From Streptomyces californicus (GTDB lineage: Bacteria; Actinomycetota; Actinomycetes; Streptomycetales; Streptomycetaceae), in NCBI RefSeq assembly GCF_000717645.1, contig NZ_JNZZ01000013.1:62001-126000 (forward strand): 64,000 bases of DNA, in the 5' to 3' direction. The position numbers and the translations under genes are program-made. The notes beneath the pieces are model-generated. The model was not told where the DNA came from. It did not search any database and saw nothing but the letters and a program-made list of their open reading frames with translations. Shown here piece after piece: positions 1 to 64,000 of this stretch (position 1 is the stretch's first letter; the number at the start of each line of letters is the position of its first letter).

Positions 1-1645
1 TCGCGGGCGCGCGGGTCGGTGGCGGGGCGGCCGCCGGGCAGCAACGCGGGCAGCGCGCCCGCCTCCACCGCGCCCCGGTCGCCCGCCCGGCGCGGGATCC
101 ACACCAGGCGCGCGCCGGTGGCGGCGGCGGTGCGGATCGCGGCGGACAGCGCTCCGGGCACCCCGGCCAGCCGCTCGCCGACGATGATCAGGGAGTGCTC
201 GGCCCGCAACGCCTCGGCGGCGGCGGACCCTTCGGCGTCCAGGCCGACGCCGCCCGCGAGCGCGTCGAGCCACTCGGTCTCGGTGCCGGGGGCGGCGGGC
301 AGCAGGGTGCCGCCCGCCTTCTCCAGGCCGCGGGTGGCGTGCGAGGCGAGTGCGAAGGTCTTCTGACCGGCCTTGCGGTGGGCCTTGCGCAGCCGCAGGA
401 AGACGCCGGGGGCCTCCTCCTCGGACTCGATCCCGACGAGGAGGACCGCGGGGGCCTTCTCCAGCGCGGTGTACGTGACGCCCTCGCCGTCCAGGTCCCG
501 GCCGCGTCCGGCGACGCGGGCGGCGAGGAAGTCGGCCTCCTCGGCGCTGTGGACCCGGGAGCGGAAGTCGATGTCGTTGGTGGCGAGGGCGACCCGGGCG
601 AACTTGCCGTACGCGTAGGAGTCCTCGACGGTGAGCCGGCCGCCGGTGAGGACGCCGGTACGGCCGCGGGCGGCGAGGAGCCCGGCCGCGGCGGCCTCCA
701 GCGCCTCGGGCCAGCTCGCCGGTTCCAGCTCGCCCGCGGCGTTGCGGACCAGCGGGGTGGTGAGGCGGTCGCGCTGCTGGGCGTAGCGGAAGCCGAACCT
801 CCCCTTGTCGCAGATCCACTCCTCGTTGACCTCGGGCTCGTTGGCCGCGAGACGGCGGACGACCTTGCCGCGCCGGTGGTCGGTGCGGGTGGAGCAGCCG
901 CCCGAGCACTGCTCGCACACCGAGGGGGTGGAGACCAGGTCGAAGGGGCGGGAGCGGAACCGGTACGCCGCCGAGGTGAGCGCGCCGACCGGGCAGATCT
1001 GGATGGTGTTGCCGGAGAAGTACGACTGGAAGGGGTCGCCCTCGCCGGTGCCGACCTGCTGGAGCGCGCCGCGCTCGATCAGCTCGATCATCGGGTCGCC
1101 CGCCACCTGGTTGGAGAACCGGGTGCAGCGCGCGCAGAGCACGCACCGCTCGCGGTCCAGCAGGACCTGGGTGGAGATCGGGACGGGCTTCTCGAAGGTC
1201 CGCTTCTTCCCCTCGAACCGGGAGTCGGCGCCGCCGTGCGACATCGCCTGGTTCTGGAGCGGGCACTCGCCGCCCTTGTCGCAGACGGGGCAGTCGAGCG
1301 GGTGGTTGATCAGCAGCAGCTCCATCACGCCCTTCTGCGCCTTCTCGGCGACAGGGGAGGTGATCTGCGACTTGACGACCATGCCGTCGGTGCAGGTGAT
1401 GGTGCAGGAGGCCATCGGCTTGCGCTGGCCCTCGACCTCGACGATGCACTGGCGGCAGGCGCCGGCGGGGTCGAGGAGCGGGTGGTCGCAGAAGCGCGGG
1501 ATCTCGATGCCGAGGAGTTCGGCGGCGCGGATGACCAGGGTCCCCTTGGGGACGCTGATCTCGATGCCGTCGATGGTCAGCGTGACCAGGTCCTCGGGCG
1601 GGACCGCCGCCTCGCCGCCCCCGGAGGGCGCACTCGTGGTGACTG

Positions 1646-1649
<4 letters not shown>
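1..1649 (-). CDS. nuoG: NADH-quinone oxidoreductase subunit G (75 kDa-type), 3' end outside window
   Basis: This is the iron-sulfur electron-wire subunit of the peripheral arm of complex I. From the ATG at 1649 the minus frame stays open to the window edge, so only about the first 549 residues are present. Visible motifs are an N-terminal 2Fe-2S ferredoxin domain (Cys in [15 protein letters not shown], then CTITC), the His-Cys segment [17 protein letters not shown], the CVLCARC/CPVGAL 4Fe-4S segment, and the CEQCSGGC cluster at the start of the molybdopterin-oxidoreductase-like domain. Its ATG overlaps the nuoF stop (ATGA), so the two are translationally coupled. Long plus-strand ORFs over this stretch are codon-bias shadows. 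Confidence 0.95.
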
Positions 1650-3021
<1,372 letters not shown>

Positions 3022-3022
<1 letters not shown>

Positions 3023-3894
3023 CACTCCCCCTCCTCGGCTGCGGGCCCGGCCGGGTGCTCCGGGTCGGACGCCGAGGTCTGCTGCGGTGCGTCGTGCGAG
3101 CTGAGGCGCTCGGCCGGCGACGGATCGTGGACCTGCGCACTGTGCGGCTGCGTGTCCTGGGGCTGTCCGGCGCGCGGGGCGACCACGCGCGCCTTGGGCG
3201 GCGCCTCGCCCTTGGCGAGCTTGAGCCCGATGAGGGAGGCGGGGCCCGCGCCGCCGGTGGCCTCGACGGCGCCGGGGCGCTCGTCGGGGAAGCCGGCCAG
3301 GATGCGGGCGGTCTCCTTGTACGAGCAGATCGGCGCGCCCCGGGTGGGCTCGACGGTGCGTCCGGCGATCAGGTCGTCGACGAGCCGGGTGGCGCTCTCG
3401 GGGGTCTGGTTGTCGAAGAACTCCCAGTTGACCATCACGACGGGGGCGAAGTCGCAGGCGGCGTTGCACTCGATGTGTTCGAGGGTGACCTTGCCGTCCT
3501 CGGTGGTCTCGTTGTTGCCGACCCCGAGGTGCTCCTTGAGCGTGTCGAAGATGGCGTCGCCGCCCATGACCGCGCAGAGGGTGTTGGTGCAGACGCCGAC
3601 CTGGTAGTCGCCGCTGGGCCTGCGCCGGTACATGGAGTAGAAGGTGGCGACGGCGGTGACCTCGGCGGTGGTGAGGTCGAGCGTCTCGGCGCAGAAGGCG
3701 ACGCCCGTACGGGAGACGTACCCCTCCTCGGACTGCACGAGGTGCAGCAGCGGCAGGAGGGCGGAGCGGCTGCCGGGGTAGCGGGCCAGCACCTCCTTCG
3801 CGTCCGCGTCGAGCCGGGCGCGCACCTCGGCCGGGTAGGGGGTGGCGGGGAGCTGCGGCATCCCCAGACTGACGTCTTGGCGTGAGGTGGTCAC
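3022..3894 (-). CDS. nuoE: NADH-quinone oxidoreductase subunit E (24 kDa-type)
   Basis: This is the thioredoxin-fold 2Fe-2S subunit of the NADH dehydrogenase module. The four cluster cysteines lie in CTNTLC and CNAAC. The GTG at 3894 overlaps the nuoD stop (GTGA), the same coupling device used at nuoB/nuoC, and gives 290 residues. The longer open frame upstream is nuoD read out of frame. The protein is longer than typical NuoE because of a C-terminal Pro/Ala/Gln-rich tail of roughly 60 residues after the conserved [15 protein letters not shown] segment. Such low-complexity tails occur in Streptomyces NuoE and probably do not bind a cofactor. Confidence 0.95.
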
Positions 3895-5213
3895 CGGTCG
3901 ACGCCTCCCATCACGGGGTCGATGGACGCGACGGCGACGATGACGTCGGCGACCTGGCCGCCTTCGCACATCGCCGCCATGGCCTGCAGGTTGGTGAACG
4001 ACGGGTCGCGGAAGTGGACCCGGTAGGGGCGGGTGCCGCCGTCGGAGACGACGTGCACGCCGAGTTCACCCTTGGGGGACTCGACGGCGGTGTACGTCTG
4101 GCCGGGCGGGACCCGGAATCCCTCGGTCACCAGCTTGAAGTGGTGGATCAGGGCCTCCATGGAGGTGCCCATGATGTTCCGGATGTGGTCGAGCGAGTTG
4201 CCGAGTCCGTCCGGGCCCAGCGCGAGCTGGGCGGGCCAGGCGATCTTCTTGTCGGCGACCATGACCGGGCCCGGCTCCAGGCGCTCGATGCACTGCTCGA
4301 CGATGCGCAGCGACTGGCGCATCTCCTCCAGGCGGATGAGGAAGCGCCCGTAGGAGTCGCAGGTGTCGGCGGTCGGGACGTCGAAGTCGTACGTCTCGTA
4401 GCCGCAGTACGGGTCGGTCTTGCGCAGGTCGTGCGGGAGTCCGGCGGAGCGCAGCACCGGGCCGGTGGCGCCGAGCGCCATGCAGCCGGCGAGGTCGAGG
4501 TAGCCGACGTCCTGCATGCGGGCCTTGAAGATGGGGTTGCCGGTGGCGAGCTTGTCGTACTCCGGCAGGTTCTTCTTCATCGTCTTCACGAACTCGCGCA
4601 ACTGGTCGACCGAGCCCGGGGGCAGGTCCTGGGCGAGGCCGCCGGGGCGGACGAACGCGTGGTTCATGCGGAGCCCGGTGATCAGCTCGAAGAGATCGAG
4701 AACCAGTTCACGATCGCGGAAGCCGTAGATCATGATCGTGGTCGCGCCGAGCTCCATACCGCCGGTGGCGATGCAGACGAGGTGCGAGGAGAGCCGGTTG
4801 AGCTCCATCAGCAGCACGCGGATGACGGTGGCCCGGTCGGGGATCTGGTCCTCGATGCCGAGGAGCTTCTCCACGCCCAGGCAGTACGCCGTCTCGTTGA
4901 AGAACGGCGTGAGGTAGTCCATGCGCGTGACGAAGGTGGTGCCCTGCGTCCAGCTGCGGAATTCGAGGTTCTTCTCGATGCCGGTGTGGAGGTAGCCGAT
5001 GCCGCAGCGGGCCTCGGTGACGGTCTCGCCGTCGATCTCCAGGATGAGGCGGAGCACACCGTGCGTGGACGGGTGCTGGGGGCCCATGTTGACGATGATG
5101 CGTTCGTCGTCGGACTTCACCGCGGATTCGACGACCTCGTCCCAGTCGCCGCCGGTGACCGTGTACACGGTCCCCTCGGTCGTGGCGCGAGGTGTTGCAT
5201 GGGGAGTGGTCAT
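3891..5213 (-). CDS. nuoD: NADH-quinone oxidoreductase subunit D (49 kDa-type)
   Basis: This is the NiFe-hydrogenase-like quinone-site subunit of the peripheral arm. The 440 residues match the family's full length. The conserved [15 protein letters not shown] motif near the N-terminus forms part of the quinone pocket, and the protein ends in the usual DPVMGGVDR. The ATG at 5213 shares a base with the nuoC stop, and the stop overlaps the nuoE GTG. Together with NuoB it would form the menaquinone-reducing site, which fits the menaquinone genes found 10-23 kb away in this window. Confidence 0.97.
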
Positions 5214-5935
5214 CAGGAGTACGACCTCCGCTGGTCCGGAGCCGGGATCTGGGCGCCCTTGTACTCGACGGCGATGCCGCCGAGCGGGTAGTCCTTGCGC
5301 TGCGGGAAGCCCTGCCAGTCGTCCGGCATCATGATCCGGGTGAGGGCGGGGTGCCCGTCGAAGACGAGCCCGAAGAAGTCGTACGCCTCGCGCTCGTGCC
5401 AGTCGTTGGTCGGGTAGACCGCGACGAGCGACGGGATGTGCGGGTCGCTGTCCGGGGCGGACACCTCCAGCCGGATGATCCGGCCGTGGGTGAGCGAGCG
5501 CAGGTGGTAGACGGCGTGCAGCTCGCGGCCCTTGTCGCCCAGGAAGTGGACGCCGCTGACGCCCGTGCAGAGTTCGAAGCGCAGGGCGGGGTCGTCGCGC
5601 AGGGTGCGGGCGACCTGGACCAGGTGCTCGCGTGCGATGTGGAAGGTCAGTTCACCGCGGTCGACGACGGTCTTCTCGATGGCGTTCTCGGGGAGGAGGT
5701 CCTGCTCCTCCAGGGCGCCTTCGAGTTCGTCGGCGACCTCGTCGAACCAGCCGCCGTACGGCCGCGAGGCGGCTCCCGGCAGGGTGACGGTGCGGATGAG
5801 GCCGCCGTAACCGGAGGTGTCGCCGCCGTTGTTCGCGCCGAACATGCCCTTGCGGACGCGGATGACCTCGCCGCCGGTGTCGCGCGGTGCGGGTACGGCG
5901 TTGTTCTCGCCGTTGGCGTCGGTGTTCTCGCTCAC
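5213..5935 (-). CDS. nuoC: NADH-quinone oxidoreductase subunit C (30 kDa-type)
   Basis: This is the peripheral-arm subunit that packs against NuoD. The 240-residue protein carries the signature [17 protein letters not shown] and the RKDYPLGG motif. The GTG at 5935 overlaps the nuoB stop as GTGA, which decides the start. The longer open frame upstream is nuoB out of frame. The N-terminal 35 residues (Asn/Gly/Asp-rich) are a low-complexity extension before the conserved domain. The product ends at an [14 protein letters not shown] tail one base short of the nuoD start. Confidence 0.95.
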
Positions 5936-6486
5936 CGGAGCAGCCCCTTCATCTCGATCAGGGGCAGTGCCTTGAGGGCCGCTTCCTCCGCCTCGCGGGC
6001 GGCCTCCTCCGCGTTGACCCCGAGCTTGGTGCCCTGGATCTTCTGGTGGAGCTTGAGGATGGCGTCCATCAGCATCTCGGGACGCGGCGGGCAACCCGGC
6101 AAATAGATATCGACCGGGACAATGTGATCTACACCCTGAACAATGGCGTAATTGTTGAACATACCGCCTGATGAAGCGCAAACCCCCATGGAGATGACCC
6201 ACTTGGGATTCGGCATCTGGTCGTAGACCTGCCGCAGGACGGGCGCCATCTTCTGGCTCACCCGTCCCGCGACGATCATCAGGTCGGCCTGGCGCGGCGA
6301 TCCGCGGAAGACCTCCATTCCGAACCGGGCGAGGTCGTAGCGGCCGGCGCCGGTCGTCATCATCTCGATGGCGCAGCAGGCCAGTCCGAACGTGGCCGGG
6401 AAGACGGAGGACTTCCGCACCCAGCCCGCGGCCTGCTCGACCGTGGTCAGAACGAAGCCGCTCGGCAGTTTCTCTTCGAGTCCCAT
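5932..6486 (-). CDS. nuoB: NADH-quinone oxidoreductase subunit B (PSST-type, N2 cluster)
   Basis: This subunit binds the terminal 4Fe-4S cluster N2 that reduces the quinone. The tandem cysteines of [11 protein letters not shown], the Cys of GVCASSGG and the Cys of LPGCPPRPE supply the four ligands. The length of 184 residues is normal. It begins with ATG 18 bases after the nuoA stop and is coupled to nuoC by a GTGA overlap. The middle of the gene, about 6095-6180, has noticeably lower GC (around an aatagatatcga stretch) than the rest of the operon. Confidence 0.97.
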
Positions 6487-6504
6487 GGTGTGCCCCTCAG
6501 CCCC

Positions 6505-6864
6505 TCAGTCCCATTCCAGGCCGCCGCGACGCCACACATACGCGTAGGCGACGAAGACGGTGAGCACGAAGAGCAGCATCTCCACGAGCCCGAAGATCCC
6601 CAGGGCGTCGAAGGAGACCGCCCAGGGATAGAGGAAGACGATCTCGATGTCGAAGACGATGAAAAGCATCGCCGTCAGGTAGTACTTGATCGGAAAGCGG
6701 CCGCCTCCGGCCGGAGTCGGGGTGGGTTCGATGCCGCACTCGTACGCTTCGAGCTTTGCCCGGTTGTACCGCTTGGGGCCGATAAGCGTGGCCATGACCA
6801 CGGAGAAGATCGCAAACCCTGCCCCGAGGGCGCCGAGCACGAGGATGGGCGCGTAGGCATTCAC
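6505..6864 (-). CDS. nuoA: NADH-quinone oxidoreductase subunit A
   Basis: This is a small membrane-arm subunit and the first gene of the operon. The 119-residue protein has three hydrophobic helices and the conserved loop YECGIEPTP with its lipid/quinone-proximal Cys. I use the GTG at 6864 (MNAYAPILV) because the family begins there. A purine-rich GGAAGGAG lies about 8 bases upstream. The longer frame starting at 6978 would include the operator and has no family support. Expression is probably under Rex control (see 6944-6961). Confidence 0.94.
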   Translation of the reverse strand: MNAYAPILVLGALGAGFAIFSVVMATLIGPKRYNRAKLEAYECGIEPTPTPAGGGRFPIKYYLTAMLFIVFDIEIVFLYPWAVSFDALGIFGLVEMLLFVLTVFVAYAYVWRRGGLEWD

Positions 6865-6943
6865 GCTCCTCGCTCCTTCCAGTCGTCCTTGACCTGTGGA
6901 CCGCATCGGGCGACCGGCTCGCTGCCTCACCAAGATCGTGCAC

Positions 6944-6961
6944 ATGTGAGGCAGTTCACAA
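6944..6961. promoter_or_regulatory. Probable Rex operator (redox control of nuo)
   Basis: ATGTGAGGCAGTTCACAA matches the published Streptomyces Rex operator TTGTGAA-N4-TTCACAA at 12 of its 14 specified positions. Rex is the NAD+/NADH-sensing repressor known to act on nuoA-N and cyd in S. coelicolor. The site lies about 80 bases upstream of the nuoA start and just downstream of a candidate -10, a position suited to repression. Confidence 0.75.
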
Positions 6962-6976
6962 GCCCGACTGCCCCGC

Positions 6977-6982
6977 ATCCTA
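6977..6982 (-). promoter_or_regulatory. Candidate -10 box of the nuo promoter
   Basis: On the minus strand TAGGAT fits the TANNNT -10 pattern. The predicted transcription start near 6970 would place the Rex palindrome at about +10 to +27. No convincing -35 hexamer is seen 17-18 bases upstream. Confidence 0.4.
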
Positions 6983-7348
6983 TGCCCGGCCCCCTGTGAT
7001 CTGCGACACGGGGTACAGCAACGGCTTTGTGATCTCCACCACCTGACGAAGGATCATGAAGTCGTATGAGCGGTGATCTTCGTACGCGAAGCGGCCGAGT
7101 GATCACGAGACGTGACATTCGACGGTGTCACCGCTGGTCAAAGGCGTGGTGCGCTATCAATGGACAGCCACTACAAGCAAATTGGCGGTGAACGTGCTTG
7201 AGGTGATAAGGGATGCACGCCTCCCTCGGTGCCCCCCGCCGCCCCCCGGCGCCCCCCGGCATCCACCGACATCCGCCCGGATGAGGAGCGGCGGGGAGCG
7301 ATGGGACATGTGCACGCATTCACGAAGTACCGGGGCGGCGACGCGGGG

Positions 7349-7450
7349 CGCCCTTCGCGGACTGCGGGGCGAGTGCATCGCGCGCCCTTCGCAGACGACG
7401 GGGCGAGCACATCACGCACCCCTCGCGGATCGCGGAGCGCGTGCTTCACG
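7349..7450. repeat. 34-bp direct repeat, three tandem copies
   Basis: The units at 7349-7382, 7383-7416 and 7417-7450 each begin with a form of CGCCCTTCGC and end in CG. They differ by scattered substitutions but keep exact 34-base spacing. The array lies in the 979-base gene-free stretch between nuoA and the NlpC/P60 gene. Apart from this array and the structured element at 7660-7735 I see nothing recognisable in that stretch. Confidence 0.7.
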
Positions 7451-7659
7451 CGCCATCAGGCCACGCGTCGCGCCGACCGTTGGGGCGGCCGTCCGACGCC
7501 CGCCGACCGGCCGACCACCGGAAGTCGGCCAACGGGAGGCGGCGACGCGGATCGCACCCGCGCGGGTTGCCCGCCCCGGCACTCGCCCGCCGTGACCTGC
7601 GCCACACGCACCCCCTTCACAGGAAACCGGGCTTGGCCATCAGTGTGAACGGGTGGTAG

Positions 7660-7735
7660 GTGACGGGCAATTCGGGCGTATTACCGAAAGGCGGTGATCA
7701 CCGCCTTGATCACCGCCGTCCGATTTGCCCGTTAC
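7660..7735 (+). promoter_or_regulatory. Structured element upstream of the NlpC/P60 gene
   Basis: An outer imperfect inverted repeat (7660-7675 with 7720-7735, 14 of 16 positions paired) encloses a perfect 16-base palindrome, GGCGGTGATCACCGCC (7690-7705), and a further TGATCACCGCC copy (7707-7717). It ends about 110 bases before the start codon, so it could be a leader RNA fold or a protein-binding site. The sequence blocks I know for the ydaO (c-di-AMP) riboswitch are absent. Confidence 0.5.
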
Positions 7736-7843
7736 GGCGTCAATAAAGGCGCTCAGAAAGCGGATTCGGGGATTCCGAACGTAACTGTGTCGCAACACAC
7801 GTTTCTTGATGGGACCCCTACAGCCCTGATAGCGCTAGTACCC

Positions 7844-8707
7844 ATGTCCCACACCGCTCACATACCCAGCCACCGGAAGCCCCGCCAGCGCGCCTCGAAG
7901 TCGGCCCTGCGTGCCGGAGTTGCCGGTGGCTTCCTCAGCACCATCGCGGTCGCGGGTGCCGCCGGTCCGGCCCAGGCCGAGCCGGTGACCCAGACCATCG
8001 AAATGCCCACCATCGCGTCCAACTTCTCCGCCGCCGCTGCCGCCTCCGCTCAGGCCACGCAGCAGCTCGCGCTCGACATCGAGAAGCAGGCGGACCAGGA
8101 CGCGGCCGCCGCGAAGGCCGCGAAGGACGCCAAGAAGGCCCACGCCGAGGCCGTCCGCAAGGACGAGGCCAAGAAGAAGGCGGAAGCCGCCGAGAAGAAG
8201 GCCAAGGCCGAGGCCGAGGCCAAGGAGCGCGCCGAGCGCGCCTCCCGGTCCACCGAGCGCACCACGCTCAGCGCCTCCACCGGCTCGTCGGGCTCGTCCT
8301 CCTCGGGCAGCTCCGCCTCCGCGCCGTCCTCCTCCTCTTCCTCGAACGTCAGCGGTTCCGCCGCCTCCATCGTGGCGTTCGCCAAGGCCCAGGTCGGCGA
8401 CGCGTACGTCTCCGGCGGCACCGGCCCGAACGCGTGGGACTGCTCGGGCCTGGTCCAGGCCGCCTACCGCACGGCCAACATCGACCTGCCGCGCGTCTCC
8501 CAGGCGCAGTCGACCGCCGGCACCCAGGTATCCCTGGACAACCTGCAGCCCGGCGACATCCTGTACTGGGGCGGTGCGGGCAGCGCCTACCACGTCGCCA
8601 TCTACATCGGCGGCGGCCAGTTCGTCGGCGCGCAGAACTCCAGCACCGGCACGGTGCAGCGCTCCATGGACTACGACCGGCCGACCGGCGCGGTCCGCGT
8701 CCTCTGA
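7844..8707 (+). CDS. Secreted NlpC/P60 peptidoglycan endopeptidase
   Basis: This is a cell-wall hydrolase predicted to cleave peptide bonds in peptidoglycan stem peptides outside the cell. The 288 residues comprise a signal peptide with a probable AQA cleavage after residue 45, an Ala/Lys/Glu-rich coiled-coil region (about 60-135), a Ser/Gly linker (about 140-170) and a C-terminal NlpC/P60 domain. The catalytic Cys200 is in WDCSGLV and His250 is in YHVAIYI. I start at ATG 7844 because it gives a proper signal peptide; the frame is open from 7694, but those extra residues look non-coding. Coiled-coil plus NlpC/P60 resembles RipA-type enzymes. The upstream structured element may regulate it. 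Confidence 0.93.
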   Translation: MSHTAHIPSHRKPRQRASKSALRAGVAGGFLSTIAVAGAAGPAQAEPVTQTIEMPTIASNFSAAAAASAQATQQLALDIEKQADQDAAAAKAAKDAKKAHAEAVRKDEAKKKAEAAEKKAKAEAEAKERAERASRSTERTTLSASTGSSGSSSSGSSASAPSSSSSSNVSGSAASIVAFAKAQVGDAYVSGGTGPNAWDCSGLVQAAYRTANIDLPRVSQAQSTAGTQVSLDNLQPGDILYWGGAGSAYHVAIYIGGGQFVGAQNSSTGTVQRSMDYDRPTGAVRVL

Positions 8708-8743
8708 CGCGCGGCGCCCGAGGGCGCTCCGATACACGGCCGA

Positions 8744-8775
8744 GGCCGCCGCTCCCCCGCTCGGGGGCGGCGGCC
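8744..8775 (+). terminator. Hairpin terminator after the NlpC/P60 gene
   Basis: GGCCGCCGC and CCCC arms fold back on GGGG and GCGGCGGCC around a short loop, about 37 bases after the stop codon. There is no T tract, which is usual for Streptomyces. Confidence 0.7.
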
Positions 8776-8883
8776 TTCGCCGTGTGTGCCACGAGCCGCG
8801 CGGGTCGCCCCGGCGCCCCGCCGCCGCCGCCGCACGACAATCCACGTGCGGTCCGGTCGTCCCGCCTGATACTCCTGCCTGCC

Positions 8884-9405
8884 ATGGACGACCTTGTGAC
8901 AGAGCGACTTGTGCTGCATCCGATGACCCTCGGCGAGGCCGAGCGCGTGGTGGCGGGCAAGTCGGACAGCGACGCCCGATGGGCGCCCGGATATCCCACG
9001 GAGGGCGACGTGTCGGCCGCCACGCGCCTGCTGAGCACCTCCGCGATCAGCGGTGATCCCCAGCCGTTCGGCACCTACGAGATCCGTCGCCGCGACGACG
9101 GCCGGGCTATCGGCGGCGTGGGCTTCCACGGGCCTCCGGACGTGAACGGGAGCGTCACGATCGGCTACGGCCTCGTCCCCTCCGCGCGAGGTGAGGGACA
9201 CGCGTCCGAAGCCCTCCGCGGACTGCTCCTGTTCGCGCGAGCGCACGGCGTCACCCGGGTGAAAGGCGACGCCGACCACGACAACATCGCGTCCCAGCGC
9301 GTCATGACGGCAGCCGGCATGCGACCGGCCGGAGAGGACGAACGCGTCAGGTACTTCGAGATCACCTGGACCGACACGGCAGCGGACACGGACCCGCGCC
9401 CGTAG
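8884..9405 (+). CDS. GNAT-family N-acetyltransferase
   Basis: This 173-residue protein has the ribosomal-protein-acetyltransferase (RimJ-like) form of the GNAT fold. It opens with TERLVLHPMTLGEAERV, has a central IGYGLVPSARGEGHASEALRG segment carrying the acetyl-CoA-binding R/Q-x-x-G-x-G/A loop (ARGEGHA), and ends with DHDNIASQRVMTAAGM, the typical last motif. The substrate cannot be deduced. The ATG at 8884 is the first start after the preceding terminator. A longer open frame upstream is a shadow of the NlpC gene. It stands alone on the plus strand and converges with the ATPase gene that follows. Confidence 0.88.
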   Translation: MDDLVTERLVLHPMTLGEAERVVAGKSDSDARWAPGYPTEGDVSAATRLLSTSAISGDPQPFGTYEIRRRDDGRAIGGVGFHGPPDVNGSVTIGYGLVPSARGEGHASEALRGLLLFARAHGVTRVKGDADHDNIASQRVMTAAGMRPAGEDERVRYFEITWTDTAADTDPRP

Positions 9406-9417
9406 CGCTGCGTTCGC

Positions 9418-9984
<567 letters not shown>

Positions 9985-10122
9985 GGGGTCTCCCTACATG
10001 AGCCGGTCGGAAGCGCTGCCCGTCTGCCGTGGCTCCGGCTGCCCTCGAAGGGGAGACAACCACCCCCTAGGCAACTGCACTTCGGCGTGGTTCGACGTAC
10101 TGCGCCACGCGCCGAAGGTAGG

Positions 10123-10154
10123 GCACAACAGTGGGACGGCACAACAGTGGGACG
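10123..10154. repeat. Perfect 16-bp tandem duplication upstream of the XRE gene
   Basis: GCACAACAGTGGGACG occurs twice back to back (10123-10138 and 10139-10154), about 75 bases before the XRE start. It could be a two-site operator for the HTH protein or a simple slippage product. The rest of the 246-base gap (9985-10230) shows no other clear signal. Confidence 0.7.
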
Positions 10155-10230
10155 GCCGTAGCACCCATTCGAGTGGACCTGAGGCAGGATGGGGCGGCAC
10201 ACTCAGTACCTGTACGGAAGAGAGGGCCTG

Positions 10231-11079
10231 ATGCCGCCAAGAAGCTATCCGACCGCGAGGCAGCGGCGGTTGGGCGCGGAACTGCGCAAGCTACGCGAGC
10301 GGGCAGGCATGTCCGGCGGCGAGGCCGCCGCGTTCCTCGGTGGCGAACGCGCACAGATCAGCCACATCGAATCCGGGCGATACGGCGTGAGCGATCAGCG
10401 GGTACGCCGACTGGCTGCCCACTATTCCGCCAACGACAAGCACTTGGTGGATGCTTTGGCAGCCATGGCCGAGGAACGCACCAAGGGATGGTGGGAGGAA
10501 TACCGGGGAGTGCTGTCGCCAGGCTTTCTCGACCTGGCGGAGCTCGAACACTGGGCGCTCTCCATACAAGCCATCGAGATGCTCTACGTACCCGGCATTT
10601 TCCAGACCGAGGCGTACGCAACATCTCTCCTGCGCGGGGGAATTGCCAATCTCCCGACTGCCGAATTGAACGCGCGCGTTGAGCACCGCATGAGGCGCCG
10701 CGAGATTTTCGACCGCCCTCAGCCAACTCCGTATGAAGCGTTCATCCACGAGGCCGCCCTCCGCATGAGGTACTGCGACGCCAGAACGATGAGCCGACAA
10801 CTGGAGTACCTGTGCGAACTCTCGGAGTGGCCTTCTGTGACCATCCGGGTCATTCCGTTCGCCGCACAGATCACCGGGTCAGTGCACTCGATGGCCTATG
10901 CAGGGGCAACGATCCCCGCACTCGACACAGTTCAGGTCGACAGCGCATTCGATTCAGGTTTTCTCGACGCGGAGGCTCAGCTCGCGAAGTACCGGGAGCT
11001 AATCGGCTCGGTCGACTCGATCTCACTCAGTGAGGCGAAGTCGAACGATTTCATCCAGCGCATCGCACAGGAAATGTGA
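10231..11079 (+). CDS. XRE-family regulator with DUF5753 domain
   Basis: This 282-residue protein has an N-terminal helix-turn-helix (residues about 10-65, LGAELRKLRERAGMSGGEAAAFLGGERAQISHIE). It is followed by the DUF5753 domain typical of Streptomyces BldB/WhiJ-type partners (YVPGIFQTEAYA, then IRVIPFAAQITGSVHSM). I start at ATG 10231, which has an AGAGGG ribosome site; the frame extends 14 codons upstream without one. The DUF397 gene begins 10 bases after its stop. Such pairs act in developmental or antibiotic control in Streptomyces, though the target here is unknown. GC is slightly lower than in neighbours, as often seen in these accessory pairs. Confidence 0.92.
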   Translation: MPPRSYPTARQRRLGAELRKLRERAGMSGGEAAAFLGGERAQISHIESGRYGVSDQRVRRLAAHYSANDKHLVDALAAMAEERTKGWWEEYRGVLSPGFLDLAELEHWALSIQAIEMLYVPGIFQTEAYATSLLRGGIANLPTAELNARVEHRMRRREIFDRPQPTPYEAFIHEAALRMRYCDARTMSRQLEYLCELSEWPSVTIRVIPFAAQITGSVHSMAYAGATIPALDTVQVDSAFDSGFLDAEAQLAKYRELIGSVDSISLSEAKSNDFIQRIAQEM

Positions 11080-11089
11080 GTCTATCGGC

Positions 11090-11290
11090 ATGACCGAGGC
11101 AATCAACTGGCAGAAGTCTTCCTTCTCGGGTCCGGACGACAATCAGAACTGCATCGAACTGGCCCCCGTAGACGGCATGATTCAACTACGCGAGAGCGAT
11201 GATCCTCACGTGATCGTCACCACCAGCACATCAAAGCTGCGGGCGTTCCTCTTGGGCGTAAAGGCAGGCGAGTTCGACCATCTGATCTGA
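11090..11290 (+). CDS. DUF397 small protein
   Basis: This 66-residue protein has the DUF397 hallmarks: the W-x-K-S-S-F-S opening (INWQKSSFSGPD), a central CIELAP and RESDDP, and a LRAFLLGVKAGEFD ending. The family nearly always sits beside an XRE/DUF5753 regulator, as here, and is thought to modulate it (WhiJ-type systems). The ATG at 11090 follows the partner's stop by 10 bases, so the two are probably co-transcribed. Confidence 0.92.
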   Translation: MTEAINWQKSSFSGPDDNQNCIELAPVDGMIQLRESDDPHVIVTTSTSKLRAFLLGVKAGEFDHLI

Positions 11291-11473
11291 GCCGCCCTGT
11301 GACGCCCTTCGACACCTGCCCCTGGACGGCGAGGGGCGCTCACATGTTCGGGCGCACCATTGGGGCGTAACACCCTTGCGCCTGCCGTAGCTACAGAGCT
11401 ACCGTCACCGACGTTGGACCGGGCGGCCCTGTGGGCGCCCGGTGCCCCGGACGTTGCGATCGGACGGTCGACC

Positions 11474-11914
11474 ATGCGCACTTCGCCCCGCACCCTCCCC
11501 CTCGTACAGGCCCATCGGCAGCGCGGGTTCCGGTTCGAGGTCCTGCGGTACGGGCCGGCCGACGGGTTCGTCCCCGAGCCCGTCGACCTCCGGGTCCTCG
11601 CCACCCCTCGTGACGCCATCCGCGTCCTGCGCGTACAGCTGCGCTCCAGCCACGTCCTCGGGCTCACCCCGCACGAGGCGGGGCGAGCCCTCCACTTCTC
11701 GGAGCAGGGCGGCTGGGTGTCCGCGCTCGGCGCCCTGCACCGGGGCGAGGCGTGCGGGTTCACGTTGATGCTCCGCAAGGGGCGGCACATCGAGTGGCAT
11801 GTGCGCCCCCTCCTCTACCTCAGCCTCGACGCCCCGCCTCCGCCCGGCCGACCGCACGACCCGATGCAGGGGCACCTCCCGTACGCCCCGTCAGCCCCCG
11901 CGCCCCTGCCGTGA
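11474..11914 (+). CDS. Hypothetical protein, family not recognised
   Basis: This open frame of 146 residues shows strong GC3 bias and a plausible globular composition (FRFEVLRYGPADGFVPEPV, then LRVQLRSSHVLGLTPHEAGRAL). No known motif or signal peptide was seen. The frame is open from 11360, but ATG 11474 is the most natural start; no strong ribosome site is evident for either. The last 95 bases overlap the 3' end of the convergent MFS gene, where the encoded tail is Pro-rich and poorly constrained. A minus-strand ORF (11405-11875) is the alternative but looks less protein-like. Confidence 0.5.
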   Translation: MRTSPRTLPLVQAHRQRGFRFEVLRYGPADGFVPEPVDLRVLATPRDAIRVLRVQLRSSHVLGLTPHEAGRALHFSEQGGWVSALGALHRGEACGFTLMLRKGRHIEWHVRPLLYLSLDAPPPPGRPHDPMQGHLPYAPSAPAPLP

Positions 11915-13031
11915 GCAGCGCCAGGACCATCAGCAGGGCGCTCACCCAGACGGGTCCCCGGTAGCCCAGGCCGGCGTCCAGCGTCAGGCCGCCCGCCCAC
12001 GGGCCCACCGTCGCGCCGAGGTTGAACGCCGTCGTCGAGAAGGCTCCGGCCAGCGTCGGGGCACCGGGGGCCAGGCCCAGGACCCGGGTGATCAGCGCGG
12101 TGCCCGTACCGAAGGCGAGCATGCCGAGCAGGGGGATCAGCACCAGTACGAGCACCGGGTGGGCCGCCGCGAGGGCGAGCGCCGACCAGCCGAGGACAAG
12201 CGCGGTCATGCCCGTGGCGACGACCGCGACCGGACGGGCATCGGCGAACCGGCCCGCCACCGTCACCCCGGCGAACGACCCGGCCCCGAAGAGCGCCAGG
12301 GCCACCGGCACCCAGCCCGCCCCGAGCCCCGTCTCCCGGGTCAGCAGCGGCTCCAGGTACGAGAACGTGCAGAACGTCGCCCCCTGTACCAGGGCCATCG
12401 TCAGCAGCACGGGCCGCAGCCGGGGGCCGGTCAGCACGCGCAGCTCGTCGCGTACGGGGACGGGCGCGGCGGCCTCCTCCGTACCCCGGCCGCCCGGGAC
12501 GGCGCGCAGCACCGCGACGGCGGCGGGCAGCGAGACGAGTGCGACGGCCCAGAAGGCGGACCGCCACCCCCAGTGCTCCCCCAGCACCGCGCCGGCCGGG
12601 ACGCCCACCACGCAGGCGATCGTCACCCCGCCGACCACGACGGCGGTGGCCCGGCCCTTGAGCCGGTCGGGTACGAGCGCGACGGCGGTCGTCAGGGCCA
12701 CCGCCCAGAACCCCGCGTTGGCGAGGGCCCCGACGAACCGGGTCGCGAGGAGCACCCCGTAGCTCGGGGTGAGTGCGCCGACGACGTGGACGGCGATGAA
12801 CACGGCGAGGAAGAACAGCAGGGCGCGGCGGCGCGGCCAGGCGCGGCCGGCCAGCGCCATCAGCGGCGCGCCGACGACCATCCCGACGGCGAAGGCCGAG
12901 GTGAGGAGGCCGGCGGAGGAGAGGGAGACGCCGAGGTCGGCGGCGATGCCCGAGACCAGCCCGGACAGCATGAATTCGGAGGTGCCCTGGGCGAAGACCG
13001 CGAGCCCCAGGACGTATACGGCGAATGGCAT
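11820..13031 (-). CDS. MFS efflux transporter, Cmx/CmlR chloramphenicol-exporter type
   Basis: This 403-residue, twelve-helix membrane protein is of the DHA1 group. The opening LGLAVFAQGTSEFMLSGLV, the motif-A-like GAPLMALAGRAWPRRRAL and the central LFGAGSFAGVTVAGRFAD closely resemble what I recall of Streptomyces CmlR/Cmx chloramphenicol exporters. The natural substrate in this strain is not shown. The ATG at 13031 is the family start. It is a single gene with about 640 bases of gene-free sequence upstream, and it converges on and overlaps the hypothetical gene at its 3' end. Confidence 0.88.
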   Translation of the reverse strand: MPFAVYVLGLAVFAQGTSEFMLSGLVSGIAADLGVSLSSAGLLTSAFAVGMVVGAPLMALAGRAWPRRRALLFFLAVFIAVHVVGALTPSYGVLLATRFVGALANAGFWAVALTTAVALVPDRLKGRATAVVVGGVTIACVVGVPAGAVLGEHWGWRSAFWAVALVSLPAAVAVLRAVPGGRGTEEAAAPVPVRDELRVLTGPRLRPVLLTMALVQGATFCTFSYLEPLLTRETGLGAGWVPVALALFGAGSFAGVTVAGRFADARPVAVVATGMTALVLGWSALALAAAHPVLVLVLIPLLGMLAFGTGTALITRVLGLAPGAPTLAGAFSTTAFNLGATVGPWAGGLTLDAGLGYRGPVWVSALLMVLALLTAGARGLTGRTGGAPASGRAVGRAEAGRRG

Positions 13032-13448
13032 GGGTGAGTACCCCTTGGACGGAACGTCGCGTGGACAGACAGACCGGAGGGCGGGATACGGGTCGCGCGG
13101 ACGCCCGGACGGGGCGGCGCGAGAGGTGCCCGGCGGCGACCGGACCCGGCGGTGTGCTGTGCCGGGGGTCGGCCGGTGGCACGAACCCTGCGTACGGAGG
13201 TGACGCGAGGGGGGAACGGCCCGTACCCGCGGTGGTCCGGCGGGCGTGGAACCGTGGCGAAGGGGGCCGGGGACCTGGAGGGTCAGCCGGCGACGCTCAG
13301 CGGGAACACGGCCACCGGCGCACCGGTGGCCGGAGTCTGTCGGACTCGGGGCTGGACATGGAACGGGAGCCTACCGCCCGGGCGCCGGGGACTCCAGCGG
13401 CTTATGAACGGGGCGGGGCGACGGGGCGCGGCCTCCAGGCGGATCGAC

Positions 13449-13616
13449 GCGTACGGAGGCCGTACGGGGGCGGCCGCACGGCGCGTACCCCGGGCGAGCC
13501 GAACGGGTACGGAGGTCGTACGGAGCCGGCTGCGTGGGCACGTACCCCGGGCGAGCTGACGCGTACGGAGGCTGCGCGGAAGCGACTGCGCGGGGCGCGT
13601 GCCCCCGGCGGCCGGG
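13449..13616. repeat. Degenerate 56-bp repeat, three tandem copies
   Basis: Units start at 13449, 13505 and 13561, each with a form of GCGTACGGAGG followed about 35 bases later by a form of CGTACCCCGGGCGAGC. The first two copies are closest and the third is diverged. The array fills part of the 13032-13670 gap, in which I see no gene. Confidence 0.6.
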
Positions 13617-13621
13617 GGCAC
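13599..13621 (-). terminator. Hairpin terminator of the small gene 13671-13847
   Basis: A perfect 10-bp stem (GTGCCCCCGG with CCGGGGGCAC) and a 3-base loop lie 50 bases past the stop of the minus-strand small gene. The stem is embedded in the third copy of the 56-bp repeat. Confidence 0.6.
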
Positions 13622-13670
13622 CTCGCCGTTCGAACGGACCGGCCGGCGGCGGCCTGGCCGGTCGGGCCGG

Positions 13671-13847
13671 TCAGCGGCGGCGGGAGCGCTGCTTGGTCCG
13701 CTCCGGCTCCCTGGCCGAGGTCGTGGGCGCGGGCGGAGCGTCGTACGCGGTGTCGAAGTCCTCGTCGTCGTCCATCGCGGTCAGGTCCACGGTGAAGCTG
13801 GGCTCCAGGAAGAGGCCCTGGTGCTGGGGCAGAGAGGCGGTCGTCAT
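13671..13847 (-). CDS. Small protein, acidic centre and basic tail, not recognised
   Basis: The 58-residue open frame starts at ATG 13847 with GAGGA nine bases upstream and is followed by a strong hairpin. Codon use is typical of the chromosome (almost all third positions G or C). The peptide has three zones: a near-neutral start (MTTASLPQHQGLFLEPSF), a strongly acidic middle (AMDDDEDFDTAYD) and a basic Arg-rich end (RTKQRSRRR). There is no signal peptide, no Cys and no known motif. I do not recognise the family. The acidic stretch before the Arg tail could be a protein-interaction module. It stands alone between the MFS exporter and the CGNR regulator. Confidence 0.6.
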   Translation of the reverse strand: MTTASLPQHQGLFLEPSFTVDLTAMDDDEDFDTAYDAPPAPTTSAREPERTKQRSRRR

Positions 13848-14119
13848 GGCTGTCAGTCCTCGGGGTCGCAGCGCTTTACCGGCTGTCTGTACCCCGCCGG
13901 CCGCGTTCGATGTGAGTGTGCATCAAGAAAATATTCGGTGCGCCCCGCGTGACGCCGCTGGCAGCGGTTCGGGGGGGCGGACGCCGGCCGGTCGATCCGT
14001 GCGGACGGTTACCGGGGGCGCGCAAATCATCGCACACGATCACCTGGGGTGCCGTGGATTAACCCGGGCAGGAAGCGGAATGGCGGCTTCGGAAACACCG
14101 GCACCGCCCCTACCGGCCA

Positions 14120-14149
14120 CCTAATGTTAATACGTGGTTTGACATTAGG
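14120..14149. promoter_or_regulatory. Inverted repeat with TTGACA upstream of the CGNR gene
   Basis: CCTAATGT (14120-14127) and ACATTAGG (14142-14149) form a perfect 8-base dyad, and a consensus -35 hexamer TTGACA (14139-14144) overlaps the right arm. No matching -10 is clear. It is a candidate operator-promoter for the gene at 14201. The rest of 13848-14119 shows only an AT-rich patch (about 13925-13940) and no gene. Confidence 0.5.
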
Positions 14150-14200
14150 ACTTTAGGCTGGAGAGTACAGGCGTTCAGAAGACGGCGAGGGGAGCCACTC

Positions 14201-14815
14201 ATGACACAGCGGCCCGTGACGGAACTCGCGAACACCATCCGCCTCGGCGGGGACGGCGGCGTCCTCGACGAACTGGGCACGGTCGGGGCGACCGGCAGAT
14301 GGATCCGTCGTCAGGCCGGGAACGTCGGCGGCATCGGGGGACTGATCGTGGACGAGGAAGTGAGGCAAGCGGTCCTCGTGGTGCGCGGAGCGGCGAGGTC
14401 GCTGTTCGCGCGGGCGGTCGATCCGGCCCCACCCAGCCCCGTCGACGCCCATCGTCTGATGCCCGCGGGCGAGGCGCTGGCCGCCCTGAACGACGCGTCC
14501 GCCCGGGAGTTGGTGGCGCCGCAGCTCCGCTGGCCCACCGAAGGGCCGCCCTCGGCCACCCTGTCCTCGGCGGAGGCCGACCCGCGGGTCCGACTGATCG
14601 CCGCACTGGCGCGGGACGCCGTCGACTTCCTGAGCGGGCCGCAGCGCGAGCACCTGCGGGCCTGCCACGCGCCGCGCTGCGCACGGTACTTCGTCCGCAG
14701 CCACGGCCGGCAGGGGTGGTGCACCCCGGCCTGCGGCAACCGCGCCCGGGTCGCCCGCCACTACGAGCGGGCCCGGGAGGCGGCCGCCAACGGATCAGCG
14801 CCTCCCGCTTTCTGA
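14201..14815 (+). CDS. CGNR zinc-finger transcription regulator (ABATE domain)
   Basis: This 204-residue protein has an N-terminal stress-response ABATE-like domain and a C-terminal CGNR zinc finger. The metal and DNA-binding segment is CHAPRCARYFVRSHGRQGWC then CGNRARVARHYER, with two Cys pairs spaced as the family requires. The ATG at 14201 has GAGGGGAG at good spacing. It is probably a small-molecule or stress-responsive regulator that binds the palindrome upstream of its own gene. The target is unknown. It converges with the geranylgeranyl reductase gene. Confidence 0.9.
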   Translation: MTQRPVTELANTIRLGGDGGVLDELGTVGATGRWIRRQAGNVGGIGGLIVDEEVRQAVLVVRGAARSLFARAVDPAPPSPVDAHRLMPAGEALAALNDASARELVAPQLRWPTEGPPSATLSSAEADPRVRLIAALARDAVDFLSGPQREHLRACHAPRCARYFVRSHGRQGWCTPACGNRARVARHYERAREAAANGSAPPAF

Positions 14816-14854
14816 CGGAACGTCACATCACGACTCGACCGGCGCCGGGCGGCG

Positions 14855-16138
14855 TCACGCCTTCGGGGCCACCTTCGACAGGCCGTTGATGATGCGGTCC
14901 ATCGCGTCGCCGCCCTGCGGGTCGGTCAGGTTGGCCAGCATCTTGAGCGTGAACTTCATCAGCAGCGGGTGGGTCAGGCCGCGCTGGGTGGCGACCTTCA
15001 TGACCTTCGGGTTGCCGATCAGCTTCACGAAGGCGCGGCCCATCGTGTAGTAGCCGCCGTAGGTCTCCTTGAGCACCTTCGGGTAGTTGTTCAGGGCCAG
15101 TTCGCGCTGGGCCGGGGTGGCGCGGGCGTGCGCCTGGACGATGACGTCGGCCGCGATCTGGCCGGACTCCATGGCGTACGCGATGCCCTCGCCGTTGAAC
15201 GGGTTGACCATGCCGCCCGCGTCACCGACGAGCAGGAGGCCCTTCGTGTAGTGCGGCTGGCGGTTGAAGGCCATCGGGAGGGCCGCGCCCCGGATGGGCA
15301 TCGTCATGTTCTCCGGGGTGTAGCCCCAGTCCTCCGGCATCGAGGCGCACCACGCCTTGAGCACCTCGCGCCAGTCCAGCTCCTTGAAGGCGGAGGAGGA
15401 GTTGAGGATGCCGAGGCCCACGTTGGAGGTGCCGTCGCCCATGCCGAAGATCCAGCCGTAGCCGGGCAGCAGCCGGTCCTCGGCGCCGCGCCGGTCCCAC
15501 AGCTCCAGCCAGGACTCCAGGTAGTCGTCGTCGTGGCGGGGCGAGGTGAAGTACGTCCGCACGGCCACGCCCATCGGGCGGTCGTCGCGGCGGTGCAGGC
15601 CCATCGCGAGGGAGAGCCGGGTGGAGTTGCCGTCGGCGGCGACGACGAGCGGGGCGTGGAAGGTGACCGGGGTCTTCTCCTCGCCGATCTTCGCCTCCAC
15701 GCCGGTGATGCGGCCGGTGCGCTCGTCGCGGATGGGCGCACCCACGTTGCAGCGCTCGTACAGCCGGGCGCCGGCCTTCTGCGCCTGCCGGGCGAGCTGC
15801 TCGTCGAAGTCGTCGCGCTTGCGGACCAGCCCGTAGTCCGGGTAGGAGGCGAGTTCCGGCCAGTCGAGCTGGAGGCGGACGCCGCCGCCGATGATGCGCA
15901 GGCCCTTGTTGCGCAGCCAGCCGGCCTCCTCGGAGATGTCGATCCCCATGGAGACGAGCTGTTTCGTGGCGCGGGGCGTGAGCCCGTCGCCGCACACCTT
16001 CTCGCGGGGGAAGGCGGTCTTCTCCAGGAGCAGGACGTCGAGTCCGGCCTTGGCGAGGTAGTAGGCGGTCGTGGAGCCGGCTGGGCCCGCCCCGACGACG
16101 ATCACGTCCGCGCTGTTCTCGGTCAGGGGCTCGGTCAC
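14855..16138 (-). CDS. Geranylgeranyl reductase family flavoprotein (probable menaquinone side-chain reductase)
   Basis: This FAD-dependent enzyme is predicted to saturate isoprenoid double bonds. The 427 residues include the N-terminal Rossmann dinucleotide motif VGAGPAG (15-21), the PREKVCGDGLTPRA segment conserved in GGR/MenJ proteins, and the second FAD motif LLVGDAGGMVNPFNGEGI. The GTG at 16138 has GGGAG nine bases upstream. In actinobacteria this family partially saturates menaquinone tails (MenJ in Mycobacterium). Lying 0.7 kb from menG and near mqnA/mqnC and nuo, that role is the best inference, though archaeal-type lipid substrates cannot be excluded. Confidence 0.9.
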   Translation of the reverse strand: MTEPLTENSADVIVVGAGPAGSTTAYYLAKAGLDVLLLEKTAFPREKVCGDGLTPRATKQLVSMGIDISEEAGWLRNKGLRIIGGGVRLQLDWPELASYPDYGLVRKRDDFDEQLARQAQKAGARLYERCNVGAPIRDERTGRITGVEAKIGEEKTPVTFHAPLVVAADGNSTRLSLAMGLHRRDDRPMGVAVRTYFTSPRHDDDYLESWLELWDRRGAEDRLLPGYGWIFGMGDGTSNVGLGILNSSSAFKELDWREVLKAWCASMPEDWGYTPENMTMPIRGAALPMAFNRQPHYTKGLLLVGDAGGMVNPFNGEGIAYAMESGQIAADVIVQAHARATPAQRELALNNYPKVLKETYGGYYTMGRAFVKLIGNPKVMKVATQRGLTHPLLMKFTLKMLANLTDPQGGDAMDRIINGLSKVAPKA

Positions 16139-16235
16139 GGTCGGATCTCCCGAAGACTCGAATTCGCGTGCCGCGCGGCACATGTCCCGTGCAGTCTATG
16201 GGGGCCTGCAGACCAACCCTCCGAAGGGCTCCCAC

Positions 16236-16763
16236 ATGTCGATCGCGCCTGCCACGCCCCACGCCTCGGCCCCCGCCGTACGCCTCCGTGTCCCGACCGA
16301 CGAGGACGCCCTGACCTGGTACCGGGTGTTCGACGACCCCGAGGTGATGGAGTTCTTCGGGGGCCGCCGGGCCGACCTCTGCGACTACGAGGAGCTGACC
16401 GCGCGCCAGCGGCGGCACGACGCGGAGCTGGGCTACTGCCTGTGGACGCTCACGGACGAGGAGGACGCCGTTCTCGGGTTCACCGGGGCGCAGCCGTGGC
16501 CGCACGCGCACTACGGCCCGGTCGGAGCGATCGAGATCGGCTGGCGCCTCGGGCGTACGGCGTGGGGGCGCGGGTACGCCTCCGCCGCCGCCCGCACCAC
16601 GCTGGAGCGGGTACGGGCGGCGGGGGTGGGCGAGGTCGTCGCGATGGTCCACGAGCGGAACGCCCGGTCGATGGCGGTCGCGGAGCGGCTCGGGATGCGG
16701 CGCGCCGAGTCGTACGACACCCCTCGCGGGCAGGTGGCGGTCTGCTTCCGGCTGGAGCTGTGA
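16236..16763 (+). CDS. GNAT-family N-acetyltransferase
   Basis: This 175-residue RimJ/RimL-like acetyltransferase contains VRLRVPTDEDALTWYRVFDDPEVMEFFGG near the start, IEIGWRLGRTAWGRGYASAAA (acetyl-CoA loop) and HERNARSMAVAERLGMRR (final motif). The ATG at 16236 is preceded by GAAGGG. The substrate is unknown. It is divergent from the geranylgeranyl reductase gene with fewer than 100 bases between the starts, so the two may share a control region. Confidence 0.88.
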   Translation: MSIAPATPHASAPAVRLRVPTDEDALTWYRVFDDPEVMEFFGGRRADLCDYEELTARQRRHDAELGYCLWTLTDEEDAVLGFTGAQPWPHAHYGPVGAIEIGWRLGRTAWGRGYASAAARTTLERVRAAGVGEVVAMVHERNARSMAVAERLGMRRAESYDTPRGQVAVCFRLEL

Positions 16764-16789
16764 GGCCCCGGAGGTGACCGATGGCCCGA

Positions 16790-16807
16790 CCCGCCGGTAG
16801 CGGCGGG
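16790..16807. terminator. Bidirectional hairpin between GNAT and menG
   Basis: CCCGCCG and CGGCGGG pair around a GTAG loop in the 50-base gap between the two converging genes. Confidence 0.55.
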
Positions 16808-16813
16808 GGGGCC

Positions 16814-17506
16814 TCAGGCGCGGGTGGCCCGGTGCAGGGCCACCACGCCGCCCGTCAGGTTGCGCCAGGCGACCTTGGACCAGCCCGCCTTCTGGAGCAG
16901 TGCGGCGAGCGCGGGCTGGTCGGGCCAGTCGCGGATGGACTCGGCGAGGTAGACGTACGCGTCCGGGTTGGAGGAGACCGCGCGGGCGGTCGGCGGGATC
17001 GCCCGCATCAGGTACTCCGTGTAGACCGTGCGGAACGGGGTCCAGGTCGGCTGGGAGAACTCGCAGATCACGACCTTGCCGCCGGGCTTCGTCACCCGGT
17101 ACAGCTCGCGCAGGGCGACCTCGGTGTCCTGGATGTTGCGCAGCCCGAAGGAGATGGTGACGGTGTCGAACGTCTCGTCCCGGAACGGCAGCTTCATGCC
17201 GTCGCCCGCCGTGAACGGCATCCAGGGGTGGCGCTCCTTGCCGACCTTGAGCATGCCGAGCGAGAAGTCGCACGGCACGACGTAGGCGCCCGCCTTCACG
17301 AAGGGCTGCGAGGAGGTCGCCGTGCCCGCCGCCAGGTCCAGGACCTTCTGGGCGGGGCGGGCGTCGACCGCGCGGGCGACCGCCTTGCGCCACAGCCGGG
17401 CCTGGCCGAGCGAGATCACGTCGTTGGTCAGGTCGTAGTTGGCCGCCACCCCGTCGAACATCGAGGCGACTTCGTGCGGCTGCTTTTCCAGGGAGGCTCG
17501 GGTCAC
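16814..17506 (-). CDS. menG: Demethylmenaquinone methyltransferase
   Basis: This SAM-dependent enzyme performs the last step of menaquinone biosynthesis, methylating demethylmenaquinone. The 230-residue product shows the UbiE/MenG pattern: [21 protein letters not shown], then the SAM motif [12 protein letters not shown], and [26 protein letters not shown]. Family members usually start at [13 protein letters not shown], so I use GTG 17506; an ATG four codons earlier (17518) is also possible, and neither has an ideal ribosome site. With mqnA and mqnC in this window it supports the futalosine route to menaquinone, the likely electron acceptor of the nuo complex. Confidence 0.94.
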
Positions 17507-17536
17507 CCTTCCATTCAAGCAGCCGCGTCCCCGGGA

Positions 17537-18463
17537 TCAGCGGGGGCGGTCGCCCGCGATGGCGACGCGTTCCGCGACCCGGCGGTGCGGGGCGTAGTCG
17601 TTGACGGCGTAGTGCTGGGTGGCCCGGTTGTCCCAGAACGCGACGTCGCCCGCCCGCCAGGAGAACCGCACCTGGTACTCCGGGGCGTGGGCCTGCTGGA
17701 AGAGCAGCCGCAGCAGCCGGTCGCTCTCCTCCTGCGCGAAGCCGACGATGCGCGTGGTGAAGGAGGCGTTGACGAAGATCGTCCGGCGGCCGGTGACCGG
17801 GTGGCGGCGCACCACCGGGTGCTCGACCGGCGGGAACCGCTCCTGGTGCGCGGCCAGCCGCTCCGGCGGGGAGAAGCGGGCGAACCCGGGGATGAAGTCG
17901 TGCACCGCACGCGCCCCCTCGACGCGCTCCTTCACCTCCTCGGGCAGGTCGTCGTAGGCGGCGGCCATGTCCGCCCACAGCGTGTCCCCGCCGACCGGCG
18001 GCACCTCGCGGAGCTGGAGGACCGCGCCGAGGGCGGGGCGCTCGCGGAAGGTGACGTCGGCGTGCCAGACGTTCTCGAAGGTGGGGACGGCGGTGCGGTC
18101 GAGCCGGGCGACCTCCGGGTCGTCGCCGGTGGCGAGCAGCGGGTTGGTCTCCAGCTCGCCCCACTGCCCGGCGAACGCCCGCTGCTGGAGCGAGGTGAGG
18201 TGCTGATCGCGGAAGAACAGCACCTTCCACTCCAGCAGCGCCCGGTCCAGTTCGGCGCGCACGGCCGGGTCCAGGGGGCGGGTCAGGTCGACGCCGTGGA
18301 TCTCGGCGCCGATGACCCGGCCGAGCGGGACCAGGCGGAAGCGCTCGTACGGGCGGTCGGTCCAGCCATCCGGGACCCGGCGCAGGGTGCGCGGGCCCTC
18401 GTACAGGCCGTCGGCGGGGATGCGGTGGGCGCGCAGCCCGGGGGGTGCGGTGGTGGTGGTCAT
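17537..18463 (-). CDS. TauD/TfdA-family Fe(II)/2-oxoglutarate dioxygenase
   Basis: This non-haem iron oxygenase is probably for alkylsulfonates such as taurine, releasing sulfite for sulfur nutrition. The 308 residues carry the facial triad His134-x-Asp136 (WHADVTF) and His284 (TQHYAV), with the 2-oxoglutarate-binding Arg in HRRVAERV just after. It is the last gene of a minus-strand operon behind an ABC transporter of the TauABC/SsuABC type (gap 35 bases), and that context gives the substrate class. A related alkyl-sulfatase role is possible. The order permease, binding protein, ATPase, dioxygenase matches tau-type clusters by content. Confidence 0.88.
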   Translation of the reverse strand: MTTTTAPPGLRAHRIPADGLYEGPRTLRRVPDGWTDRPYERFRLVPLGRVIGAEIHGVDLTRPLDPAVRAELDRALLEWKVLFFRDQHLTSLQQRAFAGQWGELETNPLLATGDDPEVARLDRTAVPTFENVWHADVTFRERPALGAVLQLREVPPVGGDTLWADMAAAYDDLPEEVKERVEGARAVHDFIPGFARFSPPERLAAHQERFPPVEHPVVRRHPVTGRRTIFVNASFTTRIVGFAQEESDRLLRLLFQQAHAPEYQVRFSWRAGDVAFWDNRATQHYAVNDYAPHRRVAERVAIAGDRPR

Positions 18464-18498
18464 GGTGCTCCTCCTCCGGTGGGGGTCGGGCGTACGGG

Positions 18499-19317
18499 TC
18501 AGCCGGCCGCTTCGCGCACCGCTGTGCCGATCTCGGCGCGCAGGGCGGCGTACGCGGGCAGGCCGCGCAGTTCGTCGGGGCCGGCTCCGGTGCGGGGCAA
18601 GCCGATGGGGAGGTCGAGGGCGACGGTCCCCGGGCGGTTGGTGAGGACGATCGCGCGGGAGCCGAGGAAGACCGCCTCGTCCACGCTGTGGGTGACGAAC
18701 ACGGCGGTGGTCCCGGTCTCGGCGCTCATGGTGCGCAGGTCCTCCTGGAGTCGTTCCCGGGTGAGCGCGTCGAGCGCGGCGAAGGGTTCGTCGAGCAGCA
18801 GCAGCCGTTTGCCGCCGGCCAGGGCGCGGGCGATGGCGACGCGCTGCTGCTGGCCGCCGGAGATCTGCCAGACCCGGCGTCCGGCGGTGCCGGCGAGTCC
18901 GACGCGGTCCAGCAGCCCCGCGACACGCTCCGGCCGTTCGGACCGGGGCACACCGGCGTACGCCAGCGCGAGTCCGATGTTGTCGCCGACCGTGCGCCAG
19001 GGGAAGAGGCGCGGCTGCTGGAAGACGATGCCCGCCCGGCCGCCGGGTTCGGGGCGCTCCCCGAACACCTCGACCGAGCCCTCGGCCGCGTGCTCGAAGC
19101 CGGCGATCAGCCGCAGCAGGGTGCTCTTGCCGCAGCCGGAGGGTCCGACGAGGACCAGGAACTCACCGGCCGGGATCTCCAGGGAGAGCGGGCCGAGCGC
19201 GGTGACCGCGTCCGGGCCCCTGCCGTAGGAGTGCCGCAGACCGCGTACGGAGACGACGGGGGCGCTCCCCGGCGGCTCGGGGGCCCGGGTCTTCTCGGTG
19301 TCAGGGGCTGACGGCAT
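18499..19317 (-). CDS. ABC transporter ATP-binding protein, sulfonate/taurine type
   Basis: This 272-residue ATPase powers uptake. Walker A is GPSGCGKST (58-66), a Q-loop follows in FQQPRLFPW, the signature is ISGGQQQR, Walker B is LLLLDEPFAALD, and the switch His is in FVTHSVDEAVF. The Walker A region and the short regulatory-domain-free architecture match SsuB/TauB. The start at 19317 overlaps the end of the binding-protein gene by 17 bases, so the two are co-translated. Confidence 0.92.
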   Translation of the reverse strand: MPSAPDTEKTRAPEPPGSAPVVSVRGLRHSYGRGPDAVTALGPLSLEIPAGEFLVLVGPSGCGKSTLLRLIAGFEHAAEGSVEVFGERPEPGGRAGIVFQQPRLFPWRTVGDNIGLALAYAGVPRSERPERVAGLLDRVGLAGTAGRRVWQISGGQQQRVAIARALAGGKRLLLLDEPFAALDALTRERLQEDLRTMSAETGTTAVFVTHSVDEAVFLGSRAIVLTNRPGTVALDLPIGLPRTGAGPDELRGLPAYAALRAEIGTAVREAAG

Positions 19318-20353
19318 CGCTGAGCCCTTCCGTGTGGACGGCCTCGCGCAGGGCCTCGATGTCCGGTGCGGCGTCGATCTGCTTCTGGTCGACGAGGAAG
19401 CGCGCGGCGCTGTGCAGGTTGTCCGCGAGGCCGCCGGCCTTGCCGGGGGCGCCGAGCCACTTCGCGTCGGCCTGCTCGGCGGGCTTGAGGAAGATGCCCT
19501 GTTTCAGCTGGGAGCCCGCGTCGGCGGGGCTGATGCCGAGCTGCTTGCCCACGGAGGCCGAGGCGGCGGCGGGGTCGTCGTGGATGAGGTCGAGGGCGCG
19601 CGCCTGGGCCTTGCGCCAGGCGGGGAGGACGTCGGGGTGGGCCTTGAGGAAGCGGGTGGAGGCGACGCCGAGGTCGAGGGTCGGCTTGCCCGCGGCGGCG
19701 AGTTCGCGGCTGGAGACGACGACCTTCCCGGTCTTCTTCAGCTCGTCCAGCGTCGGCAGCCAGACGTAGGCGGCGTCGATGTCGCCGCGCGTCCAGGCGG
19801 CCAGGATGTCCTGCGGCTCCAGGTCGAGGAGCTGGACCTTCGAGGCGTCCACCCCGGCCCGGTCGAGGGCGGCGAGCAGGCTGTAGTGGGAGGTGGAGCT
19901 GAACGGGGTGGCGACCTTCTTGCCCGCCAGGTCCTTCACCGAGGAGATCGCGGAGCCGTCGCGGGCGACCAGCGCCTCGTTGTCCCCGGCGACGTCGAGC
20001 ACCCAGGTGACCTCGTACGGGATGTTCAGCGGCGCGGAGAGGCCCCGGGCCACCGGGCTGGAGCCGATCGCGGCGAGGTCCACGGACCCGGCGACGAACG
20101 CGGTGTTGATGCTCGCCCCGGAGTCGAACTTGGTCCACTTGACGTCGTATCCGGGAAGCGCCTTCTCCAGCCAGCCCTTCTCCTTGACGATCAGGTCGCC
20201 GCTGGGGAACGCCTGGTAGGCGATGCGTATCGTCTTCCCGCCGTCGCCCCCGTCGCCGGAGCCGCCGCCCTGACCGCAGGCCGTCACCGCCAGCAGGGCG
20301 CCGAGCGTGACGGCGATCGAGGAGAGGCGGAGCGGGCCGCGTGTTCGGGGCAT
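19301..20353 (-). CDS. ABC transporter substrate-binding lipoprotein, sulfonate/taurine type
   Basis: This extracytoplasmic lipoprotein captures the sulfonate ligand. The 350-residue precursor has a type II signal peptide with lipobox LAVTAC (Cys26), a Gly/Asp linker, and the periplasmic-binding fold of the TauA/SsuA group (IRIAYQAFPSGDLIVKEKGWLEK, and TAFVAGSVDLAAIGSSPVARG). The ATG at 20353 gives the signal peptide; the longer open frame upstream overlaps the permease gene and is spurious. It lies 62 bases after the permease stop. Confidence 0.92.
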   Translation of the reverse strand: MPRTRGPLRLSSIAVTLGALLAVTACGQGGGSGDGGDGGKTIRIAYQAFPSGDLIVKEKGWLEKALPGYDVKWTKFDSGASINTAFVAGSVDLAAIGSSPVARGLSAPLNIPYEVTWVLDVAGDNEALVARDGSAISSVKDLAGKKVATPFSSTSHYSLLAALDRAGVDASKVQLLDLEPQDILAAWTRGDIDAAYVWLPTLDELKKTGKVVVSSRELAAAGKPTLDLGVASTRFLKAHPDVLPAWRKAQARALDLIHDDPAAASASVGKQLGISPADAGSQLKQGIFLKPAEQADAKWLGAPGKAGGLADNLHSAARFLVDQKQIDAAPDIEALREAVHTEGLSDAVSP

Positions 20354-20415
20354 GGGTGTGTCCTTCGTACGGAAGTGGCTTGGGGCGGTGGGGAGTTGTG
20401 GCCGTGGGGGGTGGT

Positions 20416-21312
20416 CTAGGTGTGGCCGCGCCACGGGGCGAGGCGGTCGGACAGGAGGCGCAGGGCGGCGTCGATGAGCAGGCCGGAGACGCCGATGGCG
20501 AAGAGGCCGAGGACGACGGTGTCGGACTGGTTGTAGCGCTGGGCGTCCCGGATGAGGCCGCCGATGCCCGGCAGCCCGTTGACGGTCTCGGCGGCGACGA
20601 CGGAGGAGTACGCGATGCCGAAGGCGAGCCGGACGCCGACGAGGATCTCGGGCAGGGCGGAGGGCAGCACGACGGAGGTGACGACCTGTCGGCGCCGGGC
20701 CCCGATCGCGCGGGCCGCCTCGACCAGGGCGGTCGGCGCGGACGCCACGGCGGAGGCGGTGGCGACGGCGACCGGCGGCATCGCGGCGATGGCCAGCAGC
20801 CACAGCTTGGGGGCCTCGTCGATGCCGAACCAGATGATGAGCAGGCTGAAGTAGGCGAGCGGGGGCAGGGTGCGCAGGAACGCCACGGCGGGCTCCAGCA
20901 CCACCCGTACCCAGGGCAGCGTCCCCATGAGGACGCCGAGCACGAGCCCGGCGGCCACGCCCGCCCCGGCCCCGATGAGGATCCGGCGCAGGCTGATCCC
21001 GAGGTGCTCGACCAGGGTGTGCCCCTGGTAGCCGCGGACGCCGTCGTGGGTGCCGGAGGTCTCCAGCAGCGCCTGCCACACGGCGGCGGGCGAGGGCACC
21101 AGGACCGGCGACCAGAGCTGGAGCGCGGTCACCGTCTGCCAGAGGCCGAGCAGGACGGCGAGCGCGAGGACCCGCAGGCCGATCCGGCGCAGCAGCGCGG
21201 CGCGTTCGGGCCGCTGCCGTCCGGCGTCCGCGACCGGCGGGTCCGGGGGCACGGCGTCGGGCGGGGCCGCGGGGCCGGCGGTCCGTTCCCGCAGGGGCGG
21301 GGATGGGGGCAT
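20416..21312 (-). CDS. ABC transporter permease, sulfonate/taurine type
   Basis: This 298-residue inner-membrane permease has about six hydrophobic helices. The BPD_transp_1 EAA-type loop is visible as EAARAIGARRRQVVTSVVLPSALPEILVGVRLAFG. The N-terminal 40 residues are Pro/Arg-rich and cytoplasmic. The start at ATG 21312 precedes the first helix; the upstream extension of the frame is low-complexity. It is the first gene of the four-gene uptake-dioxygenase operon. Confidence 0.9.
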   Translation of the reverse strand: MPPSPPLRERTAGPAAPPDAVPPDPPVADAGRQRPERAALLRRIGLRVLALAVLLGLWQTVTALQLWSPVLVPSPAAVWQALLETSGTHDGVRGYQGHTLVEHLGISLRRILIGAGAGVAAGLVLGVLMGTLPWVRVVLEPAVAFLRTLPPLAYFSLLIIWFGIDEAPKLWLLAIAAMPPVAVATASAVASAPTALVEAARAIGARRRQVVTSVVLPSALPEILVGVRLAFGIAYSSVVAAETVNGLPGIGGLIRDAQRYNQSDTVVLGLFAIGVSGLLIDAALRLLSDRLAPWRGHT

Positions 21313-21550
21313 GGCGGGGTCTCCGGAGTCGTGGCGCGTCCGCCGGGCCGGTTGGGGAAGGCGGGCCCGGTGGACGGGAAGGACGGCGGCGGCCCTCGGG
21401 ACCCGGCAGGGCGGGCCCGGCGGGACGCGGGACGAGGGCACGTGGGACGAGGGGGCGTGCGCTGACGCGCGGCGACGCGTCGGTGCGTGCCGGGGCACGA
21501 CGGGACGCGGTCGGGGACGGGAGGCGATGCGGGGCGGTGCGGTCCGGAAG

Positions 21551-21619
21551 CGGCTCGGGCGCGGAGGGTGAAGCCGCTCAGGCGCGGAGAGCGGAACGGC
21601 TCAGGCGCGGAGAGCGGGT
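21551..21619. repeat. 23-bp repeat, three tandem copies
   Basis: The units 21551-21573, 21574-21596 and 21597-21619 share CGGCTC(A/G)GGCGCGGAG. They lie in the 617-base gap (21313-21929) between the sulfonate operon and the STAS gene, where I see no credible gene. Confidence 0.65.
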
Positions 21620-21929
21620 ACGGCGCGGTGAGCGCGGCCGGCGGAGACGCGCGCGGGCATCAGGCGGGCATCGCGGAGGATGCCGCCGGCCGAGGGCATC
21701 AACAGGATGCGCTGGAGACGCGGCAGAGATCGATGTGGAGGCACTCCACCAGAAGGCGATCGACTGTCACGGGCGTTGTTCTAGCACAGCGTTTCCCGCC
21801 CGCACCAGGCGTCCGCCAGGAAGTGAGACGCCCCGCGCCCGTTCCGTGGACCGCTCACGGGGCATACGCGGACCGAGGGCCGGGGGCGCGGGAGGATACG
21901 GTGAGTGCAGGTGTGTGAGGGGAGTGGAC

Positions 21930-22268
21930 GTGAGCGCGGCCCTGGAGACCGTCGGCGACGGTGTCGTACTGATCCGCGTCCGGGGCAACCTGGACAGCTG
22001 GGACGGTACGGCCGGAATGGCCGATGCGCTGGCAGCGGCGACGACCGGCGAAGGCCGGCTGACCGTGGTGGACCTGTCGGGCGTGGGGTTCGCCGACTCG
22101 ACCGCTCTGCACGCCCTGCTGGACGGTCTGCGCGAGCACGAGAGCGCCGGGAGGCGCCTGGTGCTGGCCGGTCCGCTGAGCGTGAATGTGCGCCGCCTGT
22201 TCGAGGTCACCGGGACCTCGGACGCGTTCCGGTTCGCGGCCGACGTCGAGACGGCGATCGCCGGATGA
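21930..22268 (+). CDS. STAS-domain anti-anti-sigma factor
   Basis: This 112-residue single STAS domain is of the SpoIIAA/RsbV type. The core is LTVVDLSGVGFADSTALHALLDGL, containing the Ser that partner kinases phosphorylate (D-S-T). The GTG at 21930 has GAGGGGAG six bases upstream; the longer open frame is not supported. The next gene is an RsbW-type ATPase, so the pair probably forms a partner-switching module controlling a sigma factor or another target. Confidence 0.9.
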   Translation: MSAALETVGDGVVLIRVRGNLDSWDGTAGMADALAAATTGEGRLTVVDLSGVGFADSTALHALLDGLREHESAGRRLVLAGPLSVNVRRLFEVTGTSDAFRFAADVETAIAG

Positions 22269-22347
22269 ACGGAAACCGCCTCACGGGCCGGCGTGCACCG
22301 CGGCCCGGCCGGGCACGTGACAGTCAACGATGTACGAGGGACACGAG

Positions 22348-22782
22348 ATGGTGGAGCGCGGTTCGCATCCGGCCGGTGGGCTGGATGCGTCCGTGACCCG
22401 TCCTGTCCCGGCCAACGCGGCCGACGCGCGCGACGCCGTGATGCGGCTCCTGACGACGCAGTTCTGCGGCCCGGTCAGCGAGGGCCTGGCGGCCGACGTG
22501 GTCGTGGCCGACGCCCTGCTGGTCACCTCGGAGCTGGTGACCAACGCCGTACGGCACGGAGGCGGCATCACCGGCTTCGCGGCCGAGCTCACCGATGAGG
22601 GGCTGCGCCTCACGGTCATGGACGCCAGCCGCGAACTCCCGGTCGACAGCGCCGACGACTCCGCCCGCCCCGGTCGTATCGGGGGCTATGGCTGGCCGTT
22701 GATCCGCCGCCTCTCGCAGCAGGTCACCGTCACCCTCCAGCCCGGGGGCAAGCGCATCGTGGCCCTGATCCCCCTGACCTGA
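22348..22782 (+). CDS. RsbW-type serine kinase/anti-sigma ATPase
   Basis: This 144-residue HATPase_c protein has the N-box DALLVTSELVTNAVRHGG, a D-x-S segment (VMDASRELP) and the G-box GRIGGYGWPLIRRL. I choose ATG 22348, preceded by GAGGGA; an in-frame ATG six codons earlier (22330) lacks a ribosome site. It lies 79 bases after the STAS gene, its probable antagonist. The last 12 coding bases are the first part of a 34-bp unit repeated three times downstream. Confidence 0.9.
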   Translation: MVERGSHPAGGLDASVTRPVPANAADARDAVMRLLTTQFCGPVSEGLAADVVVADALLVTSELVTNAVRHGGGITGFAAELTDEGLRLTVMDASRELPVDSADDSARPGRIGGYGWPLIRRLSQQVTVTLQPGGKRIVALIPLT

Positions 22783-22872
22783 ACGGCACGTTCCGGGGAC
22801 CGATCCCCTGATCTGAACGGCGCATTCCGGGGGCCGGGCCCCTGACCTGAACGGCGCATTCCGAGCGGGGCG
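22771..22872. repeat. 34-bp repeat, three copies, starting inside the ATPase gene end
   Basis: The units 22771-22804, 22805-22838 and 22839-22872 each read CCCCTGA(C/T)CTGAACGGC and then vary. The first unit contains the last codons and stop of the ATPase gene, so its 3' end is present in three copies. The remaining gap to 23169 shows an AT-richer patch at about 22930-22965 that may hold the promoter of the next gene. Confidence 0.75.
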
Positions 22873-23169
22873 GGCCCCATCACGCCCCGCTCGGCGTCCC
22901 GTTGGGAGGCGACCCCGCCGTACCCTCCTCGAATCGATCTTCACTATTCTTCAACCTTTTCGGCACACGGACGCTCTGTAAGAGGGGAGGGGGCGCTCCG
23001 CGAGAGGGGGGCGGGGTGCTCGCGACCGCCTGCCATCTGCCGCCGCCCGCGCCTGCCGCACGTTCCCGCCTTCGTCCGGAACCCGGACCGTCCGCCCCGC
23101 CGTCCCTCTCCCCGCGCCCCCACCGCCGCACCCGCGCCCTGTCCCCGACGTACGGAGCCACGCCCCGCC

Positions 23170-24105
23170 ATGCCGCGTCCCACCGCCCTGCCCACGCCCG
23201 ACAAGGACACCTTCCGGCTGCGCGCGCTGCCGCCCCGGGCGCCGAGCGCCGGGGGCGGTGCTCCGGTCGCGCCGCGCTCCCGGTCGGCCGCCCGGTCGCG
23301 GTTGCGGCGGCGGCAGCGGAGCCGGCGGCGGGTGGCCGCGTTCGCCGTGCTCACGCTCGCGGTGCTGGCGGGCGCGGCGCTGCTCGTCGCCCGCCCCGGG
23401 GCGGACGGCGGCGGGCCGGTGGACGCGGCCCCGGCCGCCACGGCCCCGGCGGGCGGCCCGGACAACGCGGCGGAACCGCTCGCTGACGCCCCCGCTCCCC
23501 CGCCCACGCCCTCCGCCGGGGAAGGCGGGACGGACGCCGAGGAGATACCCGAGGCCGGGGACGGCACGTTCACCGTGGCGCGGGCGGGCGTCACGAAGAA
23601 GGGGAAGGGCAGCCCGTACCGGGTCGAGGTGGAGGACGGCATCGACGTGGACCCCGACCGGGCCGCCGAGGAGATCGCCGCCGTCCTCGCCGATCCGCGC
23701 GGCTGGGGGCACGGCGGCGAGCGGACGTTCCGCCAGGTCGCCGACGATTCGGCCGGACTGGTGATCCGGATCGCCACCCCGGCGACGACGGACCGGATGT
23801 GCGGTGCGTACGGCCTGAAGACGCGCGGCGAGGTCAACTGCCGGGGCGGCGAGAAGGTGATGGTCAACCTCAAGCGCTGGTTGCTCGGTTCGCCGCAGTT
23901 CGACGGGCCCGTCGCGGAGTACCGGGCGCTGATCGTCAACCACGAGGTCGGCCACTGGCTGGGGCGCGGCCACGAGACGTGCCCGGGGAAGGGGCGTCCC
24001 GCGCCCGCGATGATGCAGCAGATCGACGGGTTGAAGGGGTGCGTCGCCAACGCCTGGCCGTACGACGCGAAGGGCCGCTACCTGGGCGGCCCGAAGGTGC
24101 CCTGA
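23170..24105 (+). CDS. DUF3152 membrane-anchored metalloprotease-like protein
   Basis: This 311-residue protein has an Arg-rich cytoplasmic N-terminus, one transmembrane helix (about 54-75), a Pro/Ala/Glu linker and an extracytoplasmic DUF3152 domain. A zincin-like motif HEVGHWLGRGH (His258, Glu259, His262, His268) matches HExxHxxxxxH, and conserved Cys residues (DRMCGAYG, EVNC, ETCPG, KGCVAN) may form disulfides. Proteolytic activity is inferred from the motif only; the family is not biochemically defined to my knowledge. It is a single gene converging on the next. Confidence 0.88.
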   Translation: MPRPTALPTPDKDTFRLRALPPRAPSAGGGAPVAPRSRSAARSRLRRRQRSRRRVAAFAVLTLAVLAGAALLVARPGADGGGPVDAAPAATAPAGGPDNAAEPLADAPAPPPTPSAGEGGTDAEEIPEAGDGTFTVARAGVTKKGKGSPYRVEVEDGIDVDPDRAAEEIAAVLADPRGWGHGGERTFRQVADDSAGLVIRIATPATTDRMCGAYGLKTRGEVNCRGGEKVMVNLKRWLLGSPQFDGPVAEYRALIVNHEVGHWLGRGHETCPGKGRPAPAMMQQIDGLKGCVANAWPYDAKGRYLGGPKVP

Positions 24106-24128
24106 GCCGGCCGTACCGTACGGAAGCC

Positions 24129-24212
24129 GCCTCAGCGGACCCGGAAACGGCCTCAGCAGGCCCGGAGACGGACTCGGTAAACGCGCCCCCGGCCTCAGCG
24201 GGCCCGGTGCAC
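24129..24212. repeat. 21-bp repeat, about four copies, crossing a stop codon
   Basis: The units 24129-24149 and 24150-24170 are close copies of GCCTCAGC(G/A)G(A/G)CCCGGA. The unit 24171-24191 is degenerate. The unit 24192-24212 includes the stop and last codons of the minus-strand gene that ends at 24195. Confidence 0.65.
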
Positions 24213-24860
24213 CAGCCGGCCCGCGAGCACCGTCGCCACGCAGGGCCGGGGCCCTCCCCCGTACAGCGCCGCCTCGTCCGGCACGTCGAAGACCGCGAGG
24301 TCGGCCCGGCCGCCCACCCGGAGCGGACCGTGGGCGGTACGGGCCAGGTCACCGCCCGCCGCGAACGGGTCCGGGTCCGGCGCCTTGTCGCCTACGGGCG
24401 CGGCCCCGGCGGGCGGGCCCGGGACCCGCACCAGGCCCGACCGGGCGACCGCCGTGCGCAGGGCCGGGTCGTCCGCGCCGAGGGGGCCGGCCAGGTGCGT
24501 CGTGCCGTGGCGCAGCATCCGCTGGAGGCCGCGCCGGATGCTGCCGGACCGCCGGGTCGCGTCCATCGTCGCCGCCAGCCGCTCGAACGCCTCGCCCCAC
24601 AAGGGGAGTTCGCCCAGCTCGTCGGCTTCGCGGGGGTCCGGGTGGTAGCAGCGGGTGAGCAGATCGGCGGCCCGGTCCTGGCGCAGTCCGGGCGTGAGGA
24701 GGCCGGGCCAGCGGCGGACCCGGGCGGCCGGGTGGGCGGCGGCGACCTCCGCGTACGGGCCGAGCGCGGCGACGCGGTCCCCGTCCACCGCGACCGCCCC
24801 GTCCACGACGGCCGCCGCACCCACCGGAAGGACCAGGGGCGCGGCGTGGATCGTCAGCAC
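24195..24860 (-). CDS. Imidazolonepropionase-like (amidohydrolase-fold fragment) protein
   Basis: This 221-residue protein looks like the beta-sandwich ends of an amidohydrolase with little of the metal-binding barrel. An N-terminal composite domain (VDGAVAVDGDRVAALGPYAEV...PGLLTPGL) and a C-terminal LRVGGRADLAVFDV return strand flank a short middle with MLRHGTTH. The usual HxH metal pair after PGL(I/V)xxH is absent (PGLLTPGLRQDR), so catalytic hydrolysis is doubtful. It starts seven bases after mqnC ends, and this companion is commonly found next to mqnC in Streptomyces, which hints at a role around futalosine metabolism, but none is known to me. Confidence 0.8.
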   Translation of the reverse strand: MLTIHAAPLVLPVGAAAVVDGAVAVDGDRVAALGPYAEVAAAHPAARVRRWPGLLTPGLRQDRAADLLTRCYHPDPREADELGELPLWGEAFERLAATMDATRRSGSIRRGLQRMLRHGTTHLAGPLGADDPALRTAVARSGLVRVPGPPAGAAPVGDKAPDPDPFAAGGDLARTAHGPLRVGGRADLAVFDVPDEAALYGGGPRPCVATVLAGRLVHRAR

Positions 24861-24867
24861 AGGGGCG

Positions 24868-26067
24868 TCAGTTGGCGTTGAGGAGCTTCAGCTCCGGGTG
24901 CGCGGTGCCGCCCTCGATCGCGACCGAGGAGATGTGCGAGACGACGCGCTCGTCGACCGGGTCGTTCGCCGGATCGTCGTGCACGACGAGGTGCTCGTAG
25001 GTCGTGGCGCGCTGGGCGGGGACCCGGTCCGCCTTGCGGATCAGGTCGATGATCTCCAGCCGGTTGGAGCGGTGCTTGGCCCCGGCGGAGGAGACGACGT
25101 TCTCCTCCAGCATGATCGAGCCGAGGTCGTCCGCGCCGTAGTGCAGCGAGAGCTGGCCGACCTCCTTGCCCGTGGTCAGCCAGGAGCCCTGGATGTGGGC
25201 GACGTTGTCGAGGAAGAGCCGGGCGATGGCGATCATCCGCAGGTACTCGAAGAGGGTGGCCTGCGTCTGCCCCTTCAGCTTGTTGTTCTCCGGCTGGTAG
25301 GTGTACGGGATGAACGCGCGGAAGCCGCCCGTGCGGTCCTGGACGTCCCGGATCATCCTGAGGTGCTCGATGCGCTCGGCGTTGGTCTCGCCGGTGCCCA
25401 TCAGCATGGTGGAGGTCGACTCGACGCCGAGGCCGTGGGCGATCTCCATGATCTCCAGCCAGCGCTCGCCGGACTCCTTGAGCGGGGCGATGGCGGTGCG
25501 CGGCCGGGCCGGCAGCAGCTCGGCGCCCGCGCCGGCGAAGGAGTCGAGCCCGGCGGCGTGGATGCGGCGGATGGCCTCCTCGGCGGAGACCTTCGAGATC
25601 CGGGCCATGTGATCGATCTCGGAGGCGCCCAGCGAGTGGATGACGAGCTGCGGGAACGCCTTCTTGATCGCGGAGAAGTGCTCCTCGTAGTACTCCACGC
25701 CGAAGTCCGGGTGGTGGCCGCCCTGGAACATGATCTGGGTGCCGCCGAGCTCCACGGTCTCCGCGCAGCGGCGCAGGATGTCGTCGAGGTCGCGGGTCCA
25801 GCCCTTGTCGGTGGCCTTCGGCGGGGCGTAGAAGGCGCAGAACTTGCAGGCCGTCACGCACACGTTGGTGTAGTTGATGTTGCGCTCGATGATGTACGTC
25901 GCGATGTGCTCCGTACCGGCGTAGCGGCGGCGGCGTACGGCGTCGGCGGCGGCGCCCAGGGCGTGCAGCGGCGCGGACCGGTAGAGGTCGAGCGCCTCCT
26001 CGGGGGTGATCCGTCCGCCTGCGGCGGCTCGGTCGAGGACGGGCTGAAGGTCGGCCTTCTCGGTCAC
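24868..26067 (-). CDS. mqnC: Cyclic dehypoxanthinyl futalosine synthase
   Basis: This radical-SAM enzyme of the futalosine pathway cyclises dehypoxanthine futalosine to the spiro intermediate on the way to menaquinone. The 399 residues carry the CxxxCxxC cluster as Cys70, Cys74 and Cys77 (CVTACKFC), followed by MFQGGHHPDFGVEYY and GAELLPARPR, typical of MqnC. The ATG at 26067 is the family start. It shares the strand with the imidazolonepropionase-like gene downstream and lies 72 bases after the kinase gene stop, so all may be co-transcribed with mqnA further upstream. Confidence 0.96.
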   Translation of the reverse strand: MTEKADLQPVLDRAAAGGRITPEEALDLYRSAPLHALGAAADAVRRRRYAGTEHIATYIIERNINYTNVCVTACKFCAFYAPPKATDKGWTRDLDDILRRCAETVELGGTQIMFQGGHHPDFGVEYYEEHFSAIKKAFPQLVIHSLGASEIDHMARISKVSAEEAIRRIHAAGLDSFAGAGAELLPARPRTAIAPLKESGERWLEIMEIAHGLGVESTSTMLMGTGETNAERIEHLRMIRDVQDRTGGFRAFIPYTYQPENNKLKGQTQATLFEYLRMIAIARLFLDNVAHIQGSWLTTGKEVGQLSLHYGADDLGSIMLEENVVSSAGAKHRSNRLEIIDLIRKADRVPAQRATTYEHLVVHDDPANDPVDERVVSHISSVAIEGGTAHPELKLLNAN

Positions 26068-26139
26068 CGGGCTGTCACCTTTCGGCGGTTTCTCTGACGA
26101 TCCACGGACCGATCCAGCGTACGCCAGCCCCCCGCGCGA

Positions 26140-28002
26140 TCAGCCGCCGGACCGGGTGAGCGTCCCGTACGGCAGCCCGGCGGCACGTTCCTTCGACCGG
26201 TAGTACAGGGTGCCGTCGTCGTTGAGGCGGAAGACCAGGTCGGCCTCGGACGCGGTGCAGAGGCCGGGGGTGCTGGGGCGGTCCGGGTCGGTGGTCTCGT
26301 GGACGTCCAGCTCCTTCGCGGTGCCGGAGGAGAGGGTGCCGACGCTGTTGCAGGTGACGGTGATGCCGAGCTGGGAGATGGTCGTGCTCATCCGGACGAC
26401 CTGTTCGCCGAGCTTGCCCTCGGTGAAGACGGCGGTGAGCGTGCCGTGCGGCTGACCGCTCGTCCGCTCGGTGACCGGGCCCTTCCAGGTGCCGGCGTAC
26501 GCCTTCGGCAGCGCGGCCAGCGGGGCCTCGCTCGCGCCGTCGGAACCGGTGGGCGACGGCTTCCCGGAGTCGGTGGGCGTCGGCTCGCCCGAGGCGGTGG
26601 TGGAGGACGACGGCTTCGCCGCCGTGTCGTTGCCCCGGTCGGCGTCGCCGTCCGGGAAGAGCCCGTCGAGCAGACCGGTGCCGAGGGTGACCACGGCGAG
26701 TGCGCCCGCCACGGCCAGGGCGACGGTGCAGCTGACCCGGCGGGCGCGGCGCTCCCCGGCGCCCGGCCGGTCCTCGGCGCCGACGGTGAACGAGAGGCGG
26801 GGGCCGGCGGTGCGCTGCCCCGGCAGCCCGCCCTTGCCGGGCCTGCGGTCGCCGACGGTGCTCTGCCGGTAGGTGCCCTCGTGCTCGGTCGGCGGGTGCG
26901 GCGCCCCCGGTACCCCCGCGAGCGATCCGGACGGGTCGGCGGCGGACCGGCGCGGGGCGTCGGACGGGCCGGGGGTGCGGGGCGGCACCCCCGGCGGCGG
27001 CGGGGGCACGGGCGGCCCGAACGCGCCGCCGCGGGCGTCCGTCGCGGGGCCGGCCCCGAGCGAGGCGCTGCTGAACGGTACGGGCCCCGACTGCACCGGC
27101 CCCTCCTGCGGCTCCAGGTCCAGCAGCGCCACGGCCGAGCGGCTGACCTCGCGCACCAGCCGGCCCGGCAGCCAGCCGCCCGCCACCATCGCCGCCGCCC
27201 CGTCCGGCGCGAGGACCCGGGCCAGCTCGGCCGGGGCGGGGCGGTCGGCCGGGTCCTTGGCCAGGCACCCCGCGACCACCTCGCGCAGCTCGCCCGCCAA
27301 CTCGCCCAGCTCGGGCTCCTCGTGGACCACCTTGTAGAGGAGGACGGCCGAGGAGTCGCCGGGGAAGGGGGCCTCGCCCGTCGCCGCGTACGCCAGGACC
27401 GCGCCCAGCGAGAAGACGTCGGCCGCGCCGGTGACGTCCCGGCCCCGGATCTGCTCGGGCGCCATGTAGCCGGGCGAACCGACCGAGACCCCGGTGGAGG
27501 TGAGCGAGACCGTCGCGCCGAGGGCCCGCGCGATGCCGAAGTCGATGAGGCGGGGGCCGTCGAGGGCCAGCAGCACGTTGGACGGCTTCACGTCGCGGTG
27601 GACGATGCCCTGGCCGTGGACGGCGTCCAGCGCCTCGGCCAGACCCGCGCCGAGGGTGCGCACCGCGGGCTCGGGCAGCGGGCCGTGCTCGGTGACCGCC
27701 TGGGAGAGCGGCGGCCCGGCCACGTAACCGGTCGCCACCCACGGCACCGGCGCGTCCGGGTCCGCGTCCAGAACGGGGGCGGTCCACTGGGCGCCGATAC
27801 GCCGGGCGGAGTCCACCTCGCGCCGGAACCGGGCGCGGAACTGCTCGTCGAGCGCGAAGTGGGGGTGGACGACCTTGACCGCGACCGTACGCCCGCCCGC
27901 GCTGCGCCCCAGGTAGACCCGGCCCATGCCGCCCGCGCCGAGCCTGCCGAGCAGTCGGTAGGCACCGATGGTGCGCGGTTCGCCCGCTTCCAGCGGCTGC
28001 AT
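26140..28002 (-). CDS. Ser/Thr protein kinase with extracytoplasmic sensor domain
   Basis: This 620-residue Hanks-type kinase has an N-terminal kinase domain (about 13-265) with Gly loop LGAGGMGRVY, lysine in VAVKVV, catalytic HRDVKPSN, DFG in IDFGIA and an APE-like MAPEQ. A Pro-rich juxtamembrane region follows, then one transmembrane helix near 420-440, then a C-terminal extracellular domain of about 110 residues (YAGTWKGPVTERT, then FRLNDDGTLYYRS) with two Cys. ATG 28002 is chosen because the kinase fold begins there; a 62-residue His/Gly/Ser-rich upstream extension has no kinase similarity. The kinase sits between mqnA and mqnC. Confidence 0.92.
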   Translation of the reverse strand: MQPLEAGEPRTIGAYRLLGRLGAGGMGRVYLGRSAGGRTVAVKVVHPHFALDEQFRARFRREVDSARRIGAQWTAPVLDADPDAPVPWVATGYVAGPPLSQAVTEHGPLPEPAVRTLGAGLAEALDAVHGQGIVHRDVKPSNVLLALDGPRLIDFGIARALGATVSLTSTGVSVGSPGYMAPEQIRGRDVTGAADVFSLGAVLAYAATGEAPFPGDSSAVLLYKVVHEEPELGELAGELREVVAGCLAKDPADRPAPAELARVLAPDGAAAMVAGGWLPGRLVREVSRSAVALLDLEPQEGPVQSGPVPFSSASLGAGPATDARGGAFGPPVPPPPPGVPPRTPGPSDAPRRSAADPSGSLAGVPGAPHPPTEHEGTYRQSTVGDRRPGKGGLPGQRTAGPRLSFTVGAEDRPGAGERRARRVSCTVALAVAGALAVVTLGTGLLDGLFPDGDADRGNDTAAKPSSSTTASGEPTPTDSGKPSPTGSDGASEAPLAALPKAYAGTWKGPVTERTSGQPHGTLTAVFTEGKLGEQVVRMSTTISQLGITVTCNSVGTLSSGTAKELDVHETTDPDRPSTPGLCTASEADLVFRLNDDGTLYYRSKERAAGLPYGTLTRSGG

Positions 28003-28473
28003 CGTTGGACTCCCCCTGTGGACCCTGCGGACGGTGAACCCTGCGGACGGTGGACCCGTGGACGGCGCGCCGTGGGTGGCGGAGCCGTGTGCGGCGAAGC
28101 CGTGCGTGGCAGAGCCGGCGGGCGGCCCGGGTCCGGACCGAAGCCTAGGGGGCGCGCCCGGCGTGGTCACCGGGAACTGCCGGACCATGACCCCTTACCC
28201 CGGTCAGGAGGGGATCTTTTCGCCACTTCACTCCGGGGAAAGGCGCGAATGTGCCGTTCCCTCGCTCCCGCGTTCCCTTTCCCCACCGCATTCCCCAGCG
28301 GAGCGGTATGCCGAAACGACAACCGGGGCGGTATCCGCAGCCGTATCGGAGCGGTATCCGCGACGGGCGCAGTATCCGGCATTGCCATGGGGCAACCGGT
28401 TGCCTTTCCCGGTGCCCCCGTCCGCTCCGGCCGCCCTCTCCCGGGAGGAAAGCGAATTCCGGCGCGGGGCCGG
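28003..28473. other. Gene-free stretch with short repeats between the kinase and mqnA
   Basis: No credible gene is seen in these 471 bases. ACCCTGCGGACGGTG occurs twice with a 16-base period (28022-28052). Further on, forms of GCGGTATCCGC recur at 28328, 28351 and, less well, 28302. On the minus strand this is the region downstream of mqnA and upstream of the kinase gene, so it may contain the mqnA terminator and kinase promoter, but neither is clear. Confidence 0.5.
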
Positions 28474-29364
<891 letters not shown>

Positions 29365-29573
29365 CTAGACCCGCACCGGGCCGGGGGCACCACCGGGGGC
29401 CGGGGGCCTCGCACCGCCCGCGTCCGGCGCCTCTTCCGGAAGGCGGTCGGGCCGGGGCCCCGGACGGGTCTCCGGGCGGGCCTCCGGAGCGGCTCGCGCC
29501 GAACGTCCGGCGGGGCTTTCAAACGTATGGGTGAAGTGATCTTTCCCTCTACCGCAGGCCCGAGACCCCATGC

Positions 29574-29579
29574 TAGGCT
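29574..29579 (+). promoter_or_regulatory. Candidate -10 box of the cold-shock gene
   Basis: TAGGCT fits the -10 pattern about 130 bases before the csp start, implying a leader of over 100 bases. No good -35 hexamer is visible. The 355-base gap 29356-29710 otherwise holds the hairpin listed next and three TTGCAG copies (29590, 29607, 29665). Confidence 0.4.
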
Positions 29580-29617
29580 CGCCGCCAAGTTGCAGTTTGG
29601 TTTCCCTTGCAGTACAG

Positions 29618-29645
29618 AGCCTGCGGAGCATGTGACCCGCAGGCT
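29618..29645 (+). terminator. Terminator-like hairpin in the csp leader (attenuator candidate)
   Basis: A perfect 9-bp stem (AGCCTGCGG with CCGCAGGCT) and a 10-base loop are followed directly by TTTTGTAGTTTT. T tracts after hairpins are uncommon in this GC-rich chromosome. It lies 65 bases upstream of the csp start, so transcription might be ended early and relieved by a signal such as cold. Confidence 0.6.
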
Positions 29646-29710
29646 TTTGTAGTTTTCAGACTTGTTTGCAGGTTCTGGAGCAGGGCAACCCTTTGGCCCA
29701 AGGAGGGCTT

Positions 29711-29914
29711 ATGGCTACCGGAACCGTCAAGTGGTTCAACGCTGAAAAGGGCTTCGGCTTCATCGCCCAGGACGGCGGCGGCCCGGATGTCTTCGTTCAC
29801 TACTCCGCGATCAACGCGTCCGGGTTCCGCTCCCTCGAGGAGAACCAGGTCGTGAACTTCGACGTCACTCAGGGACCCAAGGGTCCGCAGGCTGAGAACG
29901 TCACCCCGGCCTAG
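29711..29914 (+). CDS. Cold-shock protein (CspA family)
   Basis: This 67-residue single cold-shock domain is an RNA chaperone that binds single-stranded nucleic acid. Both RNP motifs are visible, KGFGFI (RNP1) and VFVHYS (RNP2), after the usual [18 protein letters not shown] start. It has an excellent ribosome site, AAGGAGG, spaced four bases from the ATG. Two strong hairpins follow. The lower GC of the gene and leader relative to neighbours is normal for csp genes in Streptomyces. Confidence 0.97.
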
Positions 29915-30023
29915 GGCGCGCCCGGAGGATCTTGACCGGGTCCACGACGTATCCGATCCTGATCCACCGGACACACCCTGGTTGCCCAGGTCGGCCGATC
30001 GCGGCCGCACATAGCAGTACCCA

Positions 30024-30065
30024 AGGAGCCCCGCTCCCCCGCTTCGGCGGAGGAACGGGGCTCCT
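30024..30065 (+). terminator. Terminator hairpin after csp
   Basis: AGGAGCCCCG and CGGGGCTCCT form a perfect 10-bp stem that encloses a smaller GC-rich hairpin. It begins 110 bases past the csp stop. Confidence 0.7.
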
Positions 30066-30080
30066 GCCTGTGCCGGGGCT

Positions 30081-30112
30081 CCCGCCTCCGCCGGACCCCC
30101 GGCGGAGGCGGG
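30081..30112 (+). terminator. Second strong hairpin after csp
   Basis: CCCGCCTCCGCCGG pairs perfectly with CCGGCGGAGGCGGG around an ACCC loop. Together with the preceding hairpin it isolates csp from the MerR gene. Confidence 0.7.
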
Positions 30113-30169
30113 ACGGTGGCGGCGTACGGGGCCCAGGCCGTGCCGCGCGGGCCCGGCTTCCGGCCGCCC

Positions 30170-30200
30170 TTGACCTTGACCCCGTGTGAAGGGGTGCAGT
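30170..30200 (+). promoter_or_regulatory. MerR-type promoter and operator
   Basis: TTGACC (30170-30175) and TGCAGT (30195-30200) are separated by 19 bases, the stretched spacing typical of MerR promoters. The spacer holds the dyad ACCCC-N7-GGGGT (30179-30195). This resembles the TipA-type operators seen upstream of many Streptomyces MerR genes and suggests autoregulation. Confidence 0.65.
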
Positions 30201-30209
30201 GGAGCCATC

Positions 30210-31037
30210 ATGTTCACCATCGGAGACTTCGCCAGGTACGGGCGGGTGTCGCCCCGGATGCTGCGTCACTACGACGCCGTCGGGCTGCTGCACCCGGACC
30301 GCACCGACCCCGCCACCGGCTACCGCCTGTACGGCGCGGCCCAGCTCGCCCGGCTCAACCGGATCATCGCGCTCAAGGACCTCGGCTTCACGCTCCAGCA
30401 GGTGGCGGCCGTCCTGGACGAGCAGGTGGGACCGGAGGAGCTGCGCGGCATGCTGCGGTTGCGCCGGGCCGAGCTGGAGGAGGCGATGGCCGCCGCGGCG
30501 ACGCGGCTGGCCGGGGTCGAGGCGAGGCTCCGGTCGATCGAGAGCGAGGGGCGCATGCCTGCCGACGACGTCGTGATCAAGACCGTTCCGGCGGTCCGGG
30601 TGGCCGAGCTGACCGGGACGGCCGAGAGCTACGGGCCGCACCACATCGGGCCGGTGATCGGTCCGCTGTACGAGCGGCTCTTCCCGCTCCTGGAGGGCGC
30701 GGGCGTCCGCCCCGCGGGCCCCGGGATCGCCCGGTACGAGGAGGCCCCCGAGGGCGGAGGCGCGGTCACCGTGCACGCCGGGGTGGCCGTCACGGGCCCG
30801 GTGGGCCCGGTCGGGGACACCGGGGTGGAGGTGGTGGAGCTGCCGGCGTTCGAGGCGGCGACGATCGTGCACCGGGGCGCGATGGACGACGTCCTGCCGA
30901 CCGCCCAGACCCTGGCCCGCTGGCTGGAGGCGCACGGCTACCGCTCCACCGGGTACGCCCGCGAGGTCACCCTGGAGTGCCCGCCGGACCCGGGCGGCTG
31001 GGTGACGGAACTCCAGGAGCCGGTGACGAGGGCCTGA
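30210..31037 (+). CDS. MerR-family regulator with GyrI-like effector domain
   Basis: This 275-residue activator has an N-terminal winged HTH (MFTIGDFARYGRVSPRMLRHYDAVGLLHP), a coiled-coil dimer helix (LRRAELEEAMAAAATRLAGVEARLRSIE) and a C-terminal SOUL/GyrI-like ligand domain (about 125-275). Proteins of this layout (BmrR, TipAL-like) sense drugs or lipophilic cations. The start at ATG 30210 lies a few bases from the predicted transcription start, so translation may be leaderless. No target gene is adjacent on the same strand. Confidence 0.9.
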   Translation: MFTIGDFARYGRVSPRMLRHYDAVGLLHPDRTDPATGYRLYGAAQLARLNRIIALKDLGFTLQQVAAVLDEQVGPEELRGMLRLRRAELEEAMAAAATRLAGVEARLRSIESEGRMPADDVVIKTVPAVRVAELTGTAESYGPHHIGPVIGPLYERLFPLLEGAGVRPAGPGIARYEEAPEGGGAVTVHAGVAVTGPVGPVGDTGVEVVELPAFEAATIVHRGAMDDVLPTAQTLARWLEAHGYRSTGYAREVTLECPPDPGGWVTELQEPVTRA

Positions 31038-31090
31038 CGCCTCGGCCGTACGGGGCGCGTACGGCCTCGTACGACTCCGGTACGGGTGCC

Positions 31091-31140
31091 GTACGGATCT
31101 CGTCGGATCTCGTCGGATCTCGTCGGATCTCGTCGGATCT
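31091..31140. repeat. 10-bp repeat, five tandem copies (CGTCGGATCT)
   Basis: Four perfect CGTCGGATCT units (31101-31140) are preceded by one GTACGGATCT unit. The period equals about one DNA turn. The array lies between the converging MerR and amidohydrolase genes, amid many GTACGG motifs (31046-31205). Confidence 0.85.
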
Positions 31141-31249
31141 CGTACGGGCATCGTCCGGGCCTCGTACGGGAGGTGGGCCGGCGGCTCACCTCCCGTACGG
31201 GCCGTACGACCTCACGCGGGCCCGACGCGCAGGCGCCCGCTCCCCCGCG

Positions 31250-32470
31250 TCACGCCCCCGCCCAGAGCCCGTCCTCCGTGAGCCCCAGCAGCTCGATCGC
31301 GTTGCCGCGCACGATCCGGTCGACGACGTCCGGGGCGAGGTGGCCCATCTGCTCCTCGCCGACCTCGCGGGAGCGGGGCCAAGTGGAGTCGGAGTGCGGG
31401 TAGTCGGTCTCGTACAGGACGTTGCCGACGCCGATCGCGTCGAGGTTCTTGAGTCCGAAGGCGTCGTCGAAGAAGCAGCCGTACACGTGCTCGGCGAAGA
31501 GTTCGGACGGCGGCCGGTGGACCTTCTCGGCGACGCCGCCCCAGGCCCGGTTCTCCTCCCAGACCACGTCGGCACGTTCCAGGATGTACGGGATCCAGCC
31601 GATCTGCCCCTCCGCGTACATGATCTTGAGGTTGGGGAAGCGCTCGAACTTGCCGCTCATCAGCCAGTCGACCATCGAGAAGCAGCAGTTGGCGAAGGTG
31701 ATGGTGGAACCGACGGCGGGCGGGGCGTCGGCGGAGGTGGACGGCATCCGCGACGAGGAGCCGATGTGCATGGCGATCACGGTGCCGGTCTCGTCGCAGG
31801 CCGCCAGGAACGGATCCCAGTCGTCCGCATGTATGGACGGAAGCCCGAGATGGGGAGGTATCTCGGAGAACGCGACAGCGCGCACGCCCCGTGCCGCGTT
31901 GCGCCGGACCTCCGCGGCGGCCAGCTCCGCGTCCCACAGCGGGATCAGGGTGAGGGGGACGAGACGCCCGCGCGCCTCGGGGCCGCACCACTCCTCCACC
32001 ATCCAGTCGTTGTACGCGCGCACACCGAGGAGCCCCAGCTCGCGGTCCTTCGCTTCGGTGAACGTCTGCCCGCAGAACCGCGGGAAGGTGGGGAAGCAGA
32101 GCGCGGACTGGACGTGGTTGACGTCCATGTCGGCGAGCCGGTCGGGGACCGAGAAGGAGCCCGGACGCATCTGCTCGTAGGTGATGACCTCCAGCTTGAT
32201 CTCGTCCCTGTCGTAGCCGACGGCGGTGTCCAGGCGGGTGAGCGGTCGGTGCAGGTCCTCGTACACCCACCAGTCGCCGATCGGCCCGTCGTCGCCCTTC
32301 GCCCCCATCACGGGCGCGAACTTGCCGCCCAGGAAGGTCATGTCCTTCAGCGGTGCGCGGACGACGCGCGGCCCCGTGTCCGCGTACTTGGACGGGAGCC
32401 GGTCCCGCCAGACATGAGGGGGCTCCACCGTGTGGTCGTCCACCGAGATGATCTTCGGGAAGGTCTCCAT
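31250..32470 (-). CDS. Amidohydrolase-2 family metal-dependent hydrolase
   Basis: This 406-residue TIM-barrel protein is of the aminocarboxymuconate-semialdehyde decarboxylase-like group. Visible segments are SVDDHTVEPPHVW (an atypical version of the usual metal-binding DxH start), MHIGSSS, and ETDYPHSDSTWP near the end with conserved Asp and His. Such proteins often sit in steroid, lipid or aromatic acid pathways. ATG 32470 is supported by a -10 box TACCGT exactly seven bases upstream, implying a leaderless transcript. Its promoter carries the palindrome shared with the acyl-CoA genes (32492-32506), so it probably belongs to that catabolic regulon. Confidence 0.85.
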   Translation of the reverse strand: METFPKIISVDDHTVEPPHVWRDRLPSKYADTGPRVVRAPLKDMTFLGGKFAPVMGAKGDDGPIGDWWVYEDLHRPLTRLDTAVGYDRDEIKLEVITYEQMRPGSFSVPDRLADMDVNHVQSALCFPTFPRFCGQTFTEAKDRELGLLGVRAYNDWMVEEWCGPEARGRLVPLTLIPLWDAELAAAEVRRNAARGVRAVAFSEIPPHLGLPSIHADDWDPFLAACDETGTVIAMHIGSSSRMPSTSADAPPAVGSTITFANCCFSMVDWLMSGKFERFPNLKIMYAEGQIGWIPYILERADVVWEENRAWGGVAEKVHRPPSELFAEHVYGCFFDDAFGLKNLDAIGVGNVLYETDYPHSDSTWPRSREVGEEQMGHLAPDVVDRIVRGNAIELLGLTEDGLWAGA

Positions 32471-32477
32471 GCGTTCC

Positions 32478-32506
32478 ACGGTAGCGCCGATCTGACGAAC
32501 CGTCAG
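32478..32506 (-). promoter_or_regulatory. Leaderless promoter with CTGACG-NNN-CGTCAG operator (site A)
   Basis: The perfect 6-3-6 palindrome CTGACGAACCGTCAG lies at 32492-32506. On the minus strand its right-hand CTGACG acts as a -35, 17 bases from the -10 TACCGT (32478-32483), which is itself seven bases from the amidohydrolase ATG. A bound repressor would cover the -35. Confidence 0.7.
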
Positions 32507-32764
32507 CTAGTGTGCGCGCATCGGCCGGACGGCGGGCGGGCCGAGTGGTTCCCGAATCGTTGTCGAGGGCTTGTGCAGAGCGTCACCCACTGCTGACGAG
32601 TCCGCCCGGAACAAGGCAGACTGTTGAGCGCGATACCAGCGGTACCGCGCCGTCCGGACGCCTCGACGCCCTTCCCCGCTCGGGCCGGCATGCGGGCCGC
32701 GGGCACCACCGGCGGGGTCCGCGGACGAGCGGGACCGGCAGGCGAGCAGGACTAGGGGGCAGCA

Positions 32765-35728
32765 ATGGACCGCGACGACGGGCCACGCGTGCGCGTTCCG
32801 GAGCAGCGCGCTCCGGAGCAACCGGGTACGACGGACACCCTCAGGTTCACCGTGCTAGGACCCGTACGGGTCCGGCGCGGCTCCGAGCTGCTCCCGTCCG
32901 GCTCCCCCCAGCAGCGCGCGCTGCTGGCCGCCCTGCTGCTGCGCGAGGGGCGGACGGCCACCGCGAACGAGCTGATCGACGCGTTCTGGGGCGAGGACCC
33001 GCCCTCGCAGGCGCTGGCCACGATCCGTACGTACGCCTCCCGGCTGCGCAAGACGCTGGGCCAGGACGCCCTGGTGAGCGAGTCCGGCGGCTACGCGATC
33101 CGCGTCGGGCGGGGCGCGCTCGACCTGACGCTGGCCCAGGACCTGGCCGCCGAGGCGGAGAAGGCCCGCGTCGCCGGGGACCGCTGCCAGGCGCGCACGC
33201 TGATCAACAAGGTGCTGGGCCTGTGGGACGGCGAGGCGCTGGCGTCGGTGCCGGGGCCGTACGCGGACAACCAGCGGACCCGGCTGGAGGAATGGCGGCT
33301 CCAGCTCACCGAGACCCGGCTCGATCTCGACCTGGAGGTCGGCTGCCACGCGGAGGCCGTCTCCGAGCTGACCGCGCTGACCGCCGCGCACCCGCTGCGG
33401 GAGCGGCTGCGCGAGCTGCTGATGGTGGCGCTGTACCGCAGCGGCCGGCAGGCGGAGGCCCTCGCGGTGTACGCGGACACCCGCCGGCTCCTCGCGGAGG
33501 AGCTGGGCGTCGACCCGCGCCCCGAGCTGGGCAGGCTCCAGCAGCGCATCCTGCGGGCCGACGAGGAGCTGGCCCGCCCGGCGGACGAACCGGCCCCGGC
33601 GCCCGCGCCGCTGCGGCCCGCGCAACTGCCGGCCACGGTGCCCGACTTCACCGGGCGGTCCGCGTTCGTGACGGAGCTGGGCGGCCGGCTGGCCACCGCC
33701 GAGGGCTCGGTGATGGCCGTCTCCGCCGTCGCCGGGATCGGCGGCGTCGGCAAGACGACGCTGGCGGTGCACGTCGCCCACCAGGCCCGTCCCCACTTCC
33801 CGGACGGGCAGCTCTACGTGGACCTCCAGGGGGCGGGGGCGCGGGCGGCGGAGCCGGAGACCGTGCTCGGCTCGTTCCTGCGGGCGCTCGGGACGGCGGA
33901 CTCCGCGATCCCGGACACGCTGGACGAGCGGGCCGCGCTGTACCGCTCGACGCTGGACGGCCGGCGCGTCCTGGTCCTCCTGGACAACGCGCACGACGCC
34001 GCCCAGATCCGCCCGCTGCTGCCCGGTACGCCGGGGTGCGCGGCGCTGGTGACGAGCCGGGTGCGGATGGTGGACCTGGCCGGGGCGCACCTGGTGGACC
34101 TGGACGTGATGTCCCCCGAGGAGGCGCTCCAGCTCTTCACCCGGATCGTCGGCGCGGAGCGGGTGGGGGCGGAGCGCGACGCGGCGCTGGACGTGGTGGC
34201 CGCGTGCGGCTTCCTGCCCCTGGCCATCCGTATCGCCGCCTCCCGGCTGGCGGCCCGGCGCACCTGGACGGTGTCGGTGCTGGCCGCCAAGCTGGCGGAC
34301 GAGCGGCGGCGGCTGGACGAGCTGCAGGCGGGCGACCTGGCGGTGAAGGCCACGTTCGAGCTCGGCTACGGCCAGTTGGAGCCGGCCCAGGCGCGCGCCT
34401 TCCGGCTGCTGGGGCTGGCGGACGGCCCGGACATCTCGCTCGCCGCGGCGGCGGCCCTGCTGGACCGGGACCCGCACGCGGCGGAGGACCTGCTGGAGGC
34501 GCTGGTCGACACGAGCCTGGTGGAGTCGGCCGCGCCGGGCCGCTACCGCTACCACGACCTGGTGCGCCTCTACGCGCGTGCGTGCGCGGAGCGGGACGAG
34601 GAGGCGGCGGCCCGGGAGTCGGCGCTCTCGCGGCTGCTGGACTTCTACCTGGCGACGGCGGTGGGGGTGTACGCGCTGGAGCGGCCGGGGGACCGGACCG
34701 TGCAGCATCTCGAAGCGCCGCGTTACCAGGGGCTCTCGTTCACCGATCACGGCCGGGCGCTCGACTGGCTCTACTCGGAGGCGGGTTGCCTGCTCGCCTG
34801 CGTACGGCAGAACCCCGGCCCCGACTCGATACGCCGTGCGGTGGATCTGTTGCTGGCCGCCAAGGATCTGGCCGAATCAGGGGCGAACGCACGTCAGTTC
34901 GAGACGGCGGCGACAGTGTTGAGGGACGCCGCGGTGGCGGTCGGGGACCCGCACGCCGAGGCTCGCGCACGCACGACGCTCGCGCAGGTGCACAGCATGG
35001 CGGGCCGCTTCGACCAGGCGGAGGACGAGGCCCGGAGGGCCATGCTGCTCGCGCCGTCGATCGAGGACGTCTGGACCCACTGCAACGCGCCCAACGAGCT
35101 CGGCATCATCGCCGGCTACCGCAACCGGCAGACCGAGGCCGAGGAACTGCTGGGCCAAGCGTGCGCGGCGTTCCGCGCGGACGGGAACCAGGCGGGCGAG
35201 GCCAGCGCACTGTGCAACCTCTCCCGGGTCCGCCTCGCCATGGGCCGGACGGACAGTGCGGTACGGCTGGCCGAGGAGGGCGTCGCCCTCTACAACCGGA
35301 TGGGCCTCACCCTGCGCCTGGCGAACGGCCGCTACGCGCTCGGGCTGGCACTGGCCCGTGCGAATCGGCCGGAGGAGGCCGAGGGACGGCTGACCGAGGC
35401 TCTGGCCGTCTTCCGGGAGAGCCGTCAGCGCCTCTGGGAGGGAATGACCTTGTTCCGGCTGGCCGAGGTCCAGCTCACCGCCGAACGCCCGGCACAGGCA
35501 GCCCCCCTGGCGGAACAGGCGTTGACCGTGCTGCTCCGCATAGGGGGCGAGTGGCGGCGGGCCAATGTGCTCACCGTGCTGGGCCGGGCGCTGCACGGCA
35601 TAGGCCAGGCCGATCGGGCCCAGGTCTGCTGGCAGGAGGCGCTCTCCGTCTTCGAGCGGCTGGACGCCCCGGAGAGCGAGTCCGTCGCCCGCCTTCTCTC
35701 GCCGGCGGGCTTCGTCGGCGAAGCCTGA
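32765..35728 (+). CDS. AfsR/SARP-family regulator (BTAD, NB-ARC, TPR)
   Basis: This 987-residue transcriptional activator has an N-terminal winged-helix OmpR-like domain (about 28-120, FTVLGPVRVRRGSELLP...QQRALLAALLL) and a bacterial activator domain (about 128-275). The NB-ARC ATPase has P-loop GIGGVGKTT at residues 324-332, with LVLLDNA as Walker B. A C-terminal TPR region (about 690-980) follows. This is the AfsR layout; such proteins activate antibiotic clusters or small regulatory genes such as afsS. No afsK-like kinase is next to it. The closest downstream gene is the 59-residue repeat protein on the same strand, a possible target in the manner of afsS. Confidence 0.92.
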   Translation: MDRDDGPRVRVPEQRAPEQPGTTDTLRFTVLGPVRVRRGSELLPSGSPQQRALLAALLLREGRTATANELIDAFWGEDPPSQALATIRTYASRLRKTLGQDALVSESGGYAIRVGRGALDLTLAQDLAAEAEKARVAGDRCQARTLINKVLGLWDGEALASVPGPYADNQRTRLEEWRLQLTETRLDLDLEVGCHAEAVSELTALTAAHPLRERLRELLMVALYRSGRQAEALAVYADTRRLLAEELGVDPRPELGRLQQRILRADEELARPADEPAPAPAPLRPAQLPATVPDFTGRSAFVTELGGRLATAEGSVMAVSAVAGIGGVGKTTLAVHVAHQARPHFPDGQLYVDLQGAGARAAEPETVLGSFLRALGTADSAIPDTLDERAALYRSTLDGRRVLVLLDNAHDAAQIRPLLPGTPGCAALVTSRVRMVDLAGAHLVDLDVMSPEEALQLFTRIVGAERVGAERDAALDVVAACGFLPLAIRIAASRLAARRTWTVSVLAAKLADERRRLDELQAGDLAVKATFELGYGQLEPAQARAFRLLGLADGPDISLAAAAALLDRDPHAAEDLLEALVDTSLVESAAPGRYRYHDLVRLYARACAERDEEAAARESALSRLLDFYLATAVGVYALERPGDRTVQHLEAPRYQGLSFTDHGRALDWLYSEAGCLLACVRQNPGPDSIRRAVDLLLAAKDLAESGANARQFETAATVLRDAAVAVGDPHAEARARTTLAQVHSMAGRFDQAEDEARRAMLLAPSIEDVWTHCNAPNELGIIAGYRNRQTEAEELLGQACAAFRADGNQAGEASALCNLSRVRLAMGRTDSAVRLAEEGVALYNRMGLTLRLANGRYALGLALARANRPEEAEGRLTEALAVFRESRQRLWEGMTLFRLAEVQLTAERPAQAAPLAEQALTVLLRIGGEWRRANVLTVLGRALHGIGQADRAQVCWQEALSVFERLDAPESESVARLLSPAGFVGEA

Positions 35729-35779
35729 CAGCACGTTCATCGTTCGTTTATCGCCGTCGAGCAGCCTTGTCCTGTCGCA

Positions 35780-35829
35780 ACGTCGCGTCGGGGGGCAGAC
35801 GTCGCGGCAGCGGAACCGAGCACTAAGGT
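35780..35829 (+). promoter_or_regulatory. Candidate promoter of the small repeat-protein gene
   Basis: The -10 TAAGGT (35824-35829) is preceded by two direct ACGTCGCG copies (35780-35787 and 35799-35806) 19 bases apart. Direct repeats upstream of the -10 are the usual form of SARP binding sites, although the usual spacing is nearer to 22. Confidence 0.45.
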
Positions 35830-35843
35830 GAACGGCTCTGATG

Positions 35844-35883
35844 GGCCCGTCCGGCAGCCAACGGGGGAGCAGCCGGACGGGCC
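35844..35883 (+). promoter_or_regulatory. Perfect 12-bp hairpin in the leader of the small repeat-protein gene
   Basis: GGCCCGTCCGGC pairs with GCCGGACGGGCC around a 16-base loop, between the -10 box and the start codon. It could be an attenuator, an mRNA stabiliser or a processing site. Confidence 0.65.
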
Positions 35884-35922
35884 TCGCCAACAGCCCCAAG
35901 CACCGACCTACGGAGTTCACCC

Positions 35923-36102
35923 ATGAGCGAAGCGAAGAAGATCAAGCCGCCCCAGGCCGAGCCCGGCACCGGCGGCGACATCAAGCCCGAGGACAGCCAC
36001 ATGACGGGCGAGCCCACGGTGAAGCCGCTGGACAGCCACATGACGGGTGAACCCGCGGTGAAGCCGCTGGACAGCCACATGACGGGGCCGGACCCGCGCT
36101 GA
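35923..36102 (+). CDS. Small protein with DSHMTGEP repeats (sigma-like small protein type)
   Basis: The 59-residue hydrophilic peptide starts at ATG 35923 with GGAG eight bases upstream. After a Lys-rich N-terminus (MSEAKKIKPPQAEPGTGGD) come two full 13-residue units DSHMTGEP(T/A)VKPL and a partial third DSHMTGPDPR. The DNA repeat has a 39-base period (35992-36030, 36031-36069, 36070 on). There is no Cys and no signal peptide. Short Streptomyces proteins with repeated D-(S/N)-H motifs are, as I recall, annotated sigma-like; AfsS is another small repeat protein controlled by AfsR. Position just behind a SARP gene fits a small regulatory protein, and a multi-core RiPP precursor is a less likely alternative since no modifying enzyme is adjacent. 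Confidence 0.8.
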   Translation: MSEAKKIKPPQAEPGTGGDIKPEDSHMTGEPTVKPLDSHMTGEPAVKPLDSHMTGPDPR

Positions 36103-36171
36103 GCGGGGCCCCAGGGGGAAGCGGTCGCGGCAACGCCTCGGGGGAGGCGCCGCGGTCGCGGTACGGGGGAA

Positions 36172-36213
36172 CGTGCGGGGCCCGGGACGGGGGAGACTCC
36201 CGGGCCCCGCACG
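36172..36213. terminator. Perfect 16-bp hairpin terminator
   Basis: CGTGCGGGGCCCGGGA pairs perfectly with TCCCGGGCCCCGCACG around a 10-base loop. It lies between the small repeat-protein gene and the converging TetR gene and can serve both. Confidence 0.8.
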
Positions 36214-36298
36214 CGTGTCCGGGAGCGGTCCGGTCGGGTCGCCGTCGCTCTCGCCGGTGAAGCCGGACAGGCGTCCCCCGCCCCGAGGCGGACGCCCG

Positions 36299-37009
36299 CT
36301 ACTCCCCCTGCCCGGCGCGGGCCTCCACCGCGTTCAGCAGCAGGTCCATGACGAACTCGAACTGGTCGTCCTCGTCGGCCCGCGCCAGGAACGGCGCCAC
36401 GGCGGCCAGGTGCGGGAAGCGTTGCGGGGGGGCCGCGAGGTACTCGCGCTGCCAGGCCATCCGGTCGCCCTCCCGCTCGGCGCCGCCGAGGACGGCGGAG
36501 GCCGCCTCGAAGGAGCTCATCGCCAGGGCGACGTCGACCAGCGCGCGGTAGGAGCGGGCCGCCTCCTCGAGGCCGAAACCGGCCTCCCGCAGCGCCCCGA
36601 TCACCAGGTCCGCGCCCCGGAACTCCGCGTCGCGCCGGGAGACCCGGGAGGCGACCAGGACCGCCAGGGCCGGGTGCGCCAGGCAGGCCCGGCGGACCCG
36701 GCGGGCCAGGTCGGTCAGGGTGTCCCGCCAGGCCGGGCCCGGTTCGAAGCCGTCGACGGCCTCCGCGATCAGCCGTTCGGCCAGGCCCAGCAGGATGTCG
36801 TCCTTGCCGGAGAAGTACCGCAGCACCGCCGTGTGGTTGGACCCGAGGTCGGCGCCGAGCCTGCGCAGCGTCAGCGCCTCCGGCCCCTCCCCCTCCAGCA
36901 CCGCCTGCGCCGCGTCCAGGATGCGCGCCCGGCTGAGCGTGTTCGACGGGGGTCGCCCGCGCCTGGCGCCGGCGGGTCGGGGGGCCGGGCTGTCGGGGGC
37001 GTGCGTCAT
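36299..37009 (-). CDS. TetR-family regulator
   Basis: This 236-residue repressor has an N-terminal HTH (SRARILDAAQAVLEGEGPEALTLRRLGADLGSNHTAVLRYFSGKDDIL) and a ligand-binding C-terminal domain. The N-terminal 20 residues are Pro/Arg-rich. The ATG at 37009 is the only sensible start. It lies downstream of, and on the same strand as, the serine hydrolase gene (gap about 106 bases) and may be co-transcribed with it and bind the palindrome at 38366-38394. The ligand is unknown. Confidence 0.9.
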   Translation of the reverse strand: MTHAPDSPAPRPAGARRGRPPSNTLSRARILDAAQAVLEGEGPEALTLRRLGADLGSNHTAVLRYFSGKDDILLGLAERLIAEAVDGFEPGPAWRDTLTDLARRVRRACLAHPALAVLVASRVSRRDAEFRGADLVIGALREAGFGLEEAARSYRALVDVALAMSSFEAASAVLGGAEREGDRMAWQREYLAAPPQRFPHLAAVAPFLARADEDDQFEFVMDLLLNAVEARAGQGE

Positions 37010-37115
37010 GCCTTCATCCTAGGGAGTCGGCGCCGTACGCGGCCGGGCCGGCGGGAGGGGTGCGACCGGGTGCGGTGCGCCGCGTCCCGGCCCCGCTCCC
37101 TCCCGCCGTACGGGC

Positions 37116-38330
37116 TCACGCCTCCGCCGCCAGGGCGTCCACGAGCGCGGTGAGCGCCGCCGCGGTCTCGCCGTCGAGCGCGGGGTCGTCCGCCACCGGC
37201 CAGGCGCTGGTCTTCACCACCACCACGTCCGCCTCCGGGTCGACCCACAGGAACTGGCCGTAGATCCCGAGGCCGGTGAAGGCGCGGCGCTCGCCGCCGA
37301 GGGTCCACCACTGGTTGGCGTACCCGTAGTGGCCGGGGTACCTGTCGCCGAGCGCGCCGGTTTCCAGGTGCGGCAGGCCCGCCCCGCGGCCGCGCTCGAC
37401 CCAGGACGCCGGGACGACCTGCTCGCCGTCCCACCGGCCGCCCCGGGCCATCAGCAGCCCGAACCGGGCCATGTCCCGTACCGCCGCGTTGAACGAGCCG
37501 CCGCCGACGGCCGTACGCGGCAGCCCGCGCGACAGGACGTAGTAGGCGTCGGACTCCGCCCCGATCGGACCCCACAGCCGCTCGGCGGCGTACTGGGCCA
37601 GCGTCCGGCCGGTGGCGGCCTCCAGGACCCAGCCCAGGACCTGGGTGTCGAGCGTCGAGTAGTTGAACCAGGTCCCCGGCGTGGTGTGCGGGCGCACGGA
37701 CCGCACCGCTTCCAGGACGGTGCCGCCCTGCCCGGCGACCGCGCGCATCAGCCGGTTGACCGGGGCGTCCGGGTCCTCGTAGTCCTCCTCGCCGCCCGCG
37801 CCGCTGCTCATGTGCAGCAGGTCGTCGACGGTCGGGCCGTCGAACGCCGAACCGGCGAGCTGCGGGCAGTACGTGACGGCCTTGTCGTCCACCGAGCCGA
37901 TCGCGCCGTCCTCCAGCGCGATGCCCACCAGCGCCGAGGTCACCGACTTCGTCAGCGAGAAGAGCTGGAACCGGCGGTCCGGCCCGGCGAAGCGCCCCGG
38001 GTACTCCTCGTGCACCAGCCGCCCCCGGTGGACCACCGCGAACCCCGTCGTCCGCGTCCGGGCGTGCAGGTCGGCCAGGGTGCGCCGCTCCCCGTCCCAC
38101 TCGTACGTGAAGGCCGGCGGCCGGGGCGCGCGGGGCAGCGGGCTCGGACGGGCGGCGCGCGGCACCGTCTCCGTCGGCAGCAGCAGCGACATGTGCGTGA
38201 ACGTCCACTCGTTGAGCGGCGGCCGCAGCATCAGCTCGTCCTGGTGCCGCCAGACCCACCGCACGCCCGCCGCGGCGGCGACCGCCGCCGCCACACCGGC
38301 TCCGGTCGCCCATTTCCTGTCGCCCACCAT
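37116..38330 (-). CDS. Serine hydrolase, beta-lactamase/esterase (class C) family
   Basis: This 404-residue penicillin-binding-like serine hydrolase is related to EstB/6-aminohexanoate-dimer hydrolase-type proteins. The nucleophile motif SxxK is in LFSLTKS, and the Tyr of the second motif is in FNYSTLD (YxN replaced by YST). The N-terminus has a short hydrophobic helix (WATGAGVAAAVAAAAGV) that may anchor it. ATG 38330 (MVGDRKWATG) is preceded by GGAG; an upstream ATG at 38363 lies in the promoter region. Esterase or amidase activity is likelier than beta-lactam resistance. The TetR gene follows. Confidence 0.85.
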   Translation of the reverse strand: MVGDRKWATGAGVAAAVAAAAGVRWVWRHQDELMLRPPLNEWTFTHMSLLLPTETVPRAARPSPLPRAPRPPAFTYEWDGERRTLADLHARTRTTGFAVVHRGRLVHEEYPGRFAGPDRRFQLFSLTKSVTSALVGIALEDGAIGSVDDKAVTYCPQLAGSAFDGPTVDDLLHMSSGAGGEEDYEDPDAPVNRLMRAVAGQGGTVLEAVRSVRPHTTPGTWFNYSTLDTQVLGWVLEAATGRTLAQYAAERLWGPIGAESDAYYVLSRGLPRTAVGGGSFNAAVRDMARFGLLMARGGRWDGEQVVPASWVERGRGAGLPHLETGALGDRYPGHYGYANQWWTLGGERRAFTGLGIYGQFLWVDPEADVVVVKTSAWPVADDPALDGETAAALTALVDALAAEA

Positions 38331-38365
38331 GGCTCCGCACCTCACAGACGCTCGTTCCCGCATTT

Positions 38366-38394
38366 ATGAACCAATGGTGACACCGATGGTTCAT
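38366..38394. promoter_or_regulatory. Inverted repeat upstream of the serine hydrolase
   Basis: ATGAACCA and TGGTTCAT form a perfect 8-base dyad 13 bases apart, enclosing ACCAATGGT and ACCGATGGT motifs. The AT-rich patch lies 36 bases before the hydrolase start and is a candidate operator for the linked TetR protein. Confidence 0.5.
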
Positions 38395-38488
38395 GACGGC
38401 AAGGGAGGGCGCGGAGAGGCGTGGGCGGGCCAGGTCGCCGGGGGGGGGCGGGCCTCGCGTCGGGTGCGCCGGGGGCGGGCCCCGGCCG

Positions 38489-40042
38489 CTAGCGCTCGCG
38501 CAGCTCCCCCTTCAGCACCTTGCCGCTCGCGTTGCGCGGCAGCTCCGGGACGAACTCCACCGTGCGCGGCACCTTGAAGTTCGCCATCTCCCGGCGGGAC
38601 CAGGCGATCAGGTCGTCCGCCGTGAGCGTCGCACCCCGGCGGCGGACCGCGTACGCCTTGCCGACCTCGCCCAGTCGCGGGTCGGGGACGCCGATCACCG
38701 CGACGTCGGCGACGTCCGGGTGGAGGCCGAGGAGCTGCTCGATCTCGGCCGGGTAGGCGTTGAAGCCGCCGACGATGAACATGTCCTTGATCCGGTCCGT
38801 GATCCGCAGGTTCCCCGCCTCGTCCAGGACGCCCACGTCACCGGTGCGGAGCCAGCCGTCCGGGGTGATCGCGGCGGCCGTGGTCTCCGGGTCCTCGAAG
38901 TAGCCGCTCATCACGGTGAAGCCGCGGACCTGGACCTCGCCGGGCTCCCCGGGGGCGGCCAGGACGCGGACCTCGGTGCCGGGAATGGCCCGGCCGGACG
39001 TGGTGGCCACGGTCCGCGGCGCGTCGCCCCGGCGGCACATGGTGACGATGCCGCTCGCCTCCGAGAGGCCGTACGCCGTGAGGACCGTGGCGATGCGCAG
39101 TTCGTCGCGCAGCCGCTCCACCAGTCGCAGCGGGACCACCGCCGCCCCGGTGACGACCAGGCGCAGCGCCGAGAGGTCGTGGGCCGCGCGCGCCGGATGG
39201 TCCAGGAGGGACTGGTGGAGCGTGGGCGGGCCGGGCAGGACGGAGATCCGCTCGGCGGCGATGTTCGCCAGCACGGTCTCCACGTTGAACACCGGCTGCG
39301 GCACCATCACCGCGCCCCTCATCAGGCAGGCGATGATCCCCGCCTTGTAGCCGAAGGTGTGGAAGAAGGGGTTCACGATGAGGTAGCGGTCGCCTTCGCG
39401 CAGACCCGCCAGCTCGCTCCAGATCGCGTACGCCCGCAGCGTCTGCGCGTGCGTGATGACCGCGCCCTTGGGGGCGCCCGTGGTGCCGGAGGTGTAGATG
39501 ATGTCGGAGGGGTCCGAGGGGGCGACGGCCGCCGCCCGCTCCCGTACCGCCGAGGACGGTATCCGCTCCCCCGCCGCCAGGAAGTCGGCCCGGCTCGTGT
39601 AGTCCTCGGGCGCGGTGTCCGCCAGCACCACCACCCGTTCCAGGTCCGGCAGTTCCACCTCCGCCCGCCGCAGGGACGCCACGTACGAGGTGCCGAGGAA
39701 GGTGCCGGTGACGAACAGCAGCCTGGCCCGGCTGCGGCGCAGGATACGGGCCGCCTCCGTGCCCTTGAAGCGGGTGTTCAGCGGGACCAGCACCGCCCCG
39801 CCCGTCACGGCCCCGAGCGCGCAGACGATCCAGTCCGGGGTGTTGGGGGCCCAGATCGCGACCCGGTCGCCCGGCCCGATCCCGGCGGCCACGCACGCGG
39901 CGGCGGCGCGCTCCACCCGTTCGCCCAGTTCGGCGTAGGAGAGGCGGGTCCGGCCGTCCGCCACCGCCTCGGCCGGCCCGTACCGCTCGGCCGCCGCCCG
40001 CACCAGCCCGGGGATGGTGCCCCACTCCTCGTCGCCCCGCAT
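38489..40042 (-). CDS. Acyl-CoA synthetase/ligase (FadD3-like)
   Basis: This AMP-forming CoA ligase has 517 residues. The P-loop-like motif YTSGTTGAPKGA, the A5 motif AYGLSEASG, the A7/A8 motifs GWLRTGDVG and ITDRIKDMFIVGGFNAYP, and the catalytic Lys in NASGKVLK are all visible. The overall pattern resembles FadD3-type ligases that activate steroid ring-C/D acids in mycobacteria, but other acyl substrates are equally possible. The ATG at 40042 is used (a GTG lies one codon before). It is divergent from the thiolase operon, with operator site B between them. Confidence 0.9.
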   Translation of the reverse strand: MRGDEEWGTIPGLVRAAAERYGPAEAVADGRTRLSYAELGERVERAAAACVAAGIGPGDRVAIWAPNTPDWIVCALGAVTGGAVLVPLNTRFKGTEAARILRRSRARLLFVTGTFLGTSYVASLRRAEVELPDLERVVVLADTAPEDYTSRADFLAAGERIPSSAVRERAAAVAPSDPSDIIYTSGTTGAPKGAVITHAQTLRAYAIWSELAGLREGDRYLIVNPFFHTFGYKAGIIACLMRGAVMVPQPVFNVETVLANIAAERISVLPGPPTLHQSLLDHPARAAHDLSALRLVVTGAAVVPLRLVERLRDELRIATVLTAYGLSEASGIVTMCRRGDAPRTVATTSGRAIPGTEVRVLAAPGEPGEVQVRGFTVMSGYFEDPETTAAAITPDGWLRTGDVGVLDEAGNLRITDRIKDMFIVGGFNAYPAEIEQLLGLHPDVADVAVIGVPDPRLGEVGKAYAVRRRGATLTADDLIAWSRREMANFKVPRTVEFVPELPRNASGKVLKGELRER

Positions 40043-40071
40043 CACGCGCCCGCCTTCCGCCGCCGCACTAG

Positions 40072-40100
40072 CTGACTATCCGTCAGATTAGCGGTAGCCT
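40072..40100 (+). promoter_or_regulatory. Promoter with CTGAC-type operator (site B) of the thiolase operon
   Basis: CTGACTATCCGTCAG (40072-40086) matches the shared palindrome with one mismatch. Its left half serves as a -35, 17 bases from the -10 TAGCCT (40095-40100). It lies between the divergent CoA ligase and thiolase genes and could control both. Confidence 0.7.
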
Positions 40101-40141
40101 CTGCCGCTGTCAGCAGGGGCGACGGTGCGGGAGGTCAGCGG

Positions 40142-41290
40142 ATGGCGACGCTCAAGGACGCGACGGCGATAGCCGGGATCGGACAGACGGCCTTCGCGAA
40201 ACGGCTTCCGGAGTCCGAGAAGACGCTCGCCTGCCGGGCGATCATGGCCGCCCTCGATGACGCCGGGATCGCGCCGTCCGAGGTCGACGGCTTCGCCTCG
40301 TACACCATGGAGGAGACGGACGAGGTGGAGGTCGCCAAGGCGATCGGCGCCGGGGACGTCACCTTCTTCTCCAAAGTCGGCTACGGCGGCGGGGGTTCGT
40401 GCGCGACGCTCGCCCATCTCGCCGCCGCCGTGGCCACCGGGCAGGCGAGCGTCGGCGTCGCCTGGCGGTCGCGCAAACGCGGCTCGGGACCACGCCCCTG
40501 GAAGAACACCGCCGTCCAACTCCCCACCCCCGCCCAGTGGACCCGCCCCTACGGACTGCTGCGGCCCGCCGACGAGATCGGCATGCTGGCCCGGCGGTAC
40601 ATGCACACGTACGGGGCCACCCGCGACCACCTCTTCAACGTGGCGCTCGCCTGCCGCAACCGGGCCAACCAGAACCCGGACGCGATCATGTACGAACGCC
40701 CGCTGACCCGCGAGATGTACATGACCTCCCGCTGGATCAGCGAACCGCTCTGCCTCTACGACAACTGCCTGGAGACGGACGGGGCGTTGGCCTGCGTCAT
40801 CGTCTCCGCCGAGCGCGCCCGCGACTGCCGGCGGCGGCCCGTCTACCTCCACTCCGTCGCCCAGGGCCTGCCCGCCCAGCACCACGGGATGGTCAACTAC
40901 TGGAACGACGACCCGCTCGCCGGGCCCGCCTGGACGGCCGCCCGACAGCTGTGGAAGCACGCCGACTTCGGGCCGGACGACGTCCATGTGGCGCAGATCT
41001 ACGACGCGTTCACCCCGCTCGTCCCGCTCTCCCTGGAGGGCTACGGCTTCTGCGGGCGCGGCGAGGGCGGCGCGTTCACCGAGGGCGGGGCGCTGGAGAT
41101 CGGCGGACGGCTGCCGCTCAACACCGGCGGGGGCGGGCTGAGCGAGGCGTACGTCCACGGCTTCAACCTCATCACCGAGGGCGTGAAGCAACTGCGCGGC
41201 ACCTCCACCGCCCAGGTCCCCGACGCCGCCACCTGCCTGGTCACCGCCGGGGAGGGCGTGCCGACCTCCGCCGTCCTGCTGAGGAGTTGA
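40142..41290 (+). CDS. Thiolase-like lipid-transfer protein (Ltp/SCP-x family)
   Basis: This 382-residue protein has the thiolase fold but the non-decarboxylating SCP-x/Ltp pattern. AIAGIGQTAFAKR lies at the N-terminus, GGGGSCATLAHLAAAVATGQ at the usual nucleophile position, DAFTPLVPLSLEGYGFC, and the C-terminal LPLNTGGGGLSEAYVHG. In Mycobacterium such proteins (Ltp2) act as retro-aldolases on steroid side chains and need a DUF35 partner. The next gene, ten bases on, is a DUF35 protein. GGGAGG precedes the ATG. It is the first gene of a three-gene operon with an enoyl-CoA hydratase. Confidence 0.9.
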   Translation: MATLKDATAIAGIGQTAFAKRLPESEKTLACRAIMAALDDAGIAPSEVDGFASYTMEETDEVEVAKAIGAGDVTFFSKVGYGGGGSCATLAHLAAAVATGQASVGVAWRSRKRGSGPRPWKNTAVQLPTPAQWTRPYGLLRPADEIGMLARRYMHTYGATRDHLFNVALACRNRANQNPDAIMYERPLTREMYMTSRWISEPLCLYDNCLETDGALACVIVSAERARDCRRRPVYLHSVAQGLPAQHHGMVNYWNDDPLAGPAWTAARQLWKHADFGPDDVHVAQIYDAFTPLVPLSLEGYGFCGRGEGGAFTEGGALEIGGRLPLNTGGGGLSEAYVHGFNLITEGVKQLRGTSTAQVPDAATCLVTAGEGVPTSAVLLRS

Positions 41291-41300
41291 GGAGAACGCC

Positions 41301-41750
41301 ATGACCGATTCCCTCCTGCTGCCCGTCCCCGACGAGGACGGCGCGCCCTTCTGGGAGTACGCCGCCCGGGGCGAGCTGCGCGTCCAGGCGTGCGCCGCCC
41401 CCGCCTGCGGCGCCCTCCGCTTCCCGCCCCGGCCCTGCTGCCCGCACTGCGGATCGTTCGCGAGCACGTGGCGGGAGACCAGCGGGCGCGGCCGCGTCTG
41501 GTCGTACGTGGTCCCGCATCCGCCGCTGCTCCCCGCCTACGCCGAACAGGCCCCGTACAACGCGGTGCTGGTGGAGCTGGTGGACGCCCCGCACATCCGG
41601 CTCGCCGGGAACGTCGTCGTCTCGGCCGACGCCCCGCTGAACTCGGTCGATCCGGCGCGGCTGCGGATCGGGGCTCCGGTGCGGGCGGTCTTCTGCCCCG
41701 CCGGCCCCGACGGCTCGGTCACCCTGGTCCGCTGGCTGCTGGAGCGCTGA
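41301..41750 (+). CDS. DUF35 OB-fold/zinc-ribbon partner of the thiolase
   Basis: This 149-residue protein has an N-terminal zinc ribbon with two Cys pairs (CAAPAC and CCPHC), then an OB fold (VWSYVVPHPPLL, then LVELVDAPHIRLAGNVV). DUF35 proteins form complexes with Ltp/thiolase-type enzymes and help bind acyl-CoA. It lies between the thiolase and enoyl-CoA hydratase genes with short gaps (10 and 3 bases), so the complex with the upstream gene product is a safe inference. Confidence 0.92.
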   Translation: MTDSLLLPVPDEDGAPFWEYAARGELRVQACAAPACGALRFPPRPCCPHCGSFASTWRETSGRGRVWSYVVPHPPLLPAYAEQAPYNAVLVELVDAPHIRLAGNVVVSADAPLNSVDPARLRIGAPVRAVFCPAGPDGSVTLVRWLLER

Positions 41751-41753
41751 GCG

Positions 41754-42536
41754 GTGGCCCTGCGCGTGGAGCGGGACAAGGAGAGCGGGGTCGCGCTGGT
41801 CACCCTGGACCGGCCGGCGAAGCTGAACGCGATCGACCTGGAGACGGCCGGCGAACTCGCCGCGCTGTGGGGCGCGTTGCGGTACGACGAGAACGTGCGG
41901 GCGGTGGTCCTCACGGGGGCGGGGACGCGCGCCTTCTGCACGGGGATCGACCGGGGCGTCACGGTCCCGCAGCCCCCGTCTCCGTACGCGGTCGACGACC
42001 CGCTGCTGCGGATCGGGCCGAAGGCCAACGACCTGTGGAAGCCGGTGGTCGCGGCGGTGGAGGGGATGGCGTGCGGCGGGGCGTTCTACCTGCTGGGCGA
42101 GGCGGAGTTCGTCGTCGCGTCCCGCGAGGCCACGTTCTTCGACCCGCACACGGCGTACGGGATGGTCTCGGCGTACGAGGCGGTGGCGATGGCCCAGCGG
42201 ATGCCGTTCGGGGAGGTCGCCCGGATGGCGCTGATGGGCACGGCGGAGCGGGTGGGCGCCGAACGGGCGTACGCGGTCGGGCTGGTCAGCGAGGTGACGG
42301 AGCCGGGCGGCGCGGTGGCGGCGGCGCTGCGGGCGGCAACGGTGATCGCCGGGTACCCGACCGAGGCGGTGCAGGGCACGGTCCGGGCGGTGTGGTCGGC
42401 GAAGGAGGCGGCCCGGACCCAGGCCATGGCCCACGCCCCGGCGCTGATCGCGCTGGGCAACCTGCCGCCGGACCGCCAGGCGGAGCTGTTCGAGGGCCGG
42501 GGCCGGGCCGGGGACGGACCCCCGCGCGTGCGGTGA
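41754..42536 (+). CDS. Enoyl-CoA hydratase/isomerase family protein
   Basis: This 260-residue crotonase-fold protein has CoA-binding segments LDRPAKLNAIDLETAGEL and the oxyanion-hole regions GAGTRAFCTGID and EGMACGGAFYLLGEAEFVVAS. The catalytic acidic pair is not obvious, so hydratase, isomerase or hydrolase function is open. It starts with GTG three bases after the DUF35 stop. As the last gene of the operon it probably acts on the same acyl-CoA substrate as the Ltp/DUF35 pair. Confidence 0.9.
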   Translation: MALRVERDKESGVALVTLDRPAKLNAIDLETAGELAALWGALRYDENVRAVVLTGAGTRAFCTGIDRGVTVPQPPSPYAVDDPLLRIGPKANDLWKPVVAAVEGMACGGAFYLLGEAEFVVASREATFFDPHTAYGMVSAYEAVAMAQRMPFGEVARMALMGTAERVGAERAYAVGLVSEVTEPGGAVAAALRAATVIAGYPTEAVQGTVRAVWSAKEAARTQAMAHAPALIALGNLPPDRQAELFEGRGRAGDGPPRVR

Positions 42537-42618
42537 GCCGTACGGGGGCGGGGCGGGTGCGGGCAGCAGGGGCCACCGGTAGCCGGGCCACCGGTAGGGG
42601 CGGGGCCGTCCGCGGCGG

Positions 42619-42757
42619 CCTGCGGGCCCCGCTCCCGTACCGGCCGAAAGCCCGGCCCGCCGGCCCCGCTCCCGTACCGCCCGAAAGCCCGGCCTGCGGG
42701 CCCGCTGCCGCACCGGTCAGAACCGGCCTGCGGGCCCCGCTCCCCCACCGGCCGAGG
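42619..42757. repeat. About 37-bp repeat, four tandem copies
   Basis: The units 42619-42655 and 42656-42692 (37 bases each), 42693-42726 and 42727-42757 share CCTGCGGGCCCCGCTCCC and CACCGGCC-type ends. They occupy the space between the enoyl-CoA hydratase gene and the converging secreted-protein gene. Confidence 0.75.
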
Positions 42758-42766
42758 AGACTCTGG

Positions 42767-43294
42767 TCAGAGCGCCACCGCGGTGACCTCGCAGCGCTTG
42801 ACGCGGGACACCTTGCCGGGGCTCTCCATCCGGACGGTGAGGGTGCGCACGTCGCCGCCGTCGACGATCGTCGTGGTCTCGGCGGTGTCGACGGTCCGGC
42901 CCGAACCGTCGAGGAAGCGGACGTCGATCTCGTACTCCTGCGAGCCCGGCTCCTCCGCCCGGAGCTCCACCATCGACGAGGTGACCGCCTTGCGCTTGCC
43001 CTTGCGGGGCGCGGCGCAGCGGATGACCCGCACGGCGGGTGCGTCGGACGCGGTGGGCGTCGGAGTTCCGTAGGAGCCGGACGAGCCGGAGGACGACGAG
43101 TCGTCGTAGTCGTCGTCGCTGTAATCGGTGTGGCGGTAGCCGTTGTTGCTCTTCTTCGAGCTGGAGCAGCCGCCGCCGGAGCTGCTGCCGGAGCCGCTCT
43201 TGCCGCCCCGGCTCTTGCCGGCGGTCGAGAATCCGGTGAGCGCGAGCACCACCACGACCAGAACCGCCGCGAGCTTCATCTGTCGCCGCATCAT
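42767..43294 (-). CDS. Secreted Ser/Gly/Asp-rich protein, function unknown
   Basis: This 175-residue protein has an N-terminal signal sequence (MKLAAVLVVVVLALTGFSTAG), a long low-complexity linker (Ser, Gly, Lys then Asp/Tyr-rich, about 25-85) and a C-terminal beta-rich domain (about 90-175) with two Cys (IRCAAPRK and KRCEV) that may form a disulfide. The C-terminal domain (MVELRAEEPGSQEYEIDVRF) resembles FxLYD/immunoglobulin-like surface domains. The start ATG 43294 is followed by a second ATG. The target is unknown. Confidence 0.75.
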   Translation of the reverse strand: MMRRQMKLAAVLVVVVLALTGFSTAGKSRGGKSGSGSSSGGGCSSSKKSNNGYRHTDYSDDDYDDSSSSGSSGSYGTPTPTASDAPAVRVIRCAAPRKGKRKAVTSSMVELRAEEPGSQEYEIDVRFLDGSGRTVDTAETTTIVDGGDVRTLTVRMESPGKVSRVKRCEVTAVAL

Positions 43295-43500
43295 GGATGC
43301 AGCCCCCCTTGGATGTCGTTGGCCGTCGACCGCGTCAGCGGCGTGCGTCGTCGCCCTCAGCATGCCGTGCGCGACCTCCCGTCTGGGTCATGACCCTGTC
43401 ACGATCCCGTCATGGTCTGCGTGGCGGGGGTGATCGTCCGGGCGTAGCGTCGGCTGCGGGGGCCCGTGCACACGCCGGACGACGCCCTGGAGGCCCGACG

Positions 43501-44175
43501 ATGATCCGCAACCTCCTGGGCTCCCTCGTCGCCCTGGCCGGGGCGGCCTCGGCCGTGCTGAGCCCGTTCCGCCCCTGGTACGACGGGCGGCTCGGGCGCG
43601 ACTACCGGGTACGGGACCTCTTCGAGGGGATCACCCTCACGGAGTCGGGGGTGCTGGTCTCGATCCTGCTGCCGTTCCTGGCGGCGGCGGCGCTGGTGGT
43701 CCTGGGCGCGGTGCTCCGGTCGCGGCTCGTGACCGCGTTCGCCGGGGCCGTGGTGCTCGGCTTCACCGTGCTGTGGATGGTCCGCCAGGGGCAGGCGGCG
43801 GGGTCGCTGGCGGTGTCCGGGGACGGGTCGGGGCTGCGGGTGGGGGTGGTGAACGCGCTGGCCGGCGGGGTGCTGATGCTGATCGGGGCGGCGCTGATGC
43901 GGGGCCGGCGGAGCCGGGGTGCGGGGCGGGAGCGGAGGCGTGACCAGCCGTCCGGGGAACCGTTCGCCGTGCCGCCGGCGGACCAGGTGGACACGTGGCC
44001 GCCGACGCGGGAGCCGGGGATGTCCGTGCAGACGTCGCCGTGGCCGGAACCGGAGGTGGACCCGTACACGGGCCCCGACCCCCGTGCCCCCGGCGACCCC
44101 CACCCCGGCGACCCTGCGGCGGGCGAGGACCCCCGCGACCCGGTACACCCGCCGCACCGGCCCCCACCGGCCTGA
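43501..44175 (+). CDS. Membrane protein, function unknown
   Basis: This 224-residue protein has four hydrophobic helices in the first 135 residues (IRNLLGSLVALAGAASAVLS, SGVLVSILLPFLAAAALVVLG, LVTAFAGAVVLGFTVLWMV, VVNALAGGVLMLIGAALM). A hydrophilic, Pro/Asp-rich cytoplasmic tail follows. The R-D-Y-R-V-R-D-L-F-E-G-I-T-L loop between helices 1 and 2 may be functionally important. It starts at ATG 43501, divergent from the secreted protein gene. The family is not recognised with certainty. Confidence 0.75.
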   Translation: MIRNLLGSLVALAGAASAVLSPFRPWYDGRLGRDYRVRDLFEGITLTESGVLVSILLPFLAAAALVVLGAVLRSRLVTAFAGAVVLGFTVLWMVRQGQAAGSLAVSGDGSGLRVGVVNALAGGVLMLIGAALMRGRRSRGAGRERRRDQPSGEPFAVPPADQVDTWPPTREPGMSVQTSPWPEPEVDPYTGPDPRAPGDPHPGDPAAGEDPRDPVHPPHRPPPA

Positions 44176-44276
44176 CGGGGCGCCGGGCCGGGGACGTACG
44201 TCCTCGAACGCCGGGCGGGCCGGAGGTGCGCCGGGTGGGCCCGATGTGGGCCCGGGGCCTGGAGGGGGCAGTGGGC

Positions 44277-46709
44277 TCAGGTGCGGGCCCGGTTGCCGGT
44301 GCCTGTGCCCTTCAGGGCGTCCAGTGCGTAGACGCAGCGGTCCTTGCTGCACGCGTACACCACGCCCGCCTGGGCCACCGGCGATCCCGTGATCTCCCCG
44401 CCCGTCGCAAGCTTCCAGCGGAGCTGGCCGCCCGCCGCGTCGAGGGTGTACAGCACGTGGTCCGCCGAGCCGAAGTGGATCCGGCCGTCGGCCACCACCG
44501 GCGCGCCCACCACGTCGCCGCCCGCCGCGAAGCGCCACTTCGGGGTGCCGGTGACCGCGTCCAGGGTGTACAGCGCGCTGCCGCTGCCGACGTGCACGTT
44601 GCCCACCGCGACCAGCACCGGCTCGATGGACGAACGCGCCTCCGTGGCGATCCGCCAGCGGTCCTTGCCGGTCGTCGCGTCCAGCGCGTACACGGTGCCG
44701 AGGTAGTCCGCGAGGTAGACCCCGCCGCCGGTCACCGCCGGGCCCGGCGCGAACGCGGGCGGCGACAGGAACACCGCCGGGGCCTCGAAGTGCCAGCGCA
44801 CCCGGCCGGAACCGGTCTCCACCGCCAGCACCCGGGTGCCCGCCGCGATGTAGACGTAGCCGTCCTGGGCCGGGGTGACCCGGACCGGGACGCCGCCGCA
44901 GGAGGCCGCGTCGCCGATGGGGTACGACCAGCGCTCGATGCCCGTACGGGCGTCCAGCGCGCGCAGCCGGGCGTCCTGCCAGATGTACACCGTGCCGTCG
45001 TGGATGACCGGCCCGGCCTCCGCCGTCTCGAAGTCGCTCTGCGCGCCGGTGACCTCCCACAGCTTGTCGCCGTTGGTGGCCTCCCAGCCCTGGACGCCGC
45101 CGCCCCGGGTCGCGGTCAGCACCGTGCCCCGGTCGGCCTTGAGCGCGTACACCCAGGCGTCGGTCGGCAGGCGCCACTGCTCCGCGCCGCTCGCCGCGTC
45201 CAGCGCGTACAGCGACGGGCCGTCCGACGCGTGGATGCGGCCGCCCTCGACGGCCATCGCCCAGGCGACGTCCCGGGTCTTGAACTGGCGCCGCCCGTTG
45301 CCCACGTCCAGCGCGTGAACCTCGAAGGACGTCACGTACAGCAGGTCGCCGGAGACGACGGGGGTGCCCCACACGTCGTTGGACATGCGGAACCGCCAGG
45401 GCCGCCAGCGGTCCGGGACCGGCGCCGAGCCGTCCGGGGCGGTACCGGGGGCCGGGACCGGGGCGGTGGCGGCGGAGCCGGTGGCGGGCGCGGAACCGTT
45501 CACTCCCGCGGGTGGCCGGACCCAGCCGGTCGCGGCGGCCGGATGCGCGGCGGCGGCCCCGCGCACCTCGCCCGCGCGCGGTCCGGGGCCGATCGGCACC
45601 TTCGCGCCGGCGAGCTGGACGGGCCCGCCGTCCGTGGCCGCGGCGACGGCGGAGGCCGGTCCCGCTGTCCCGGCCAGCGGCGACGGCGAGGCCAGCGGGG
45701 AGGTGGAGCGCAGATCGGCCCCGCTGCGCCAGGCGGTGTCCCGCTCGGGCGCCCGGGGCGGCTGCCTCGGGGGCGGCGGGGGCGCCACCGGGGCGGCGGG
45801 CAGCGCGGTGCGCCCGCCGCCCCGGCGGGCCTCGATCATCGCGGTGGCCCGGGACGGGAGCCAGGCGGAGGCCGTACCGCTGTCGTCACTGCCGGAGGCG
45901 AAGAGGTGCGGGGCGAGCTGGGCCTGGAGGTCGGCGGGGCTGGGCCGCCGGGTGGCGTCCATCTGCATGCAGGACTCGATCAGCGGCCGCAGGTCGTCGG
46001 GCAGCCCCTCCAGGTCGGGCCCCTCGCGCAGCAGCATGAACACCGTCTCGACCGGGTTGGCCCCGTGGAAGGGGGCGTGCCCGGTGGCGGCGAAGACGAG
46101 GGTGGAGCCCAGCGAGAAGACGTCGCTGGCCCCGGTGACGCTGCGGGAGTCCCGGGCCTGCTCCGGCGACATGTACGCGGGCGTGCCGACGGCGACGTTC
46201 GTCATGGTCAGCCGGGTGTTGGAGACGCCGGACGCGATGCCGAAGTCGATCACCCGGGGGCCGTCCTCGACGACGAGGACGTTCGACGGCTTCAGGTCGC
46301 GGTGGACGAGGCCCGCGCCGTGGATGGACTGGAGGGCCTCGGCGATGCCGGCGGCCAGCCAGCGCACGGCCTGGGTCGGCATGGGCCCGCACTCGTTCAC
46401 TATCTCTTCGAGCGAGGGGGCGGGCACGTAGGCGGTGGCGAGCCAGGGCACGGCGGCGCGGGGGTCGGCGTCGACCACGGCGGCGGTGTAGAAGCCGCTG
46501 ACCGCGCGGGCGGCCTCGACCTCGCGCGTGAAGCGGACCCGGAAGAGCTGGTCCTCGGCGAGCTCGGTCCGCACCGTCTTGATCGCCACGCGCCGGCCGG
46601 ACGCCGAGCGCGCGAGATAGACCAGCCCCATGCCGCCGGCGCCGAGCCGTCCCAGCACCTCGAACGGGCCGATCCGTCTCGGGTCGTGCTGCGTCAGCTG
46701 CTCCACCAC
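44277..46709 (-). CDS. Ser/Thr protein kinase with PQQ-type beta-propeller
   Basis: This 810-residue protein has an N-terminal Hanks kinase domain (about 13-270: [35 protein letters not shown]), a Pro/Ala-rich linker (about 285-430), and a C-terminal propeller of PQQ-like repeats (about 435-800) with recurring YALDAxxG and (W/R)xxxxG signatures. No transmembrane helix is evident, so the propeller may be a cytoplasmic ligand or protein-interaction sensor. It starts with GTG at 46709, followed by another GTG. Similar kinases are common in Streptomyces. The 46710-47030 region upstream shows no gene and no clear promoter. Confidence 0.92.
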
Positions 46710-47030
46710 TTGCCTGCCACCTCCCCGTAACGGACCTCGGCGACGAAGTCCGCGGATTACCGCCGGTCGAATCCCACCCTGTTCAGCGCGCCCCTGTGCA
46801 GGGTCTCACCACTGGGCATCGCCTGGCGGTACGCACCCCGATTCTTCCCTTCCCGGCCGCCGGTTGCGAACCCGGGGGCGGATCGGGGTGTCCCATGTCA
46901 CTTCGTCCCGTATCCCCGCACACCGGGCCGCGCGCGGTCGCCCGGACAGCCCCGGGCGCTCCCGTCCCGTACGGCCCCTGGGCGCTTCCCGTACGGCCTC
47001 GACGGCTACTGCGGGGGCGGCCCGGCGGTT

Positions 47031-47101
47031 ACGGGAGGAGTGCGGGCCACGGGAGGAGTGCGGGCCACCGGCGGGAGTGCGGGCTACGGGAGGAGTTCGG
47101 T
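47031..47101. repeat. 18-bp repeat, four copies, reaching into a gene end
   Basis: ACGGGAGGAGTGCGGGCC occurs at 47031-47048 and 47049-47066, then a 19-base variant (47067-47085) and a partial copy (47086-47101). The last copies hold the stop and final codons of the VOC gene that ends at 47084. Confidence 0.75.
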
Positions 47102-47893
47102 GGGCTGCAGGACGGCGAAGACGGCGCCCTGGTCGTCGTGGAGGACGGCCATCCGTCCGTAGGGGATGTCGAAGGGCGGCTGGGCGACCCGCCCGCCGAG
47201 CCGCACCGTCAGTTCGGCTGCGGCGTCGCAGTCGGCGACGGCGAAGTAGACGAGGAAGTAGCTGGGCAGCTCGGCCGGGAAGGCGTCCGTGATGACGCTG
47301 CGGCCGCCGATCGCGGTGTCCGGGCCGGGTTCGACGCCCTCGGGGGACCACATGCGGAAGTCGACCAGGGCCTCCGCGTCGTCGGAGACGTCGTGACCGG
47401 TCTCGTCCAGGTCGGTGCCCCGGAAGCCGAAGACCTTCTCGTAGAAGGGGTCCACCCGGTCCGGCTGCCGGGTGTACACCTCGGTCCAGCAGAAGGAGCC
47501 GGGTTCGTTCTGCTTCTCGAAGCCCTCGCGCTCCTCCGGCTGCCAGAGTCCGAAGACCGCGCCTCCGGGGTCGGCCGCCTGGGCCACGATCCCGGCGCGG
47601 CCCGCCCGGACCGGCTCGGTGATGATCTGGCCGCCGTGCTCGCGGATCGCGGCGACGGTGGCCCGGATGTCGTCGGTGGCGAAGTAGACGCCCCAGGTCG
47701 TGGGCATCCGGCCGTCCTTCTTGGCGGCGAGAGCGGCCACCAGGCGGCCCCCGCTGAACGCGTCGGCGAAGGGCATGCCGTCGCCCGCCCGGAAGGTCCA
47801 GCCGAAGAGTCCGCCGTAGAAGCGCTTGCCCGCTTCGAGGTCGGAGAGCTGCACGTCCGCCCAGCACGGCGCGGAATGCGCGAATGCGGCCAT
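47084..47893 (-). CDS. VOC-family (glyoxalase/bleomycin-resistance fold) protein
   Basis: This 269-residue protein has two VOC repeats, each starting with a W-x-x-(V/L)-x-T/L-x-D pattern (CWADVQLSDLEAGKRFYGGLFGW, and CWTEVYTRQPDRVDPFYEKVFGF). The tandem arrangement resembles Streptomyces hydroxylase-like glyoxalase proteins of unknown function. ATG 47893 (MAAFAHSAPCW) is chosen for the domain start and a GGAAGGA ribosome site. A GTG at 47944 would add a low-complexity lead. Substrate and metal are unknown. Confidence 0.85.
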   Translation of the reverse strand: MAAFAHSAPCWADVQLSDLEAGKRFYGGLFGWTFRAGDGMPFADAFSGGRLVAALAAKKDGRMPTTWGVYFATDDIRATVAAIREHGGQIITEPVRAGRAGIVAQAADPGGAVFGLWQPEEREGFEKQNEPGSFCWTEVYTRQPDRVDPFYEKVFGFRGTDLDETGHDVSDDAEALVDFRMWSPEGVEPGPDTAIGGRSVITDAFPAELPSYFLVYFAVADCDAAAELTVRLGGRVAQPPFDIPYGRMAVLHDDQGAVFAVLQPTELLP

Positions 47894-47957
47894 GGGACCG
47901 GGTCCTTCCGTCGCGGTGGCGCGGTGACGTGTTCGCGTGCTCACGTACGGACCTGTT

Positions 47958-48003
47958 CACGTGCTGACCCGCTCACGTGCTCGCGTACCGATGTGCTCAC
48001 GTG
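47958..48003. repeat. CACGTG-containing repeats upstream of the VOC gene
   Basis: Palindromic CACGTG occurs at 47958-47963, 47974-47979 and 47998-48003 within a run of TCACGTGCTC-like decamers. It may be an operator array or simple sequence drift. It lies 65-110 bases upstream of the VOC start codon. Confidence 0.5.
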
Positions 48004-48140
48004 CTCACGCGGCGAGGCAGTGATGTGGTGATGCCCGTCACAGTCAACGTAGCGTCGCACCCGGACCCGCGCGCCCCGAACGCACCCATAGGGAACGTTT
48101 GCCCGATCGGTGAAGGGGGCGTCCACTCCATGAACGAAGG

Positions 48141-48162
48141 TTGTCCACCGGCGTTGTCCACA
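48141..48162 (+). promoter_or_regulatory. Two DnaA-box-like 9-mers
   Basis: TTGTCCACC (48141-48149) and TTGTCCACA (48154-48162) lie 13 bases apart in the same orientation, followed by TGTTGATAACACTTA. The Streptomyces DnaA box consensus is TTGTCCACA. No dnaA or dnaN is near, so this is not oriC. The rest of 47894-48392 shows no gene. Confidence 0.55.
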
Positions 48163-48392
48163 GGCTGTTGATAACACTTACGCCGGACCGCACCTCCGCC
48201 TCACCGGCCTGACGCCGCACCGCCTCCGGCTCCGGCGAACCCCGCCCGCGGGCCCGGCGCCGCCCATCCGCACCCCGCGTGTCGGCGGCCGAAAAGCATC
48301 GCTCGCTGCCCCCACACCCCGCTGATCCTGGGGCGTTCCCCATTTGCAGTCGGCCGAATCGCGCTCCCGACACCCCTCGGTAAGCTGACGGC

Positions 48393-49040
48393 ATGACAGG
48401 ACAAGTACGCACCGTCGACGGCCGCGTGGCCGGTCGACGCGGTCAGGCGACGCGGCAGAAGTTGCTCGACTGCCTCAGCGAGATGCTCAGCTCCTCGCCG
48501 TACCGGGACGTCAAAGTCATCGACGTCGCCCGGAAGGCCGGGACTTCACCCGCGACTTTCTACCAGTACTTCCCCGACGTGGAGGGCGCCGTCCTCGAAA
48601 TCGCCGAGGAGGTCGCCAAGGAGGGGGCCGGACTGACCGAACTGGTCGCCGGCCGCTCGTGGGTCGGCAAGGCCGGCTGGACGACCTCCGAGCAACTCGT
48701 CGAGGGGTTCCTCGACTTCTGGCGCCACAACGACGCGATCCTCCGCGTGATCGACCTCGGCGCGGCCGAGGGTGACAAGCGGTTCTACAAGATCCGCATG
48801 AAGATCCTGAACTCGGTCACCAACTCGCTCACGGATTCCGTGAAGGAGCTCCAGAGCAAGGGCAAGGTCGACAAGGACGTCAGCCCCGCGGCGATGGCGG
48901 GTTCCCTGGTGGCGATGCTGGCGGCGGTCGCCTCGCACCAGAAGGGCTTCACCACCTGGGGCGTGAAGCAGGCCGAACTGCGGCCCAACCTGGCGCTGTT
49001 GGTCCACCTCGGCATCACCGGCAAGAAGCCGACGAAGTAA
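48393..49040 (+). CDS. TetR-family regulator (candidate controller of the acyl-CoA genes)
   Basis: This 215-residue repressor has the HTH segment RGQATRQKLLDCLSEMLSSSPYRDVKVIDVARKAGTSPATFYQYFPDVEGAV and a C-terminal helical domain ending HQKGFTTWGVKQAELRPNLALLVHLG. The start ATG 48393 lies inside a weak copy of the regulon palindrome (48385-48399, CTGACG-GCA-TGACAG). It sits beside the acyl-CoA dehydrogenase group and is the nearest regulator to several palindrome-bearing promoters. That it binds the CTGACG sites is an inference only. Confidence 0.9.
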   Translation: MTGQVRTVDGRVAGRRGQATRQKLLDCLSEMLSSSPYRDVKVIDVARKAGTSPATFYQYFPDVEGAVLEIAEEVAKEGAGLTELVAGRSWVGKAGWTTSEQLVEGFLDFWRHNDAILRVIDLGAAEGDKRFYKIRMKILNSVTNSLTDSVKELQSKGKVDKDVSPAAMAGSLVAMLAAVASHQKGFTTWGVKQAELRPNLALLVHLGITGKKPTK

Positions 49041-49045
49041 GCGGG

Positions 49046-49082
49046 CCGGGGCGCGGGGACCGATCGGTCCCGTACGCCCCGG
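49046..49082. terminator. Bidirectional terminator between TetR and the oxidoreductase
   Basis: CCGGGGCG pairs with CGCCCCGG, enclosing the perfect palindrome GGGACCGATCGGTCCC (49056-49071). It serves the two converging genes. Confidence 0.75.
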
Positions 49083-49213
49083 CTGCCGGATGCCCACGTC
49101 GGCCACGTCGGCCGCGTCCTCCACGTCCTGTCTCACCGGCGGCGGACCGCCCGCGCACCCAGCGGGCGGTCCGCCGTCGGCGTACCCGGGGCGGGTCTCG
49201 GCCCGCCCACCCC

Positions 49214-49831
49214 CTACCGGCGCTCCAGCCGGAACAGCCGGATCTCCCGCTCCAGCCGCCGCTGGTACGCCGCGTACGGCGGCCAGAACACGAGCGCCGC
49301 CTCCCATACCCGGGCCCGCTCCTCGCCCTCCAGCAGGGTCGCGCGTACGGGGATGTCCCGGCCGCGCCAGTTGACGACGGCCTCGTCCGGGCGGGCCAGC
49401 AGGTTGGCGGTCCAGGCCGGGTGACCGGTGCGGCCGAAGTTGCTGCCGACCAGGATCCAGGCGCCCTCCACCTTCCCCTCCGGCATGCAGGCGAGCGGGG
49501 TCGTCCTCGGGCGGCCCGTGCGCGCCCCGGGCACCGTGAGGACGAGCCCCGGCAGCATCCGGGCGCTGAGCAGCACCTTTCCCCGGGTGAGCCGGTGCAC
49601 GGCCCGGTCCAGGACGGGCACCACGTGCGGGGCGGTCCGGGCGAAGGCGCGGGTCGCGGAGACCCGCTGGACCAGCCGGACACCCCGGCCGGGCGCCGGG
49701 GCGGACCCGCTGGCGCGGTCTCGGGAGTGGGCTCGGTCGCGGTCGCGGTCGTGGGTGCGGGCTCGGTCGTGGGCTCGGTCGCGGTCGCGGTCACGGTCGT
49801 GGTCGCGGTCGTGGTCGCGGTCGTGGGCCAT
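49214..49831 (-). CDS. Nitroreductase-family deazaflavin (F420)-dependent oxidoreductase
   Basis: This 205-residue protein has a Ddn-like split-barrel (about 60-205) typical of F420-dependent oxidoreductases: LVLTVPGARTGRPRTTPLACMPEGK, ILVGSNFGRTGHPAWTANLLARP, and WPPYAAYQRRLEREI at the end. The N-terminal 45 residues are a run of His-Asp-Arg-Asp repeats encoded by hexamers and are unusual. The ATG at 49831 shares one base with the dehydrogenase stop (TGATG), so the two are coupled. The enzyme probably acts in the same acyl or steroid-like catabolic pathway. Confidence 0.88.
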   Translation of the reverse strand: MAHDRDHDRDHDRDRDRDRAHDRARTHDRDRDRAHSRDRASGSAPAPGRGVRLVQRVSATRAFARTAPHVVPVLDRAVHRLTRGKVLLSARMLPGLVLTVPGARTGRPRTTPLACMPEGKVEGAWILVGSNFGRTGHPAWTANLLARPDEAVVNWRGRDIPVRATLLEGEERARVWEAALVFWPPYAAYQRRLEREIRLFRLERR

Positions 49832-51147
49832 CACACGCCCGCCCCGTGCGCGGAGCCCGCCCGCGACGCGACGCCCGGCGGCGACGCGGAGCCCGCCCCG
49901 GCCTCAGCACCGGACGCGGCCCCGGGCCCGGCGAGCGCCGTCGTCGCGGCGAGCGCCGTCGCCCCGGCGGCGGGGGTCACCCGATCGGCCCCGAAGAGGC
50001 CGGCCCGTCGCGCCGCGTGGTCGCGCAGCCGGTGGACCGGGCCGAACAGCAGCTCGTCGCCGGCCGCCCGCTTGAAGTAGCGGTGCGCCACGTGTTCCCA
50101 GGTGAAGCCGATGCCGCCGTGCAACTGGATGGCCTCGCCGGTGGTGATCCGGGCCGCCTCCAGCGCCTGGGCGAGGGCGAGCGGTCCGGCCTCCGGGTCG
50201 CGGGCGGCGTGGTAGGCGGCGGACCGGGCCGCCTCGACCCGTACGTACAGGTCGGCGATGCGGTGCTTGACGGCCTGGAACGACCCGACGGGCCTGCCGA
50301 ACTGCTCGCGCGTCTTCACGTACTCCACGGTGCGCTCCAGGGCGCTCGCCGCCGTCCCGACCGCTTCGGCGGCGAGGAGCGCGGCGACCGTGCGACCGGT
50401 GGCGGCGAGAGCCCCGGCCGCGTCGGCGGTGCCGTCCGCGCCGAGGAGTTCGGCGGGCGCCTCGCGCAGTTCGACGCGGGCCAGGGGGCGGGTCTCGTCG
50501 AGGGCGGTGAGCCGGGTGCGGACCACCCCGGGCGCGTCGCCGGGGACCAGGAACAGCTGCGTACGGCTGCGCGGGTAGCCCCCGGTGTGGGCGGCGACCA
50601 CGAGCAGCCCGGCGCTGTGCCCGTCCAGGACCCGTTCGGCCTCCCCGTAGAGCAGCCGGGCGCCCCGCTCCTCGCGGGCCTGGATCCCCCCGGCCCGGCC
50701 GCCGCCCGCCCAGGCCCCGTCGAGGTTGTCGCCGATGAGGCCGAGGGCGAGGGCGAGCGAGCCGCCGGGCAGGACCAGGGCGGCGGTGAGGTCGCCGGCG
50801 GCGATCCGGGGCAGCAGGGCGGCCCGCTGGTCCGGGGTGCCGAGGGCGGCGATCAGGGGCGCGGCGAGGCTGGAGGTGGCGAGCAGCGGTGTGGGCAGCA
50901 GGGCGCGCCCGGCCTCCTCGCACACGAGGGCCGACTCGGTGGCCCCGCAGCCGGCCCCGCCGTACTCCTCCGGGAGCGCGAGGCCCGGCAGCCCGAGCTC
51001 CTCGGCGAGCCTGCGCCACAGGTCCGGGTCGTGGCCCTCGGCGGTGCGCACCGCGGCGGGGATCGCTTCGGGCCCTCCGCTCCGGGCGAGGAGGTCTCTC
51101 AGCGTGCGGCGGATCGCGTGCTGCTCTGCGGTGAGGGCGGCGTCCAT
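49831..51147 (-). CDS. Acyl-CoA dehydrogenase (FadE-like)
   Basis: This FAD-dependent dehydrogenase has 438 residues. Visible segments are EELGLPGLALPEEYGGAGCGA near the start, FGRPVGSFQAVKHRIADLYV, the C-terminal catalytic-loop region QLHGGIGFTWEHVAHRYFKRA and the trailing helix. The pattern resembles the half-size FadE proteins of steroid and lipid-CoA degradation. The last 45 residues are Ala/Gly-rich. It is the first gene of a two-gene minus-strand operon with the deazaflavin oxidoreductase, and a weak operator copy lies upstream (51189-51203). Confidence 0.9.
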   Translation of the reverse strand: MDAALTAEQHAIRRTLRDLLARSGGPEAIPAAVRTAEGHDPDLWRRLAEELGLPGLALPEEYGGAGCGATESALVCEEAGRALLPTPLLATSSLAAPLIAALGTPDQRAALLPRIAAGDLTAALVLPGGSLALALGLIGDNLDGAWAGGGRAGGIQAREERGARLLYGEAERVLDGHSAGLLVVAAHTGGYPRSRTQLFLVPGDAPGVVRTRLTALDETRPLARVELREAPAELLGADGTADAAGALAATGRTVAALLAAEAVGTAASALERTVEYVKTREQFGRPVGSFQAVKHRIADLYVRVEAARSAAYHAARDPEAGPLALAQALEAARITTGEAIQLHGGIGFTWEHVAHRYFKRAAGDELLFGPVHRLRDHAARRAGLFGADRVTPAAGATALAATTALAGPGAASGAEAGAGSASPPGVASRAGSAHGAGV

Positions 51148-51188
51148 CGGCGGGCTCCCTTCCCCTCGGGGACCGACGGCCCCACGAA

Positions 51189-51203
51189 CTGACGCCCCAT
51201 CAC
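51189..51203. promoter_or_regulatory. Degenerate operator copy (site E) upstream of the acyl-CoA dehydrogenase
   Basis: On the minus strand GTGATG-GGG-CGTCAG matches the shared palindrome with two mismatches and resembles site C (CTGATG-TAC-CGTCAG) most closely. It is 42 bases upstream of the dehydrogenase start codon. Confidence 0.45.
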
Positions 51204-51345
51204 ATTAGGTCCAGAGCACGGCATTTCACAGATGCGCGCAGCAACGGGCGGCGCGACCGTCAGGCGTACGAGGTCACGGCATCGCGGAGCCGAGGAGCCA
51301 CGGGGGGCACGCACTTCGGGCTTGCGGGACTACGGGCCCACAGGG

Positions 51346-51376
51346 TTGCGGCAACCACTATCTGATGTACCGTCAG
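51346..51376 (+). promoter_or_regulatory. Leaderless promoter with operator (site C) of the second thiolase
   Basis: The -35 TTGCGG (51346-51351) and -10 TACCGT (51368-51373) are 16 bases apart, with the -10 eight bases before the ATG at 51382. The palindrome CTGATGTACCGTCAG (51362-51376) covers the -10. Confidence 0.65.
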
Positions 51377-51381
51377 ATTTC

Positions 51382-52572
51382 ATGACCTCTGCCCCCCGAG
51401 CCTCCTCCTCCCGCCCCCGCCGGGTCGCCGTCGTCGGTGTGGCGCTCGCGGACTGCGGTCGCGTCGACGACGCCACCCCGTACGCCCTGCACGCCCAGGC
51501 CGCCCGCCGCGCCCTCGCCGACTCCGGCCTCGACCGCTCGGTCGTGGACGGCTTCGCCTCCGCCGGGCTCGGGGCCCTCGCCCCGGTGGAGGTCGCCGAG
51601 TACCTGGGGCTGCGGCCCACCTGGATCGACTCGACGGCGGTGGGCGGGGCCACCTGGGAGGTGATGGCCGCCCACGCGGCGGACGCCGTCGCGGCGGGGC
51701 GGGCGCGCGCGGTGCTCCTGGTGTACGGCTCGACGGCGCGGGCCGACATCAGGGCGGGCCGCCGCACGTCGAACCTGTCCTTCGGGGCGCGGGGCCCGCT
51801 CCAGTTCGAAGTGCCGTACGGCCACAGCCTGATCGCCAAGTACGCGATGGCCGCCCGCCGCCACATGCACCAGTACGGCACGACGCTGGAGCAGCTCGCG
51901 GAGGTGGCGGTGACGGCGCGGGCGAACGCGGCGGCGAACCCGGAGGCGATGTTCCGGGAGCCGGTCACGGTGGACGAGGTGCTGGCGGGACCGATGATCG
52001 CGGACCCGTTCACCAAGCTGCACTGCTGCGTCCGCAGCGACGGGGGGTGCGCGGTGCTCCTGGCCGCCGAGGAGTACGTACCGGACACGGCGAAGGCTCC
52101 GGTGTGGGTGCTCGGCACCGGGGAGCACACCTCCCACGCCACGATGTCCGAGTGGGAGGACTTCACGGTCTCCCCGGCCGCCGTGTCCGGCCGCCTCGCG
52201 TTCGAGCGGGCCGGGGTGGGACCTGCCGATGTCGATCTGGCGGAGATCTATGACGCGTTCACGTACATGACGCTGGTGACCTTGGAGGACCTGGGGTTCT
52301 GCGCCAAGGGCGAAGGCGGCGCGTTCGTGGAGAAGGGCCGCACCGGTCTGCGCGGCGAGCTCCCGGTGAACACGGACGGCGGCGGCCTCTCCGCCTGCCA
52401 CCCCGGGATGCGCGGGCTGTTCCTGCTGGTGGAAGCGGTCCGGCAACTGCGCGGCGAGGCGGGGGCTCGCCAGGTCCGCAAGGCCGGGGACCGCCTCCCG
52501 GAGCTGGCGGTGGCGTCGGGGACGGGCGGCTGGTTCTGCTCGTCGGGGACGGTGGTGCTGGGGCGGGGGTGA
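51382..52572 (+). CDS. Thiolase-like lipid-transfer protein (second copy)
   Basis: This 396-residue SCP-x/Ltp-type protein is related to that at 40142: RRVAVVGVALADCG, VGGATWEVMAAHAADAVAAG (the usual nucleophile position has no Cys, as in non-thiolytic members), FTKLHCCVRSDGG, DAFTYMTLVTLEDLGFCAKGEGG, and LPVNTDGGGLSACHPGM. Unlike the first, it has no DUF35 partner next door; the DUF35 gene at 58750 under the same type of operator is a candidate partner. It starts at ATG 51382 directly after the operator, probably on a leaderless transcript. Confidence 0.88.
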   Translation: MTSAPRASSSRPRRVAVVGVALADCGRVDDATPYALHAQAARRALADSGLDRSVVDGFASAGLGALAPVEVAEYLGLRPTWIDSTAVGGATWEVMAAHAADAVAAGRARAVLLVYGSTARADIRAGRRTSNLSFGARGPLQFEVPYGHSLIAKYAMAARRHMHQYGTTLEQLAEVAVTARANAAANPEAMFREPVTVDEVLAGPMIADPFTKLHCCVRSDGGCAVLLAAEEYVPDTAKAPVWVLGTGEHTSHATMSEWEDFTVSPAAVSGRLAFERAGVGPADVDLAEIYDAFTYMTLVTLEDLGFCAKGEGGAFVEKGRTGLRGELPVNTDGGGLSACHPGMRGLFLLVEAVRQLRGEAGARQVRKAGDRLPELAVASGTGGWFCSSGTVVLGRG

Positions 52573-52624
52573 GCGGGGGCGAGCGCGTGCCAAGGCGGGC
52601 GGAGTAGGGGCCGGGGCCTCGACT

Positions 52625-53029
52625 TCACAGCCCGATGACGGTGACCGAGTGCTCCAGTCCCTTGAAGTCGTCGGGGTTGCGGGTGAAAAGCGGCAGGCCC
52701 CGGACCGATGCGATGGACGCGATCATCAGGTCCATACGGCGCGGCCGGGGGTCGCGCCGGGCCGCGACAACGAGAGCGGCAAGGGTTCCGTACCGTGCGG
52801 CGGCGTCCCCGTCGAAGGGCAGCGGTTCGAAGTCCGCCACGGCCGCGCCCAGCTTCTCCATCCGGGCCGCCCGGACCAGCGGGTCCCTGGCCATGGCCAC
52901 ACCCTGCTGGAGTTCGGCCAGGGAGACCGCCGTCAGGGCGGGCAGCATGGGCAGCCGCTCCGGCTCCAGCAAGCCGAGGTCGATGTACGTACAGGTGTCA
53001 AGCACTCCCGTGCGGTGCCGCTCAGCCAC
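52625..53029 (-). CDS. PIN-domain toxin (VapC-like ribonuclease)
   Basis: This 134-residue PIN nuclease has the acidic metal-binding residues in place: Asp11 (LDTCTYID), Glu39 (SLAELQQG), Asp100 (RRMDLMIAS) and Asp120/121 (TRNPDDF). The GTG at 53029 overlaps the antitoxin end by eight bases (GTGGCTGA), so expression is coupled. It is predicted to cleave RNA when freed from its antitoxin. The longer open frame upstream is the antitoxin gene out of frame. Confidence 0.9.
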   Translation of the reverse strand: MAERHRTGVLDTCTYIDLGLLEPERLPMLPALTAVSLAELQQGVAMARDPLVRAARMEKLGAAVADFEPLPFDGDAAARYGTLAALVVAARRDPRPRRMDLMIASIASVRGLPLFTRNPDDFKGLEHSVTVIGL

Positions 53030-53300
53030 CGTCGCGCCCCCACGCATCGTCGTCACCGACCCGGTCCTCCGTGCCCAGGAACTCGTCCGCCTCACGGCGC
53101 AGCAGGCCGCTGTCCACCTGCGGCAGTCGACGGTGGCGAGCCACGAGTTCCTCCGCGCCAAGCTGTCGCTTGCGGTTGAGCGGGCGCAATTCAGCGACCT
53201 CTACGCCGTTCCGGGTGATGTGAAAGGTCTCCCCCGCCTCCACGGCGTCCATGACCTCGGCGGACTTGTTGCGGAACTCCCTCTGCGTGATGGTCTTCAT
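53022..53300 (-). CDS. Phd/YefM-family antitoxin
   Basis: This 92-residue antitoxin starts MKTITQREFRNKSAEVMDAVEAGETFHITRNGVEVAELRPL, the classic Phd/YefM DNA-binding and dimer domain. The acidic C-terminal half (about 55-92) should wrap the toxin. The ATG at 53300 is six bases from a -10 box, so the transcript is probably leaderless. It presumably represses its own promoter through the palindrome at 53307-53337. Confidence 0.92.
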   Translation of the reverse strand: MKTITQREFRNKSAEVMDAVEAGETFHITRNGVEVAELRPLNRKRQLGAEELVARHRRLPQVDSGLLRREADEFLGTEDRVGDDDAWGRDGG

Positions 53301-53306
53301 CTCCTC

Positions 53307-53337
53307 ATCGTAGCGCGGCGTGTCTCAGCGTGCTACG
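53307..53337 (-). promoter_or_regulatory. Toxin-antitoxin promoter and operator
   Basis: On the minus strand the -10 TACGAT (53307-53312) is six bases before the antitoxin ATG. An inverted repeat, CGTAGC (53309-53314) with GCTACG (53332-53337), overlaps it, fitting autorepression. Confidence 0.6.
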
Positions 53338-53372
53338 CACCTTTCCCCGACCCCGTGCGGTCCAATGGCCTG

Positions 53373-54104
53373 ATGAGCGTCCACACGGAGCCCGTCCTCC
53401 CCGCCGCCTTCGACGACCTCCTGCACGCCCAGCGCGTCTGGGACACCGAGCTGCCCGCCTTCGATCCGGAGCCGGCCCCGCCCGCCCCTCTCCCCCTCTT
53501 CCACGCCTGGTTCGCCGAGGCCGTGGCCGCCGGGCAGACCGAGCCGCACGCGATGTCCCTGGCCACGGTGGACGCCGAGGGCCTGCCCGACGTCCGCACG
53601 CTGCTCCTGCACGGCGCGGACGAGCGCGGCTTCCACTTCGCCACCCACGCCACCAGCGCCAAGGGCCACCAGCTCGCCGCCCACCCGCACGCGGCCCTCG
53701 GCTTCTACTGGCCCGCGCAAGGCCGGCAGGTACGGGTGCGGGGCCCGGTCGTCCGCTGCACGCCCGCCGAGAGCCACGCCGACCTGCACGCCCGGTCCAC
53801 GGGGGCGCTCGCCGCGGCCCTGACCGGGGCGCAGAGCGAGGTCGTCGGATCGGTGGCGGAGCTGCACCGGGCGGCGGACGCGGCCTGGGAGCGGGCGACG
53901 GCGGAACCGGATGCGGAGGCCCCGACCTGGACCCGGTACGTGGTCGAGCCGGCCGAGGTGGAGTTCTTCCAGGGCGACGCCCGGCGCCGGCACATCCGGC
54001 TGCGCTACCGCCGCGCCGGGGACGGAGACGGGGACAGGGGCAGGGGCAGGGCCGGGGGCGGGGCGGCGGGCGTCGGCTGGACCCGCGAGCTGCTCTGGCC
54101 CTGA
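53373..54104 (+). CDS. Pyridoxamine 5'-phosphate oxidase-like flavin protein
   Basis: This 243-residue split-barrel protein is of the PdxH group. AMSLATVDAEGLPDVRTLLLHG, FHFATHATSAKGHQLAAHPHAALGFYW (FMN-binding) and VRVRGPVVRCTPAESHADL match PNPOx proteins, and the C-terminal WTRYVVEPAEVEFFQGDARRRHIRLRYRR matches the dimerisation domain. It could oxidise pyridoxamine phosphate or be one of the many PdxH-like proteins of other function. A Gly/Asp/Arg-rich insert lies near the end. ATG 53373 has no clear ribosome site. Confidence 0.85.
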   Translation: MSVHTEPVLPAAFDDLLHAQRVWDTELPAFDPEPAPPAPLPLFHAWFAEAVAAGQTEPHAMSLATVDAEGLPDVRTLLLHGADERGFHFATHATSAKGHQLAAHPHAALGFYWPAQGRQVRVRGPVVRCTPAESHADLHARSTGALAAALTGAQSEVVGSVAELHRAADAAWERATAEPDAEAPTWTRYVVEPAEVEFFQGDARRRHIRLRYRRAGDGDGDRGRGRAGGGAAGVGWTRELLWP

Positions 54105-54191
54105 ACGGCCCGGCCCAGTCACTTAACCCGGTTTCAACAAGAAAGGGGCACTATGGGAGGCAGGTGAGAGGTGAGCTGTTGGGAGGCACCG

Positions 54192-55100
54192 ATGCCACGA
54201 GCCCGTTCGCGCTATGCCCCGGACCGGGGCCTGACCGGCCGCATGGTCACCACCATGTTCCTGATCGGCCTGCTCTACGTCGTCTTCGTGGGCGTGCTCC
54301 TCGCGGCCCTGCGGGGCTCCTGGCCGATCATCCTGATCATCACGGGCGGCATGTTCGTCGCCCAGTTCTGGTTCAGCGACCGGATCGCCGCCTACGGGAT
54401 GGGGGCTCGCGAGGTCACCCCCGAACAGGCCCCCGAGCTGCACGGCACCATCGACCGCATCTGCGCCCTGGCGGACATGCCGAAGCCCCGGGTCGCCATC
54501 GCCGAGAGCGACGTACCGAACGCGTTCGCCACCGGCCGCAGCGAGAAGACCGCCCTGGTGTGCGCGACGACGGGACTGCTGCGCCGGCTGGAGCCGGAGG
54601 AGCTGGAAGGGGTCCTCGCCCACGAGATGTCGCACGTCACGCACCGGGACGTCGCGGTCATGACGATCGCCTCGTTCCTCGGCGTGCTGGCGGGCATCAT
54701 CACCCGGATCGCCCTGTGGGGCGGGTTCGCCCGCAGCCGGCCGGGGAACGACCCGGCCGGCATCCTGCTCCTGCTCATCCCGCTGATCAGCGCCGTCGTC
54801 TACGCGATCAGCTTCCTGCTGACCCGGCTGCTCTCCCGCTACCGCGAGCTGTCCGCCGACCGGGCCGCCGCCCTGCTCACCGGGCGCCCCTCGGCGCTCG
54901 CCTCGGCCCTGACGAAGGTCAGCGGGCAGATGGCCCGCATCCCGACGGAGGACCTGCGGAAGGCGGAGCCGTACAACGCTTTCTACTTCCTGCCGGCGTT
55001 CTCGGCGAAGGAGTCGCTGGGGCGGATGTTCTCCACGCACCCGACGCTGGAACAGCGCCTGGACCAGCTCTCCCGCATCTCCACCGACCTGTCCCGCTGA
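54192..55100 (+). CDS. htpX: Membrane zinc metalloprotease HtpX
   Basis: This M48-family endopeptidase of membrane-protein quality control has 302 residues. It has two N-terminal helices (MVTTMFLIGLLYVVFVGVLLAAL and WPIILIITGGMFVAQFW), zinc motif HEMSH (144-148), two further helices (ASFLGVLAGIITRIAL and ILLLLIPLISAVVYAISFLL), and the downstream zinc ligand Glu in YRELSADRAAA. ATG 54192 has GGGAGG six bases upstream. It is followed after 37 bases by pspAB, the usual actinobacterial pairing. Confidence 0.94.
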   Translation: MPRARSRYAPDRGLTGRMVTTMFLIGLLYVVFVGVLLAALRGSWPIILIITGGMFVAQFWFSDRIAAYGMGAREVTPEQAPELHGTIDRICALADMPKPRVAIAESDVPNAFATGRSEKTALVCATTGLLRRLEPEELEGVLAHEMSHVTHRDVAVMTIASFLGVLAGIITRIALWGGFARSRPGNDPAGILLLLIPLISAVVYAISFLLTRLLSRYRELSADRAAALLTGRPSALASALTKVSGQMARIPTEDLRKAEPYNAFYFLPAFSAKESLGRMFSTHPTLEQRLDQLSRISTDLSR

Positions 55101-55137
55101 ACCGTCCGCACCATCGAGCCTTGGAGGAGTGAAGCCC

Positions 55138-55725
55138 GTGGGCCTGCTCGACGCGATCCTGGGCCGGAGCAAACCGGTCCGCCCCGACCTCGACCAGCTC
55201 TTCGCCGTCCCGTCCGCCGCCCTCACCCTCCAGGCCGCCACCGGCTTCACCCCGACCGGGCGGGGCTCGGTCTGCTTCGCAGGCGTGGAGGGCGGCGGTT
55301 TCGCCCGGCTCCAGGAGGACGTACGGGAGCTGCTGGACGCGGACACGGAGCGCGGCGGCATCCCGGTGGAGTTCAGCCGGGACGCGTACGGCTACACCTG
55401 GCTCCTGGCCACCCACCCGGCCGACGACACGGCGAGCCTGGTCAACGACCTGCACGCGGTGAACACGCTCCTCCAGGACGGCGGCTTCGGCCCGCACCTG
55501 CTCTGCTCGCTGATCGGCTTCCGCCACCCGGCGGACGGCCGGTCGCTGGCGCTGGTCTACCTCTACAAGCGCGGCACGTTCTACCCGTTCGCCCCGCTCC
55601 CCGGCGACGCGGAGAAGCGCGACAACCCACGCGAACTCCAGGTCCGCGGCGCCCTCGGCGACGACCTCCGCGTGGAGAAGGACCTGTCCCGGTGGTTCCC
55701 GGTGTGGGGGGCGCCGGGGCTGTGA
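55138..55725 (+). CDS. pspAB: PspA-associated protein PspAB
   Basis: This 195-residue protein matches the PspAB family usually found after htpX: GLLDAILGRSKPVRPDLDQLFAVPSAALTL at the start, YGYTWLLATHPADDTASLVNDLHAVNTLLQDGGFG in the middle, and FYPFAPLPGDAEKRDN near the end. It is linked to envelope stress (phage-shock-like) responses. GTG 55138 is chosen because GGAGGAG is well spaced for it; another GTG at 55129 is too close to that site. Confidence 0.9.
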   Translation: MGLLDAILGRSKPVRPDLDQLFAVPSAALTLQAATGFTPTGRGSVCFAGVEGGGFARLQEDVRELLDADTERGGIPVEFSRDAYGYTWLLATHPADDTASLVNDLHAVNTLLQDGGFGPHLLCSLIGFRHPADGRSLALVYLYKRGTFYPFAPLPGDAEKRDNPRELQVRGALGDDLRVEKDLSRWFPVWGAPGL

Positions 55726-55750
55726 GCCCCTGAGGCAGCCGCACGGCGCC

Positions 55751-56968
55751 TCACCAGCGGACCGGAACCTTCCGCTCCCCCTGGGCGAAGAGCCCGGAGA
55801 ACCGGCCCCCCGACCTCCCGTCCGGGCCGAGCGTCGGGCAGCGGGAGAGGAGGGTACGGAAGACGATGCGCCCTTCGAGGCGCGCGAGCGGGGCGCCCAG
55901 GCAGTAGTGGACACCGTGACCGAACGCCAGGTGGCCCCGGTCCCCGGTCCCCGTACGGCGGATGTCGAAGCGGCCCGGTGCGGTGAAGCGGGCCGGGTCC
56001 CGGCCGGCGTCCCCCAGGACGATCAGGACCACGGCACCCGCGGGCACGTGCCGGCCGCCGATCTCCACCGGCTCCACGGCCACACGCGGCGGCGCGGTCT
56101 CCACCGGGGCGTCGTAGCGCAGCATCTCCTCCACCGCACCCTCCACGAGGGCGTCCAGGTCGCTGCGGAGGAGGGCGAACTGGTCGGGGTGGGCGAAGAG
56201 CGCGCGGACGCCCTTGCACAGGAAGTTCACCGTGGACTCGTGCCCGGCCAGGAGCAGCAGGAGCGCCGTCGAGAGCAACTCGTCCTCGCTCATCCGGTCC
56301 CCGCCCTCGTCGACCGTGTGGATCAGGTCGCTGAGCAGGTCGTCCGCCGGTGCCGCTCGCTTGGCGGCGATCAGCCCGCCGAGATACGGCACCGCCTCCG
56401 CCTGCGCCGCCCGCGCCGCCTCGGCGCCGGTGGGTGCGGTGATCTCGTCGGACCACCCCCGGAAGGCGTCCCGGTCCAGGTCCGGAATGCCGAGCAGTTC
56501 GCAGATGACGGTCATCCGCAGCGGGTAGGCCAGCGCTTCCACGAGGTCGGCTCGGCGGTCCTCTGCGGCGAGCATGGCGGTCACCAGCGCGTCGGTGACG
56601 TCCTGGATGTGCGGGACGAGAGCGGCGACGCGGCGCGGGGTGAAGGCGCGGGCGACCAGCCGCCGCAACCGGGTGTGGTCCGGCGGATCGCTCAGCAGCA
56701 TGTGGGCGTTGCCGGGGCCGTCGGTGGCGGGCGGGGCTTCGAGACCGGTGGCCAGGTGCCCGTTGCGCGGCCAGTCACGGCTGAGCCGGGGGTCGGTGAG
56801 CGCCTCCCGGCAGGCGTCATGGCCGACGACGAGCCAGAACCGGTCCTTCTCCCCCGCACGGATCTCGTGAACAGGCCCTCTGGCCCGCAGCACGGCATAG
56901 GCGCGATACGGATCGGAACCGAAATCCGGATCGATGTCGAGGAGATCGACTGCGGCCGGTTCCGTCAC
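55751..56968 (-). CDS. Cytochrome P450 (CYP105/107-like)
   Basis: This 405-residue haem monooxygenase has the standard bacterial class I pattern. The I-helix AGHEST (241-246) has an intact acid-alcohol pair, the K-helix ExxR is EMLR (281-284), and the haem loop FGHGVHYCLG has Cys356. The N-terminus has no membrane anchor. GTG 56968 has GGAG seven bases upstream; the frame is open a little further (to 57019) without support. It is divergent from the short peptide gene at 57147 with a 178-base shared region, so it may belong to the same natural-product locus. Substrate unknown. Confidence 0.92.
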   Translation of the reverse strand: MTEPAAVDLLDIDPDFGSDPYRAYAVLRARGPVHEIRAGEKDRFWLVVGHDACREALTDPRLSRDWPRNGHLATGLEAPPATDGPGNAHMLLSDPPDHTRLRRLVARAFTPRRVAALVPHIQDVTDALVTAMLAAEDRRADLVEALAYPLRMTVICELLGIPDLDRDAFRGWSDEITAPTGAEAARAAQAEAVPYLGGLIAAKRAAPADDLLSDLIHTVDEGGDRMSEDELLSTALLLLLAGHESTVNFLCKGVRALFAHPDQFALLRSDLDALVEGAVEEMLRYDAPVETAPPRVAVEPVEIGGRHVPAGAVVLIVLGDAGRDPARFTAPGRFDIRRTGTGDRGHLAFGHGVHYCLGAPLARLEGRIVFRTLLSRCPTLGPDGRSGGRFSGLFAQGERKVPVRW

Positions 56969-57146
56969 AACAGCTCCCCCTGACGGGTTCGGACGGGACC
57001 GTTCGGATCGCCCGGCCACTTTATCCCGTCAACTTTTCTGCCGTGATGGTGAGTTGTTGAAACTTTTCCCGTAACTCTGTTTATCAACAGCACCCTTTGG
57101 CTATGCCTCAGACCGTTGCTGTTCCCCGTGACAGAGGAGGCGTCCG
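56969..57146. promoter_or_regulatory. AT-rich divergent control region between a P450 and the peptide gene
   Basis: The 178 bases are unusually AT-rich for this chromosome, with several T/A runs (57020-57090). A short dyad CTGTTTATCAACAG and a possible TTTATC-N16-TATGCC promoter pointing to the peptide gene are visible, but no assignment is firm. Confidence 0.4.
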
Positions 57147-57233
57147 ATGGCCAAGCGCATGCTGTACAAGGCCGCGAGCAAGCTCGGCTTCACGACCAAG
57201 GGAGCCGCCGGGGCCTACCCCTGGATCCCGTAA
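57147..57233 (+). CDS. Probable RiPP precursor peptide (28 residues, C-terminal AYPWIP)
   Basis: The 28-codon ORF starts at ATG 57147 with a near-ideal ribosome site (GAGGAGG, six bases upstream) and ends with TAA, rare in this genome. The first 18 residues are basic and amphipathic (MAKRMLYKAASKLGFTTK), like a leader. A GAAGA spacer follows, and the last residues are Tyr24-Pro-Trp26-Ile-Pro28, a short aromatic core with Tyr and Trp two positions apart. The next gene is a P450. This matches minimal P450-modified RiPP loci (biarylitide/cittilin/tryptorubin-type), where the enzyme cross-links aromatic side chains at the C-terminus. It is too short for standard ORF calling. Product structure is inferred only. 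Confidence 0.75.
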   Translation: MAKRMLYKAASKLGFTTKGAAGAYPWIP

Positions 57234-57259
57234 CACCCGCAGCACGTCAGGCTTGACGG

Positions 57260-57292
57260 ACGGCCCGGCCCCGCCTGTCGGGACCGGGCCGT
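57260..57292 (+). terminator. Hairpin between the peptide gene and its P450
   Basis: ACGGCCCGG (57260-57268) pairs with CCGGGCCGT (57284-57292), and the stem can extend inwards past one mismatch. Sited after a short precursor gene and before the enzyme gene, it could act as a partial terminator or mRNA stabiliser giving more precursor than enzyme. Confidence 0.6.
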
Positions 57293-57314
57293 TCTCCGAT
57301 CCAGGGGTGTCACG

Positions 57315-58565
57315 TTGACCGAACAGACCATGCCCCGGCCCCCGGTCTCCGCGGGAGCGACCCAGGCCGGGCTGATGGAGCAGTACGAGAAGGACCGCCT
57401 CGGCCATCTCCTGGCCTCGGTCGAACGGCACGGCCCGGTGGTGGAGCTGACCGAGGGCACCGTCCTGGTGAACGACCCGGCCGCCGTCCACGACGTCCTC
57501 CGCCGCACCAACACCGACTTCCTCGTCACCGGCAACATCCGGCGCGACGAGGTCAGCGGAGTGCGCGGCGACCCGGCCACCGAGGCGTGGATGCGGGGCC
57601 GGCGCGCCACTCAGAAAGGCATGTCGCCCCCGGCGCTGGAGGCCCACCGGGCCTGGCTGACCGAGGAGACCGAACGGCTGTGCGACCGGTGGCGGGCCCG
57701 CCCCTCCGTCGCCGACCCCGTCGCCGAACTGGAACTGCTCTCCGCCCGCTCCTTCGCCCGCTTCTGCTTCGGCACCCGCGACGCCGGATCCGCCGCCCCG
57801 CGCACCGGCGACCTGCTGAACGCGCTGACCCCGCTGATCAGCAGCCCGTTCCATTTCCCGCCCGCCGTCCGCCGCTTCCTGCCCCGCTACCGCCGCTCGG
57901 TCAGCGCGCAGAAGAACCTGGAGGCGGAGCTGCGACGGGTGCTCGACGGGCCGGGCGAGGGCGGGCTCGTCGACGCACTGGCCGCCGCCGGACTGGACGC
58001 CGAGGCAACCGTACGCATGCTGGTCTCCAACGGCCTGGCCTCCTACCGGGTCCCGGCAGCCGCCGTCACCTGGGCCTTGGTGGCGCTGGCCCGCGAGCCG
58101 GAGGTCTCCGAGGAGTGCGCCGCCGCCGTGAACCCGGACGGCACAGCCGTGCCGGACATCCTGCGCTGGACGATCGCCGAATCGCTGCGCCTGTGGCCGC
58201 CCAACTGGCTGATCCTGCGTACGGCCAACGGCGAGCAGAACTGCGGCGGGTGGAGCGTACCGGCGGGTGCGGCGGTCATGATCTCGCCGTACGTCGTGCA
58301 CCGCACCGCACCGGTGTTCACCGACCCCCTGACGTTTCGCCCGCACCGCTGGGCGTCGCTCCAGCCGACCGCGGGGGAGTACCTCCCGTACGGCATCGGC
58401 AGCCGCTGGTGCGTCGGCAAGGCGCTGGCCGACCTGGAGCTGGCCACCGTCCTGTCCACCCTCGTGGCCCGGTTCCGCTTCACCGTGGACCACATGGACC
58501 CGCTGCCGGACGTGAGGACGACGCTGCTCCCGGCCCGCCTCACCCTGGGGCTACGGGCCCGCTGA
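57315..58565 (+). CDS. Cytochrome P450, probable peptide cross-linking enzyme
   Basis: This 416-residue P450 begins at TTG 57315 (AGGGG eight bases upstream; an ATG lies five codons on). The K-helix ExxR is ESLR (289-292), and the haem loop YGIGSRWCVG has Cys366 with Tyr359 in place of the usual Phe. The I-helix is highly unusual: where AGHETT-like residues are expected it reads ASYRVP (242-247), so both acid and alcohol are lost. The region after ExxR (LRLWPPNWLILRT, then ISPYVVHRTAPVFTDPLTF) groups it with CYP102/CYP120-like or terpene-type P450s rather than CYP105/107. It follows the peptide gene by 81 bases and probably modifies that peptide. Confidence 0.9.
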   Translation: MTEQTMPRPPVSAGATQAGLMEQYEKDRLGHLLASVERHGPVVELTEGTVLVNDPAAVHDVLRRTNTDFLVTGNIRRDEVSGVRGDPATEAWMRGRRATQKGMSPPALEAHRAWLTEETERLCDRWRARPSVADPVAELELLSARSFARFCFGTRDAGSAAPRTGDLLNALTPLISSPFHFPPAVRRFLPRYRRSVSAQKNLEAELRRVLDGPGEGGLVDALAAAGLDAEATVRMLVSNGLASYRVPAAAVTWALVALAREPEVSEECAAAVNPDGTAVPDILRWTIAESLRLWPPNWLILRTANGEQNCGGWSVPAGAAVMISPYVVHRTAPVFTDPLTFRPHRWASLQPTAGEYLPYGIGSRWCVGKALADLELATVLSTLVARFRFTVDHMDPLPDVRTTLLPARLTLGLRAR

Positions 58566-58749
58566 CAGTGGCGTGGTCCGGGAACGCGGACCGGGTCGCC
58601 AGGGCGACGGCGGAGCCGGGGCCAGCGGTGACCCCGGAGCCGCGGATGTGGACGGTGTGCGGCGGCCTCCACCCACGCGCCGCCCTCGTTCTCGCTGTCA
58701 TCGGACTTCAGCCGGTCGGGAGTGACTGCGACGCGAGCCCCCAGCGGGT

Positions 58750-59184
58750 TCAGCATCCCGGACGGAAGACCGCCACCGCTTCCCCGGCCTCCGGTTCCCC
58801 TCCCCGGAACGCGACCGTCAGCCGCATGCCGATCCGCAGCGCCTCGTGCGCGCACCCCACGATCTCCGTCATCATCCGGGGGCCCTCGGCGAGGTCGACG
58901 ACGGCCGCGACGTACGGGACGCGGTCCCCGAAGGGCGGCAGGTCGTTGCGGTGGACGACGGACCAGGTGTAGAGGGTCGCCTCACCGCTCGCGCGCTCCC
59001 AGGCGACGTCCTCGCTCCAGCAGTACGGGCAGAACTCGCGCGGGTAGTGGTGCGCCCGGCCGCACCCGGCGCAGCGGCGGATCAGCAGCCGGCCCTCCGC
59101 CGCCGCGTCCCAGTAGGGGCGGGTGAAGGCGTCCGGCTCCGGGAGGTCGAAGCGGGGGGCGGCGGCCGTCCGGTCCGCGCTCAC
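58750..59184 (-). CDS. DUF35 OB-fold/zinc-ribbon protein
   Basis: This 144-residue protein has a zinc ribbon (CAGCG and CPYC), then an OB fold (ATLYTWSVVHRNDLPPFGDRVPYVAAVVDL, GMRLTVAFR). Such proteins partner Ltp/thiolase-type enzymes. The adjacent gene is DoxX, not a thiolase, so its partner may be the orphan thiolase at 51382. The GTG at 59184 overlaps the DoxX stop (GTGA). The operon starts under operator site D (59655). The 184-base gap before it (58566-58749) shows no gene. Confidence 0.9.
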   Translation of the reverse strand: MSADRTAAAPRFDLPEPDAFTRPYWDAAAEGRLLIRRCAGCGRAHHYPREFCPYCWSEDVAWERASGEATLYTWSVVHRNDLPPFGDRVPYVAAVVDLAEGPRMMTEIVGCAHEALRIGMRLTVAFRGGEPEAGEAVAVFRPGC

Positions 59185-59633
59185 CGGAACAGTCCCAGCG
59201 CCGCGTCCAGCGACCAGGTCTGCCAGGCCATCGCGAACAGGGCGACCAGCGAGATCAGCGCCATCATCGCGTTCTGCCCCTGCTCGGCCCAGTCGTGGAT
59301 CATCAGCACCAGGTAGAGCAGGTTGAGGACCAGCCCGGCGACGAGGGCGACCGGGGTCAGGAACCCGGCCACCAGGCCGAGGCCCAGGGCGAGTTCGGCG
59401 TGGACGACGACGTACGCGATCAGCTTCGGGCGGGGCTCGACGACCCGGCGGAAGCCGGTGCGCACCACCTCCCAGCGGTGCTTGCCCGCGATGTCGGCCG
59501 CCCACGCGATCCCCATACCGCGTTCGAACCAGCCCTTCCTGTCCTTGTGCCGCCAGCTCTCCAGCCACCACAGGCCGAGGCCGATACGCAGGACTGCCAG
59601 CCATTCCGCTCCGCCGAGCCAGATCGTCTGCAT
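59181..59633 (-). CDS. DoxX-family membrane protein
   Basis: This 150-residue protein has four hydrophobic helices (WLAVLRIGLGLWWLESW, LIAYVVVHAELALGLGLVAG, PVALVAGLVLNLLYLVLMI, NAMMALISLVALFAMAWQTW) and the DoxX pattern. Family members are linked to redox membrane complexes, though the role is unclear. ATG 59633 has GGAGG five bases upstream. Expression is probably under the palindrome at 59655-59669, tying it to the acyl-CoA regulon. Confidence 0.88.
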   Translation of the reverse strand: MQTIWLGGAEWLAVLRIGLGLWWLESWRHKDRKGWFERGMGIAWAADIAGKHRWEVVRTGFRRVVEPRPKLIAYVVVHAELALGLGLVAGFLTPVALVAGLVLNLLYLVLMIHDWAEQGQNAMMALISLVALFAMAWQTWSLDAALGLFR

Positions 59634-59654
59634 CGGACCTCCGCACGCTTGTTT

Positions 59655-59669
59655 CTGACGGTACGTCAG
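59655..59669. promoter_or_regulatory. CTGACG-NNN-CGTCAG operator (site D) upstream of DoxX
   Basis: CTGACGGTACGTCAG is a perfect 6-3-6 palindrome, identical in both half-sites to site A. It is 22 bases upstream of the DoxX start. No good -10 at 17 bases spacing is visible on the minus strand. Confidence 0.7.
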
Positions 59670-59887
59670 TTCACCGGACGGAGGCCGCCCGCGCAAGAGG
59701 TCCGCACCCTCCTCGGCACCGCCTCCCGCACCCCGGAAGCCACGTCGGGCGTACGGCGCGCGGGGTCGTGGCGGCGAGCACCTCGACCGGAGCCGGACCT
59801 CGCGGCCCACCGCCTCGTGATCAATTCGCAATCGATTTCCCTCTTGACCGAGACCCATCAACAGAGCGGACGATTACGCTCCGAACC

Positions 59888-61105
59888 ATGCCCAAAACCC
59901 CCTCCTCCGCAGGCAGTCGTGCCGTCGCCCTCACCGACCGCACGGACGACCGTCCCGTCTACGTCGTCGGCGGCGGTCCCGGGGGCCTCGCCGCCGCGGC
60001 CGCGCTGCGCGCCCGGGGCGTACGGGTGGTGGTCCTGGAGAAGGCGGACCGGGTCGGGGCGTCCTGGCGCGGCCACTACGACCGGCTGCACCTGCACACC
60101 ACCCGCCGCTGGTCGGCGCTGCCGGGGCTGAAGATGCCGCGCAGGTTCGGCCGTTGGGTGGGCCGGGACGATCTGGTGCGGTACCTGGAGAAGTACACCG
60201 AGCACCACGAGCTGGAGGTGGTGACCGGCGTCGAGGTCACCCGCGTCGACCCGGCGCCCGACGGCTCCGGCGACTGGCAGCTCACCGCGACGGGCGGCCG
60301 GGTCCTGCGCGGTCGCGCGGTCGTCGTCGCCACCGGCTTCAACCACACTCCGCGCGTCCCCGACTGGCCGGGCCGCGACACGTACACGGGCGAACTCCTG
60401 CACGCCGCGCGGTACCGCAACCCGGCCCCGTACGCGGACCGGGACGTCCTCGTCGTCGGCGTCGGCAACACGGGCGCGGAGATCGCGGCGGACCTGGCGG
60501 AGGGCGGCGCCTCCCGGGTGCGGATCGCCGTGCGCACCGCCCCGCACATCGTGCGCCGCTCCACCGCGGGCTGGCCGGCCCAGGCCACCGGCATCCTGGT
60601 CCGCCGCCTGCCGGTACGGCTCGTGGACCGCGCGGCGGCCGTGCTGTCCCGGATAGCCGTGCCCGACCTGAGCGCGCAGGGCCTCCCGCGCCCCGACAGC
60701 GGGCTGGCGTCCCGGGCCCGCCAGGGCGCGATCCCGGTCCAGGACGTGGGGCTGATCGCCGCGGTCCGCTCCGGCCGGGTGATCCCGGTGGCGGCGGTCG
60801 CCTCGTTCGACGGGGACACGGTGGTCCTGGCGGACGGGACCCGGCTCACCCCGGACACCGTCATCGCCGCCACCGGCTACGACCGGGCCCTGGAACCGCT
60901 GCTCGGCCACCTCGGCGTCCTGGACGGCCGGGGCCGCCCGGCCGTCCACGGCGGGCGCACGCCCAAGGCGGCCCCGGGGCTCTACTTCACCGGGTTCACC
61001 AACCCGATCAGCGGGATGCTCCGCGAGATGGCCCGGGACGCCGAGAAGATCGCCCGGAAGGTGGCCAAGCGGATCGCGAAGGCGGAGGCCAGAGCGGCGC
61101 GTTGA
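59888..61105 (+). CDS. Flavin-dependent monooxygenase (FMO/BVMO-like)
   Basis: This 405-residue FAD/NADPH oxygenase has the FAD motif VGGGPGGLAAAAALRARG (GxGxxG), FMO-like KADRVGASWRGHYDRLHLHTTRRWSALP, the NADPH motif VVGVGNTGAEIAADLAEGG, and VIAATGYDRALEPLLG at the end. The FMO/BVMO fingerprint is not fully present. The ATG at 59888 lies seven bases after a TACGCT -10 box (59875-59880), so a leaderless transcript is likely. It is divergent from the DoxX operon and may hydroxylate or oxidise a substrate of the same catabolic set. Confidence 0.88.
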   Translation: MPKTPSSAGSRAVALTDRTDDRPVYVVGGGPGGLAAAAALRARGVRVVVLEKADRVGASWRGHYDRLHLHTTRRWSALPGLKMPRRFGRWVGRDDLVRYLEKYTEHHELEVVTGVEVTRVDPAPDGSGDWQLTATGGRVLRGRAVVVATGFNHTPRVPDWPGRDTYTGELLHAARYRNPAPYADRDVLVVGVGNTGAEIAADLAEGGASRVRIAVRTAPHIVRRSTAGWPAQATGILVRRLPVRLVDRAAAVLSRIAVPDLSAQGLPRPDSGLASRARQGAIPVQDVGLIAAVRSGRVIPVAAVASFDGDTVVLADGTRLTPDTVIAATGYDRALEPLLGHLGVLDGRGRPAVHGGRTPKAAPGLYFTGFTNPISGMLREMARDAEKIARKVAKRIAKAEARAAR

Positions 61106-61255
61106 TGCCGTGGCCCCGACCCCGTACGTTCGGTGCCGCAAGCCCGTACGGCGAGGGAACCCGGCACGGCAGCCGCGCCCCCTTCCGGCCTCACGCCGCA
61201 CCGCCCCGCTTCACGCCCCGCCGCGCCACCGCCCCACCACCCCAGGGAGTCGACG

Positions 61256-61603
61256 ATGACCATCCGCCGTGTCGTGCCCAACCTCCGCACCGAGGCGGTC
61301 GAGGAGAACCGGAACTTCTACGGTCTGCTCGGCTTCGAGGAGGTCATGAACCTCGGCTGGATCTCCACGGTCGCCTCGCCGTCGAGCCCCCGGGACCAGG
61401 TCAGCTTCATGACCCGCGACCTGACCGGGCCCGTCGTACCCGACCTGAGCGTCGAGGTGGACGACGTGGACGCGGTGTACGCCGTCGTACGGGAGAGCGG
61501 CGCGGAGATCGTCCATCCGCTCCAGGACGAGGAGTGGGGCGTACGGCGGTTCTTCGTCCGGGACCCCGACGGCCGGGTGGTCAACGTGCTGAGCCACCGC
61601 TGA
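61256..61603 (+). CDS. VOC-family (glyoxalase-like) protein
   Basis: This 115-residue single VOC domain reads TIRRVVPNLRTEAVEENRNFYGLLGFEEVMNLGWI, then LSVEVDDVDAVYAVVRESGAEIVHPLQDEEWGVRRFFVRDPDGRVVNVLSHR, with the typical DPDG end. ATG 61256 has CAGGGAG upstream. The metal-binding Glu/His set is partly present. Function unknown. Confidence 0.88.
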   Translation: MTIRRVVPNLRTEAVEENRNFYGLLGFEEVMNLGWISTVASPSSPRDQVSFMTRDLTGPVVPDLSVEVDDVDAVYAVVRESGAEIVHPLQDEEWGVRRFFVRDPDGRVVNVLSHR

Positions 61604-61715
61604 CACCTCCCGCTCCGGGGTGTGGCGGCCGTCACCTCCCGGGGGTGTCAGATCGCGGCGGGCTGTTCGGTCAGGTGGGTGTACGGCAACGGACGACACC
61701 GCGGAGGAGCACACC

Positions 61716-62198
61716 ATGAACGCCCGACTCGACGCCCTCGCCAGCCCGGTCACGGGAAAGCTGGTCAAGCACCTGGTCGCCGCCGGAAAGGTGGTCGAGG
61801 CGACGGGGCTGCCCGTCGCGACGCAGGAGCTGGTGAAGATCCGCGCCAGCCAGATCAACGGCTGCGGCGGCTGCCTGGACATGCACACGAAGGAGGCCGC
61901 GGCGGCCGGGGAGACCTCGCTGCGCCTCCACCTGGTCGCCGCCTGGCGGGAGGCCACCGTCTTCACCGACGCCGAGCGCGCGGCGCTGGAGCTGACGGAG
62001 CAGGGCACCCGCATCGCGGACGCGGCGGGCGGGGTCCCGGACGACGTCTGGGCGAGGGCGGCCGAGCACTACGACGAGGAGCAACTCCTCGCCCTGGTCT
62101 CGCTGATCGCGCTGATCAACACCTTCAACCGGCTGAACGTCATCCTCCAGCAGCCGGCGGGCGGCTACCGGGTGGGACAGCTCGCGCACGCCAAGTAA
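61716..62198 (+). CDS. Carboxymuconolactone decarboxylase/AhpD-family protein
   Basis: This 160-residue all-helical protein has the AhpD active-site motif CGGC in INGCGGCLDMHTKEA (Cys-x-x-Cys with nearby His), plus the trailing INTFNRLNVI segment typical of the group. It is probably an alkylhydroperoxidase-like antioxidant enzyme. ATG 61716 has GGAGGAG spaced well upstream. It is followed after 88 bases by an AraC-type regulator on the same strand, an arrangement often seen in Streptomyces. Confidence 0.9.
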   Translation: MNARLDALASPVTGKLVKHLVAAGKVVEATGLPVATQELVKIRASQINGCGGCLDMHTKEAAAAGETSLRLHLVAAWREATVFTDAERAALELTEQGTRIADAAGGVPDDVWARAAEHYDEEQLLALVSLIALINTFNRLNVILQQPAGGYRVGQLAHAK

Positions 62199-62286
62199 CG
62201 CTGTACGGGGCGACGTTCGGCGATGTCCGGCGACGCGCGCCGAGCGGCTGCCCCGTACCCGTGCCGCCCTGCCTAGGCTGGGCGGC

Positions 62287-63426
62287 ATGGACGTGTTCGA
62301 CGAGCTGTTGCGGGGCGTGCGGGGCAGGGGCGCGGTGTTCGGACGGTCGGTGCTGACCGCGCCGTGGTCGCTGCGGTTCACGGACGGGGCGTATCTGACC
62401 CTGTGCCTGCCGCTGCGGGGCGCGGGGTGGATCGTGCCGGAGGGCGGCGAGCCGCTGCGGGTGGAGGTCGGCGAGGGCGCGATCGTCCGGGGCCCGGCCC
62501 CCTTCGTCTTCACCGACGACCCGGGCGGCGGAAGCCGCGCGCCGGACGGCCCGGGGACGCGGGCGCGCGGTGCGGGACCCGGCCGTACGGAGTCGGGCGC
62601 GGGCCGTACGGAGTCGGGCGGTGGGGTCGGCCGTACGGAGCCGGGGTCGGAGCCGTACGGAGGCGTCCGGGAGGTGCACTGGGGACGCCTCCGGGACGGC
62701 GCGCGCCCCGCGACCGTCCTGGACACCGCCACCGCCACCGCCACCGCCACGGACGGCAACCCCGAGTTCGACTGCCCCACCGTGCTGCTGGCCGCCACCT
62801 ACGACGTACGGGCCCAGGTGCCGCAGCGGCTCCTGCGGGCGCTTCCGCCGGCGCTCGTGGTCCCCGACGAGATGGACTGCGCGGCCATGCGCGACTACCT
62901 GGAGGCGGAGATCGGCCGGGGCAGGCCGGGCGACCAGATCGTGCTGGACCGGCTGCTCGACTGGTTGCTGGTGTGCACGCTGCGGGACTGGTTCGACCGG
63001 CCCGAGGCGGACCCGCCCGGCTGGTACGGGGCGCTCGGGGACGCGGTGGCGGGCCCGGCCCTGCGGGCGATGCACGAGGACCCGGCGCACCCCTGGACGA
63101 CGGCGGAGCTGGCGCGCCGGGCGGGGGTGTCCCGGACGACGCTGGCGAAGCGGTTCACCGAGCTGGTCGGGGACGGCCCGGTGGCCTACCTGGCCGAGTG
63201 GCGGATGACGCTGGCTGCCGACCTGCTGACCCGCCCGGAGCTGACGGTCGCGGCGGTGGCCCGCCGGGTCGGGTACGCGGACGCGTTCGGCTTCAGCGCG
63301 GCGTTCAAACGGCTGCGCGGCGAGAGCCCGACCGCGTTCCGGCGACGCGGGACGGCGACGGCGGACGCGGGGTCGGAGGCAGGGGCGGCGGGGGCGGGAG
63401 CGGCGGCGAAGGCGCCGGCGGGGTGA
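62287..63426 (+). CDS. AraC-family regulator (cupin_6 N-terminal domain)
   Basis: This 379-residue regulator has an N-terminal cupin-like sensor (WSLRFTDGAYLTLCLPLRGAGWIVPEGG...VEVGEGAIVRGPAPFVFTDDP). It is interrupted by a 65-residue Gly/Arg/Thr-rich insert of GRTESG-type repeats (about 85-150), then a helical region and a C-terminal double HTH (WTTAELARRAGVSRTTLAKRFTELVG, and LTVAAVARRVGYADAFGFSAAFKRLRGESPTAFRR). The insert is encoded by GGCCGTACGGAG repeats (62581-62655) and looks dispensable. It may control the AhpD gene upstream. Confidence 0.88.
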   Translation: MDVFDELLRGVRGRGAVFGRSVLTAPWSLRFTDGAYLTLCLPLRGAGWIVPEGGEPLRVEVGEGAIVRGPAPFVFTDDPGGGSRAPDGPGTRARGAGPGRTESGAGRTESGGGVGRTEPGSEPYGGVREVHWGRLRDGARPATVLDTATATATATDGNPEFDCPTVLLAATYDVRAQVPQRLLRALPPALVVPDEMDCAAMRDYLEAEIGRGRPGDQIVLDRLLDWLLVCTLRDWFDRPEADPPGWYGALGDAVAGPALRAMHEDPAHPWTTAELARRAGVSRTTLAKRFTELVGDGPVAYLAEWRMTLAADLLTRPELTVAAVARRVGYADAFGFSAAFKRLRGESPTAFRRRGTATADAGSEAGAAGAGAAAKAPAG

Positions 63427-63466
63427 GGCGGCCCGCCGGGCCCTGACGCCCCCTCCCCCACTCCCC

Positions 63467-64000
63467 TCAGCCCCAGGCGCCCCGGGCCGCCGCGTCCCGG
63501 ACGAAGTCCGTGAAGTCGCGCGGCTCCCGGCCCAGCGCCCGCCGCACCCCGTCCAGTACGGGCGCCTCCCGGCTCGTCGTGATCGGGATCAGGGCGTCGG
63601 TCCAGAGGCCGGCCTCCTCGTCCGTGAAGCCCTGGTCCGCGACGAGCCCGGCCCGGAAGACGGACGCCTCGACGGGCACGTACGCGGCGCGCTTCCCGGT
63701 CGCCTTCGCGATCTCGTCCAGGACGTCGGCCATGCCCAGGGCGCGCGGGCCCGAGAGCCCGTACTCCTGTCCCGCGTGACCGTCCTCGGTGAGCGCTGCG
63801 ACCGCGACCGCCGCGATGTCGTCGGCGTCCACGAAGGCGGCCTTCCCGTCACCGGTGGGCAGGGCCAGCTCCCCGGCCCGGACGCTGTCGAGGAAGACGC
63901 CCTCGCTGAAGTTCTGGGCGAACCAGCCCGGCCGCAGGATCGTCCACTCCACCCCGGAGGCGCGCAGGGCCCGCTCGCCCTCGCCGTGCGGTCCGCCGAC
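63467..64000 (-). CDS. NmrA/atypical-SDR NAD(P)-binding protein, 5' end outside window
   Basis: The open minus frame runs off the right edge, so only the C-terminal 177 residues are seen. WTILRPGWFAQNFSEGVF, VDADDIAAVAVAALTEDGHAGQEYGLSGPRAL and the trailing helices match NmrA-like/HSCARG or NAD(P)H-binding SDR proteins. The dinucleotide-binding Gly motif would lie in the missing N-terminal part. Function unknown. Confidence 0.85.
   Translation of the reverse strand, partial: VGGPHGEGERALRASGVEWTILRPGWFAQNFSEGVFLDSVRAGELALPTGDGKAAFVDADDIAAVAVAALTEDGHAGQEYGLSGPRALGMADVLDEIAKATGKRAAYVPVEASVFRAGLVADQGFTDEEAGLWTDALIPITTSREAPVLDGVRRALGREPRDFTDFVRDAAARGAWG

What the first reader, a model, noticed from the sequence alone, without database searches (positions are those of the whole stretch)
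57147..58565. Minimal P450-RiPP locus: 28-residue precursor with AYPWIP core next to a P450
A 28-codon ORF with a near-ideal ribosome site and a TAA stop encodes a basic leader-like segment and a short aromatic C-terminus (Tyr24-Pro-Trp26-Ile-Pro28). It is followed by a P450 gene on the same strand. Known P450-only RiPPs (biarylitides, cittilin, tryptorubin/atropopeptides) use this two-gene layout to form aromatic cross-links. A Y-P-W-I-P core is not one I know among described products. Leader segment KLGFTT may be a shared recognition motif.
Basis: partly seen in the sequence, partly recalled or inferred. Interest (0 to 1): 0.95.

Follow-up and report, generated by a model that had tools for sequence, protein, structure and literature searches.

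The report
Two-P450 cassette for a cross-linked hexapeptide
A Streptomyces genome carries a tiny conserved gene for a 28-residue peptide ending in Ala-Tyr-Pro-Trp-Ile-Pro, beside a cytochrome P450 predicted to tie its tyrosine to its tryptophan and, in most relatives read, a second P450 that likely finishes the product, so it looks like an unstudied member of a recently described class of natural products.

Summary
ORF 57147-57233 (MAKRMLYKAASKLGFTTKGAAGAYPWIP) and a P450 (57315-58565) lie where stated. The ORF sits beside this P450 in all 7 distinct genomes whose DNA I could read (P450 identity 62-100%). The core AYPWIP is invariant and the leader nearly so, differences fall mostly at third codon positions, and flanks decay to near-random in the two most diverged. 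So it is very likely a RiPP precursor.

A second, ordinary-looking P450 (55751-57019, minus strand) sits beside it in 5 of the 7, including one genome with unrelated flanks where it lies on the other side. Close homologues occur in 3 of 392 genomes of the genus, all three carrying the cassette. Two cassette genomes lack it (one a fragmented draft).

Novelty is limited. A Tyr-Pro-Trp ring is known from micitide 982, and a 2025 title (paper not held) reports P450 MpoB cross-linking a YPW motif. The exact core gave no hit in the held library. It fails defining sequence features of atropopeptides and biarylitides. The cross-link, the second P450's role and the product are inferred; a read-through fusion fold was uninformative.

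The parts
57133..57140 (+). Shine-Dalgarno-like AGAGGAGG, 6 nt before the precursor ATG
   Evidence: sequence; SD-like stretches upstream of the relatives' ORFs too, weak in L017
57147..57233 (+). 28-codon precursor gene, MAKRMLYKAASKLGFTTKGAAGAYPWIP, TAA stop
   Evidence: conserved in 7 of 7 distinct genomes read
57147..57212 (+). leader segment, residues 1-22 (cleavage site inferred)
   Evidence: conserved MAKRxL[YF][KR]AASK[LF]G[FI]T[TV]KGxxG
57213..57230 (+). core AYPWIP, residues 23-28 (boundary inferred)
   Evidence: invariant in 7 of 7 distinct genomes; L016 adds SSR after it
57258..57294 (+). long G+C hairpin between precursor and P450, no T-run; possible mRNA stabiliser or partial terminator (inferred)
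   Evidence: z -1.97; 7 of 200 shuffles fold as well; the six relatives' intergenic stretches also fold into G+C hairpins (no shuffle control there); no terminator-like site found
57315..58565 (+). P450 predicted to cross-link Tyr24 and Trp26; R-V-P where ordinary P450s have the I-helix acid-alcohol pair
   Evidence: AlphaFold2 model pLDDT 93
55751..57019 (-). second P450, usual companion, likely tailoring enzyme (the database version P0042 starts at GTG 56968)

Best explanation
The 28-codon gene likely encodes the precursor of a P450-modified ribosomal peptide: the adjacent P450 is predicted to join Tyr24 to Trp26 across Pro25 in the core AYPWIP, and the second P450, where present, would then oxidise or further bridge the ring before host proteases release it. 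Shown: the ORF, the invariant core, the conserved leader, the linkage to the main P450 in 7 of 7 genomes read and to the second P450 in 5 of 7. Inferred: that the leader recruits the P450, that the reaction is a two-electron aryl coupling (loss of 2 H) forming a small Tyr-Pro-Trp cyclophane as in micitide, that the second P450 is a later tailoring step, and that cleavage near Gly22 is by enzymes outside the cassette.
For: Conserved precursor beside the P450 in 7 of 7 distinct genomes read, P450 identity 62-100%. Coding-type conservation: codon-position differences 28/34/125, flanks decayed. Only ORF of its kind in the window. Y-x-W pair ending two residues before the C-terminus; P450s of known pathways couple aromatics one residue apart. 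The main P450 has R-V-P where the companion has the I-helix E-S-T; V-P-A is kept in 12 of 13 homologues compared. Its best NCBIfam model is the RiPP P450 ApyO, 151 bits, next 95, but under the cutoff of 525. Second P450: in 5 of 7 genomes, on the other side in a genome whose other flanking genes do not match; close homologues in 3 of 392 genomes of the genus, all with the cassette; similar divergence, r 0.95 over 8 paired genomes. Precedent for a second P450: laurentirubin B.
Against: No chemistry has been seen. The second P450 is missing from two cassette genomes (Streptomyces sp. rh34, best match 45%; G073, none at E 1e-80), so it is not essential; G073 is a 1140-contig draft whose contig ends about 110 bases after the main P450. 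The ApyO score is not specific: two terpene-type P450s of the same genome score 169 and 179 with it, though other models beat it there; four others score 38-72. The fusion model gave pLDDT under 50 for the precursor and linker. P450 relatives of 34-54% identity could not be checked for precursors. The mirror-tree fit also reflects shared strain history. In some searches only the four best first-look candidates per genome were scored.
Confidence: 0.66

Rival explanations
1. True two-gene cyptide: the precursor and main P450 suffice, and the second P450 is a neighbour with a separate role.
For: Second P450 not found in rh34 and G073, where precursor and main P450 remain; a second P450 that modifies the peptide is rare among characterised atropopeptide clusters (passage).
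Against: Linkage kept in another genomic site and orientation in L017; close homologues only in cassette genomes, 3 of 392; similar divergence of the two P450s.
Confidence: 0.3
2. The P450 modifies the core without cross-linking it, for example by hydroxylating or nitrating Tyr or Trp (RufO is a P450 that nitrates Tyr in a RiPP pathway).
For: RufO precedent (start of abstract in a search listing); the fold is an ordinary P450 fold.
Against: Y-P-W spacing equals the micitide ring; the acid-alcohol pair is gone in the main P450 while the companion keeps it, so the companion is the likelier oxygenase (inference).
Confidence: 0.15
3. The ORF is a regulatory leader peptide: ribosome arrest at Trp-Ile-Pro-stop (recalled resemblance to TnaC) governs the hairpin downstream and so the P450.
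For: Core ends in W-I-P-stop in 6 of 7 genomes and a G+C hairpin follows.
Against: L016 has SSR between the Pro and the stop; the N-terminal half is conserved too; intergenic sequence is not conserved in L016/L017 (26-31%); no terminator-like site.
Confidence: 0.08

Closest known systems
Micitide 982 (mci cluster, P450 MciB)
   Same: Tyr-Pro-Trp ring, Tyr C6-Trp C5' bond (passages on its chemical synthesis); P450-made RiPP (review section).
   Different: Its precursor and P450 sequences were not seen here, nor whether its cluster has a second P450.
MpoB, 'P450 cyptide synthase' cross-linking a YPW motif (Khan et al. 2025)
   Same: Same YPW motif by title; a P450 44% identical to ours is held from Micromonospora polyrhachis, possibly MpoB (my guess from the letters of the name).
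   Different: Only the title was seen (reference list; paper not held).
Atropopeptides (tryptorubin; laurentirubin with a second P450)
   Same: Short precursor plus P450; a second P450 has precedent in lau.
   Different: No KSLK-type leader motif, Trp not at core position 2, no adjacent aromatics.
Aminopyruvatide P450 ApyO
   Same: Best NCBIfam model; cross-links aromatics one residue apart and needs Arg (weakly Lys) five residues before the first; our Lys18 is six before Tyr24.
   Different: Score far below cutoff; no C-terminal Asp; no MNIO gene among the six neighbours tested with Pfam.

Membership tests
P450-modified RiPPs (cyptide superfamily), YPW type | short precursor gene conserved next to the P450 | tested here: met
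   7 of 7 distinct genomes read
P450-modified RiPPs (cyptide superfamily), YPW type | aromatic residues near the precursor C-terminus, Y-P-W | tested here: met
   AYPWIP in 7 of 7
P450-modified RiPPs (cyptide superfamily), YPW type | P450-installed aryl cross-link in the product | not testable with these tools
   needs expression and MS/NMR
Atropopeptides | KSLK (or RSLK, ESLK, KSRK, KPLK, PSLK) leader motif (definition read) | tested here: not met
   none of the six motifs in any of the 7 precursors (sequences, by inspection)
Atropopeptides | Trp at core position 2 | tested here: not met
   AYPWIP has Tyr at 2, Trp at 4 (core boundary inferred)
Biarylitides | pentapeptide precursor, 18 bp gene | tested here: not met
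   28 residues in 6 of 7, 31 in L016
Aminopyruvatides (ApyO) | NCBIfam NF050147 at or above 525 bits | tested here: not met
   151 bits
Three-gene cassette with second P450 | second P450 beside precursor and main P450 | tested here: inconclusive
   present in 5 of 7; not found in rh34 and G073

The most novel reading that the evidence does not exclude
A dedicated two-P450 RiPP pathway in Streptomyces makes one fixed molecule: the main P450, with its rebuilt I-helix, forges a Tyr-Pro-Trp cyclophane in AYPWIP, and a co-inherited classical P450 adds a second bridge or hydroxyl, with the core frozen while both P450s diverge by over 30%, pointing to a conserved physiological role for the peptide.
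Probability: 0.35. Interest if true: 0.62.

Novelty: new member of a known kind. Interest (0 to 1): 0.45.

Why it matters
P450-cross-linked RiPPs have precursors so short that annotation tools often miss them. This one offers a small, testable system: a fixed core, a leader with little variation, a P450 with an altered I-helix beside a normal one, and natural loci with and without the second P450, which lets the order and role of two P450s on one peptide be tested directly.

Tried and rejected
Atropopeptide and biarylitide membership: rejected on sequence features (table). Specific kinship with ApyO from the NCBIfam score: dropped to a weak hint after the control. Structure: the P450 model matches very many P450s; none of the 50 rows shown or one search is named as a peptide-cross-linking P450, which proves nothing. 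A read-through fusion of precursor and P450, which lie in one frame, was folded to look for docking; pLDDT was under 50 over residues 1-57, so it says nothing. Cassette P450 in the plasmid collection: no match at E 1e-30. Seven other P450 loci of the own genome (L002-L008, about 1.5 kb flanks): the scan gave three short ORFs with an SD-like motif and two aromatic or His residues near the end, in L006 (two) and L008 (one), none resembling this precursor by eye. The rows for L002-L008 in the alignment were read in wrong frames for most and were not used. No tRNA in the window. Literature: AYPWIP (0 papers) and YPW with P450, precursor peptide and core peptide (0 papers) in the held open-access library only; subscription papers on cyptides (Nam 2023, He 2023, recalled and cited by others) were not readable, so this family may already be listed there.

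Full report
WHAT IS THERE. The ORF at 57147-57233 encodes MAKRMLYKAASKLGFTTKGAAGAYPWIP with AGAGGAGG six bases upstream and a TAA stop; the P450 ORF follows at 57315-58565 with a TTG start. Between them is a long G+C hairpin, 57258-57294 (z -1.97, 7 of 200 shuffles fold as well), without a terminator-like site. In the 64 kb window it is the only ORF of 15-45 codons with an SD-like motif and two or more of W/Y/H, one of them W, in its last six residues.

CONSERVATION. A scan of genome contigs gave four loci with the P450 at 90-94% identity; all four carry the ORF. Of 392 genomes of the genus drawn by the tool, four, own included, have the P450 at E 1e-60 or better (only four first-look candidates per genome were scored); the two diverged ones carry MAKRMLFRAASKLGITTKGVAGAYPWIPSSR (68%) and MAKRMLFKAASKLGITVKGAVGAYPWIP (63%). 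Further, partly overlapping draws at E 1e-50: 2 of 199 relatives (own and G073), 1 of 394 in the class (own only), 2 of 394 in the family (own and G1068), 2 of 199 relatives of G297 (G297 and G073). G177's contig has the length of L009's and G1068's locus is identical to L010, so I count 7 distinct genomes: window, L009, L010, L011, L012, L016 (G073) and L017 (G297). The core is invariant in all 7. ORF nucleotide identity to the window is 86-98%, against 32-81% for 140 nt upstream and 26-90% for the intergenic stretch; shuffled upstream sequence against L017 gave a mean of 28% and a maximum of 39%. Summed pairwise differences by codon position are 28, 34 and 125 (21 pairs, not independent). 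The cassette is rare and patchy.

THE SECOND P450. The minus-strand P450 at 55751-57019 lies divergently upstream. Relatives L009, L010 and L012 keep it there at 88-91% identity. In L017, whose other flanking genes do not match the window, it lies downstream of the main P450, again on the minus strand, at 65%. Among the same 392 genomes, close homologues (E 1e-170 or better) are found in three, exactly G000, G177 and G297, all with the cassette. rh34 lacks it (best match 45%), and in G073, the fourth cassette genome, none is found at E 1e-80; G073 is a 1140-contig draft whose contig ends about 110 bases after the main P450. In the protein database (best 120 of 1986 listed) seven proteins are 67-99% identical to it, after which identity drops to 63%; one cluster holds the window's own, and three of the seven come from organisms that also hold the main P450 (S. 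uncialis, S. prasinus, S. mayteni). The other three could not be paired by name. For S. mayteni both proteins report the same longest contig length. Distances of the two P450s over 8 paired genomes correlate at r 0.954, reached by 1 of 5000 label shuffles (three pairs matched by organism name, and shared strain history contributes).

THE MAIN P450. It has the usual ExxR and heme-Cys motifs, but where the companion's I-helix reads A-G-H-E-S-T it reads A-S-Y-R-V-P; V-P-A is kept in 12 of 13 homologues compared. Its best NCBIfam model is the RiPP P450 ApyO, at 151 bits against a cutoff of 525. Two terpene-type P450s of the same genome score 169 and 179 with that model while fitting others better, and four others score 38-72, so this is a weak hint. 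The predicted structure is a standard P450 fold.

HOW IT LIKELY WORKS (inference beyond the sequence). The basic leader would recruit the P450, the core would enter over the heme, and two-electron oxidation would couple Tyr24 and Trp26 across Pro25. ApyO, which couples aromatics one residue apart, needs an Arg (Lys works weakly) five residues before the first aromatic; here Lys18 lies six before Tyr24. The second P450, with an intact I-helix motif, would oxidise or bridge further, as LauB2 adds a fourth link in laurentirubin B. Cleavage near Gly22 would be by enzymes outside the cassette. A fusion fold gave no support or contradiction.

WHAT IS KNOWN. Micitide 982 has a Tyr-Pro-Trp ring with a Tyr C6-Trp C5' bond, as read from passages on its chemical synthesis (PMC13250620 and PMC13383641). 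Khan et al. 2025 report, by title in a reference list, that MpoB cross-links a YPW motif (the paper is not held). AYPWIP itself gave no hit in the held library. Papers seen: PMC11450843, abstract, introduction, two of four parts of the results and passages; PMC13192836, two of five parts; PMC12299652, passages and one part of a section; PMC12352619, first of six parts; PMC13417212, passages; PMC13250620 and PMC13383641, passages; PMC12186263 (RufO), search listing only. Larger cyptide surveys were not readable, so prior listing of this family cannot be excluded.

VERDICT. A real, conserved P450-RiPP-like cassette, for which I found no characterisation in the held library; new, as far as I could see, in its core sequence and its usual second P450, but of a known kind.

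Noticed in passing
window 52625-53300 (-): Phd/VapC-like toxin-antitoxin pair by eye (antitoxin 53022-53300, PIN-like 52625-53161); no family search run on it.
   Followed up: no
window 54171-55722 (+): M48 peptidase followed by a PspAB gene, matched in L009-L012 but not in L016/L017; not part of the cassette.
   Followed up: partly
L017 3628-7874: Upstream of the cassette: SDR-type, phosphopantetheinyl-transferase-like and ketosynthase III-like ORFs, judged by eye; perhaps another biosynthetic cluster.
   Followed up: no
L016 7457-7549: Precursor with a three-residue C-terminal extension SSR after AYPWIP, a possible natural follower.
   Followed up: partly
window 56969-57146: Short divergent region between the second P450 (taking its start at 56968) and the precursor, so the two could share control; no sigma-70-like site found.
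   Followed up: partly
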